Shown here in pieces: positions 1-45,069 of a stretch of DNA of 45,069 bases (the first letter of the stretch is position 1; each line of letters begins with the position of its first letter). The DNA is from Candidatus Kuenenia stuttgartensis (GTDB taxonomy: Bacteria > Planctomycetota > Planctomycetia > Planctomycetales > Planctomycetaceae). Under the pieces are notes generated by a model. That model was not told where the DNA came from, did not search any database, and saw only the letters and a program-made list of their open reading frames with translations. Location: the NCBI GenBank assembly GCA_945861465.1, contig CAMAVB010000033.1, positions 1-45,069 on the forward strand, in the 5' to 3' direction. The position numbers and the translations under genes are program-made.

Positions 1-681
1 GGTGCTGCCACATTTGGTATGCTCAGCCTGATCCAGCTGGGGAATAGTTCCGCAACGACCAATGTGTCCGGCCTTGCCGAATTGCCGCCGATTCCGTTTC
101 ATCATTTTCACGCACCGCTGCTGCCCGTGCTGTTCTGGGCCGCTGCGGCTGGCCTGAGTTCATACAACATCGCCCGCAGTCGGCGTGCGGAGAGTGTTCA
201 CCCCTCGATTGCGCGCGACAACGCCGTGAGTCCCGCCAGACTGACGTTCTTCTGTGCAGCGTGTACGGCAGTGTCAGGTTCACTCATGCCCGTCGGGGCA
301 ACGTTCTGGTCGGACGCATCATCATTCGGCAGGGAAAACCTCTACGTACCTGGCGAACGAGCAACGGAATTTCAAAAAGTACTCGCACTGTTACCGACGG
401 ATGTCCGAGTTGCTTCGACCGACTACGTTCACACGCGACTGACTCACTTTGATCGGTCGTACGATTACAGTGGTTATCTGCGAGCCGTCAACAACTACCA
501 GCCTGGCGTGCCCGCGGACACCGAATATATCGTGATCGATACGGGCCATCGCTACAGTGAGATCCAATCAATTGATCAAGTCCGCGAACTCAAAGAAGAA
601 CCCGACCAGTGGGAAATCGTCCCGCATGATTCTCATGGACTGTTCATTGTGCTGAAAAGAAGGTCCGTCACCGGGCCGTGA
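1..681 (+). CDS. DUF2079-like membrane protein, C-terminal part
   Basis: The reading frame is open from the first base of the window, so the gene starts upstream and only its last 226 codons are visible. Near the beginning is a hydrophobic stretch preceded by FHHFHAPLLPVLF, which resembles the HYHAP-type motif of DUF2079 predicted membrane proteins. A second hydrophobic stretch follows at about residue 80. The rest is a soluble tail with VRVASTDYVHTRLTHFDRSY and a YIVIDT strand, similar to the extracytoplasmic tail of that family. The function of DUF2079 is not established; it is distantly glycosyltransferase-like. The assignment rests on motif resemblance only. Confidence 0.55.
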   Translation, partial: GAATFGMLSLIQLGNSSATTNVSGLAELPPIPFHHFHAPLLPVLFWAAAAGLSSYNIARSRRAESVHPSIARDNAVSPARLTFFCAACTAVSGSLMPVGATFWSDASSFGRENLYVPGERATEFQKVLALLPTDVRVASTDYVHTRLTHFDRSYDYSGYLRAVNNYQPGVPADTEYIVIDTGHRYSEIQSIDQVRELKEEPDQWEIVPHDSHGLFIVLKRRSVTGP

Positions 682-809
682 AGCTCACGTAGGATGGACA
701 TTCATGTCCGTCGCATTGGCCATGAATTGTTGTCAACTCTAATATTACCGGGCTGGAACGGTTCGGCCGGTGTTGTTTTTCTTTGGCAAGGTCTCGGGCA
801 TGAATGTTT

Positions 810-871
810 TGTGCCACTGGCTTTGCCAGTGCTCCCCAGCTGCAGGAAGCACTGGCAGAGCCAGTGGCACA
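810..871. repeat. 24-bp-arm inverted repeat (dispersed-hairpin type)
   Basis: Arms at 810-833 and 848-871 are complementary except for one position, with a 14-base centre. Each arm also contains a smaller dyad (CTGGC..GCCAG). The very long stem without a T-tract looks more like a dispersed palindromic element than a simple terminator. No second copy was noticed in this window. Confidence 0.65.
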
Positions 872-944
872 CATTAAGACACGACAGACAAAGCATTAGC
901 AACAGTCGGGCTCAAGCCTTTACTCCGACATCAGCGCAAGAGAA

Positions 945-978
945 GAGCCGTCGCGAAACCCGCACTTCGCGACGGCTC
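945..978. terminator. Candidate bidirectional terminator hairpin
   Basis: A perfect 13-bp stem (GAGCCGTCGCGAA at 945-957 pairs with 966-978) encloses an 8-base loop. It lies between two convergent genes. No clear T-tract follows on either strand, so intrinsic termination is only inferred. Confidence 0.4.
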
Positions 979-1066
979 AGACCCCGAGACTGCTCAACTG
1001 CAGTGAGGACGAAAGACTGATTACAGCATTGGCGTTCCGTTCAGACCGCACCCGAATCGGGACGCT

Positions 1067-1094
1067 GATTCCGAAAGACATGTCTTTCGGAATC
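1067..1094. terminator. Perfect 28-bp palindrome behind the secretin gene
   Basis: Positions 1067-1080 and 1081-1094 are exact reverse complements with no central spacer. The palindrome starts 20 bp downstream of the secretin stop codon, so in the transcript it could fold as a hairpin with a small forced loop. There is no T-tract. It could instead be a protein-binding site. Confidence 0.4.
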
Positions 1095-1114
1095 GACCGC
1101 ATCAGCCCCAGCGT

Positions 1115-4100
1115 TTATTCAGTGGCAGTTCCGGTGACGTTCTCTTCTTCTTCTTCCTGGATGATGATACGAGGTGTCACCATCAGCATGATGCTTTCCG
1201 TTTCTCGACCAACCCCGCTGTTCTTGAACAGGCGGCTGATGTAAGGAACCTTATTCAGAATCGGCACACCATTCATTTTGCGACTTTCTCGCAGTCGCTT
1301 GATCCCGCCCAGAAGGACGGTCCCTCCGTCAGGGACACTGACGGTGGTTGAAACGGTGATGTTTGAAATCACAGGGAGCTGAACTGTACCTTGATTTCCA
1401 CCACCACCCTGCCCTTGCTGGCCCTGCTGGCCCTGCTGGCCACCACCGCCCTGGCCGCCCTGACCGCCGCCGCCACCGCCGAAGCCACCGCCGATGCCGC
1501 CGAAGCCGAACTGGCCCCCACCACCACCACCACCTTGACCACCGCCACCACCTTGACCGCCGCCACCAAATCCACCGCCGCCACCGCCGCCGAGGCCAGC
1601 TCCGCCACCCAGGTTTACCTGAGTAAACGTCTGAACTTCAATCAGCTGCTGGAACGAAGGAGCGAGCGACAAGCGAACGTAGCGTCGATCTGCGGAGATG
1701 ACCGCCACCACAGTCAACTGGATCCCGTCTGGAATTGGCGTGATCTGTGTTGAGAAACCTACCGCACCAGTCCCGACAACCGGAGTCTGACCAGTCACCA
1801 GATAACGAGTCGTCGTATCGTTGATCGACGCCAGTTGACCGTTGAACAGGGTCACTTTCGGAGCAAACATGATGTTGGCTCGCCGGTCGCCCTGGGCCGC
1901 CTGAATAAAGAAGAAGGCTTCGATATCGCTCAGGATTGCCATCCCAACCTGAATCCCGGCATCCGGCGTGTATCCGCCGAAGTCCGGCACACCAAGCTGA
2001 AAGGATCCCTGACGGAACTGAATGTCATAGTCCTGAGTGAACGTGCCCGGTGCAGAAAGTCCTGCGACTCCACCATTAAAATCGTCACGCGGTGAGTTCA
2101 CGCGATTGATGTTGTCAAACAGACCCTGGGCCTGCTGGCCACCCTGCTGACCACCACCACCACCACCCTGCTGGCCACCGCCACCTTGCTGACCACCACC
2201 ACGCAAGTCTTGTCCTTGCTGGCCGCCTTGACCACCACCACCACCACCCTGACCAGCACCACCTCCGCCGGGGAATTGCAGCTGGCGTGATCCGAACGCA
2301 GGCACACCGGGGGGATCTCCAAACGTGTCCTGCACGTTGAAGTCAAAGTCCACACCGATTCTTTCGAAGAAGTTGTCCGAGACGCTGATGAATCGAACTT
2401 CAACCGTCACCTGCAGGTCCTGCAGTTTGCGAAGTTGTGAAAGCAGGTCGGCAATCTGTTCATGAACAGCCGAGGTCTGCCGAATCACAAGACTCAAGGT
2501 ATTCTCTTCCGTTGCGATTGTCGCATTGCCACCGTCCATTTGCCAGGTGCCGGGTTCAACCGATGTCGTAATCAGATCAATCAGACCTGAAAAGTCCACG
2601 CCGTTGTCTGCTTGTGAGCGGGAATCATTGTTCTGACGCCCGTTCGATCCGCCCAAGCCAACGGTCAGTTGATCATCAAGTTGATACAGTCCAGTCCCCA
2701 CCGCCGCACGATCACTGCCCATCTTTACCACATTCCCGTTCGTCGGTACCGACATACTGAGTGGTACGACGAGGTCGGCGACCGGATAGGTTGCGAGTTC
2801 CATCGTCGTTTCCTGTTCGAGGCGATTGCTGATCATCAGCGTTTCGTTCTCGATGGAATACACCAGACCACCCGCCTGCTCAAGTAGCAGCCGCAACGCA
2901 CTTTGCAGCGTGATGCCATCCACGTCGATGCTCACCAGCTGATCTGGCGTCAATCCTTCAGTTTCGATCGCCCGGGCCTTCATTGCAATGTTGATACCAT
3001 GCACAGTTGCGATGTGTCGAATGACTTCTGTCAGGGGTACATCATGGAAATGCAGGGAGACTTTTTGACCCAGACTGGTTTCAATCTGCAGTTCGCTTTC
3101 GGTGCGGTCACGATTGTCGGGGCGATCGTACTTTTTACGTCGGCCAGACAGTTCTTTCCATGACTTTGCATCCGGGTGACTGTATTCTCCGGCAGGCAGA
3201 ATAGACGCCATATCAACATCGTTCAGCTGGCGAGTAAAGCTGTCGGCCTTGCGGTCACGGACGTCCTGATTGAAGTAGTTCTGGCGATACATTTTGGCCT
3301 TTTGGACCATCAGTTCCGCAGCACCGGCATCTGCATTCAGGTCCTTCGCTTTCTTAGCCACAAGTTCCGCTTCTGCAAAACGATTTTCCTTCAGCAACTC
3401 ATTGTACTGATCGACCAATTCTGCAAATTCCTGTTCGATGCGGATTTTGGTTTCGGTCTCCCGTTGAATGTCTTCCAAAATGCCTTCGTTCTTCTTTTCC
3501 CGAGCCAGATTTGGCGCGATCTGCTGTCGATAGGCGCTGATCGTGTCGTGACTGCGGCGAACATAGCCAGCCAGAGTCTCCTGCGATTCCTTGTTCAGCC
3601 CTGCTGCTTCCACGTTCTGCAGCGTATTGTCCAGAATCTGCAAAGCTTCATCAGGACTCTCATTCTTCAGTTTTTCAGCACGAAAGACGCTGTTCATCAC
3701 TTCTGTTCGCAAACGATCAAACAGCACATCAGATGCCTGTGTGGCAGCCGTCAGCGGATCTTTTTCCGGGGCGGGGCCTGCCGCTGCTTCGCTCACGTCA
3801 GAAAATCCGGATGTGTTCTGCTGAGCCGAAGCGAGTTGAACATCGTTGGCACGCACGATGGCCAGATCCTGCAGGACTTCCTGAAGCTGACGCCGCTGCA
3901 CACCGCTGAGTTCTCCGGCATTTTTCCATGCTTGAGTAAACGCGAGTTTGGCACCTGCCCGATCTCCGCTGCGATAAAGTTCAAGACCATGCCGATACGC
4001 TTCGTCCGCTGACATGCCATCCGGTGAGATGACTGGAAAATCGGCTGTCACAAATTCTGAATTCGTCGTTCCGGATCCGAATGGATTGTTCACGCCCGAA

Positions 4101-5539
4101 GTCCCGGCAGGTGTTACGTCCACCGGACCATGCCCTGCAATGCTCTGCTTGCCATTCTGTTTCGCGTCGCGGCGAGCTATCAACTGTGCCTCTTCCAGCA
4201 CACGTTCCGGACGATCCTCCAGCAATCCGTAGGTCACATCCTGCTGCTGAGCCTGTACGGCCAGTTCCTGAGCGGCGGCGGTGTTTCCGGTGTTGAGTGC
4301 TTCGCGGGCATCTGCCACGAGCTTTCGAGGATCCGAGCCTGCTGCCGAACCATTTGCCGCGATTCCTTTGTCGGCGTTTCGCAGGGACTGAACTCCGCCC
4401 TGACCATGCTGGGCCGATTCCACTTCATTCAGAACTGATTCCGGAGTGTCATCCAGAACGTTATACGTCACATTCAGACTCGAAGCCTTCTGTGCTTTGG
4501 CTCGGGCTTCTGAAAGTCTTCCCTTCGTCAGGGCTTGACGAGCTTCGCGAACCAACTGGCGAGCCTGATCAGCGTCCGGTGACGCATCGTTGGATGTCGA
4601 TGCAAACGCCTTAAACGCTTCACCGCCTGATCCTTCAAGTCGCTTGATGTCACGACGCACCATTGTCGGGCTGACTTCAAAAACTCCATATTCCACATCA
4701 AATGTCGCTGCTTCGTCCACAAGTCGCTGCGCTTCAGACAGCTGTCCGGCATCCATCGCAGCACGAGCCTGGCTCAACAGAGCCGTCGCTTGCTGGTAGG
4801 CCTGTTCGGCATCCTTTGAACGAATCTCCGGCGCGGCGGCTGTTGCTCGTCCGCCCGGCAGAAAGGTGGAAGTCTTCGATTTCTGATCAAGGTCGGCGAG
4901 GACGTGTTCCGGACGGTCGTCCCACAGTCCCCATGGAGCCTGCAGTTGACGTGCCTGCAACGCTCGGGAACGGGCAAGTGCCGTGTCACCACTGGCCAAC
5001 GCAAGACGCGCTTCCTTGATCAGCCGCTGGGCTTGCTTCTTCTTCAGCAGACTACTGCTGGTGGCAGCAGCGTCCTGTTCGGTATTCTGAGCGGCATCGC
5101 CATCTCCATTCTCGGCAGCATCGCCACCGGCGACCGCTTCTTCGAAGGGATTCACTTCAGCCGGTTCCTGAGGCTGAGAGGAATCGGTAGCGAAGTCTTT
5201 TTCCGGCTCCAACGGATCAAACAGCGAGGCGTCTGCTTCCATCTCCGTGGTGCTCGTACTGAGCGACTTCAGGAACTGATCCGGTGACTGCTCAGATTTG
5301 CTCCAGTCGGAACACAGCGAAGCTGCCGTTCCTGCCAGGCGGCGTGCTTCGGCAATATTGCCTTTCTGCGCCTGATCCCGGGCATCCTGAAGAAATCTTC
5401 GGGCGACAGCTCCGTAACCTTCTCCGGTCTCGGAGTCGGTCTGGGCTGACAGCGTTCGTGAGGAATCGCCGCCGCTGAACAAATACAGCGACACAGCCAT
5501 CACCGAAGCACAGGTGATAAGTCCGATGGCCTTGTGCAC
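1115..5539 (-). CDS. Very long secretin-like (type II/III secretion/pilus Q family) protein
   Basis: 1474 aa. The start is GTG, preceded by a strong AAGGAGG site. Residues about 4-22 form a signal or membrane segment. Five imperfect repeats of about 52 aa lie at roughly 46-97, 168-219, 247-302, 325-376 and 404-457; each has a helical EAR..L..G pattern and most end in a 'Y/WG-L-DRPE-VL' type motif. TPR-like and coiled-coil stretches follow to about 780. An STN/secretin N-domain (VPLTEVIRHIATVHGINIAM) lies near 830-900. The C-terminal third resembles the secretin core and contains VPDGGTVLLGGIKR and VPILNKVPYISRLFK. Two Gly/Gln-rich low-complexity tracts interrupt the secretin region (nucleotides about 2130-2280 and 1400-1610). 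It probably forms an outer-membrane pore or a large envelope assembly; no other secretion gene is adjacent. At more than twice the usual secretin length, its N-terminal part is unusual. Confidence 0.8.
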   Translation of the reverse strand: MHKAIGLITCASVMAVSLYLFSGGDSSRTLSAQTDSETGEGYGAVARRFLQDARDQAQKGNIAEARRLAGTAASLCSDWSKSEQSPDQFLKSLSTSTTEMEADASLFDPLEPEKDFATDSSQPQEPAEVNPFEEAVAGGDAAENGDGDAAQNTEQDAAATSSSLLKKKQAQRLIKEARLALASGDTALARSRALQARQLQAPWGLWDDRPEHVLADLDQKSKTSTFLPGGRATAAAPEIRSKDAEQAYQQATALLSQARAAMDAGQLSEAQRLVDEAATFDVEYGVFEVSPTMVRRDIKRLEGSGGEAFKAFASTSNDASPDADQARQLVREARQALTKGRLSEARAKAQKASSLNVTYNVLDDTPESVLNEVESAQHGQGGVQSLRNADKGIAANGSAAGSDPRKLVADAREALNTGNTAAAQELAVQAQQQDVTYGLLEDRPERVLEEAQLIARRDAKQNGKQSIAGHGPVDVTPAGTSGVNNPFGSGTTNSEFVTADFPVISPDGMSADEAYRHGLELYRSGDRAGAKLAFTQAWKNAGELSGVQRRQLQEVLQDLAIVRANDVQLASAQQNTSGFSDVSEAAAGPAPEKDPLTAATQASDVLFDRLRTEVMNSVFRAEKLKNESPDEALQILDNTLQNVEAAGLNKESQETLAGYVRRSHDTISAYRQQIAPNLAREKKNEGILEDIQRETETKIRIEQEFAELVDQYNELLKENRFAEAELVAKKAKDLNADAGAAELMVQKAKMYRQNYFNQDVRDRKADSFTRQLNDVDMASILPAGEYSHPDAKSWKELSGRRKKYDRPDNRDRTESELQIETSLGQKVSLHFHDVPLTEVIRHIATVHGINIAMKARAIETEGLTPDQLVSIDVDGITLQSALRLLLEQAGGLVYSIENETLMISNRLEQETTMELATYPVADLVVPLSMSVPTNGNVVKMGSDRAAVGTGLYQLDDQLTVGLGGSNGRQNNDSRSQADNGVDFSGLIDLITTSVEPGTWQMDGGNATIATEENTLSLVIRQTSAVHEQIADLLSQLRKLQDLQVTVEVRFISVSDNFFERIGVDFDFNVQDTFGDPPGVPAFGSRQLQFPGGGGAGQGGGGGGQGGQQGQDLRGGGQQGGGGQQGGGGGGQQGGQQAQGLFDNINRVNSPRDDFNGGVAGLSAPGTFTQDYDIQFRQGSFQLGVPDFGGYTPDAGIQVGMAILSDIEAFFFIQAAQGDRRANIMFAPKVTLFNGQLASINDTTTRYLVTGQTPVVGTGAVGFSTQITPIPDGIQLTVVAVISADRRYVRLSLAPSFQQLIEVQTFTQVNLGGGAGLGGGGGGGFGGGGQGGGGGQGGGGGGGQFGFGGIGGGFGGGGGGQGGQGGGGQQGQQGQQGQGGGGNQGTVQLPVISNITVSTTVSVPDGGTVLLGGIKRLRESRKMNGVPILNKVPYISRLFKNSGVGRETESIMLMVTPRIIIQEEEEENVTGTATE

Positions 5540-6060
5540 TTTTGGATCCTCCTTCAGGAATGCCTGTCAGAACTTCCCAGTCCTGACCTGCGATCATCCA
5601 TAATCTCCGAACCGGTCATTTCCGGTGCGGACCATAATTGAGTTTTGAGTGACTCGATCCGAGTTCGGAATCCATTTCCGAAACATCGTTTTGAGACTGA
5701 TCGAAGCCCTCTGTTTTCGTCCTTCCGTCTGCCTGGTGTCGGCGCGACTTCGGGACGATCGTCGAGAGTGATAGCTGCCGCAGCCCGCGCCCGTCAATAC
5801 GATGACAATCCGATCTGCGACCATTTTTTTCAGGATTCCCGAAACCTCATGTCGCTCCGGCATCCTGTGCCGAATGCCTGAAAAGCCAAGCATCAAAGGC
5901 CGAATTCGGTCGTCCGCAACCCGCAGATTCCGCACATTTTGGCACTCGTTTGACCGGCTTAGGACCGTGACAGAAATAAGTGGGGCACGATTCCTTCGTG
6001 CCGGGCACGTTAAAAACGTGCCCCACGTCCGGAAGACGACAGTTATTTTTGCGCCGGTCC
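5540..6060. other. Intergenic region holding a 90-bp dispersed repeat
   Basis: This gap lies upstream of the secretin gene and downstream of the gamma-glutamylcyclotransferase-like gene, both on the minus strand. It should contain the secretin promoter. The only structure I can define is the repeat at 5969-6058. ORFs of up to 174 codons cross the region but have no family-like motifs and run through the repeat. Confidence 0.5.
5969..6058 (+). repeat. 90-bp dispersed hairpin repeat, copy 1
   Basis: It matches 30464-30553 at about 85 of 90 positions in the same orientation. The inner part is an inverted repeat, GTGGGGCACG...CGTGCCCCAC, with nested GGCACG/CGTGCC dyads around TTAAAAA. The outer parts AAATAA and TTATTT are also complementary. 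Copy 1 ends 2 bp from the stop codon of the minus-strand gene at 6061. Confidence 0.85.
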
Positions 6061-6429
6061 TTACGGCCACTCCGAACCGCAATCTCTCAGACCTTTCACA
6101 GCATTCAGCCAGAACCACGCATGAACATCTCTATTGCGAAATTCCGCCTGAAGTGAAATCTGACGACGCACGTAGAGTCTGTCTACAACGCCTTCCGCTT
6201 CATCCAGGCGACCCAGACATTCAAAGTCCACCTGATAGACTTCACCGCGAATTTCCAGCCCGTCAGGCCATTCCACCAGCCCCGGATACGATCCCAGATC
6301 AAACAACCGATACCACGGCTCAGTCACCGCGTTCCCCAGGCACAACTGCCCTTGCAACAGCGCATGCAGCGCAAAGCCACGTTTCAGTGATCCATAGACG
6401 AACACAAGTTGTGATAACTGCTGCGGCAT
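6061..6429 (-). CDS. Gamma-glutamylcyclotransferase-like (AIG2/GGCT fold) protein
   Basis: 122 aa. It opens with the family's substrate-binding loop VFVYGSLKRG (residues 9-18) and contains LDEAEGV (75-81), where the catalytic-type glutamate is expected. GYPG-like turns (GSYPGLVEW) and an EIRGEVYQVD strand also match the fold. Family members cleave gamma-glutamyl amide or amine bonds, releasing 5-oxoproline; the substrate here is unknown. Only a weak ribosome-binding sequence precedes the ATG. The length is normal for the bacterial family. The upstream neighbour is divergent, so the gene is probably transcribed alone. Confidence 0.8.
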   Translation of the reverse strand: MPQQLSQLVFVYGSLKRGFALHALLQGQLCLGNAVTEPWYRLFDLGSYPGLVEWPDGLEIRGEVYQVDFECLGRLDEAEGVVDRLYVRRQISLQAEFRNRDVHAWFWLNAVKGLRDCGSEWP

Positions 6430-6697
6430 ATGTCACATCCAGCATGATGGAGCGGCTCAATGTGACTCAGAATATCCTGTATGAGCGATTGAGACCAGTG
6501 GCTGCTGAGCACTCTCCGCTGCTCTTTGCATCGGGTTCAATGGAAATCTCGGATAGATCTTGTACAATCGTGCGCTGGCTTCGGTGTGGAATGAAGCGCG
6601 AGGGCTCGACTCGGAGAGTCAAGTTACAGAATCACGATCAGGGAAATTCTGCGAAGCTGGAACAGGCTGTATTGCATTGCGGAGTAACACTATTTCT

Positions 6698-7258
6698 ATG
6701 ACAACTTATGCTCAACATACCTCCCCATGCGTCCTGGCTGGGCAGTCGTTTCTTTGTTTTGTCGGCGACGACTACGAAGATCTCGAACTTTGGTATCCCA
6801 AACATCGTTTGATCGAAGCGGGTGCAACGTTTGTGGTTGCAGGTCAGGAATCGGGCCGTAAGTACATGGGCAAGAATGGCTATCCCTGCGTCTCAGAGAT
6901 CGCGATTCAGGGAATTGACACGTCGAAGTATCACGGTCTGATCTGTGTCGGCGGCTGGATGCCGGACAAACTGCGACGCGATCCGGACGTGCTGCGAATC
7001 ACGAAAGAATTCGCCGTTGCAGGCAAGTTGGTCGCGGCCATCTGCCATGGTGGCTGGCTCCCGATTTCCGCGAAGGTCTACAACGGCGTCAAGGTCACAG
7101 GATCGCCGGGCATCAAAGATGATCTCATCAACGCCGGTGCCCTGTTTGAAGATGCGTCTGTGGTTGTCGATCGGCATTTCGTGAGCAGTCGCAAACCGGA
7201 CGATCTGCCGGACTTCTGTCGTGGCATCATTCACGTCTGCGCGCCCAGAACCTGCTGA
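6698..7258 (+). CDS. DJ-1/PfpI family protein (class I glutamine amidotransferase-like)
   Basis: 186 aa from the ATG at 6698; the longer frame upstream has no family sequence, and GGAG lies about 13 bases before this ATG. The protein shows DYEDLELWYPKHRLIEAG near residues 25-42 (contains the conserved acidic residue), ICVGGWMPD, and the nucleophile elbow AICHGG with Cys at about 116, as in PfpI intracellular proteases and DJ-1 glyoxalase/stress proteins. A role in protein or glyoxal damage control is likely but not specific. The 3' end overlaps the convergent aminotransferase gene by 28 bp. Confidence 0.85.
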   Translation: MTTYAQHTSPCVLAGQSFLCFVGDDYEDLELWYPKHRLIEAGATFVVAGQESGRKYMGKNGYPCVSEIAIQGIDTSKYHGLICVGGWMPDKLRRDPDVLRITKEFAVAGKLVAAICHGGWLPISAKVYNGVKVTGSPGIKDDLINAGALFEDASVVVDRHFVSSRKPDDLPDFCRGIIHVCAPRTC

Positions 7259-8145
7259 ACGATGTCGATTCCAACAAGTGTACTCCATGCCGTGGCCATC
7301 TGATTGAACACCGGGCCGGGGATCGTCGTGCCGATTTGTTCGCCGTTGACATGACTCACCGGCAACAGAGTGGCTGCGCTGGACGACAGAAATGCTTCAC
7401 TCGCATATCGGAATTCGCCAAGCGGAACCGGGCGCCGTTCAAATGAGATGCCTTGCGTCCTGGCAAATTCTTCAACAAGCTGGCTGCTCAAACTGTTCAG
7501 CACGCAGGAGTCGGGTGTGACAATGCGACCGTTGCAGACAAGATGCACTGCAGACGTGCTTGTTTCGGCAATAAACCCGGCGTGATCAAGGAGCAACGCC
7601 TTGCTGCCAGGTTCCTGATGCATGGCTTCCTGATCGGCCAGCCACCAATGCAATCGATTGCGAACCTTCAGACGGACGTCAAAGCAGTCGTCCGGGATCT
7701 GCCGCACACTCGTCGTTCGCAGATGCACACCGTCGAGTAGCTGAGGTCGCCAGGTTTCAAAAGGCAACTCAAACGTATGCACGGCGGCGGTCGCACGAGT
7801 CGTTCTGGCCAGTTCGCTGCCAAGGTATGTCGGATTCGGCCCGGCGGTGGAAAACATGACGATTCCAAGGTCGCGATCGGTGGGAATCAGGGGCAGGTTA
7901 TGGTCAAGCACGCCGTTGATGCCTTCCATGAATTGCTGTTTGTCGTACGGTTCGGGGAAACCGATCTTGTGAATTGCTGGCAGCAGGCGCTCAAGATGCA
8001 GCGAGAGGCGAAAGGGTTTGTGAGCGAATGTGCGAGCCATTTCTGAAACAGATGCGCCGGCGACAACGCCCAGATCCCAGACCGGGATGGCGGCCTGTGA
8101 ATACGAAATCAATTCTCCATTCATCCATGCAATCGGAGATGTCAT
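7231..8145 (-). CDS. Class IV PLP-dependent aminotransferase (branched-chain / D-amino acid type)
   Basis: 304 aa from the ATG at 8145, which starts just before the family's first strand (IAWMNGELI); an ATG at 8187 would add 14 residues. Neither has a clear ribosome-binding site. Motifs: the fold-type IV lysine in DVRLKVRNRLHWW (about residue 158), GFIAETSTSAVHLV (PLP phosphate and Glu site), and EAFLSSSAATLLPV at the C-terminus. It resembles IlvE/DAAT/aminodeoxychorismate lyase proteins, and the substrate cannot be told apart by eye. It is transcribed divergently from the protease gene at 8356. Confidence 0.85.
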   Translation of the reverse strand: MTSPIAWMNGELISYSQAAIPVWDLGVVAGASVSEMARTFAHKPFRLSLHLERLLPAIHKIGFPEPYDKQQFMEGINGVLDHNLPLIPTDRDLGIVMFSTAGPNPTYLGSELARTTRATAAVHTFELPFETWRPQLLDGVHLRTTSVRQIPDDCFDVRLKVRNRLHWWLADQEAMHQEPGSKALLLDHAGFIAETSTSAVHLVCNGRIVTPDSCVLNSLSSQLVEEFARTQGISFERRPVPLGEFRYASEAFLSSSAATLLPVSHVNGEQIGTTIPGPVFNQMATAWSTLVGIDIVQQVLGAQT

Positions 8146-8355
8146 GCGGGTGTGGCTCAGCAGAAGGTCAGGGGAAAGTGATCGCATAAATTTTCAGGCG
8201 AATGCAGATCCTGGCAGGAATTCGTCGTTCATGTCTTCACGCGGGTGACCCGATTGGGTTATTCTCCCGGTCAGTATTTCAGCCTGAAACCCTGTCGGAC
8301 GCAAATCGCTCAGGCAAATGCCTGCCAAAACAGATCCTGCCGTGGAATAATCTCA

Positions 8356-9672
8356 ATGAAACGATCCGCTTCGATTCTCATGTGTCTGCTGGCAGCGACA
8401 GCAGGGTTTTATGCAGCCCAGCCAGGACTCAACGCGGTCGAAGACAAGACTGCGATCGACAGAACGCGGGAGGATTTTGAACTCATGCGGCTCTTCGCTG
8501 AAGCTTACGAACAGATCGACCTGAGTTATGTCAACGACGTCGATCGGCGCGATCTGGTGGAGGCGGCGATTCAGGGAATGGCAACACATCTGGATCCCTG
8601 GTCCAGCTACATCGCTCCGCGAAATGTGCGTCAGTTCGATCGTTACATCGATCAGGAATTTGGCGGCGTCGGGATTCATGTCAATGCTTCAGGCAGCAAA
8701 CTGGAAATCATCAGTGTCCTCCCCGGTTCGCCCGCCTTCCGCGCAGGATTGAAAGCCGGAGATGAAATTGTTGAAGTCGATGGCAAGTCCACGAAAGGAC
8801 TGACTCATGCCGCACTGACGGAACAAATGACAGGTCCGTCCGGCCGCCCGGTGGAACTCGGAATTGTGCGGGCCGATTCCACGACAACAGAACAGGTTAA
8901 GGTGGTGCGTGAGATCATTCAGATCCCGACGATTGTGGGGCATCAACGAAACGCCGATCAGACGTGGAATTATCTCCTCGATAATGTCCACAGGACGGGC
9001 TACCTGCGAATCACCCATTTCGCGAAAAATACACCGGATGATCTGCGGCAAACGATGGATGCTCTGATTGAAGCCGATGTCAAAGGAATTGTGCTGGACC
9101 TGCGTTCCAATCCTGGCGGCTTGCTGACGGCTGCGATTGAGATTGCAGATATGTTTTTGGAATCGGGCACAATCGTCAGCGTCAAAGGACGCACAGTTCC
9201 TGAACGAACATGGAAGGCGAAGCAGGGCATGACATTCCCGGACATCCCGATTGCCGTGCTTGTGAATCGTTACAGTGCTTCGGCCAGCGAAGTTCTGAGT
9301 GCCGCCTTGCAGGACAACAACCGGGCCACCGTTGTCGGAGAGCGTACGTTTGGAAAGGGAAGTGTCCAGACTGTGCTGCGGCTGGAGTCCGGCAAAAGCC
9401 TGCTCAAGCTGACAACGGCAAGTTACTATCGTCCCAGCGGTTTGAATATCCACCGTACCGACGACCTGAAGCCCGAAGACGACTGGGGTGTGAAACCATC
9501 CGAAGGGCATGAACACCGGATGTCGCACGACGAATGGCAGAAGTGGCTGACTGCCCGCGATGCCATCGATTACGAACGCCCAATTCCCGATGTGGCATTC
9601 GAAGATCCGCATCTTGCAGATGCCACAGCATGGCTGACAAACGAAATCACGACGAGAGAGACGCCGAAATGA
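8356..9672 (+). CDS. S41 family C-terminal processing peptidase (CtpA/Prc-like)
   Basis: 438 aa. The ATG at 8356 was chosen because a signal peptide follows directly (hydrophobic SILMCLLAATAGFYAA). A PDZ domain follows (FGGVGIHV to about residue 190, with PGSPAFRAGLKAGDEI). The catalytic region has GIVLDLRSNPGGLLTAA, the serine motif NRYSASASEVLSAAL near residue 305, and the lysine in GERTFGKGSVQ, giving the Ser-Lys dyad. It acts in the periplasm or on the cytoplasmic membrane, trimming or degrading envelope proteins. The C-terminal 70 residues after the catalytic core are polar. The membrane-protein gene at 9719 follows after 46 bp and may be co-transcribed. Confidence 0.9.
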   Translation: MKRSASILMCLLAATAGFYAAQPGLNAVEDKTAIDRTREDFELMRLFAEAYEQIDLSYVNDVDRRDLVEAAIQGMATHLDPWSSYIAPRNVRQFDRYIDQEFGGVGIHVNASGSKLEIISVLPGSPAFRAGLKAGDEIVEVDGKSTKGLTHAALTEQMTGPSGRPVELGIVRADSTTTEQVKVVREIIQIPTIVGHQRNADQTWNYLLDNVHRTGYLRITHFAKNTPDDLRQTMDALIEADVKGIVLDLRSNPGGLLTAAIEIADMFLESGTIVSVKGRTVPERTWKAKQGMTFPDIPIAVLVNRYSASASEVLSAALQDNNRATVVGERTFGKGSVQTVLRLESGKSLLKLTTASYYRPSGLNIHRTDDLKPEDDWGVKPSEGHEHRMSHDEWQKWLTARDAIDYERPIPDVAFEDPHLADATAWLTNEITTRETPK

Positions 9673-9718
9673 CCAGGACATTCAGACCCGCACGAAATGG
9701 CAAAAGGGAATTGATCTG

Positions 9719-10501
9719 ATGTATCGAAAGCTCGACCCGCAAAAAACCATTTCGACACTGGCGACGCTGGCCAAACGTATCGACGAGCGCTTTCCTGGGG
9801 CCAGCCTGAACGGCGTCTGTAAAGAGGTGGCGGCAATTGCCGTTGAAACGTGCGGACGGATCGCCTGGGTTTCAAAGCCGTACAAGGCGATTCGGTTTGC
9901 TGTGATTCTGGTGATTGCCGTCGCCGGATGTCTGGGCTGGCTGCTGATTCGAAAAGTACACATCCGGGCTGAGGGTTTCAGTATCGAGGAACTGGAGGCT
10001 GGAACAAATGGTATCGTCCTGACCGGTGCCGCTCTGTTCTTCCTGTTCTCACTGGAATCCCGGATGAAGCGTGTCAGGATTCTGCAGGGGATTGAAGAAT
10101 TGCGAGCGGTGTCACACGTCATTGATATGCACCAGCTCACGAAAGATCCCAGCCACATGCTGTCCGCCGGTGGCCAACGCACGAAGTCGTCTCCCCAACG
10201 GACCCTGACGCCATTTCAATTGGCACGATATCTGGACTACTGCAGTGAGCTGTTATCGCTCATCGGCAAGCTCGCCGCCTTGTACGCTCAAAGCACGTCG
10301 GACAGTGTTGTGCTGCAGGCCGTGAACGATATCGAGACTCTCACGAACGGCATCAGTCGCAAGATCTGGCAGAAGATCATGATTTTGGACGACGACATTG
10401 CAGAAGACGCCGCAAAGGAAGCGCAACCGAAAGTAACGTCGCGTGCAGATCAGCCCGCGCCGACTACTCTCGTCCCCGTCGTGCCGCCAACAACTGATTG
10501 A
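9719..10501 (+). CDS. Unrecognised two-helix membrane protein
   Basis: 260 aa; AAGGGAA lies about 10 bases before the ATG. I do not recognise a family. An N-terminal cytosolic helix-rich part (1-58) is followed by two hydrophobic segments at about 59-77 and 98-113. A soluble region of about 145 residues with predicted helices comes next (YCSELLSLIGKLAALYAQ), then a Pro/Ala-rich tail. The short spacing to the processing-protease gene suggests shared transcription and perhaps a partnership at the membrane; this is inference only. Confidence 0.6.
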   Translation: MYRKLDPQKTISTLATLAKRIDERFPGASLNGVCKEVAAIAVETCGRIAWVSKPYKAIRFAVILVIAVAGCLGWLLIRKVHIRAEGFSIEELEAGTNGIVLTGAALFFLFSLESRMKRVRILQGIEELRAVSHVIDMHQLTKDPSHMLSAGGQRTKSSPQRTLTPFQLARYLDYCSELLSLIGKLAALYAQSTSDSVVLQAVNDIETLTNGISRKIWQKIMILDDDIAEDAAKEAQPKVTSRADQPAPTTLVPVVPPTTD

Positions 10502-10622
10502 AAGTTGATCACGTCGCGCGCCTGTTGGTCAGGCAAGAACGTTGATCGGTCTGAAAGTCCGGATGCACAACGGTTCCACGACAAATAAAGTGCGCTGCGC
10601 AGAATCAAGGACATGATTCGGA

Positions 10623-11870
10623 TCAACCGTCAGCGCGAAAGCGGTACAGGCCAACGACGAAGAAGACCGTGCTGAACAGCAACAGCATTCCGCAGGACTG
10701 CGTGATTGTCGCCATACGTGGCATTTCCTTTGTCAGCAATTCGCTGTATGCATCAAGAGCCCATGCATGAGGTGTGAACAGGCTGATTTTCTGGCTCATC
10801 GGGGGCATCCAGGCACGAGGCACCAGACACCCGCTGATTCCGGCACTCGACAGCAAAATCAAATTTCCGAATGACGACACCTGCGATTCGGTCTTTGCCA
10901 GGGTTGAGAACATCAGTCCGAGCGCCGTGGCTGCTGCAGAAGTGCAGAGCATGATGGGAATCAACAACCATGGTTGTGGTCCCCAGGACATGCCGAACAG
11001 CAGTCGCCCGGAGACCATCAGGATGATCGTCTGCGCGAGAGACAGGATGAAGAAAGGAAGAGTCTTGCCGACCAGGATTGCCACGGGAGAGATGGGAGCA
11101 ATTCGCAATCGACGCAGCGTCCCCATATCCCGTTCACCCAGGAACGAACGCCCCATGATGTTGACCAGGAAGAACACAAACAGCACTGTGTAGCTGGGGA
11201 TGAAAAACTGATAAACGCGATTGCCCGTATCCGTCGGTCCGGGTTTCGCGGCCGCTGTCTGCTCCCAGGCTACGGGCACGACAGAATCACGTGCCGCTCC
11301 TCTGAAGAAAGGAACCTTTTCAGCACGGATCGGAAGGACCGCATTCTGCAGTGACAGCTTCACCAGCGATTTTGCGAGCCCTTCCATCATCGGGTCAGCC
11401 GCAGTTTCGTTGCTGATGAGCGCCAGATTCACATTTGCGAGGCCTTCTTTGCGAGTCGACTCGTCCGGCGATGTCAGAAGAGTTGTCGAAAGCTCACGAA
11501 TACGGCTTTCGAATCCTGGCCGGATCACCAGCCGCATATCAATCTCACCAGCCGGAGGTTCTGTCTGAAGTCGTTCAAGTGTTAGCGCGTCGGTGCGATT
11601 GCTGATCACAGCGCGACGCACCTTGATGGGTTCATAGCTCGCCAGAAACCCTGCAAGGCGCCGAGCAATTTCAGACTGATCAAAATCAGCAACTTCAATC
11701 GTCAGCCCCAGGCGACTTTGTTCTCGATTGGCTCGCAACCGCCCTGTCGATGATCCCACGATCGCAATGATGACCATCGGCATGGCGACGAGGATCACCA
11801 GCGCGCGGCGGTCGCGGGACAGCAGTCGCAGGTCTTTGAGCGTGATTTTGAAAGCGTCTGTACTAATCAC
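10623..11870 (-). CDS. ABC-2 type exporter permease
   Basis: 415 aa with a GTG start and CAGGG about 10 bases upstream. An N-terminal transmembrane helix (ALVILVAMPMVIIAIVGSS) is followed by a roughly 190-residue extracytoplasmic domain and a C-terminal bundle of about five or six helices, including FIPSYTVLFVFFLVNIMGRS and the ABC-2 signature-like stretch GTLRRLRIAPIS. It overlaps the ATPase gene upstream by 8 bp, so the two form one transport unit (NatB/YhfI-like architecture). The cargo cannot be inferred. Confidence 0.85.
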   Translation of the reverse strand: MISTDAFKITLKDLRLLSRDRRALVILVAMPMVIIAIVGSSTGRLRANREQSRLGLTIEVADFDQSEIARRLAGFLASYEPIKVRRAVISNRTDALTLERLQTEPPAGEIDMRLVIRPGFESRIRELSTTLLTSPDESTRKEGLANVNLALISNETAADPMMEGLAKSLVKLSLQNAVLPIRAEKVPFFRGAARDSVVPVAWEQTAAAKPGPTDTGNRVYQFFIPSYTVLFVFFLVNIMGRSFLGERDMGTLRRLRIAPISPVAILVGKTLPFFILSLAQTIILMVSGRLLFGMSWGPQPWLLIPIMLCTSAAATALGLMFSTLAKTESQVSSFGNLILLSSAGISGCLVPRAWMPPMSQKISLFTPHAWALDAYSELLTKEMPRMATITQSCGMLLLFSTVFFVVGLYRFRADG

Positions 11871-12810
11871 GCAGTCGATGCCCTGTTAATTTCAAAAACA
11901 GACGTTCCAGATTCGGTTCATTTGTCCGAATCGATCGTACGCTGATCGAGTGTTGTTCCAGCGTCGTCAGGATACTTGTGACATCCCTGTTCAGCGCCAA
12001 TTCGCAGGATTCGTCCTGTGTGCTGAATCGCACGACCGCTTCGTCACCGTCCATCTCAATCCGAGCCGAAGTTCCCAGCGACATTCCTTCCGGAACCCTC
12101 GACTGACCGAGCCGCAATTCGACCTCAAACGGTATCGTTTTCAGCAACTGAGGAATCGTATCACATGCCAGCAGTTTGCCATGATCAATAATCGCCGCCC
12201 GAGTACACACGACCTGCACCTCTTCCATGTAGTGGCTCGCGTAGATAATCGCCGTGCCACTCTGCTGCAGGCTGCGGATACATTCAATCAGATGCGCGCG
12301 GCTTTGAGGATCCACACCGACTGTCGGCTCATCCAAAATCAGCAAGACCGGATCGTGCATCACGGCGGCCGCAAAATTCAGACGACGCTTCATTCCGCCA
12401 GAAAACGTTTCGGTAAAGTCGTCAGCTCTCGCCGTCAGCCCGACCTGTTCCAGAACTTCATCCACCTTCTGCCGCAACTTTGATCCGGACAGATGATACA
12501 AGCTGCCGAAGAACATCAGATTTTCGCGAGCGGTCAGGTCCGGATAAATGGCCAGGTCCTGTGGCACCACCCCCATCCGTTGCCGACTTTCGGGACGTGT
12601 GCGGTCAAGGCGTCGTCCTTCGAGCCGAACTTCTCCGAAATCCGGTGCAAGCAGCCCGCAAATCATCATCATGGTGGTGGATTTCCCCGCCCCGTTTGGA
12701 CCGAGCAATCCAAACGCTTCACCCGGTTCAACGTCAAAACTCAACAGATCCACCGCCGTGAGATCGCCGTATTTCTTGACGAGATTGTCTACTGCCAGAA
12801 GTGGAACCAT
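11863..12810 (-). CDS. ABC transporter ATP-binding protein (exporter type)
   Basis: 315 aa from the ATG at 12810, which places VDNLVKKYGDLTAV at the N-terminus as in the family; the open frame extends 81 codons further but that part has no ABC sequence. Motifs: Walker A GPNGAGKSTT, Q-loop GVVPQDLAIYPDLT, signature FSGGMKRRL, Walker B VLLILDEPTVGVD, H-loop IYASHYMEEV. A C-terminal domain of about 80 residues follows, as in NatA/CcmA-like ATPases. It pairs with the overlapping permease gene. Confidence 0.93.
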   Translation of the reverse strand: MVPLLAVDNLVKKYGDLTAVDLLSFDVEPGEAFGLLGPNGAGKSTTMMMICGLLAPDFGEVRLEGRRLDRTRPESRQRMGVVPQDLAIYPDLTARENLMFFGSLYHLSGSKLRQKVDEVLEQVGLTARADDFTETFSGGMKRRLNFAAAVMHDPVLLILDEPTVGVDPQSRAHLIECIRSLQQSGTAIIYASHYMEEVQVVCTRAAIIDHGKLLACDTIPQLLKTIPFEVELRLGQSRVPEGMSLGTSARIEMDGDEAVVRFSTQDESCELALNRDVTSILTTLEQHSISVRSIRTNEPNLERLFLKLTGHRLRD

Positions 12811-13214
12811 CAACCTGCAAGCCCTGAATCTTTGATTCTTATCGCCTTTCCGCTGCAAGGTATCGCCAATTGACACCTTTCCACAATCAACGCGGTACAA
12901 GCATCCCGCTGAAAGGGAAAATGCCTGCCGACTGGAAACGATGGTCCTTACACGTCGGACGTATCGGTTGTTTGGAAATGCCGATGAAGTCACCAAGGCC
13001 TCGCGAAAGTAGAGCGAATTGGTGGAGCAGCATATAGCCTTAGAACCACGCAACGATTGCGCTATTCATTGCGCGATACTACCTCGCAATTGGATTAGTC
13101 CTTCTTTCGCGCACCGATTGCGCGATTTGTTGCGCGATTCGGCCATCGGTCGACTTTCCCAACTCTTTCGCGCAACGATTGCGATTTGAAATGCGAGATT
13201 CGGAAATTGAGACG
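12811..13214. other. Intergenic region; promoter-distal part holds the 61-bp periodic array
   Basis: This gap lies between the deaminase-ATPase gene and the ABC ATPase gene, both on the minus strand. 12811-13040 shows nothing I can define, although it should contain the promoter of the ABC pair. 13046-13203 holds the array described separately. Confidence 0.5.
13046..13203. repeat. Three palindromic cores at exact 61-bp spacing
   Basis: The core CGCAACGATTGCG (arms CGCAA/TTGCG around three bases) lies at 13049-13061 and 13171-13183, with the variant CGCACCGATTGCG at 13110-13122, giving start-to-start distances of 61 and 61. Similarity spreads over about 37 bp per unit, including a second TTGCGCGATT-like block, and the remaining 24 bp differ between units. 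No fourth core is found one period to either side. The array begins 12 bp downstream of the stop codon of the deaminase-ATPase gene. 61 is not a multiple of three, so it is not a protein repeat. It may be a set of binding sites for a dimeric protein. Confidence 0.7.
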
Positions 13215-14702
13215 CTACTTTGCGCGGTGTTTAGTCGCCCTCCCTTTGCCCTGACGTTCAACAATCCCCAAGTCAAAAAACTCCTTCAGATGTAATCCTG
13301 CAGCCCTCTGCTCCAACTTCTGCGATTCGGCGTAGTCAGGTCTCGTCACCCAACCTTGAGTCTTCATCCATGCGTATCCAGCAACTTCCGCAGGGTTCAA
13401 TTCCTTTAACACTTCAGGCGGCAAGCTCTTCTCAACTGCATCAGTTGACCGGTACAGCCGGAGCACCAGATACGGCTCCTCCCAAGAAAATTCTGGTCGG
13501 GGCAGCCCTGCTTTTTCCGCCGCCAGCTTCATCGACTTTAGCCCCAGCCCACGTTCTTCTGCCAGCCGCATGCGACTGAAGATGTAGTGCAGCGTCGGGT
13601 TCCGACTGCGCATCGGCGCGTTCAGAGACTGCAATTGCTCGATTGTGATCGGCTCGACCGGTGCACCAGGGCTTTTTATCGTCAGCGAATCAGCCGTCGC
13701 AGAAACCTGTATCTTCGCGCCGGAAACCGAATAGTCACGGTGAACGATCGCATTTACGATACCCTCGCGAACAAGCTTAAAGAACTCCGCGTCGCGGTCG
13801 ACCCTCTTGGCTTCGACCCGATCGTCTGGCTTGGGGAGTTTGTCCCGTAGCCACTTTAGAATCTGCTCTGGCACAAGCACTTGAGGTCCATCGAAATTTT
13901 TCGACTCGTCGGATCCGTTTTCATAGTGGATCGCGCCCAACACACCCGAATCAACCAGCGCTTCTCTTGGATGCATACCGAAGAGAATGATCCCATTGTT
14001 GGTCGGCTCGCCCGACTTATCCATGACTACCAACTGTTGCAACCGCTGGCGAAACTCATCCGAGTCAACTGGCTCGGCGATTCCGGCGACTTCGCGAAAC
14101 TGCGACAATGCTTTCTGCGAAAACGCTGATCGATCGAAGTGATCAGCCTTCGATTGCAGCAATGTTGGCGGCAAATACAGTTCGTCATTCTCGGCTTCTT
14201 TCTTGCGTTCATTGGCGTTCTCAATGAACTTCGCGTTCACTCGCTCAATCTCCTCCTGAAACTCGCGATCAAAAGGATTGACTCTGACACCGCGACTCTC
14301 AAGGTAGCGAATGCCCTCACCGTCAACCGACTTGTCCGGATCCTGGATGCCGACGTAAACGGTTTTGATGCGAGCAAGAATGATGCGACGGGCGCAGCAT
14401 ATCTTTGGCGGATTCCGTTCCATGCACGGTTCAAGCGTCGTGAACAGAATGCAATTGTCCAACTTTCGACCGGCCAGTTTCCGTTCCAGCAACGTATATT
14501 CCCCATGGTCGCCATCACGCAGCTCGCCACGATAGGCGGTTTCGTAGCGTTTCTCATCAGGGAACCAGATCACGGCACCGACCGCAGGCGGAACTTTCGC
14601 ATCGCCGCGATCTTCGGGAATCGACTCTTTCATCACTTCAACAGCGATCTCCATCAGCTTGCGAGCGTCGAAGGCTTTCAGCGTGTTTGATTCTGTCGCC
14701 AT
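13215..14702 (-). CDS. Zinc deaminase domain fused to RecG-C/GHKL-like ATPase domain
   Basis: 495 aa from the ATG at 14702, preceded by GGAGGT; a longer frame to 14786 exists. Residues about 8-140 resemble RibD/dCMP-type deaminases: PPAVGAVIWF, the zinc/proton-shuttle motif HGE (in GDHGEYTLLE), LEPCMERNPPKICCARRII with two candidate zinc cysteines, and VYVGIQDPD...GEGIRYLESRGVRV. A charged helical linker follows. Residues about 300-445 match the HATPase_c_4 / RecG C-terminal-like domain: REGIVNAIVHRDYSVSGAKI, LTIKSPG, RNPTLHYIF and EERGLGLKSM. The usual AlbA_2 N-domain of such proteins appears to be replaced by the deaminase. A winged-helix-like tail ends the protein. The biological role is unknown; nucleotide sensing, nucleic acid editing or defence are possibilities. 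It is not riboflavin synthesis RibD, since the reductase domain is absent. Confidence 0.75.
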   Translation of the reverse strand: MATESNTLKAFDARKLMEIAVEVMKESIPEDRGDAKVPPAVGAVIWFPDEKRYETAYRGELRDGDHGEYTLLERKLAGRKLDNCILFTTLEPCMERNPPKICCARRIILARIKTVYVGIQDPDKSVDGEGIRYLESRGVRVNPFDREFQEEIERVNAKFIENANERKKEAENDELYLPPTLLQSKADHFDRSAFSQKALSQFREVAGIAEPVDSDEFRQRLQQLVVMDKSGEPTNNGIILFGMHPREALVDSGVLGAIHYENGSDESKNFDGPQVLVPEQILKWLRDKLPKPDDRVEAKRVDRDAEFFKLVREGIVNAIVHRDYSVSGAKIQVSATADSLTIKSPGAPVEPITIEQLQSLNAPMRSRNPTLHYIFSRMRLAEERGLGLKSMKLAAEKAGLPRPEFSWEEPYLVLRLYRSTDAVEKSLPPEVLKELNPAEVAGYAWMKTQGWVTRPDYAESQKLEQRAAGLHLKEFFDLGIVERQGKGRATKHRAK

Positions 14703-14704
14703 AT

Positions 14705-14944
14705 CTACCTCCGTTGGTTGTCCCGACCGCGAGCTCTCCAGAGATGAGATTGGGAACGAGCGTATCCCGGAAGTTTGAGAGGACACGCGACTCCTTCGCG
14801 GCAGTATCCATTTGTCAGTTCAAATGCAAAATCATAAATCTCTCCATTCTGCAGGATTGCATTGTCGTAAAGCGTTTTCATCGCCCCGAGATACGTCTCC
14901 ATATCATATTTTCTGGATTTCTTGATGTCGCTTTGAACCGTCAT
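14705..14944 (-). CDS. Small ORF coupled to the deaminase-ATPase gene
   Basis: 79 aa, not recognised. Its TAG stop lies 2 bases before the ATG of the deaminase-ATPase gene, and that gene's GGAGGT site overlaps the last codons, so translation could be coupled. Residues 10-50 look protein-like (YLGAMKTLYDNAILQNGEIY), while the last 20 residues are basic and less convincing. No clear ribosome-binding site precedes its ATG. It may be a regulator or partner, or a remnant of a longer gene. Confidence 0.4.
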   Translation of the reverse strand: MTVQSDIKKSRKYDMETYLGAMKTLYDNAILQNGEIYDFAFELTNGYCREGVACPLKLPGYARSQSHLWRARGRDNQRR

Positions 14945-15083
14945 TTGTAATGTGTACTGAGTTTCAAGGATTGAGCGGATTCGTTGGGCAATTCAGTCTT
15001 AGTAAGATCCGGCGCGAGGGAGTGTACACTCGAAGTCAGAGCCGAACAAAGCAACTTTGCGTGCTGCTTTCACTTGTATTCTC

Positions 15084-17714
15084 TCACTTCCGATCTGTCA
15101 GTTGCTGCCGCAGGCGGTAGAGTTCCTGCAAAGCCTGGATTGGGGACAGACTATCGACTTCGAGTTTACGGATTTCTTCAAGCAGCGGATCTTCGGGAAA
15201 TTCAAACAGGGACTTCTGCTGCCGGCGCTGGCGAGTGGTTTCGCGTTGAGGGACTTTGGGACGACCGTCCGCCGTGATATGTTCGTCTTCCAAAGTGGCG
15301 AGGATCGTGGTCGCTCGTTCAGTGACACGGCGTGGCACGCCCGCGATTTTGGCGACATGGATGCCGTAACTGCGACCGGCGGCACCTTCCACGATGCGAT
15401 GCAGAAAGACGACGTCATCGTTACTTTCCTGCACCGCGACGTTCCAGTTGGCCGCGTGTTTCAGCGTCGTGGTGAGATCCGTCAATTCGTGATAGTGTGT
15501 CGCGAACATCGTGCGGCACTGAACTTCATCGTGCAGATACTCAGTGATGGCCCAAGCCAGTGAGATGCCGTCGTAAGTACTGGTCCCGCGTCCGATTTCA
15601 TCCAGAATGACCAGACTTCGCGCCGTGGCCGAATTCAGAATCCGAGCGGTCTCCGTCATCTCCACCATAAATGTGCTTTGCCCTCGCGCGAGTTCATCAC
15701 TCGCACCGACACGGGCAAACACGCGATCAGCGATTCCGATCAACGCTTCCTTTGCCGGAACAAATGAGCCCATCTGGGCCATGATGGTGATAAGCGCCGC
15801 CTGGCGAATGTAAGTGCTTTTACCAGCCATGTTCGGACCGGTAATAATCTGGACACGGCCTATCGCACGTTGATCATCGTCCAGACTTTTCAATCCCAGT
15901 CGTACGTCATTTGGCACAAACTGACCAGCGGGAAGCAGACGGTCAAGCACGGGATGACGCCCGTCGCGGATATCCACGATGGGTTCCGCTGTCAGCATCG
16001 GTCGGCAATAGCCGGCATTGGCTGCGAGTGTGCTCAGGGCGGCAAGGACATCGATTTCGGCCATCGAATCCGCCGTTCGCAGCAGCAAAGGCACGAAAGT
16101 GGCCACATGTTCGCGGAGTGTCGCAAACAATTCCTGTTCGAGCGATTTCGCGCGGTCCTCTGCTCGCAGAACTTTTTCTTCGTACTCCTTGAGTTCAGGC
16201 GTAATGTAACGTTCCTGATTTTTAAGCGTCTGTTTGCGGATGTATTCGTCGGGCACCTTGGCACTGTGCGATGCCGTGACTTCGAGGTAATAGCCGAAGA
16301 CTTTGTTGAAGCCGATCTTCAGATTGGAGATTCCCGTGCGCTCGATTTCTTTTTGCTGATACGCCGCCATCCACTGGCGTCCGCCACGCATTAGGTCGCG
16401 AAATTCGTCGAGTTCGATGTTGAACCCCGGGCGAATCACACCGCCATCCGAGATCGTCAATGGCGGTTCATCGACGACGGCAGCCACGATCGCCGCATGA
16501 GCTTCCGGACAAAGTTCAATCCGCTGTTCCAGAGTCTGCAGACGTTTTGACTTTCGTTCGGCCAGTTTGGCTCGCAGTCGCGGCAGTTGTCCCAAAGTCC
16601 TGGCAAGGCAAACCAGATCGCGGGGACTGCAGCGACCTGTGGCGATGCGGGACGTCAGGCGTTGCAGGTCATAGGTTTCCTTCAGCAGGTCGCGGATATC
16701 GTCACGGAGAGTCAACTGATTGACCAGTTCTTCAATGGCGTCCTGACGCTGAGTGATCTGTTCGATGTCAGTCAGCGGACTGGAGAGCCATTCTGCCAGC
16801 AAGCGAGATCCCATCGGCGTGCTGGTTTCGTCCATCACACCGAGGAGCGTAAAGTCACGGCGACCGTCGCGCAGAGTCTGCGCCAATTCCAGACTTCTGC
16901 GAGTAGCTTCGTCAATAATCATGTGGCGACTCCGCCGCCACGCTTCGATCCGGACGATGTGCGGCAGCGCCGTGCGCTGCGTTTCACGGACGTAATCCAG
17001 CAGGGCTCCGGCAGCCGTGACGGCGGGCGAGTCGTCGATGTCGAAACCCTCCAGCGTCCTGGTGCCGAAATGCTCGTTGAGCAGCCGCCGTGCTTCATCC
17101 CGACCGAAGCACCAGTCCGGACGCGTCGTCAACACCAGTGACTGTTGCTCCGTGCGGCGCATTTGAAGGTTGTCATTCTGCGCGGCACTTTCGGGGATCA
17201 GGCACTCGGCAGGACTGATGCGTGCCAGTTCGTCCTGAAGCTGCGATGGTTCAAGTTCGGTGAGCAAAAAACGTCCCGTCGATAATTCCAGCCATGCCAG
17301 GCCAATGCTGGCTTTTGCAGGAGCGACGCACGCCAGAAAGTTGCTCTGGCGCGGATCGAGCAGTTCATCATCCGTCAAAGTGCCTGGCGTCACGACGCGG
17401 GTGACTTCGCGACGAACCAGTCCCTTGGCTTTTTTCGGGTCTTCGACCTGATCGCAGATCGCCGCCCGAAATCCGGCCCGGATCAGCTTTTGCAGGTAGG
17501 CATCCAGTTGATGATAAGGAAACCCAGCCATCGGAGTCGGATTGTCCGACGCTTTGTCACGGCTGGTGAGTGTCAACCCCAGAACTTTCGCGGCGTTCTG
17601 GGCATCCTCAAAAAACAACTCGTAAAAATCTCCCATTCGAAACAGCAATATGGTGCCAGGGTTTTGTCCCTTCACCTCCATGTAGCGTTCCATCATGGGC
17701 GAGAGCTTGCTCAT
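15084..17714 (-). CDS. mutS: DNA mismatch repair protein MutS
   Basis: 876 aa. The ATG at 17714 has AAAGG 8 bases upstream; the preceding codon GTG could also serve. The mismatch-reading motif [11 protein letters not shown] lies at about residues 26-36. Connector, lever and clamp regions follow. The ATPase core has Walker [14 protein letters not shown] near residue 622, [16 protein letters not shown] (Walker B and signature) and ATHYHEL, and a C-terminal tail carries helix-rich dimerisation sequence. The protein recognises mismatches in DNA and recruits MutL. The start overlaps the prs stop (TGATG), so the two genes are translationally coupled. Length is normal for MutS1. Confidence 0.97.
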
Positions 17715-18724
17715 CACAACGCCTTTACATCCGGAAACAACATGCTCACACTGGTTCGATCGTGAATTGAACGAATCGCCTGAGCAAACAAAGGCGCGAC
17801 GGAGATGATTTCGATCCTGGGGCCGTGCGGTTCGAGAGCAGGTTCAACTGTGTCGGTAATGAACAGTCGTTTAATGCAACTCTGTTCGATCCTCGCAACC
17901 GCGCTTTTGGAAAATACGCCGTGCGATACGGCAGCGTAAATATCCTGCGCTCCCCGAGATTTCAGAACGTCGGCCATACTCACCAGCGAACCGCCCGTAA
18001 TTGTGAAATCATCGACCATCAGCACGTTACATTCATCGACGGAACCGATCACCTCCAGCACCTGAGCCCGCTCAGAGTGATCCTTGCGCTGCTTGTTTCC
18101 GATGACAACCGGCACGCCCAGGAGATTGGCAAACGCCGACGCCGACTTGGCGAATCCGACATCAGGACTGCAGATCACGAGGTTTGGGATGTTCAGCGAC
18201 TTGATGTGGTCGCAGATGACAGACCGTGCGTACAGATGATCGACCGGGACGCTGAAGAATCCCTGAATTTGTGGACTGTGCAGATCCATTGTCAGAACTC
18301 GATCCGCACCCGCCGCTTCGATCGCATCGGCACACACACGGGCGCGGATGGAAACTCGTGGCTCGTCTTTCTTATCGCCCTTGGCGTAGCTGAAATACGG
18401 AATGACGGCGGTGATCTGCGATGCACTGGCACGCTTGAGTGCGTCGATCCAGAACAGCAGCTCCATGAAGTTGTCGTTGACCGGACGATGCACACCCTGA
18501 ATCACAAACGTGTCGCGTCCGCGGACGTTCTCCAGAATGCGGACGAAGACATTGCCTTCGCTGAAGATCTGGGCCTCACACGGTGTCAGCTTCACACCCA
18601 GAGATTCCGCAATCCGTTTCGCAAATTGCGGATTACCGGACCCTGCCAGAATTGCAAGGTCGCCACGGGATGATTCCATATTGAATGAGCCAGCAGGGGA
18701 AGTTGAAATAAGTTCCGCCATCAT
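17714..18724 (-). CDS. prs: Ribose-phosphate pyrophosphokinase (PRPP synthetase)
   Basis: It makes PRPP from ribose 5-phosphate and ATP for nucleotide, His and Trp synthesis. The start is uncertain: ATG at 18724 or 18721 gives about 336 aa, ATG at 18679 gives 321 aa, nearer the usual length; none has a good ribosome-binding site. Motifs: [60 protein letters not shown] (metal and ATP site), NKQRKDH (flexible loop) and the PRPP loop [12 protein letters not shown]. The loop ends in GGSL instead of the common GGTL. The gene is divergent from the aspartate kinase gene and coupled to mutS. Confidence 0.92.
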
Positions 18725-18942
18725 AATTGCAGGACATTGGTTTGCATTCCAGTCGCTTGGATTAAAGTACGGAAACAACGGAATACAGAGAAAAGAGGCC
18801 AACCTTCGGCATTCCGTGTTGTCCGGACCATAAACTTGGATTCCGGCCTGAGAAACTACCCGTCTCATCCTTGCACTTTTGGTACAACAAATCACGCTTC
18901 CCCAACGAAATCCGGTCCGACATTGCAGGAGATTCTGAGAAC

Positions 18943-20745
18943 GTGGCAGTCATTGTCCAAAAGTTTGGTGGCACCAGTGTGGCCACTGCGGAAAAAATCC
19001 GCGGCGCAGCGAGCCGCGCGGTTGAAGCAAAACGCAGAGGGTACGACGTCGTCGTCGTCGTGAGTGCGCGTGGACACAAGACGGACGAACTGGTGGAACT
19101 GGCCCGAGAAATCACTAGTCATCCGCGGCCTCGTGAAATGGACATGCTGCTTTCCACCGGAGAACAGGAGTCCGTCGCGCTCATGGCCATGGCCGTGCAC
19201 GAACTTGGCGCAGAAGCCATCAGCCTCACCGGTGCTCAGATCGGCGTGCTCACCGATACCACTCATACGAAAGCCCGGATCGTCAGCATTTCCACCAAGC
19301 GCATGCAGGAACTGCTCCAGGCTGGCAACATTGTGATTGCTGCCGGTTTCCAGGGCGTCGATGCGGAAATGAATATCACGACCCTGGGTCGGGGTGGCAG
19401 TGACACGACCGCAACGGCTCTGGCTGCCGTCCTCAACGCAGAATTGTGTGAAATCTATACCGACGTGGAAGGCGTATTCACGACAGACCCGCGACTCGTG
19501 CCGGAGGCACGGAAAGTCGAACGCATTTCCTACGACGAAATGCTGGAACTCGCCAGCCTTGGTGCCGGCGTCATGCATTCGCGGTCGATCGAGTTCGCCA
19601 AAAAATATCGCGTGCAACTCCGCGTTCGTCCGGCCTACTCAGACGGGCCGGGAACCTTGATCGCGCCGGAACCCGACGAAGTGACGTCCGTCGTAACGGG
19701 TGTGGCGTTTGTCCGCAATGAGGCCATGATCACGCTCGTCGGTTTGCCGGATCAGCCGGGTGTCATGAGCACCTTGTTTTCGTCATTGTCGGCGGCAAGA
19801 ATCCCCGTCGATATGGTCGTGCAGAACGTAGCTCGCGAAGGTACGGCAAATGTCTCATTCACGGTTGCCGAAGACGAGCTGCCGGCTGCATTGACGGTCG
19901 CCAAAGCCACGGCTTCCAGTTTGCAGGCGGAGGATGTCGTCGCGACAACGGGTCTGTCAAAAGTTTCCGTCGTCGGGCATGGAATGCAGACGCATACTGG
20001 CGTCGCGGCGCGCATGTTTCAGGTGGTGGCCGCACGCGGAATTAATATTCGTGTCGTGACCACCAGTGAGATCAAGATCTCCGTGCTGATAGATCGCAGT
20101 CGATGCAACGACGCGGTGCAGGCGGCTCATTCCGGTTTCGAACTCGATAAGGCCACCTCGTCTTTGCCTCAGGTTGGCCGCGTATCCAACGGGCATCGCC
20201 ATGGTGCGATTGATGCGGCCAGCCCGGAATTGACGGCCGATATTGTTTCACGACTCGACAGCATGGAAAGTATCGTCGTGAGTGACATTACGACGGACAC
20301 CAATCAGTCGCGAGTCACGTTAAGTAACCTGCCCGACGATCCCGGAATTGCCGAAGCCGTGTTTACGGCCATTGCGGAAGGCGGAGTTTTGGTCGATATG
20401 ATTGTGCAGAACGCCGCGCGGGACGGTCAGGCCACAATTTCCTTCACAGTTCCGCGTTCTGATCTGGATTGTGCGATTCTGCTGCTGCGGGAAGTCATGG
20501 AAACCTATCCGGGCTCGGTCGTAACATCGGATCGCAGCATCGGAAAAATCTCAGTTTCCGGCATCGGACTCAGAAGCCACACCGATGTCGGCGCTCGGTT
20601 GTTTCGCTGTCTGGCGGCAAACAGCATCAACGTGGAAATGATTAACACCAGCGAGCTGAAACTGTGTGTGGTAATTTCCGCTGACGAGGCCGACCTCGCA
20701 ATGACACAATTGCGGGCAGAATTTGGTCTGGGGAAAAGCGGATAG
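18943..20745 (+). CDS. lysC: Aspartate kinase with four ACT domains
   Basis: 600 aa. The GTG at 18943 was chosen because AGGAG lies about 11 bases upstream and the kinase motif VIVQKFGGTSV follows at once. It phosphorylates aspartate in the first step of Lys/Thr/Met synthesis. The catalytic part (about 1-245) has KFGGTSV, VVVSARGHKTDEL, STGEQES and FQGVDAEMNITTLGRGGSDT. Two ACT pairs follow: about 265-415 and 440-600, each containing a VDMIVQN/VDMVVQN segment and a GxxSHTDVGAR / MQTHTGVAAR segment. The usual enzyme has one pair (about 400-450 aa), so the regulatory part is duplicated, as known for some cyanobacterial enzymes. Feedback inhibition is therefore expected. Confidence 0.93.
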   Translation: MAVIVQKFGGTSVATAEKIRGAASRAVEAKRRGYDVVVVVSARGHKTDELVELAREITSHPRPREMDMLLSTGEQESVALMAMAVHELGAEAISLTGAQIGVLTDTTHTKARIVSISTKRMQELLQAGNIVIAAGFQGVDAEMNITTLGRGGSDTTATALAAVLNAELCEIYTDVEGVFTTDPRLVPEARKVERISYDEMLELASLGAGVMHSRSIEFAKKYRVQLRVRPAYSDGPGTLIAPEPDEVTSVVTGVAFVRNEAMITLVGLPDQPGVMSTLFSSLSAARIPVDMVVQNVAREGTANVSFTVAEDELPAALTVAKATASSLQAEDVVATTGLSKVSVVGHGMQTHTGVAARMFQVVAARGINIRVVTTSEIKISVLIDRSRCNDAVQAAHSGFELDKATSSLPQVGRVSNGHRHGAIDAASPELTADIVSRLDSMESIVVSDITTDTNQSRVTLSNLPDDPGIAEAVFTAIAEGGVLVDMIVQNAARDGQATISFTVPRSDLDCAILLLREVMETYPGSVVTSDRSIGKISVSGIGLRSHTDVGARLFRCLAANSINVEMINTSELKLCVVISADEADLAMTQLRAEFGLGKSG

Positions 20746-20803
20746 GAGTTATGAGACAAATGGGATTTATGAATTTCACACGCCAGGTTTCTTAGAGTTC
20801 ACG

Positions 20804-21940
20804 ATGCAAGATCTTGTCAGACAGGAAGTCTTTAGAACCTGCCAAACGGTGATCGTCAAGATCGGGACCAACGTCCTGACGACAGAGAACGATCGTCTGG
20901 ACCTGGATCGGATTCAGTGCATTTCAGATCAGATCTTCCGCATTCAGCAGACGGGGCGCAAGGTTGTGCTTGTTTCGAGCGGAGCGGTCGGGGCCGGGAT
21001 CGGAATTCTTGGACTCAATCGCCGCCCCGATTCACTTCCCGCGTTGCAGGCGACTGCCGCGATCGGACAACCGCAACTCATGCGCACATGGAACGATGCG
21101 TTGCTGAAAAACGGTCTGAAGACGGCACAACTGCTGCTCACTGCAAACGACTTTCGCAATCGGCAGCGATACCTGAATGTGCGAAACACGCTGCGGACAC
21201 TGTTCGATTTTGGTGTCGTGCCCATCGTGAATGAAAACGATACGGTGAGCATCAAAGAGATCGCCGTGGGTGACAACGATCAGCTGGCGTCCATGCTCGC
21301 GACGCTGTTACCAGATCCGCTGCTCGTGATCCTGTCTGGCATCGCCGGACTTTACAACGGGCCGCCATCGGACCCGGCGAGCGTGGTCATTCCGCTGATC
21401 GAAAAACCGGACGAATCGCTGCTGAAACTTGCGGCGGCGGAACTGAGCACACGCGGTCGCGGTGGCATGGCCTCCAAGCTGCAGGCCATTCTCGCGGCCA
21501 CCGGCATGGGTGAAACAGTGATTCTGGCCAGCGGTCGCAGTGATTCCGTGCTGGATGATATTCGTGAAGGAAAAGCAACGGGCACCTTGTTTCTGGCAAA
21601 AGGTGAAGCGGTTGTTTCGTGGAAACGCTGGATTGGTTTTGGTGCCCCGCCAGCAGGAGTGTTGGTGATCGATGATGGTGCGACCAAAGCCGTCCGGGAA
21701 TCTGGACGATCTCTACTCGCAGTCGGCATCACCGAAGTGCAGGGCGAATTCGAACCCGGCGCGCTGGTGGGATTGAAAAGCAAGGATGGCACTGAGATCG
21801 CGCGGGGGCTGGCCAATTATTCGTCCGACGAAATCCGCCGCATTCAGGGCCGCCGCTCGGACCAGATCGCCTCCACACTCGGCCACGTGCCCTTCGGTGA
21901 AGTCATTCATCGCGACAACCTCGCCTTGATTGGCAAGTAG
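20804..21940 (+). CDS. proB: Glutamate 5-kinase
   Basis: 378 aa from the ATG at 20804, which puts the kinase strand TVIVKIGTNVLT at residues 15-26; no strong ribosome-binding site is visible. It makes gamma-glutamyl phosphate, the first step of proline synthesis. The amino acid kinase domain has LVSSGAVGAGIGIL, QPQLMRTWN, PIVNENDTVSIKEI, FGDN-like VGDNDQLASMLA and STRGRGGMASKLQAI. A PUA domain fills about residues 275-370 (AGVLVIDDGATKAVRES, FEPGALVGL). It lies 58 bp behind lysC in the same direction; both are ATP-dependent acyl kinases of amino acid synthesis. A proA partner is not in the window. Confidence 0.95.
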   Translation: MQDLVRQEVFRTCQTVIVKIGTNVLTTENDRLDLDRIQCISDQIFRIQQTGRKVVLVSSGAVGAGIGILGLNRRPDSLPALQATAAIGQPQLMRTWNDALLKNGLKTAQLLLTANDFRNRQRYLNVRNTLRTLFDFGVVPIVNENDTVSIKEIAVGDNDQLASMLATLLPDPLLVILSGIAGLYNGPPSDPASVVIPLIEKPDESLLKLAAAELSTRGRGGMASKLQAILAATGMGETVILASGRSDSVLDDIREGKATGTLFLAKGEAVVSWKRWIGFGAPPAGVLVIDDGATKAVRESGRSLLAVGITEVQGEFEPGALVGLKSKDGTEIARGLANYSSDEIRRIQGRRSDQIASTLGHVPFGEVIHRDNLALIGK

Positions 21941-21962
21941 GCGAGTCGCTCCGCCGACTCGC
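21941..21962 (+). terminator. Hairpin directly behind proB
   Basis: The 8-bp stem GCGAGTCG/CGACTCGC with a 6-base loop starts at the base after the proB stop codon. There is no T-tract, so it may act as a weak terminator or mRNA end stabiliser. Confidence 0.4.
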
Positions 21963-21993
21963 GGGATCACCTGTTCAAAAGGATAATCGATTG

Positions 21994-22524
21994 ATGACAA
22001 AATCTTCCCCGGAAACATGGAGCGTCCGTGTCACGAAGGACACGCTCGTCTTCAGCGCTGCTCATTTCATAACGTTTAACCGGAATGTCTGCGAACGTAT
22101 TCACGGGCACAATTGGCGTGTCGAAGCGGAGATTGAAGGCCCGCTCGACGAAAATCACTATGTGTTCGATTTTATCGCTCTCCGCGACGGACTTCAGTCG
22201 CTCGTGCTGGAACTGGATCACCGCGTCCTTTTGCCTGAACGGCACCCGATGATTCAAGTTGAAGTTTCCGATGATGATCGCGAAGTGACTGCCCGATTCG
22301 AAAACCGCCGTTGGGTCTTTCCACGGGAGGACTGTGTTATCCTGCCTGTTGAAAACACGACGGCGGAACTGATTGCGCGCTGGATCGGGCAGTCGGTCAT
22401 TGCACGGCTGAAGTTGAATCAGCAACACGGCCTGACACAACTACGAATCAGCGTCGAAGAAAACTTCGGCCAATGGGCCGATTGCCGGATTCCACTCCTG
22501 CTCGCTTCAAACCACAACGCTTGA
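21994..22524 (+). CDS. 6-pyruvoyl-tetrahydropterin synthase / QueD family protein
   Basis: 176 aa from the ATG at 21994 (a TTG precedes it in frame); AAAGGA lies about 10 bases upstream. Zinc ligands are seen in FSAAHF (His about 24) and HGHNW (His about 37 and 39), and the catalytic cysteine in NVCERIHGHNW. ELDHRVLLPE supplies the conserved catalytic Asp/His region, and ISVEENFGQWADC the C-terminal Glu motif. QueD makes carboxytetrahydropterin for queuosine and other 7-deazaguanines, while PTPS makes pyruvoyl-tetrahydropterin; by eye the two cannot be separated. It is about 50 residues longer than the smallest QueD proteins because of an insertion near residues 90-115. Confidence 0.85.
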   Translation: MTKSSPETWSVRVTKDTLVFSAAHFITFNRNVCERIHGHNWRVEAEIEGPLDENHYVFDFIALRDGLQSLVLELDHRVLLPERHPMIQVEVSDDDREVTARFENRRWVFPREDCVILPVENTTAELIARWIGQSVIARLKLNQQHGLTQLRISVEENFGQWADCRIPLLLASNHNA

Positions 22525-22653
22525 AATCGATTCCAGATCGACTGCCGGAACATCGCCGGTGAACTCATTGGCTCCGTCCTTTTCGAGTGCAAGCCATTTC
22601 CGGATCGACCGATCATGACTCTCATTGCGGAATTCAATGCGGCGAAGGATCAT
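22507..22653 (-). CDS. 48-aa ORF behind the toxin remnant
   Basis: The ATG follows the toxin remnant's final TGA directly, with AGGAGG 8 bases upstream, so it could be coupled to that gene. The product is polar (starts MILRRIEFRNESHDRSIR) and is not recognised. Its 3' end overlaps the end of the QueD-like gene by 18 bp on the opposite strand. It could be part of the decayed toxin locus. Confidence 0.35.
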   Translation of the reverse strand: MILRRIEFRNESHDRSIRKWLALEKDGANEFTGDVPAVDLESISSVVV

Positions 22654-22866
22654 TCAATAAACCTCCTCGTGCGTTCCGATGTTTTGCAGCAGAATGGCTT
22701 CGGCACCTTCGTGCGGAACGAACTCGAAGATGAGCCGCAGATCGTAACCGGCACTTCACGCCAAGGAACCAGTCAGTTCGCCTTTCAGTTTGTGGAAAAC
22801 CTGAGGATGGAAAACCTGGCATCGAAGCTCCGCCGGTGCCAGACACTGTAGAAGCTCCCTGGACAT
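22654..22866 (-). pseudogene. RelE/YafQ-type toxin remnant with in-frame TGA
   Basis: In one minus-strand frame the sequence reads HPQVFHKLKGELTGSLA, then TGA (22756-22758), then SAGYDLRLIFEFVPHEGAEA and ILLQNIGTHEEVY before the final stop. This is the C-terminal half of the plasmid-stabilisation/RelE toxin family (pattern HKLKG-L-G-..CSAGYDLRI-FEF...ILL-IGTHDEVY). The TGA sits where a Cys is usual, so one base change explains it. The first 20 codons from the ATG at 22866 fit the family poorly. No antitoxin gene was found upstream. Confidence 0.6.
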
Positions 22867-23122
22867 TGCTTGATTCCAGACGCTGAACACTGGCAACTGA
22901 ACACACTTCCCGCAGCTACATCGGAGCCATCTCGGCGTGCGCAGCGATTCACACCATTGACCACTTCAATCTCACCCTCAGACAACATATCCCGCCGCTT
23001 TGTACGTGCCGTGGTCTCATCTCCAAAGGAACGAAACTCATCCAGCAACACTCGTCCCATCATTGACTGGAATCCCCAGATTCCACAAACTTCGCAATCA
23101 GCCGTGGATACATGGCTGGCCC

Positions 23123-23256
23123 CTAGTGCTCTGTCAAGGCTCAATTTTCGGGTACGACGGACTTCCAGTCCGTCGACAAAGGTTACCGCCGACGGACTGC
23201 AAGTCCGTCGTACAAATACAATTCAACCCCAACTTTAAAGGTTGACAGAGCACTAG
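23123..23256 (+). mobile_element. 134-bp MITE, copy 1
   Basis: The ends CTAGTGCTCTGTCAA and its reverse complement form 15-bp terminal inverted repeats. If the target duplication is TA, the element is the inner 12-bp-ended piece flanked by TA on each side. The interior has a second inverted repeat of about 24 bp per arm (GTACGACGGACTTCCAGTCC at its start, one mismatch in this copy). No transposase is encoded. The copy at 39463-39596 is inverted and differs at two positions. Confidence 0.85.
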
Positions 23257-23337
23257 ATCCGTGTTCGTTTTGTTTAGAGAGCAACAGAGCGTTGACGCGG
23301 TCAGTCGCCTGCAGGATTTCGCGGTGCGACAGATCAT

Positions 23338-25443
23338 TCACTCCCTGATGCCCAGTTGATCCAGCATTACGGCGTACTCGTACGCTTTCTCTCGCAACGC
23401 TTCGTAGCGCCCGCTGGCACCGCCGTGTCCCGCGTCCATGTTGCATTTCAGGAGCAGCGGATTCGAGTCGGTCTTCAGTGTTCGCATTTTTGCGACGTAC
23501 TTTGCAGGTTCGTGAAACAGTACCTGGCTGTCATTCAGTGAGGTTGTCACCAGGATCGTGGGATAATCCTTTTTGGCAATGTTGTCGTACGGAGAATACT
23601 CCATCATGTACCTGCCGACCTCCGCTTCCTTCGGGTTGCCCCACTCGAGGAATTCCTGAACCGTCAGCGGCAGCGATTCGTCGAGCATCGTATTGATGAC
23701 ATCTACAAACGGGACCGCCAGATGAGCCACTTTGCACAGATCGGGACGGAGATTGATCACTGCTCCAATCAGAAGTCCCCCGGCACTGCCGCCTTCAATC
23801 GCCAGCCGGTCGCGGGCTCCGTACTTTTCATTCACAAGGTGATCGGCACATGCGATGAAGTCGGTGAACGTGTTTTTCTTTTTCATCAGTTTGCCGTCAA
23901 GGTACCACTGATAACCCATGTCTGAGCCACCGCGAATATGGGCAAGTGCGAACACGACGCCGCGATCCAGTAGAACCAGTCGACTGGCACTGAAGTTCGG
24001 ATCCGTACTAAAACCATATGAGCCATAACTGTACAGGAACATCGGGGCCTTTCCGTCCTTCACCATGCCCTTCCTGTACACCAGTGAAATGGGGACCTTC
24101 ACGCCATCCGGAGCAGTGGCTTCGATGCGTTCGCTCACGTAATTCTTCGCCTCAAAACCGCCCGGCACTTCGGTCGCTTTCAGCAGTTCACGGTTCTTTG
24201 TCACCAGATTGAATGCAAAAACCGAGGGCGGTGTGACGAGGCTGTTGTAGCTGAACCGGATCGTGTCCACATCGAATTCAGGATTTGCACTGAGCCCGAC
24301 GTCATAGCTGGGTTCCGGGAATGAAATACGATACGAGTTCGTCGTGCCGAAATTGTGGATGCGAAGCTGCGGAATGCCGGCTTCCCGTTCGGTGATCACA
24401 GCGAAATCCCTGAACAGGCTGATATCTTCAATAAAGACGGCTGGATTTGCTGCTTCAAAGTCTTTCCACTGCGCAGAATCCGACTGAGCAACGTCGCAAA
24501 TCATCCACTTGAAGTTGACTGCACCGTCCTTGTTCGTGCGAATGTGAAACCGACCGTCCCGATGATCGGCGGAGTACTCAACGCCTTCCTGTCGGGAAGC
24601 AATCACCCGAAAGTCGCTGGTCGGTGTTGTGCTGTCCAGAAAATGCTGCTCGGAAGTTGTGGAACTTTCGGAAGAATGGACGAGGTACTTCTTATCGTGT
24701 GTACGACCGACATCCAGCGTGTAGAGTTCATCCTTCTCTTCAAAGACCAGGGCATCGGCGCCTGCGGGCTGTCCAAGGACGTGGCGGAACAGTTTATGTG
24801 ATCGTTTGGCTTCATTCTCCACAGTGTAAAAAACGGAACGATTGTCACTCGCCCATTCGAATCCCGCGACCTTCACAAACTTGTCTTCAACCAGTTTGCC
24901 GGCTGTTAAATCTTTGATCGAGAGATAGTACTCACGGAATCCTGTCGTATCCGTCAGATATGCGTAGAGCTGTCCATCGTCGCTGACGCCAGCCGGAATC
25001 GCAGACATATACTTCTGGCCTTCAGCAAGTACATTCACATCCAGAACGATTTCTTCGGTGGCCTCAAGACTGCCTTTCTTCCGGCAGTAAATGGCATACT
25101 GCTTTCCTTCCTGGGTTCGGCTGTAATACCAATAACCATTGTCCCGCACGGGCACTCCGAGGTCCGTTTGCTTGATGTGTGAGAGCATCTCCTGATAAAG
25201 CTTCTCTTCGAATGGTCGAAGGTGTTTTGTCAACGACTCGCGGTAGGCATTTTCCGCCTCAAGATGCCTGATGACCTCCGGATTTGTCTTGTCCTTCATC
25301 CAGAACCAGGGGTCTTCGATTTTCCTGCCGTGAAAGTCAAAGCTGTGCGGCTTCGTCGCGGCAATCGGAGGCTTCGCAACCAGGTCGTCTGCGGCAATTG
25401 GAATTGCAAAGAAAAGGAAAAGGTACTGGACAAACAGACTCAT
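23338..25443 (-). CDS. Prolyl oligopeptidase family peptidase (S9A, oligopeptidase B-like), exported
   Basis: 701 aa. The ATG at 25443 has ACGGAG 7 bases upstream and starts a signal peptide (SLFVQYLFLFFAIPIAA). The N-terminal S9 beta-propeller begins with HGRKIEDPWFWMKD and the catalytic alpha/beta-hydrolase domain covers about the last 260 residues. The nucleophile motif is GGSAGGLLIGA (Ser about 551), followed by LNDSQV (Asp about 637) and DAGHGGASG (His about 672). It cleaves short peptides after Pro or basic residues, here probably in the periplasm. PtrB of enterobacteria is cytosolic, so the signal peptide matters for its role. Confidence 0.92.
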   Translation of the reverse strand: MSLFVQYLFLFFAIPIAADDLVAKPPIAATKPHSFDFHGRKIEDPWFWMKDKTNPEVIRHLEAENAYRESLTKHLRPFEEKLYQEMLSHIKQTDLGVPVRDNGYWYYSRTQEGKQYAIYCRKKGSLEATEEIVLDVNVLAEGQKYMSAIPAGVSDDGQLYAYLTDTTGFREYYLSIKDLTAGKLVEDKFVKVAGFEWASDNRSVFYTVENEAKRSHKLFRHVLGQPAGADALVFEEKDELYTLDVGRTHDKKYLVHSSESSTTSEQHFLDSTTPTSDFRVIASRQEGVEYSADHRDGRFHIRTNKDGAVNFKWMICDVAQSDSAQWKDFEAANPAVFIEDISLFRDFAVITEREAGIPQLRIHNFGTTNSYRISFPEPSYDVGLSANPEFDVDTIRFSYNSLVTPPSVFAFNLVTKNRELLKATEVPGGFEAKNYVSERIEATAPDGVKVPISLVYRKGMVKDGKAPMFLYSYGSYGFSTDPNFSASRLVLLDRGVVFALAHIRGGSDMGYQWYLDGKLMKKKNTFTDFIACADHLVNEKYGARDRLAIEGGSAGGLLIGAVINLRPDLCKVAHLAVPFVDVINTMLDESLPLTVQEFLEWGNPKEAEVGRYMMEYSPYDNIAKKDYPTILVTTSLNDSQVLFHEPAKYVAKMRTLKTDSNPLLLKCNMDAGHGGASGRYEALREKAYEYAVMLDQLGIRE

Positions 25444-25846
25444 GACCGACTCCGTTAGGACCGCTGGAAGAACAGGTGTCACATCTACGATCAGCCGCAG
25501 GGCGCTAGCCCACGGTTCGTGAAGAAACCGGACGCTAGCGCGTGGCGGCTGATGAGACGACTATTTCCTGAACGGTACTTAATACTAGTTTTCGGAACAA
25601 ACTTCCAAATGCATCAGATGTAACGGTTTCCCTGCGGTCTTTCAAGCAGGAAATCGTTTTGGTTCTGCCGTCATTGAGTTCGAAGGCAGAAAATTCGAAC
25701 GACGCCACTCGTTTTTCCCGAGTGCCGGACGCTGACGTTAAAATACCGCCGGATCAGCTATCATGTTGTCATCCTGCGAATTCAGCGACGGGCTTGAGAA
25801 TTCAAAACCGCGAAACAGTCTCACACAACGGAGGAGGGAAGCAACC
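25444..25846. other. Divergent promoter region with a hairpin repeat
   Basis: This region separates the divergent prolyl oligopeptidase and exported-protein genes and must hold both promoters. It contains the hairpin at 25490-25553. Nothing else could be defined. Confidence 0.5.
25490..25553. repeat. Imperfect 28-bp-arm hairpin repeat
   Basis: The arms start ATCAGCCGC and end GCGGCTGAT, each carrying a central GCGCTAGC/GCTAGCGC block, around a short centre. It has the form of a dispersed hairpin element. No second copy was noticed in the window. It lies about 47 bp upstream of the prolyl oligopeptidase start. Confidence 0.6.
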
Positions 25847-26473
25847 ATGAACTTTATCCGCAGCATTCCGACAGCGATGTTTGCCGCGATCATCTGTCAG
25901 GCGTCAGCGACGGAAATCTCAGCTCAGGAATCCGCCGCAGCATCGGAGCTTGTCCAGCACATCGTGAAGGCGGCCGGGGGCGAAGAAAAGCTGCTCAAAC
26001 TGTTCCGCATGAAGGAACAATTCAACGCAGGGGCAACACTCAAGACGCCCGGTACCCTGCGCACGTCGGTCGTCGAGCCGCCGAAGTCATGGTGGATTGG
26101 AGCAGCGGAACGCGGTGAAGAGCCGGCGAAAATCACGGCGTGGGCCTGGACACTCGGTGCCTTGACTGATCCGGAATCAAAAATAGTGACCATTGCCGAG
26201 GTCACTGAGAACGAAATGCTCGTGGCTGGTCTGCAGATTTCCGGTACCATAGATCCGCCGCTCGACATGTACTTCGACAAGAAAACATATGAACTGGTCC
26301 GTGTCGATTGGCGCAACGACATCTACCGCTTCAGCGACTGGAAGGAATATGATGGAACGAAATATCCGTCGAAATGCGTGCTGCATCGTCGTAAGTCCGG
26401 CGAGCCGTGGTTTTTCCACGAGATACTTGAAATCGAGCGGCTGAAGGAATTGCCGGAAGGATTGAAACGTTAG
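25847..26473 (+). CDS. Exported protein of unknown function
   Basis: 208 aa. The ATG at 25847 follows a strong GGAGGAGGGAA site, and a signal peptide begins there (SIPTAMFAAIICQASA). The mature part starts with a helix (ELVQHIVKAAGGEEKL) and then alternating strands, such as PPLDMYFDKKTYELVRVDW and YRFSDWKEYDGTKYPSKC. The layout resembles the beta-sheet of outer-membrane lipoprotein-sorting (LolA-like) proteins, but no diagnostic motif was found. Confidence 0.7.
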   Translation: MNFIRSIPTAMFAAIICQASATEISAQESAAASELVQHIVKAAGGEEKLLKLFRMKEQFNAGATLKTPGTLRTSVVEPPKSWWIGAAERGEEPAKITAWAWTLGALTDPESKIVTIAEVTENEMLVAGLQISGTIDPPLDMYFDKKTYELVRVDWRNDIYRFSDWKEYDGTKYPSKCVLHRRKSGEPWFFHEILEIERLKELPEGLKR

Positions 26474-26498
26474 AGTAACATGAATGTTTGATTTTGGG

Positions 26499-26580
26499 GT
26501 AGGGTGTGACAAGCGGAGCGCAGGCACACCAGAACGACGATGCGATGCGGTGTACCTGCGCGTTGCTTGTCACACCCTAC
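26499..26580. repeat. GTAGGGTG hairpin repeat, copy 1
   Basis: The outer arms GTAGGGTGTGACAAGC and GCTTGTCACACCCTAC are perfect complements; inner GCGCAGG/CCTGCGC blocks also pair. It ends 41 bp before the glycolate oxidase start. Copies 2 and 3 lie at 35450-35527 and 42978-43103. Confidence 0.8.
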
Positions 26581-26621
26581 GAGTTGCCCATCGTCAATAA
26601 TCGGTCCTGGAGATTTGTGTC

Positions 26622-29186
26622 ATGAGTGCTTCAAATCTGGCGACGCAGCTCAAGCAGTCTATTCGTCGGGGACGAGTCCTGACGGCCCCGGCGCAACTGG
26701 CGGGTTATGACGCCGACGGTCTGGGCTACAAGACGTTTCGCCCCGACGCGGTCGTCATTCCGGCGGATGCGGATGAACTCGTCAATCTGCTCAGGGATTC
26801 GCGGAGCCTCAATGTCCCCGTGACAATTCGCGGTGCGGGGACGTCGCTTTCGGGTGGACCTGTTGCGGCACAGGGAGGTGTGATTGTGCATACCTCGTCG
26901 CTGCGCAAAGTTCGCGAAATTTGTGCTGACGGTTATTGGTGCGAAGTCGAATGCAGCGTGACGCTCAATCAGCTTGACGCGGCGCTGGTGCCGTACGGGC
27001 TGTTCTATCCGCCGGATCCGTCCAGCGGCCCCGTTTGCACGCTGGGCGGCAACGTGGCGATGAACGCCGGCGGCGCTCACTGTTTTCGGTACGGCGTGAC
27101 CAGCAACTATGTGCTCGGAATGGAAGTCGTGTTACTGGACGGCAGCGTTCATCGCTTCGGTGGACCAGCGGGTGGGCGTGGTGCGTGGCGCGAGGACTGG
27201 AAGCGTCTGATGGTGGGTTCCGAAGGGACACTTGGCGCGTTCACGCGCTTCTGGCTGCGAGTGTTGCCGCGCCCGGAGAAAGTGTGGACTTACCGCGCCA
27301 CTTTTGCAGATCTTCAATCGGCTGAACGCGCGATTCACGCTTTGGCCGCGCATGCTTCGTTTCCTGTCGCCATCGAATTGATGGACCCACGCTGTGTGGC
27401 CATGGTGGAAAATAGTCCGATGGCTGTCGGACTGCCGAAAGATACTTTTTTGCTGGTCACCGAGATCGATGGTCCGGCGGTGCTGCTCGACGCCCGTGTG
27501 AAAGCCGTGGCGGAGTTGCTCCACGATGCCGGCGCGTCGGGTGTCGAATATAGTGACGACGAGACGCAGCGGAATCGACTCTGGAAAGCTCGTAAAGTCG
27601 CGGGTGGCCTGATGGGTCAGCTCAGCCCGGACTTCATGGTTCAGGACGCCGTGATTCCCAAGCGCGCACTTGCCGAGGTGCTGCAACTGGTTTATGACGA
27701 AGCCGATGCGGCAGGACTTCGAGCCGTCAATGTGTTCCATGCGGGCGACGGAAATCTGCATCCGAATTTCCTGTTTGATTCAAGCAAACCAGGAGAGCTT
27801 GAAAAAATTGAAGCAATCAGCAAGCGACTGATGCAGCGTGTGATTGCGGTGGGTGGCACACTGTCCGGTGAACATGGGATCGGGAATGACAAAACGGCTT
27901 ACATGTTGCTGTTTTTTGGTGAGGACACGTTGCGATTGCAACTGGCCGTGCCGGGTGTCTTCAATCCGCAGCATCAGCTGAATCCGCTTAAGGTGTTTGC
28001 GACACGACGGTTTCGGCATGGGCCGGGTGCAAAGCCTGTCGATGGTCCTGGAACAGGGAACTCGATGTTGTCCGGCGAGAGAGTGGCAGATGAGCAGTTG
28101 GCGTCTTTGGAATCCCGCGACGGAGACACGGGCCACAACAGTTCTGGCACGATTGTGACTGACGACAAGCTGAGAGTTCCTCGAACATTCGAGCCGTTCA
28201 TTGATGCCATTGACGGTGTGATGTGCTGTCCCGCGACGATGACGACCGCTGAACTCCGTGACCAGGCGGCCGCTCACGGGCTGCGGTTTCCGTTAATTCT
28301 GGATGAACACAAACCGATTTGTGAGCAGGTGGCGGCCAGTGGCTTTGCTCCGGCGTCATCGCGTTTCGGCCCGTATTGCGACAACATCACAGGCATGAAC
28401 TGGCGACTGCCCAATGGGCGTATCGTCCGCATCGGTGAGCGCGTGGTGAAGTCCACCACTGGCTACGACCTGTTGCGGTTCCTGTTGAATTCGTCTGATC
28501 ATTTTGGCGAGCCTGTCGATTTCGTATTGCGCCTGCGGCCCGAATGTGGAACGACGCATGTCTTTTCGCTGTCGGGCAGTTGTGAGTCAGTCTCGCAAGC
28601 CGCGGTCGCGATGTTGGCGACCTGCTGGCTACACTGGTTTGACTCAGTCGATGCCGTTTTGGAAGGCAGCCATGAAAGTTGCCGGTTGCGGATCTCCCTG
28701 AATTGTCCGGTGTACGAATCTGGTGTTTACATGGAGCACTTGTCAGCGTTTGCGGCGAAGCATGAACTCCGGTTGCATTCGGAATCCATCGCTTCGGTTC
28801 CCGCAGATGGCTGTCCCGACTTCGTGCTGAAAACGACGCCGGATCAGGTCATCCGTCTGGCCCGTAGCGTCGCGGTTGAAAACGACGTGACGTGCATCGC
28901 GCTGTGCTACAACGGAGTGGTGCATGGTTATCTGCAGCGCGGGTGCGAGACGGGTCTCGGAAGTGGCCGAGGTCTTCAGAGTTCCGACCGAAGTTTCAGG
29001 GCTTCGGCTCCGGAATCGCTGGCTGCGGAATCGCAGGTCCGGATCAAAAATATCATCGCACGCTGCTCGAAGGAAATCCACGCGGTCGGCGGTGACTGGC
29101 AATCAAGATACATCCCAGTCGCGGCACCTTCGGGAGTCGAGGCGCAATGGCTCCGGAAACTCGCACAGGAATTCGCTTCGCAATGA
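26622..29186 (+). CDS. Fused GlcD-GlcE glycolate oxidase flavoprotein
   Basis: 854 aa; GGAG lies about 12 bases before the ATG. Residues 1-460 are a full GlcD-like FAD enzyme: VTIRGAGTSLSGGPVA, GGNVAMNAGGAHCFRYG (FAD site), VNVFHAGDGNLHPN and GGTLSGEHGIGNDK (FAD-oxidase C domain). Residues about 520-854 look like GlcE, the smaller FAD subunit: TTAELRDQAAAHGLRFPL, GMNWRLPNGRIVRIGERVVK and STTGYDLLRFL. The length equals a GlcD plus a GlcE (about 500 + 350). It oxidises glycolate or a related 2-hydroxyacid to the oxoacid with GlcF. It overlaps the glcF-like gene by ATGA. Other 2-hydroxyacids such as D-lactate remain possible. Confidence 0.88.
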   Translation: MSASNLATQLKQSIRRGRVLTAPAQLAGYDADGLGYKTFRPDAVVIPADADELVNLLRDSRSLNVPVTIRGAGTSLSGGPVAAQGGVIVHTSSLRKVREICADGYWCEVECSVTLNQLDAALVPYGLFYPPDPSSGPVCTLGGNVAMNAGGAHCFRYGVTSNYVLGMEVVLLDGSVHRFGGPAGGRGAWREDWKRLMVGSEGTLGAFTRFWLRVLPRPEKVWTYRATFADLQSAERAIHALAAHASFPVAIELMDPRCVAMVENSPMAVGLPKDTFLLVTEIDGPAVLLDARVKAVAELLHDAGASGVEYSDDETQRNRLWKARKVAGGLMGQLSPDFMVQDAVIPKRALAEVLQLVYDEADAAGLRAVNVFHAGDGNLHPNFLFDSSKPGELEKIEAISKRLMQRVIAVGGTLSGEHGIGNDKTAYMLLFFGEDTLRLQLAVPGVFNPQHQLNPLKVFATRRFRHGPGAKPVDGPGTGNSMLSGERVADEQLASLESRDGDTGHNSSGTIVTDDKLRVPRTFEPFIDAIDGVMCCPATMTTAELRDQAAAHGLRFPLILDEHKPICEQVAASGFAPASSRFGPYCDNITGMNWRLPNGRIVRIGERVVKSTTGYDLLRFLLNSSDHFGEPVDFVLRLRPECGTTHVFSLSGSCESVSQAAVAMLATCWLHWFDSVDAVLEGSHESCRLRISLNCPVYESGVYMEHLSAFAAKHELRLHSESIASVPADGCPDFVLKTTPDQVIRLARSVAVENDVTCIALCYNGVVHGYLQRGCETGLGSGRGLQSSDRSFRASAPESLAAESQVRIKNIIARCSKEIHAVGGDWQSRYIPVAAPSGVEAQWLRKLAQEFASQ

Positions 29187-30418
29187 CTACGTCTGAAACG
29201 CCCGCATCCTCAACTCATGCATGCTCAGCACCGTCCGGCGAGCGCGATTTGCTGACCAGCTGCGTCCATTGCGGCCTATGCCTCGAAGTCTGTCCGACTT
29301 ACCTGCTGTCGGGGGACGAAAACAATTCGCCGCGCGGACGGCTGCGTTTATGGCGTGAGGAATCCGAAGGACGGCTCTCTCCGGATCCGTGGACCGCCGA
29401 GTACACCAGAGAGTGTGTCGGTTGCCTGGCCTGCGAAACAGCCTGTCCCGCAAATGTTCCTTACGGAGAAATTCTCGAGAAGACGCGGCACATGCACGTT
29501 GTGGCAGGACGGACCCATACGCCGCTCAAGCTGCGAATCGCGGCGGCTTTGGCAGCGCGGCCCCGGCTATTCAATCTCACAATGCTCCCGACACGACTGC
29601 TGCGTCGATGGGGCGTACTGCCGCATCGGTTCCTGTTTTCCGGACGTCCGGCGGTTGCGCAATCGACCGCCAGTTACGCGAAGCAATTGATGGAGCAGCA
29701 TCGCCCGACCGGCCCGCGGGTCGCACTGCTGACTGGTTGTCTGATGGAAGCTGTGTTCCGGGAGATCAATTTTGCGACGGTCCGCGTGCTGATCGAGAAC
29801 AACGTGCAGGTCATTGTCCCCACTGATCAGGGCTGCTGTGGTGCAATGCAGGAACATCTTGGACTGGATGGAATGGACCAGCTTCGCGATCACAACCGTC
29901 TCGCGTTTCGGTCGCTTCCTGTCGATGCGGTGGTCTGCAATTCGTCGGGCTGCGGACTGGCACTGGGCAAAGCGTTGAACGACGAAGTTCCCGTGCGCGA
30001 TGTGCTCGACTTTCTCGGCGAGCAGCCTCTGGTTCAGCGAAATCGTGCTGCAGATGGGACGCGAATCTACGTTGATCTGCCCTGTCATCTGATTCACGGT
30101 CAGAAGGTCGCGGGTATTCCGAAGTCCGTGCTCGACGCTACGGGCTATCGCTGGGAACTCGCTCCTCAGGCCCGCGACTGTTGTGGTTCCGGTGGGGTTT
30201 ACAACCTGCAACAACCGGATAACGCCCGGGAGATCCTCGCACGCAAGTCGTCGTTTCTCAATGAAGCCGCAGGAAATCCCGTCATCCTCGCGACCAGCAA
30301 TCATGTCTGCATGATGCAGTGGAATTCGGCCCGCAGGAGTGGTCTCGTCAATCGTCCATTCCAGGTTCGGCATGTGATCCAGTTGCTCGATCCGCTGCAA
30401 CCGGCTTGCGTTGACTGA
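29183..30418 (+). CDS. glcF: Glycolate oxidase iron-sulfur subunit (GlcF-like)
   Basis: 411 aa from the ATG at 29183, which overlaps the stop of the GlcDE fusion (ATGA). Two [4Fe-4S] ferredoxin motifs: CVHCGLCLEVCP at about residues 30-41 and CVGCLACETACPANVP near 79-94. Two cysteine-rich CCG domains follow (DQGCCGAMQEHLG and RDCCGSGGVYN), as in GlcF, LutA and GlpC. It carries electrons from the flavin subunit to the membrane quinone pool or another acceptor. Overlap and family pairing make a complex with the upstream protein very likely. Confidence 0.93.
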   Translation: MTTSETPASSTHACSAPSGERDLLTSCVHCGLCLEVCPTYLLSGDENNSPRGRLRLWREESEGRLSPDPWTAEYTRECVGCLACETACPANVPYGEILEKTRHMHVVAGRTHTPLKLRIAAALAARPRLFNLTMLPTRLLRRWGVLPHRFLFSGRPAVAQSTASYAKQLMEQHRPTGPRVALLTGCLMEAVFREINFATVRVLIENNVQVIVPTDQGCCGAMQEHLGLDGMDQLRDHNRLAFRSLPVDAVVCNSSGCGLALGKALNDEVPVRDVLDFLGEQPLVQRNRAADGTRIYVDLPCHLIHGQKVAGIPKSVLDATGYRWELAPQARDCCGSGGVYNLQQPDNAREILARKSSFLNEAAGNPVILATSNHVCMMQWNSARRSGLVNRPFQVRHVIQLLDPLQPACVD

Positions 30419-30463
30419 TCTGTTCACGCCACAATTGATGAAACTCCGGGTGCTTTGGACTGA

Positions 30464-30553
30464 GACAGAAATAAGTGGGGCACGATTCCATCGTGCCGGG
30501 CACGTTAAAAACGCGCCCCACATCCGGAAGACGACAGTTATTTCTACGCCGGT
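30464..30553 (+). repeat. 90-bp dispersed hairpin repeat, copy 2
   Basis: It has the same orientation as 5969-6058 and differs at about five positions, one of which spoils the GTGGGGCACG/CGTGCCCCAC stem. It ends 18 bp before the start codon of the cytochrome-type protein, so it probably lies in that gene's promoter or leader. Confidence 0.85.
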
Positions 30554-30571
30554 GCTTGTTATGGTGGTGAA

Positions 30572-33313
30572 ATGAACAACGCAAGACTGACTGACCGAGC
30601 GACTCCTGTTGCCAGATTCGCGATACCTGCGGCTTTGTTCGCCGTGTTGCATGTGATGATGTCCTGCCACTCTTTAGCGGCAGATGACGCAGGGAAAGAG
30701 AAACCGAAAGTCACGTTTGAGGACCACGTCCTGCCCATCCTGAAAACGCGATGTCTGAAGTGTCATGCAGGAGCGGAGCCAGCCGGGGAGCTGCTGCTGA
30801 CAACGCGTCGTGAAATCCTGCGTGGCGGAAAATCGGGCCCTGCCATGCGGATCGCGGCAGCGGAATCGAGCTTGTTCTGGGAAAAGCTGGCCTCTAACGA
30901 AATGCCCAAAGGCGGACCGGCGTTGTCGGCAGAAGAGAAGGGCGTGATTCGCACATGGATCAATGAAGGTGCGGCTGCAACGACTGAGTCGGACGATGAT
31001 GCGGGCCAAATCAATCCCGAGGATGGTCGCCAGTCCAGCGGGCACTGGGCGTTTCGACCTCCCGTTCGTCCGCCGCTGCCGCAGGTGCAGAATCCAGATC
31101 GGGTCCGAAATTCGATCGACTCGTTTGTAGTCGCAACTCTGGAATCGAACGGCTTGAGCCTGTCACCGGATGCGTCTCGCGAAGTGTTGCTGCGTCGCGC
31201 GTCGTTTGATTTGATCGGACTGCCCCCGACTCCGACGGAAGTGCGTGAGTTTCTTGCCGATCAGGATGAGCTTGCATACGAGCGGATGATCGATCGCTTG
31301 CTGGCGAGTCCACATTATGGTGAACGCTGGGCACGGCACTGGCTGGATGTTGCCGGATATGCAGACTCAGCGGGCGTGCTGTCCGAGGACCGACCGCTGC
31401 CGACGGCCTTCCGCTATCGCGACTATGTGATTCGCGCTTTCAACAACGACAAGCCGTACGACCGATTTCTGCAGGAGCAGATTGCCGGTGATGAACTGAC
31501 GGACTACTGGACTGCGTACGAAACACTCGACCGGTTGCCGGACGAGGTAGTCGAAGCCGTCACGGCGACGGGTTATCTGCGGTGTGCTCCAGATTCCAGT
31601 CGCCCCGATTTCTCAACAATTAAGAATGCCGACGCACAGTATTTCTATCCCACGATCAACGACACGTTGCAGATTGTCGCCTCGTCCACGATGGGACTGA
31701 CACTGCAATGCGCGCGGTGCCACAGCCATAAGTTCGATCCGATTCCGCAGGTTGAGTACTATCGGATGCAGTCCATTTTCATGGCGGCGTACCGACCGAA
31801 ACAGTGGGTTCCGCAAATGGAGCGAAGACTCTTCGTCGCCACGGCTTCTCAGAAGACGGCGGCCGATGAGCAGAATGGCAAAGTCGATACAGAGATTGCA
31901 CGGCTGAAGAAAGAGCTCAGCGACCTGCGGATTCAGTACAAGCAGCGGCTATTCGACGAACGATTCGCGGCACTGCCAGAGTCGATCCGCAGCGATGTTC
32001 AGCAGGCGCTGGACAAGTCGCCTGAGCAGCGTTCCGAAGTCGAAAAATACCTTGCCGAGAAATTTCAGGCTTCGCTGCGGCCGGATAACAAGATGCTCGA
32101 CACGCAGTTGCCCGAGACGTTTGCTGAATATCGGACAGGCGTCGATGAACGGAACGCAGCGATCACAGCTCAGGAACAACAACGGACCAGCTTTGATGAA
32201 TTGAGAGCACTCTATGATCTGCCTGGACCTGTGGTCGTTCCATTACTTCGACGCGGTGACGCTTTGACTCCGGGACCGCCGGTGGATCCCGGTGTCGTGT
32301 CAGCCCTGGCGACTCCAACTGCATTCGAGTGGGCTCCTCCAGCGGCAGAAGCAAAAACCAGCGGGCGGCGACTGGCGTTTGCACGCTGGTTGACTCAGAC
32401 CGATCATCCATTGACGGCGCGCGTCATGGTCAATCGAATGTGGCTGCACCATTTTGGCGATGGATTGGTCGCCACGCCGGAAGATTTCGGCACACTGGGC
32501 GCGGCACCGAGCCATCCCGACCTGCTGGACTGGCTGGCTCGAGAGTTTGTCGAAAGCGGCTGGAGCGTGAAACACGTCCAGCGATTGATCATGAATTCGA
32601 CCACTTATCGGCAACAGTCTCATCTACCGGCAGACGGAGACAGTAAGTCAATCAGCCGGACGGCGTCAGCCGCCGGTTCCGAACCTCAACCGGACGCTAA
32701 TGCGTTCCGGCTGATCGCACTGGGCGCGAAGATTGATCCAGACAATCGGCTGCTGTGGCGGCAACGAATGCGGAGAATTGATGCAGAACCCCTGCGTGAT
32801 GCGCTGCTGAGTGTTTCCGGTTTGCTGGACACAAGCATGTTTGGAGATCCGATTCCTGTCGCACGGCGTCCGGACGGCGATGTGACCATTGCCGACGGGC
32901 AGAACGATCGACGACGTTCGATCTATGTGCAGATCCTGCGAGGTAACCCGCTGACGATGCTGCACGCTTACGATCAACCGGTGATGGAAACCAACTGCAC
33001 GCGGCGTAACCGCTCAACCGTGTCCACTCAGGCTCTCACCTTACTCAACAGCGATTCGGCGATCCAGTACGCGGGCTCTCTCGCCGATCGCGCTGTGCGT
33101 GAAGCTCCCGAGACACCGTGCAGCTTTGCCTTTCTTGCAGCGCTGTCGCGGGAACCAGGCACCGATGAACTGAGCATGTTGAATGAATTCCTGACAACGC
33201 AGCAGGCACGTTACTCTTCTGCTGGAGAGCTCGCTGAATCATCACGACAAAAGGCACTGGCTGACCTCTGTCATATGTTGCTGGTGTCGAATGAATTTGT
33301 CTATGTGGATTAG
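30572..33313 (+). CDS. PSCyt1-DUF1549-DUF1553 planctomycete cytochrome-type protein
   Basis: 913 aa, with an N-terminal signal sequence ([19 protein letters not shown]). PSCyt1 at about 45-125 has the haem motif CLKCH and a candidate Met ligand in NEMPKGG. DUF1549 (PSCyt2) at about 175-390 carries [20 protein letters not shown] and a second Cxx[14 protein letters not shown] coiled-coil insert lies at about 430-540. DUF1553 (PSD1) at about 595-865 has [20 protein letters not shown] and [14 protein letters not shown]. The family is typical of Planctomycetes, is predicted extracytoplasmic, and its role is unproven although it is often linked to polysaccharide use. A DUF1501 protein usually follows; here the toxin-antitoxin pair intervenes. 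Confidence 0.93.
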
Positions 33314-33344
33314 CCGAAACGTGAATGACACCGGAGATGTCGCT

Positions 33345-33575
33345 ATGTTCGCTGTGAAAAACCTTCCAGACCTTCCCGTGTGGGCTGATCCCGATCGACT
33401 CAGCGGTGCGCCTTGTTTCCAGGGGACCCGGTGTCCAGTTGAGGCGCTGTTTGCTAACCTTCAATCCGGTCTGAGTCTTGACGAATTTCTGGACTGTTTT
33501 CCTGAAGTCACGCGCGAGCAAGCGGTCGCAGTCCTCGAGCATTCAAAACGGGAATTTGCGCGATCGGTTGCCTGA
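33345..33575 (+). CDS. DUF433 antitoxin
   Basis: 76 aa. The ATG at 33345 has GGAG about 10 bases upstream; an earlier ATG at 33291 would overlap the cytochrome gene by 23 bp. The pattern WADPDRLSGAPCFQGTRCPV followed by LSLDEFLDCFPEVT is the DUF433 fold, a small helix-turn-helix-like protein that pairs with PIN-like toxins. It would neutralise the next protein and may repress its own promoter. Its stop overlaps the next start (TGATG). Confidence 0.85.
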   Translation: MFAVKNLPDLPVWADPDRLSGAPCFQGTRCPVEALFANLQSGLSLDEFLDCFPEVTREQAVAVLEHSKREFARSVA

Positions 33576-33901
33576 TGAAGATACTGTTTGACACCTGCGT
33601 ACCTCGCCCGTTGCACCGGTGTTTATCAGGACACCATGTGATTCGCGCTCAGCAGCAGGGTTGGGGTGAACTGCGAAATGGCGACTTGCTAAACGCTGCG
33701 GAGTCTGCCGCCTTCGACATGTTTGTTACAGCCGATAAGAATCTTCGTTACCAACAGCAACTCATCGGCAGACGAATTGCTGTGCTTGTATTACCTTCAA
33801 ACTCGTGGCCGATCCTCCGCGAAATGACTTCGGCAATTGTCGAGGCCGTTGATTCGATGAAGCCAGGTAATTATCGCGAAATCTTAAACAGGGAACCATA
33901 G
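33575..33901 (+). CDS. DUF5615 PIN-like toxin
   Basis: 108 aa, starting inside the stop of the DUF433 gene (TGATG). MKILFDTCVPRPLHRCLSGH carries the first acidic residue, followed by a conserved DMFVTADKNLRYQQQL with the catalytic-type Asp, as in DUF5615/Mut7-C-like PIN domains. Such proteins are predicted RNases. With DUF433 it forms a type II toxin-antitoxin pair. No truncation or frameshift is visible, so it may be active. Confidence 0.85.
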   Translation: MKILFDTCVPRPLHRCLSGHHVIRAQQQGWGELRNGDLLNAAESAAFDMFVTADKNLRYQQQLIGRRIAVLVLPSNSWPILREMTSAIVEAVDSMKPGNYREILNREP

Positions 33902-33906
33902 GCCAC

Positions 33907-35391
33907 ATGGAGCTTTGCTTTGGTACTAATCGTGCAACTATGACACAACAGAAGCATTCGAACCAGGATCATCTCTCCCGACGAGAGTCCATTTCCCGCC
34001 TGGGTAGCGGCTTTGGCGGAATCGCTCTCGGCGCTCTGCTGGGTTATTTCGATCGCACGGCTTCAGCAGTTGAAAGCGCAACACACGACGTACTCGCGAG
34101 GTCATCTCATCATCAGCCAAAAGCACGGGCTGTGATTCAGCTCTTCATGCATGGTGGGCCGAGTCAGGTGGATCTTCTGGACGAAAAGAAAGAACTGTCC
34201 CGACTGAGTGGTCAGGCTCCGCCTGCGGAAGTTGCCGACGACGAGAATCGGACGACCTATCTGCTGGGCAGCCCGTTCAGATTTTCGAAGCATGGCGAGA
34301 GTGGTCTGGAATTCTCCGAAGTCCTGCCAGGCATCTCACAGCACGCGGACGACATTGCCGTCATTCGATCGATGTTTACCGAGCATCGAAATCACGAACA
34401 GGCAATCTGGATGGCGAATACCGGGCTGATCGTGTCCGGTCGTCCGAATATCGGTTCGTGGGTGGCCTATGGTCTTGGTGCTGAGAGTCAAAATCTGCCT
34501 GCCTATGTTTCGCTGCCAGATCCGGGTGGAATGCCGGTCGATGGTGCCCGGAACTGGTCGAACGGCTGGCTGCCTCCGATTTACCAGGGTACGGCGATTC
34601 GGTCTGAAGGAATGCCGGTGCTGCACCTTCAACCAAAGACGGCGCGGACGACGGAGATTGATTCGGGGCGAATGGAACTGCTGCGAAAGCTCAACGCCAG
34701 ACATCAGGACGTTCGGTCGGGGGAACTCGAACTCGATGCCCGGATTGCCAGCTTCGAACTCGCCGCGCGGATGCAGCTTTCGGCCACGGATGCGCTTGAT
34801 CTCAATCAGGAAACCGCTGCAACTCAGCAGCTTTATGGTCTGGATCACGACAAGACTCGTTCGTATGGCAAGCGCTGCCTGATGGCTCGGCGTCTGGTGG
34901 AACGCGGGGTCCGGTTTGTCCAGATCTTCATGGCCGGGCAGCCGTGGGATACGCACTCGAACAATGTCGCCGGCATTCGGAGTTGCTGCGAACAGACAGA
35001 CTTGCCGATCGGCGGCCTTTTGACGGACCTCAAACAACGTGGTCTGCTGGATTCGACACTGATTCAATGGGGTGGTGAGTTTGGTCGAACTCCCGGTGCC
35101 GAGCAGCGCGACGGCAGCAATGCACCCGGAATCGAAGGCCGCGATCATCATCCGTACGGATTCAGCGTCTGGCTTGCCGGCGGCGGCATTCGCGGAGGTC
35201 AGGCGTATGGAGCAACCGACGATTTCGGCTATCGGGCCATCACCAACCGCACTCAAACCGCTGATCTGCACGCCACGATTCTGCATCAACTGGGTCTCGA
35301 TCACGAACGCCTGACCTTCAACCACAACAGCCGCGACGAACGTCTGACAGATGTCTACAAGGCGCATGTGATCGAGCCGCTGGTTCGGTAA
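33907..35391 (+). CDS. DUF1501 protein (sulfatase-like fold), Tat-exported, first copy
   Basis: 494 aa from the ATG at 33907 (AGGGAA about 12 bases upstream, 5 bp after the toxin gene); an ATG at 33940 is possible. SRRESISRLGSGFGG is a Tat-type signal motif. DUF1501 features: VIQLFMHGGPSQVDLLD, GLEFSEVLPGISQHADDIAVIRS, MARRLVERGVRFVQIF, LIQWGGEFGRTPGAEQRDG and DHHPYGFSVWLAGGGIRGG. These match the alkaline-phosphatase-like metal-binding core. It is the usual partner of PSCyt1/DUF1549/DUF1553 proteins. Function unproven, probably extracytoplasmic. Confidence 0.92.
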   Translation: MELCFGTNRATMTQQKHSNQDHLSRRESISRLGSGFGGIALGALLGYFDRTASAVESATHDVLARSSHHQPKARAVIQLFMHGGPSQVDLLDEKKELSRLSGQAPPAEVADDENRTTYLLGSPFRFSKHGESGLEFSEVLPGISQHADDIAVIRSMFTEHRNHEQAIWMANTGLIVSGRPNIGSWVAYGLGAESQNLPAYVSLPDPGGMPVDGARNWSNGWLPPIYQGTAIRSEGMPVLHLQPKTARTTEIDSGRMELLRKLNARHQDVRSGELELDARIASFELAARMQLSATDALDLNQETAATQQLYGLDHDKTRSYGKRCLMARRLVERGVRFVQIFMAGQPWDTHSNNVAGIRSCCEQTDLPIGGLLTDLKQRGLLDSTLIQWGGEFGRTPGAEQRDGSNAPGIEGRDHHPYGFSVWLAGGGIRGGQAYGATDDFGYRAITNRTQTADLHATILHQLGLDHERLTFNHNSRDERLTDVYKAHVIEPLVR

Positions 35392-35449
35392 CTCCTTGCG
35401 TACGCATCGTGATCGGGAATAAATTCAAGGCTGGCTAGTTTGTAATTCT

Positions 35450-35527
35450 GTAGGGTGTGACAAGCGCCAGCGCAGGCACACCATGTCTGTGATTCGGTGT
35501 GCCTGCGCGTTGCTTGTCACACCCTAC
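35450..35527. repeat. GTAGGGTG hairpin repeat, copy 2
   Basis: Perfect outer arms GTAGGGTGTGACAAGC/GCTTGTCACACCCTAC and inner GCGCAGGCACACC/GGTGTGCCTGCGC arms. It ends 5 bases before the AGGGAG ribosome site of the next gene. The left flank resembles the left end of copy 3 (GGCTGG...), so part of a longer element may remain. Confidence 0.8.
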
Positions 35528-35544
35528 AAGTCAGGGAGCCCCAC

Positions 35545-37002
35545 ATGTCGTTTTCGCATCCTCAACATTCACCGATGAGTCGCCGGACCATGCTGCAGGC
35601 GGGCTCGATCGGATTGCTCGGAATGGGCATGAACCATGTCGCAGCCCTGCGCGCTGCCGACGTTGTTTCGAAATCGCCACGCGGCAGCACTGCGAAGTCG
35701 GTCATTTTTGTCTTTCTGTCGGGTGGTCTCACGCAACACGACAGCTTCGATCCCAAGCCAGAAGCGCCCGTCGATATTCGAGGTGAGTTCACGCCGATCG
35801 CGACTCAAACCCCGGGCGTCTTCGTCTGCGAACACCTGCCGCTGCTTGCGGCTCGCAGCCGGAACTGGAGTCTGATTCGTTCATTGACGACGCCGTATAA
35901 CGAGCACTCGCAAGGGCACACGTCGATTCTTACCGGACGCACTCCGATGCCGCCCGGCTATAGCCCGGTCAAGCCGCAGTCGAGTGACTGGCCGTCAATC
36001 GCTTCGATCGTGGGTGCTGCCGTACCGAAGCGCAGTAACAATCTGCCGCCGGCCATCGTGCTTCCGGAACGGTTGATCCACAACACGGGACGAACTCTGC
36101 CTGGCCAGACTGGCGGGCTGATGGGAAGCCAGCGCGATCCGTGGTTTATTGAGGCGTCGCCGTACAATCCAAAATCGTACGGTGCCTATCCGGAGTACGA
36201 GTTTCACTTTGTTCGAGGTCGCGAACGAAATAACGATCTCAAGTTTCAATCGCCGAATCTCAGCTTGCCTGAGGGGTTGAGTCGGTCGCGGCTGACTGAC
36301 CGGGACAGCCTGCGATCAATGCTGGATCTACAGCGGCGGGATCTCGAGCAGGCCGCGGCGACTGCGTCCTTCGATCGACATCGCCAGTCGGCGATCTCAC
36401 TCCTGACGGACAGCAGTGTGCAACGGGCGTTTGATGTACACAATGCAGACTCGGCGACCCAGGATCGCTACGGACGCAATGCGTTTGGCTGGTCGCTGTT
36501 GATGGCGCGGCAACTTGTGGAGGCAGGCGTCAACCTGGTTCAGGTGAACCTTGGCAACAACGAAGCCTGGGACACGCATGACAACAACTTTCCATTGCTG
36601 CGAGACTGCCTGCTGCCGCCCACTGACAAGGGCATCTCTGCATTGCTCGATGACCTGGAGTCGCGTGGTCTGCTGGATGAAACGCTGATCGTCATGGTCG
36701 GCGAGATGGGCCGCACACCGAAAGTCAATGCCGCGAATCGCAGCCCTGGCTGCAAGGCAGGCCGTGATCATTGGGGAGCGGTGCAAACAGTGTTCATTGC
36801 TGGCGGTGGCACTACAGGAGGAGTCGTGATCGGCGCGTCTGACAGGAACGGGGCCTACCCCGCCTTCGATGGTCAGCCACCGGAGAACCTTGCAGCCACG
36901 ATTTATCACGCCTTGGGAATCCCCGACACTGCTGTCTGGAAAGATGAACTCAATCGCCCGCACAACATCTACCACGGTGATCCAATCGCCGGGCTCTTTT
37001 GA
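35545..37002 (+). CDS. DUF1501 protein, second copy
   Basis: 485 aa. The ATG at 35545 has AGGGAG 8 bases upstream; an in-frame ATG at 35497 lies inside the hairpin repeat and is unlikely. MSRRTMLQAGSIGLLG is a Tat-type signal. DUF1501 motifs: SVIFVFLSGGLTQHDSFD, RNWSLIRSLTTPYNEHSQGH, LMARQLVEAGVNLVQVNLG, LIVMVGEMGRTPKVN and DHWGAVQTVFIAGGG. It is clearly diverged from the copy just upstream, so this is not a recent duplication. It probably works outside the cytoplasm. Confidence 0.92.
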   Translation: MSFSHPQHSPMSRRTMLQAGSIGLLGMGMNHVAALRAADVVSKSPRGSTAKSVIFVFLSGGLTQHDSFDPKPEAPVDIRGEFTPIATQTPGVFVCEHLPLLAARSRNWSLIRSLTTPYNEHSQGHTSILTGRTPMPPGYSPVKPQSSDWPSIASIVGAAVPKRSNNLPPAIVLPERLIHNTGRTLPGQTGGLMGSQRDPWFIEASPYNPKSYGAYPEYEFHFVRGRERNNDLKFQSPNLSLPEGLSRSRLTDRDSLRSMLDLQRRDLEQAAATASFDRHRQSAISLLTDSSVQRAFDVHNADSATQDRYGRNAFGWSLLMARQLVEAGVNLVQVNLGNNEAWDTHDNNFPLLRDCLLPPTDKGISALLDDLESRGLLDETLIVMVGEMGRTPKVNAANRSPGCKAGRDHWGAVQTVFIAGGGTTGGVVIGASDRNGAYPAFDGQPPENLAATIYHALGIPDTAVWKDELNRPHNIYHGDPIAGLF

Positions 37003-37306
37003 CCGACCGCGCCCAGTTTGACCCAGACACCCTTACAAACCGGAATTTTACGCAGTCCTGTTTTCGCTTTTCTGACCAGCACGGGCTGAAATTCGTTGAG
37101 AATATAGTGGTTTGGCCTGTTTTCCCCGGGATTTGGCCGGGTCTGGTTCAGTCGGGGTTGAAGTCCGCCCGGCGTTTGCTGTAGTACGCGCATACGCGCA
37201 CGATGCGTGTCCACGGCCCGCCGGAATTTCTGGGATCGCCACAGCGGCAATCTGGTCAGGCGCCGGGAAATATTGAATTGGAACTCCAGGACTTCGGATC
37301 ATTCGC
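37003..37306. other. Intergenic region upstream of fabF
   Basis: I see no gene here. The only structure is an alternating GCGCATACGCGC stretch near 37187-37200. The fabF promoter should lie here. No acyl carrier protein gene is present. Confidence 0.5.
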
Positions 37307-38590
37307 ATGCAGCGCATTTTTATCTCGGGAATCGGCGTCGTGAGTTGTCTTGGAAACGACCGACATACATTCTGGAAGAATATTACATCGGCGCAGTGTG
37401 GCATCGACCGTCTGACGGAACATGACATCCGCGAAATGGAAGTCGTGATCGGCGGCGAAGTGCGGAATCTGGACGCCGGTCGCATCAACGTCAACGATCT
37501 GGTCTCAACGCGCAAAATGGATCGCGCCAGCCAGTTCGCTGTCCATGCGGCTCACGAAGCTCTGGAAGACGCCGGACTGCCAACCACAGACATCGGCGAG
37601 AACGCAGCCGTCATTATTGGTGCTGGCCTCGCGGGTCTGGAAACGTACGAAACACAAATGGAGAAACTGCTCACCAAAGGACCGTCACGCGTAAGTCCAT
37701 TCACCATTCCAATGCTGATGCCAAACGCGCCGCCGGGCAATATCAGTCTGGCATTCGGAGTGCGCGGCACATGCTACACAACCAGCAGTGCGTGTTCATC
37801 TTCCGGACATGCCATGATTGATGCCATGGAATATCTGCGCCGCGGTGATGCGGACTTTGTCATTACCGGCGGAACGGAAGCGTCCCTGACACGACTGGGT
37901 ATTTCGTCCTTCGTCAACATGAAGGCGATGAACAAGACAATGAATGACCGGCCCAAAGAATCCATGCGCCCGTTTGATGCGGATCGTGGCGGTTTCATTA
38001 TGGCCGAAGGCGCCTCAGTCCTGATCTTTGAAACCGAAGACCACCTGCGGCGACGCGGGGGCAAAGCATGGGCTGAAGTGCTCTCCGGTCGCTCGACGAC
38101 AGATGCCCATCACCTGGTTCAGCCTGATCCCGAAGGACGTCAGGCGATCAAAGCCATCAATTCAGCACTGCAGAAAGCCGGGCTGAATCCTGCCGCGATC
38201 GCGGACGACGTGTACGTCAACGCACACGGAACCAGTACGGTCTATAATGATTCGATGGAAACAGTGGCGTTAAAATCCGTCTTTGGGAATGATGCTCGAC
38301 GACTCCATATCAGTTCGACGAAAAGTATGCTGGGACACATGATCGGTGCTGCCTGTGCCATTGAAATGTCGGCCTGCGTTTTGGCGTTGACGACCGGAAT
38401 TCTGCCGCCGACAATCAATTACACGACTCCTGATCCAGCCTGTGATCTGAACTATATTCCGAACAGAGCCATTCAGAAGCAGGTCAAATACGCGATCAAT
38501 AACAGTTTTGGGTTCGGTGGACACAATGTCTCACTGATCGTTGCCCGAATAGACGATTCGACGCTGCGGCGAAATCCGGAAGCGACTTAA
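37307..38590 (+). CDS. fabF: Beta-ketoacyl-ACP synthase (FabF type)
   Basis: 427 aa. It elongates fatty acids by decarboxylative condensation of malonyl-ACP with acyl-ACP. The N-terminus is IFISGIGVVSCLGND. The catalytic Cys is in TSSACSSSGHAM (about 163), the two His are in NAHGTSTVYND (about 306) and SMLGHMIGAA (about 342), and the C-terminal glycine loop is NNSFGFGGHNVSLI. The length is normal for KAS II. Some related synthases make polyketide-like products, but adjacency to plsC fits lipid synthesis. No strong ribosome-binding site is seen. Confidence 0.92.
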   Translation: MQRIFISGIGVVSCLGNDRHTFWKNITSAQCGIDRLTEHDIREMEVVIGGEVRNLDAGRINVNDLVSTRKMDRASQFAVHAAHEALEDAGLPTTDIGENAAVIIGAGLAGLETYETQMEKLLTKGPSRVSPFTIPMLMPNAPPGNISLAFGVRGTCYTTSSACSSSGHAMIDAMEYLRRGDADFVITGGTEASLTRLGISSFVNMKAMNKTMNDRPKESMRPFDADRGGFIMAEGASVLIFETEDHLRRRGGKAWAEVLSGRSTTDAHHLVQPDPEGRQAIKAINSALQKAGLNPAAIADDVYVNAHGTSTVYNDSMETVALKSVFGNDARRLHISSTKSMLGHMIGAACAIEMSACVLALTTGILPPTINYTTPDPACDLNYIPNRAIQKQVKYAINNSFGFGGHNVSLIVARIDDSTLRRNPEAT

Positions 38591-38633
38591 TTCAGCGGCA
38601 CAGAGCGTCTGAACGGCTCACGGAAACAGCACA

Positions 38634-39413
38634 ATGGATTGGCGATCTCTTCTCGTCTGGATACTCGGTGCCACAGTGCTGATCGTGGCCATTGCGACAT
38701 ATCGCGGCGCGACGTGCCCTGCTGGTTGGCGGGCGTGGGTGTGCTACCAGATTGCTGTTGTCCACCGGACACTTTTTGCCCACTGTCAGATGATGAACAA
38801 GTGTCCTTTTCCGGAATCCGGCCCGGCAATCATCGTGGCCAATCATACAAGTCCGGTTGATCCTGTTCTGATCTGGCACCGCCATTTCGCTCAGTTTCGA
38901 AAGCCACGTCTGCGAGTGATCGGGTTTATGATGGCAAAGGAATACTACGGGCATGGAGGTGTTGTGAACTGGGTCTGCCGGGCCATGGAGAGTATTCCAG
39001 TTTCACGCAGCGGTCAGGACATGGGGCCCATTCGGGAAGCACTGACGCGACTGGAGAACGGTCAGCTGCTGGGACTGTTTCCGGAAGGCCGCCTGAATGT
39101 GGAGAGTCCCGATGAACGCCTGCTCCCCGGCGGCACCGGTGCTGCCTGGCTGGCACTCAAGTCGAAAGCTCCTGTGATCCCGGTTTTCATTCACCACGCC
39201 CCGCGCAGCAAATCAATCCTCGGCTGTTACTTTGTCAGAACACTGGTGTCCCTGACATACGGAGACCCGATTGACCTGTCGGCATGGCACGGTCGAAAAC
39301 CTGGCCACGAAGATCTGGCTGAAGTCACGGACGTGATCATGAAGTCGCTCTCAGACCTTGGCGGTATCGGATTCACGCCGATTGCCCCTCAATGCGAAAC
39401 GAGACGTGCGTAA
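38634..39413 (+). CDS. plsC: 1-acyl-sn-glycerol-3-phosphate acyltransferase (PlsC type)
   Basis: 259 aa. One N-terminal membrane helix (LLVWILGATVLIVAIATY) anchors it. The acyltransferase motifs are NHTSPVD (the His-Asp catalytic pair, about residues 70-76), a VNWVCRAMESIPVSRSG block, FPEGRLN (about 148-154) and APVIPVFI. It acylates lysophosphatidic acid or a related acceptor at the membrane. It follows fabF by 43 bp on the same strand, so the two are probably one operon of lipid synthesis. Confidence 0.92.
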   Translation: MDWRSLLVWILGATVLIVAIATYRGATCPAGWRAWVCYQIAVVHRTLFAHCQMMNKCPFPESGPAIIVANHTSPVDPVLIWHRHFAQFRKPRLRVIGFMMAKEYYGHGGVVNWVCRAMESIPVSRSGQDMGPIREALTRLENGQLLGLFPEGRLNVESPDERLLPGGTGAAWLALKSKAPVIPVFIHHAPRSKSILGCYFVRTLVSLTYGDPIDLSAWHGRKPGHEDLAEVTDVIMKSLSDLGGIGFTPIAPQCETRRA

Positions 39414-39462
39414 CTGGACTCGACGTGCGACTCCAGCAGCCTGACAGTAGTTCTCCTCGACC

Positions 39463-39596
39463 CTAGTGCTCTGTCAACCTTTGAAGTTGGGGTTGAATTG
39501 TATTTGTACGACGGACTTCCAGTCCGTCGGCGGTAACCTTTGTCGACGGACTGGAAGTCCGTCGTACCCGAAAATTGAGCCTTGACAGAGCACTAG
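39463..39596 (-). mobile_element. 134-bp MITE, copy 2
   Basis: Inverted relative to copy 1 at 23123-23256 and identical at all but two positions. It has the same CTAG...CTAG edges and GTGCTCTGTCAA ends, and in this copy the inner 24-bp inverted repeat is perfect. It sits between the convergent plsC and glgX-like genes, without disturbing either. Confidence 0.87.
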
Positions 39597-39628
39597 CAAT
39601 CTCAGTAGTTTCGAGCGCTCGGGGCAAC

Positions 39629-41746
39629 CTATGATTGGTCTCGCGACCGCACAAGCACGACGATGGATCTCGCGGACACGATATACTGAGGTTCGGAAAT
39701 GCAGGGTTGTGCGGCGGCTTCACAGAAGTCGTGAGGTGAAGGCAGCGATGTATCCACGATGCGCTTCCATTCACCAGCGATGCCTTCGTAGATTCCGAAA
39801 ATGACCGCATCGGTACCGGAGTTGAGCATCACATAAATGTCATCATCCCGGACGGATTGCCCATGGAGGCACCACGCCAGCGTATGCGATTCGCTGCTCA
39901 TATCCACCTCGCGGTTGGGGCCGTACCAGTGGATATCCTCCCTCCAGAAACGCGATCGGCTCAGCGACGGACGAGATTTGCGGAACTCGATCGTCAGCCT
40001 TACAAAGCGGAAAATATCCTGGTGCTGTGCCAGACGATTCCAGTCAAGCCATGTGGTTTCGTTGTCCTGATTGAACGGATTGCTGTTTCCCTGTTGTGTC
40101 TGCATGAATTCGTCGCCCATGCGGAACATTGGCGTACCATTGGAGAGCATCAGCAGGCTGAAGTGATTCCTGACCTGTCGTCGTCGCAGGTTCAGCACAT
40201 CCTCCGGCACACAATCATCGCCTTCCCAGCCGCAGTTCCAGCTGAATTCTTCCGCGCCATCGGTATTGTCATGGCCGTTGGCCCAGTTGCGTCTGGTGTT
40301 CCAGGCCACCAGATCGTACAGGGTGGACCCGTCATGCGACGTGATGTAATTGACACTTTGCAGTGGCCTCATAGCCTTCTTCGGGTCATCGGGAAAGAGA
40401 TCAGAGCTGCCGTAAATACGAGTCATCAGATCTGCCACCATACCGGCATCGCCGCGGACAAACCGTTGCAGCGTGTCACGGTATCTGGCGTTCCATTGCA
40501 TCCACAGCGACCCCGGAAACCCGTGGCCAAGCTGGAATGCACCACCTGCATCCCACGGTTCCGCAATCATGCGGATATTGCTTAACACCGGGTCCGCGGC
40601 GATCTGAGAAAACACGGGCGGATCGTTCGTGTTGATAGATCCGTCGGTGCGGCGAGCAAAAACGGAAGCCAGATCAAATCGGAATCCATCAACTCCCATT
40701 TCAGTCACCCAGTACCTCAGGCTGTCAACAATCAGTTGCCGAACCGCCGCGTTGGCAGTATGCAGAGTGTTTCCTGTGCCGCTGTAATTTGCGTACGGAT
40801 GCTGGGGATTGTTCGTCAGAATGTAATACGTGCTGTTGTCGATACCTTTCATTCCGTAGGTTGGTCCCCGATGATCGCCTTCGCAGGTGTGGTTGTAGAC
40901 GACGTCCAGGATGACTTCGATTCCGACCGCGTGAAGCGAATCCACCATTCGCCGAAACTCACTCTGCTGAGCGCACCTGGCAGCTTTCATTGTGTATGCA
41001 TGATGCGGCGCGAAGAAACTGAGCGGCATATAACCCCAGTAGTCCCCCGTACCTGGATCGAACTGAAATACGGGCATCAATTCAACGGCCGTTACTCCCA
41101 ATTCCCGAAGGTGCGGGATCTTTTCGATTACGCCCGCGAAAGTTCCCCGCTTTTGTTCTGAGACAGACGAGCTGGAATGGCGGGTGAAACCTCGCACATG
41201 CATTTCATAAATGACAAGGTCCGATCCGTGCCGGATCTGGCCACCGGGCTTCGCCGTGCCGCCGCATCGGAATGCATCGAGCACTGCGAGCGGAGCCTTT
41301 CCCATGTTTGATCCGGGACGGCATGCCGCCTCGCGATCGAACGAAGGCGGAAAATAGACGGCTCTTGCGTAAGGATCGAGCAGGACTTTTTCAGCATCGA
41401 ATTTATGTCGATCAAACCCGCCTTCCGGTGCCGGTCCGTCGATTTGCCATGCATAGTATTTCGCCATGGGACAGACTGAGGAAACAACACGGCAATGCCA
41501 GACAGCCCCCGATTTGTTCTTCAAGGGATCAAGTTTGAGCGAGTATGCTGGTTGTGCCGGGTCATCATTGAACAACAGCAGGACGACAGAAGTGGCGTGC
41601 CGCGAGTAGATTGCTGCATTCCATGCTTTTTGCGACCCGACCCAAGTGACTCCCAATGGAATTGGTGTACCTTCGAGTTCTTCCCAGGGGGGCACAATTC
41701 GACTCTCGTGGGATTCTGTCAGAGTTGAGGAATCGGGCGGCACCAT
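39629..41746 (-). CDS. glgX: Glycogen debranching enzyme (GlgX/isoamylase, GH13)
   Basis: 705 aa from the ATG at 41746; an ATG at 41782 is also possible, and neither has a good ribosome site. It hydrolyses alpha-1,6 branches of glycogen. An N-terminal carbohydrate-binding CBM48-like domain has PLGVTWVGSQKAWNAAIYS. The GH13 barrel carries VIYEMHVRGFTRH, LDVVYNHTCEGD, GFRFDLASVF (nucleophile Asp about 352), MIAEPWDAGG (acid Glu about 390) and YITSHDGSTLYDL (Asp about 470). The length is near that of GlgX and TreX. Confidence 0.92.
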   Translation of the reverse strand: MVPPDSSTLTESHESRIVPPWEELEGTPIPLGVTWVGSQKAWNAAIYSRHATSVVLLLFNDDPAQPAYSLKLDPLKNKSGAVWHCRVVSSVCPMAKYYAWQIDGPAPEGGFDRHKFDAEKVLLDPYARAVYFPPSFDREAACRPGSNMGKAPLAVLDAFRCGGTAKPGGQIRHGSDLVIYEMHVRGFTRHSSSSVSEQKRGTFAGVIEKIPHLRELGVTAVELMPVFQFDPGTGDYWGYMPLSFFAPHHAYTMKAARCAQQSEFRRMVDSLHAVGIEVILDVVYNHTCEGDHRGPTYGMKGIDNSTYYILTNNPQHPYANYSGTGNTLHTANAAVRQLIVDSLRYWVTEMGVDGFRFDLASVFARRTDGSINTNDPPVFSQIAADPVLSNIRMIAEPWDAGGAFQLGHGFPGSLWMQWNARYRDTLQRFVRGDAGMVADLMTRIYGSSDLFPDDPKKAMRPLQSVNYITSHDGSTLYDLVAWNTRRNWANGHDNTDGAEEFSWNCGWEGDDCVPEDVLNLRRRQVRNHFSLLMLSNGTPMFRMGDEFMQTQQGNSNPFNQDNETTWLDWNRLAQHQDIFRFVRLTIEFRKSRPSLSRSRFWREDIHWYGPNREVDMSSESHTLAWCLHGQSVRDDDIYVMLNSGTDAVIFGIYEGIAGEWKRIVDTSLPSPHDFCEAAAQPCISEPQYIVSARSIVVLVRSRDQS

Positions 41747-42019
41747 GCAGGCAACACACGAGTACAATGGCGATGCGGTCATGTTTAGGGACGACTCACT
41801 TAAAAGCCCTGCATTCGAGGCGAATCACAGAAGACGAGAAATGGCTTTCAAAACTCGGCATGAGTCTAATTACGACGGGACCTTGAATCTACTGTTCGAG
41901 GGGGCGTCGCCTTTCGTTTAGAGAAAGAATCACTTCAAATCGGTGCTCCTGCGCAGCAACCGGCAGCGCTGAGCTGACGCGGATCCGGCAAGCACGATTG
42001 AGCACAGACCCCGGTTGCC

Positions 42020-42793
42020 TCACCACGCTGCGGGATCGAGGCCGTAGAAATCGCGAAGGACGTTGTATGCCTCTGCATGATGCCGTTGCAAAGCATCTGG
42101 CCGCTCGAAAAAAGCTTCGGTAATCACGGCGAAGAATTCCGCTGGATTCGTCGCGCCGTAGCAATCGATGAATCCGCGTTGTCCGCGACGGCAGTTTTCG
42201 ACCAGACGATCGAATTCCGGTCCCAGGACCGACACCCAGCGGTCATGTTGATCTTTGGTTTTCAACGGCGGCGTCCCGTCGGTGATGCGCCCGTTCATCA
42301 TGTCCAGTTGATGAGCGAACTCGTGCAGCACCAGATTGTGGCCAGGAGTTTCCCTGCGTCCGCCAGCTCTCGCATCCGCCCAGGACAAAATCACGGGACC
42401 TCGCCACCAAGCTTCTCCCAGTCGAGGCTGACCGCTTTCAAGCACCAGCCCGGGCCCGGACGCATGTGTCCCCTGAGCGACATAGCCGGTCGGATAGACC
42501 AGAATCGACAGCACATGATCAAAGCCCAGATCATCATCCATGCCCACGACCATCAGGCACGCCTGGGCCGCGATTGTGACTTTGATTTCATCGGTCATAG
42601 TGAGTCCACCACAACCTTCCCAGTTTTTCTCCGCCACAAAGATCTGGACCAGACGCCGCAGTTTTTGCTGCTGCTCGCGAATCAGACATCGATCATGCAC
42701 GACATTGTCGCGAATCAGTTCGTTCCAGCTTTCCGGGAACGGTGTCGCCAGAATCCTCGCTCGGCCGCGCTTCTTGAACCAACTAAAAATCAT
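42020..42793 (-). CDS. MtfA-type zinc metallopeptidase
   Basis: 257 aa from the ATG at 42793 (a TTG at 42814 is the alternative start). The zinc motif is HEFAHQLDMMNG (HExxH, about residue 155). Upstream are FGFDHV-like GFDHVLSILVYPTGYV and GPVILSWADA; downstream NPAEFFAVITEAFFERP supplies the third ligand region, as in MtfA (DUF980) and anthrax lethal-factor-like folds. MtfA of enterobacteria binds the glucose repressor Mlc; whether Mlc exists here is unknown, so only the peptidase fold is supported. Confidence 0.88.
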   Translation of the reverse strand: MIFSWFKKRGRARILATPFPESWNELIRDNVVHDRCLIREQQQKLRRLVQIFVAEKNWEGCGGLTMTDEIKVTIAAQACLMVVGMDDDLGFDHVLSILVYPTGYVAQGTHASGPGLVLESGQPRLGEAWWRGPVILSWADARAGGRRETPGHNLVLHEFAHQLDMMNGRITDGTPPLKTKDQHDRWVSVLGPEFDRLVENCRRGQRGFIDCYGATNPAEFFAVITEAFFERPDALQRHHAEAYNVLRDFYGLDPAAW

Positions 42794-43183
42794 CTTGGTG
42801 GATTGGCCTTGCAAAGAACGGAGAACTCGCGGACAGCGGAGTTCGGGTTGCGCGACAACTCAGGTATATCGGGCAGCTTCTGTAACTTAGCGTTTGGCAT
42901 GAAAGTGTAACGCAATCTGGTTTTCCGTAGATCATCTGCGGTCGCTGGATTCTGAAAGTATTAATTTGGAAGCCACGGCTGGCCAATTGTGAATATGTAG
43001 GGTGGGACCAGCGGAGCGCAGGTCCACCAGACCGAATGAATGGTGGGCCGGCGCTGGCGCTTGTCCCGCCCTACATACGGCATATCGTCACAAACTGGCC
43101 AGCAATGTTGCGGCGGTGACATTCGGTTGTCAAACGCTCGATCCATGCCATGATACGTTGAGTTTCTTTCGGAGTGATGTGAT
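42794..43183. other. Divergent intergenic region with hairpin repeat copy 3
   Basis: It separates the minus-strand MtfA-like gene and the plus-strand exported phosphatase/nuclease gene. The only defined content is the repeat at 42978-43103. I see no gene. Confidence 0.5.
42978..43103. repeat. GTAGGGTG hairpin repeat, copy 3, long form
   Basis: The core 42997-43074 has GTAGGGTGGGACCAGC-type left and GTCCCGCCCTAC right arms. Outside it, GCTGGCCA (42978-42985) pairs with TGGCCAGC (43096-43103), and GTGA..TATG with CATA..TCAC between. The full element is therefore 126 bp with terminal inverted repeats. It ends 80 bp before the next start codon. Confidence 0.7.
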
Positions 43184-44071
43184 ATGAAACAATATGCGTT
43201 CGTTACGGCGATGATGTTCTTTGGCACCTTTGGCCAGCACGCCCGGAGTCTTGCGCAGGAGGAAGGCTTACCGGAACTTCGGGTGATGAGTTTCAATATT
43301 CGGTATGGCTCGGCAGGCGACGGCCAGAACAGCTGGATCAATCGTAAGGAACTGGTGGTTACGGTCATCAAAGACTTTGCGCCCGATCTGATAGGGACTC
43401 AGGAGACACTGCCGTTTCAGGCTGCGTACATTAACGAAATGCTTTCTGAGTACACGTACATCGGATGGTCGCGTGATAAAGACGAGAACGGCGAACAATG
43501 CGGGATCTTTGTGGACAAACAACGATTTGAGATCCTCGCATCCGGTCAGTTCTGGCTGAGTGAAACGCCGGACGAAAAGTTTTCGAAGAGCTGGGATTCG
43601 TCTCTGCCGCGTGTGGTGACGTGGACTCGTCTCAAGGATAGAAAGTCGAAAACAAAGCCGCCACACGGTCGTGAATTTCTATTCGCAAATACGCATTTTG
43701 ATCATCGAGGTGAAGAGGCCAGAAAGCAGTCAGCAATCCTGTTGCGCCGTCGGCTTTCCGAGATGGCTCCAAATCTGCCGATCATTGTCACGGGCGACTT
43801 CAACTGCGATCAAGGATCTGCACCGTATCAGGAACTGCTGGAAGAAAACGTGTTGACCGATTCCTTTCGAGTTGTTCAGGCCGCGCGCGGAACCAATGAA
43901 GGCACATTTCACGATTTCAGTGGCAAACCCGGCGAAGCCCGGATCGATTGGATTCTGGCGACCGAACAATTCAAAGTGAACGAAGCAGCAATCGATCGCA
44001 CACACGCGGACGGTCGCTATCCGTCAGATCACTTTCCCGTGTCCGCCGTGTTTCAGTGGCAGAGACAATGA
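43184..44071 (+). CDS. Exported endonuclease/exonuclease/phosphatase family protein
   Basis: 295 aa; GGAG lies about 10 bases before the ATG. A signal peptide ends near SLAQE (residue about 24). The EEP fold shows LRVMSFNIRYG, LIGTQETLPFQ (Mg-binding Glu), LFANTHFDHRG, IIVTGDFNCDQG and YPSDHFPVSAVF. Family members hydrolyse phosphodiesters in nucleic acids, lipids or inositol phosphates; the substrate here is not clear. Export suggests a nutrient-scavenging or surface role. Confidence 0.9.
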   Translation: MKQYAFVTAMMFFGTFGQHARSLAQEEGLPELRVMSFNIRYGSAGDGQNSWINRKELVVTVIKDFAPDLIGTQETLPFQAAYINEMLSEYTYIGWSRDKDENGEQCGIFVDKQRFEILASGQFWLSETPDEKFSKSWDSSLPRVVTWTRLKDRKSKTKPPHGREFLFANTHFDHRGEEARKQSAILLRRRLSEMAPNLPIIVTGDFNCDQGSAPYQELLEENVLTDSFRVVQAARGTNEGTFHDFSGKPGEARIDWILATEQFKVNEAAIDRTHADGRYPSDHFPVSAVFQWQRQ

Positions 44072-44160
44072 TGCTTTCCTGCCTATTTGCTGCGACAATC
44101 AACACAGGCCGCCGGTGCCAGACAGCGCAGATGCCCAGCTTTCGACACCGTGGTCTCGGA

Positions 44161-44290
44161 GGGCTGACGCCCTGCCGCTCGCCGACGGCGAGATGGATCT
44201 TGCTGAGGAAAATCGTGCGATTCAACCCGGAACGGGTTGCACAACATAGCCTGGGGTCGCCGCGTTGCGGCGCACCCCAAGCTTTGTTGT
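44161..44290. repeat. Cluster of four hairpins (dispersed-repeat type)
   Basis: GGGC/GCCC (44161-44172), CTCGCC/GGCGAG (44178-44192), CAACCCG/CGGGTTG (44223-44239) and the longer pair ACAACA...TGGGGT with ACCCCA...TTGTTGT (44241-44290, with GCCGC/GCGGC inside). The run of hairpins with short links looks like a composite dispersed repeat or structured RNA. Confidence 0.5.
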
Positions 44291-44355
44291 TATAGCTCAG
44301 TCGGTTGAGGATGGTACAATCGCTGATCCGCGTGGGCAACGTCCCGCGATTTGTA

Positions 44356-44383
44356 TTTCAAATTTCAAATTTCAAATTTCAAA
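44356..44383. repeat. TTTCAAA tandem repeat, four copies
   Basis: Four exact 7-bp units in a row, AT-rich in a GC-rich region, 70 bp upstream of the ABC ATPase start. Copy number could vary by slippage and affect the promoter. Confidence 0.85.
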
Positions 44384-44453
44384 TTGAACAATCGCGGCCC
44401 GCTGGCGGTCTGTTGATTACAAGGTTATACAACGGAAAGGTCAATTCAGAAGA

Positions 44454-45069
44454 ATGTTGCTTCAGATTCACAATGTTTCAAAAACGTACGCGGATGGTCA
44501 GTCAGGCGTCCGGGCCGTCAGCGATGTGTCGCTGCATGTCTCTGCCGGTGAGTTCATCGCAGTCCAGGGCTCCAGTGGCTGCGGCAAATCGACGCTGTTG
44601 TTGATCGCGGGAGCCTTGCTGAAACCAGATTCCGGACAAGTGCTCGTGGACGGACATGACCCGTACGCATTGAACGCCGATGCGCGAGCGGAATTTCGTG
44701 CGCGGACAATTGGTTTTGTTTTTCAGCAGTTCCACCTGGTTCCCTACCTCAGTGTACTCGACAACGTGCTGGCACCAGCACTGGCGTTGGACTCTTCTGC
44801 GGTCGAAATGCGTGAACGGGGGCGGCAGCTGATTGAACGATTCGGCCTGTCGGATCGAATTCAGCATGTGCCGGCGAAACTGAGCACAGGGGAACGCCAG
44901 CGAGCCGCGATGGCCCGGGCATTGCTGAATCAACCGAAACTCATTCTCGCGGATGAACCCACAGGAAATCTCGACCACCAGAATGCCGACGCCCTGCTGG
45001 GATATCTTGCTGAATTTGCGGCGGGCGGCGGGGCAGTCCTGATGGTGACTCACGATGACCGCGCAGTGA
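44454..45069 (+). CDS. ABC transporter ATP-binding protein (LolD/MacB type), cut by window end
   Basis: The first 205 codons are visible; the frame is open at the window end. ATG at 44454 is followed by LQIHNVSKTYADGQSGVRAV, typical of the LolD/MacB/FtsE class. Motifs: Walker A GSSGCGKSTL (about residues 42-51), Q-loop FVFQQFHLVPYLSV, signature LSTGERQRAAMARALL (with Thr where the first Gly is common), Walker B LILADEPTGNLD and H-loop VTHDD. It would power lipoprotein release, macrolide or peptide export with an FtsX-like permease expected just downstream. Confidence 0.9.
   Translation, partial: MLLQIHNVSKTYADGQSGVRAVSDVSLHVSAGEFIAVQGSSGCGKSTLLLIAGALLKPDSGQVLVDGHDPYALNADARAEFRARTIGFVFQQFHLVPYLSVLDNVLAPALALDSSAVEMRERGRQLIERFGLSDRIQHVPAKLSTGERQRAAMARALLNQPKLILADEPTGNLDHQNADALLGYLAEFAAGGGAVLMVTHDDRAV

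Follow-up and report, generated by a model that had tools for sequence, protein, structure and literature searches.

Bacterial Schlafen-type proteins such as DIP2311 (3lmm) carry an AlbA_2 nuclease domain ahead of an HATPase_c_4 core and a winged helix-turn-helix. Deaminases occur in other settings. RADAR and the CARF-fused deaminases have an adenosine deaminase fold, and the substrate of RibD-type deaminases is a pyrimidine nucleotide intermediate. A SIR2 domain fused with a Schlafen domain has been described beside prokaryotic Argonautes (og_40; PMC6299218). PrrC is described as embedded in a type I restriction-modification (R-M) locus, where it guards against restriction inhibitors and fires when restriction is inhibited (PMC12707154). 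CapK, an HTH-STAS-GHKL kinase, is described as controlling immune operons, some of which adjoin R-M operons (PMC13373217). Here we describe a gene from Candidatus Kuenenia stuttgartensis that joins a deaminase to the Schlafen-type ATPase and a winged-helix-like tail, a pairing for which we found no description in open-licence full text. The gene lies on a 45,069-nt stretch of DNA, which we call the window.

A deaminase stands in the place of AlbA_2

The fusion gene runs on the minus strand from an ATG at 14702 to a stop at 13215. A longer frame that starts with GTG and extends to 14786 is also open; the ATG was picked because most homologues start close by. The parts of the gene are as follows.

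13215..14702, minus strand: fusion gene (deaminase, ATPase module and winged-helix-like tail), a single unbroken frame of 495 aa
14202..14675, minus strand: RibD-type deaminase domain, residues ~10-167
14499..14507, minus strand: HGE motif, residues 66-68 (H66, E68), with H and E invariant in 47/47 rows of alignment A4
14394..14429, minus strand: PC...C motif (P92-C93...C103), with C93 and C103 invariant in 47/47 rows
13440..14177, minus strand: module found after AlbA_2 in Schlafen-type proteins, residues 176-421
13731..13766, minus strand: N-box E313-x3-N317-x3-H321-R322-D-Y324, with E, N, H, R and Y invariant in 47/47 rows
13470..13721, minus strand: HATPase_c_4 core (Pfam PF13749, 69.3 bits), residues 328-411
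13218..13418, minus strand: winged-helix-like C-terminal segment, residues 429-495, from the predicted structure

The original prediction had read the gene as a RibD/dCMP-type deaminase joined in one frame to an HATPase_c_4-like domain, and had proposed a profile search of each half. Both halves match above the Pfam cut-offs: Inv-AAD with 50.6 bits (residues 72-155, cut-off 26.5) and dCMP_cyt_deam_1 with 40.2 bits (residues 14-118, cut-off 25) in the first half, and HATPase_c_4 with 69.3 bits (residues 328-411, cut-off 26) in the second, where NAIVHRDYS begins at N317 and EERGLGLKS at E382. Among solved folds, that of RibD is nearest to the N-terminal half. The NCBIfam RibD profile matches with 49.4 bits (E 3.7e-13), and its whole-protein equivalog cut-off, at 156.35, is far above this score. 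No reductase domain was matched by Pfam; the ATPase module follows the deaminase instead.

The deaminase was also predicted to take the place of AlbA_2, and it does. From residue 176 on, the model tracks the fold that succeeds AlbA_2 in DIP2311/3lmm, and SLFN_AlbA_2 is not among the five families that Pfam listed for the protein up to E 1; the deaminase occupies that region. Residues 429-495 are modeled as three helices followed by two strands (H-H-H-E-E). This segment has no Pfam match over a curated cut-off, with DUF7314 at a sub-threshold E of 0.12, and Pfam found no STAS domain in the protein. No PADLOC model covers the fusion over its full length. The model Aga_SIR2-PNTD1-PNTD2, which we infer to be og_40, matches residues 139-366 (E 4e-12), which suggests that the fusion has the tail of SIR2-Schlafen under another effector.

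Other N-terminal domains and other deaminase contexts were seen among the relatives. At L073:9326-11218, DUF4062 precedes HATPase_c_4 where AlbA_2 is usual. In a 619-aa protein of the same class (L014:1492-3348, G369), a related deaminase is joined to TPR repeats, and a 344-aa protein on a viral contig (L097:4282-5313) carries another at its C terminus.

Active-site residues are conserved

Alignment A4 comprises the window copy and 46 complete loci, 47 rows in all. Invariant in every row are H66, E68, C93, C103, R58, E313, N317, H321, R322, Y324, S344, G346, E382 and G387. From the deaminase superfamily, we take H66, C93 and C103 to be zinc ligands and E68 to be the catalytic residue; the window copy reads HGE at this motif, and 45/47 rows read HAE. 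Because the zinc and catalytic residues are intact, we argue for an active deaminase. The Asn of the RibD motif NPxVG is mostly lost, with N in just 4/47 rows and S in 30/47, which suggests a substrate other than that of RibD.

The GHKL N-box contributes a Glu and an Asn, and the usual G1 box is D-x-G-x-G. In the fusion the N-box is intact, and in place of the G1 box 46/47 rows read S-P-G at residues 344-346, a positional equivalence that is our own reading. The ATPase module is therefore likely to bind nucleotide, and we are unsure whether it would hydrolyze ATP.

The fusion is widespread but rare

How often does this combination occur? The survey for the same fusion that the original prediction proposed located 53 loci (L017-L069) on separate contigs that cover the junction between deaminase and ATPase. 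They carry 14 phylum labels, taken from submitters' titles and mostly of metagenome bins; L029, titled Klebsiella pneumoniae, may be a binning error. A scan with the single protein gave no match in genome_contigs or viral_contigs, and the relatives were found with an alignment as query: the best 80 of 387 relatives in genome_contigs were kept, of which 53 have both halves and 25 others (L072-L096) match through the ATPase half. Contig ends truncate five of the 53 (L034, L043, L059, L061, L064), and two are in broken frames (L065, L066). Left out of the count were L071, which stops at a contig end, and L070, which has both halves with transposase-like ORFs between them. In the latter, from Pedobacter (L070:9986-12754), two minus-strand ORFs split the gene between its halves and look by eye like an IS3-type transposase pair.

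Within the window's phylum, a match at E 1e-20 or better was found in 12/392 genomes, its own included. These 12 hold nine full-length copies, two contig-end fragments and one different protein (deaminase plus TPR repeats); the eight full-length copies from other genomes are 37-50% identical to the window copy, and at least three of them are also among the 53 loci. At E 1e-40, the family search matched 4/120 genomes, again with its own included. The single-contig genome G238 also carries the fusion. The distribution is patchy.

In a quick tree of the 47 rows, 44 have a phylum, and their 14 groups need 17 changes where the minimum is 13. Bacteroidota (21 rows) need 2 changes and Planctomycetota (6 rows) need 5, with starred branches forcing 4; the rows nearest the window copy by tree path are labeled Bacillota and Verrucomicrobiota. 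Such a tree fits horizontal transfer of the fusion and is not proof of it.

Carriage of the whole fusion by phages or plasmids was considered and rejected, since no record in the plasmid and phage collections covers 80% of the protein. The 70 plasmid and 25 phage records that do match do so mostly via the ATPase half, and 16 loci in viral_contigs have one half or the other, not both. For matches annotated 'Fic family protein' on two plasmids (H5, H7), the match begins well inside the protein. A protein annotated 'Fic family' (L141:1587-3044), carried by a Synechococcus elongatus plasmid, lies between hsdS and hsdR, the same slot as the fusion, and its match to the ATPase half begins at about residue 139.

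The window copy is solitary

The copy in the window sits between an ABC-transporter gene and mutS. With seven representative R-M queries, phmmer labeled no window gene except the fusion itself. Three further features surround the gene.

12893..15083: block of ~2.19 kb that holds the fusion and is absent from congener G402; its flanks align to L125
13042..13203: three imperfect 40-nt repeats with 61-nt spacing, just 3' of the fusion gene, 68% and 78% identical to the reference copy
14705..14944, minus strand: 79-aa ORF directly upstream of the fusion and unlikely to be a conserved gene

The flanks of the block align to L125 of G402 at 84% and 86% nucleotide identity and are merely 74 bp apart there; the block therefore looks to have been inserted here or lost in G402, a reading that rests on this one relative. 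Of eight congener stretches, just the one from G402 has both flanks; in the other seven, the alignment is confined to the ABC-transporter side. The left edge of the block is not sharp, as the alignment to congener G405 continues to 12972. GC content is 52.4% in the block and 55.6% in the window. The repeats have an exact spacing of 61 nt and are rich in TTGCGCGA; we rejected a dispersed element, as they have no second match in their own genome at E 0.001. The 79-aa ORF was likewise rejected as a co-encoded partner, with no convincing match in the loci compared (best other E 0.20). Elsewhere, this genome, a draft of 474 contigs, encodes a separate 371-aa RibD and two further proteins with the ATPase half.

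Homologues are linked to defense genes

The fusion family is linked to defense, although the window's own copy lies beside no recognized defense gene. A role in defense had been guessed at because deaminases joined to nucleotide-binding domains occur in phage defense, and it gains support from the homologues, which adjoin type I and type III R-M, DUF1156, GmrSD and pAgo genes more often than do genes further out in the same loci. In 21/53 loci, an R-M-type, RloC-like or pAgo gene is found on the same strand no more than three genes and 5 kb away, a count that is a floor because just part of the neighbors were scanned, with labels drawn partly from the same loci; in 6/53, type I R-M genes lie on both sides of the fusion. 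The remaining 32/53 have no labeled RM-type or pAgo gene so close.

We compared the 77 nearest same-strand neighbors (at least 140 aa, within 1.2 kb; 35,942 residues) with 77 random genes more than 6 kb away on either strand, a shorter set of 25,409 residues. In the near set 392 PADLOC models matched, type I specificity models up to 7 times and REase_I and mad5 5 times each; in the distant set 89 models matched, none more than once. Pfam matches in the near set included Methylase_S (6), HSDR_N (5), ResIII (5) and N6_N4_Mtase (3), with 2 each for GmrSD_N, Eco57I, DUF1156, Fic and Phage_integrase. The seven phmmer queries labeled 20/193 genes within 2.5 kb and 2/169 beyond 6 kb (Fisher p 2e-4). 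Without the five loci from which queries were drawn, the enrichment is weaker (12/176 versus 2/147, p 0.025).

Several homologues lie inside R-M operons, with gene orders hsdR, hsdS, fusion, hsdM (L030), hsdM, hsdS, fusion, hsdR (L042) and hsdS, fusion, hsdR (L040, L045). In L018, a Res-like gene overlaps the fusion by 4 nt and an N6_N4 methylase comes afterwards. DUF1156 proteins flank the fusion on both sides in L028, GmrSD is a neighbor in L047 and L061, Fic in L055, and RloC-like AAA_13 proteins in L027 and L047; a CARF-family protein lies directly upstream in L053 (8794-9765). In L046 and L052 a Piwi-domain (pAgo-like) gene is directly downstream, and directly upstream are SLFN_AlbA_2 (L046) and a caspase-domain protein (L052). 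These two loci (0-14 kb) also have a type III-like methylase 4-8 kb upstream, an unusual mixed defense locus.

In the window's phylum, one homologue has an N-terminal HTH_3 (L007/L136:7794-9470) and lies inside a type I R-M locus with the order HsdM, HsdS, HTH_3-fusion, a protein that looks like AlbA_2 by eye (no PADLOC match), HsdR. The fusion lies between HsdM and HsdS in L138, a Res-like fragment remains beside it in L135, and none of the seven query labels is near it in L137. Ordinary neighbors occur in L033 (polA), L041 (uppS), L049 (folD), L026 and L069.

Discussion

Our best reading of the fusion is as a variant of the Schlafen-"minimal kinase"-wHTH accessory proteins of defense loci in which a deaminase has been swapped in. 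Because its relatives in many phyla are often found among R-M genes, the family probably forms a deaminase arm of anti-phage defense that is little known. We further propose, with slightly better than even confidence, an accessory protein of defense loci built as effector domain, GHKL-like ATPase module and winged helix, most likely a conditional back-up effector. The computed basis is the domain make-up, the intact active-site residues, the conservation of the fusion, the linkage to defense and the patchy distribution. By analogy with PrrC, which sits in a type I locus and becomes active once restriction is inhibited, the deaminase version would most likely be a conditional effector. The ATPase/winged-helix part, perhaps switched by ATP or DNA, would restrain the deaminase, sense failing restriction or the presence of invading DNA or its products, and then release it. 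The freed enzyme would attack a nucleotide pool or a nucleic acid, with a pyrimidine-type substrate as the default guess, and phage growth would be stopped, perhaps in an abortive outcome that costs the cell.

Some observations speak against such an effector. Housekeeping genes are neighbors in some loci (polA, uppS, folD), and 32 of the 53 loci have no labeled RM-type or pAgo gene so near among the part of their neighbors that was scanned. The window copy is solitary by phmmer with seven representatives only, and the enrichment weakens to p 0.025 (12/176 versus 2/147) without the five label-source loci. The S-P-G in place of D-x-G makes ATP hydrolysis unsure, and the homologue with an N-terminal HTH_3 would fit a regulator.

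Could the protein regulate its neighbors instead? This is the main rival, if an unlikely one: the winged helix would bind the operon promoter, the ATPase module would be the switch, and the deaminase fold would sense or turn over a nucleotide that reports infection, thereby controlling expression of neighboring R-M genes. The predicted winged-helix-like tail, the HTH_3 fused in front in L007/L136 and the precedent of CapK, described as an HTH-STAS-GHKL kinase over immune operons that in part lie beside R-M (PMC13373217), all favor it. However, zinc and catalytic residues invariant in 47/47 rows exceed the need of a binding-only role, the fusion often lies mid-operon, flanked by hsdS and hsdR, and not at the operon head, solitary copies exist, and neither a STAS domain nor a separate repressor was seen. 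We regard it as improbable that the deaminase produces, or takes away, a modified base or nucleotide for use by a neighboring methylase, nuclease or signaling protein without cell death. Methylase genes are frequent neighbors and RibD-type deaminases do act on a pyrimidine nucleotide intermediate, but the partners are so varied (type I, type III, DUF1156, GmrSD, pAgo, CARF, Fic) that no single downstream user fits, and solitary copies exist here too.

A metabolic paralogue of RibD or of a pyrimidine deaminase with a stray domain would explain the nearest solved fold and the NCBIfam match. We consider this very improbable, and a riboflavin role unlikely, since the genome has its own 371-aa RibD, the fusion lacks the reductase domain and scores far below the RibD cut-off (49.4 bits), matches occur in just 4/120 family and 12/392 phylum genomes, and the NPxVG Asn is kept in only 4/47 rows. 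The original prediction named two outcomes that would refute it, and neither came true: the deaminase profiles do match, and that two separate genes were joined by assembly error or chance is hardly credible even for a 474-contig draft: it is refuted by the 53 junction-spanning loci on separate contigs, the full-length copies in eight other genomes of the phylum, and the single-contig genome G238.

If the effector reading is right, ordinary R-M operons would have deamination as a stand-by weapon, and the family would hold a RibD-like enzyme with a substrate beyond riboflavin synthesis. More broadly and more tentatively, there may be a deaminase class of guard effectors, in which a winged-helix/ATPase sensor tied to R-M, DUF1156, GmrSD or Argonaute would free a RibD-type deaminase when the front-line system is defeated; we think this possible and somewhat doubtful. 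If such a class exists, its deaminases would target nucleotides, tRNA or invading DNA, and base deamination would be a stand-by output on the Schlafen chassis, beside tRNA cleavage and NAD loss. Bacterial Schlafen proteins have an ATPase-winged-helix tail that accepts other outputs, namely a deaminase, DUF4062 (L073) and, by PADLOC, probably SIR2. That one tail carries several output domains suggests that it is a shared sensor or switch.

How does the fusion compare with known systems? With RibD/RibG it shares the deaminase fold, the zinc motif and a D-P-x-P-x-V-x-x-x-G stretch, but it has no reductase domain, the NPxVG Asn is mostly lost, and the genome has a separate RibD. Like PrrC and RloC, several of its homologues are accessory genes inside or beside type I R-M loci, although the domains are unrelated and those anticodon nucleases cut tRNA where the fusion has a deaminase. 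RADAR (RdrB) and the CARF-fused adenosine deaminase are deaminase defense effectors controlled by an ATPase or sensor domain, and their control domains differ from those of the fusion. CapK/CapS, with HTH and GHKL domains beside immune operons (PMC13373217), resemble the ATPase module and predicted winged helix of the fusion, but combine a STAS domain with a separate repressor and have no deaminase. In SIR2-Schlafen (og_40) the effector is SIR2, whereas here it is a deaminase. The closest relatives are the Schlafen AlbA_2-HATPase_c_4-wHTH proteins (DIP2311, 3lmm), with which the fusion shares HATPase_c_4 and the fold between the N-terminal domain and the ATPase core, and which have an AlbA_2 nuclease where the fusion has its deaminase. 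Thus, the chassis is known and the output domain is different: AlbA_2 is replaced by a deaminase.
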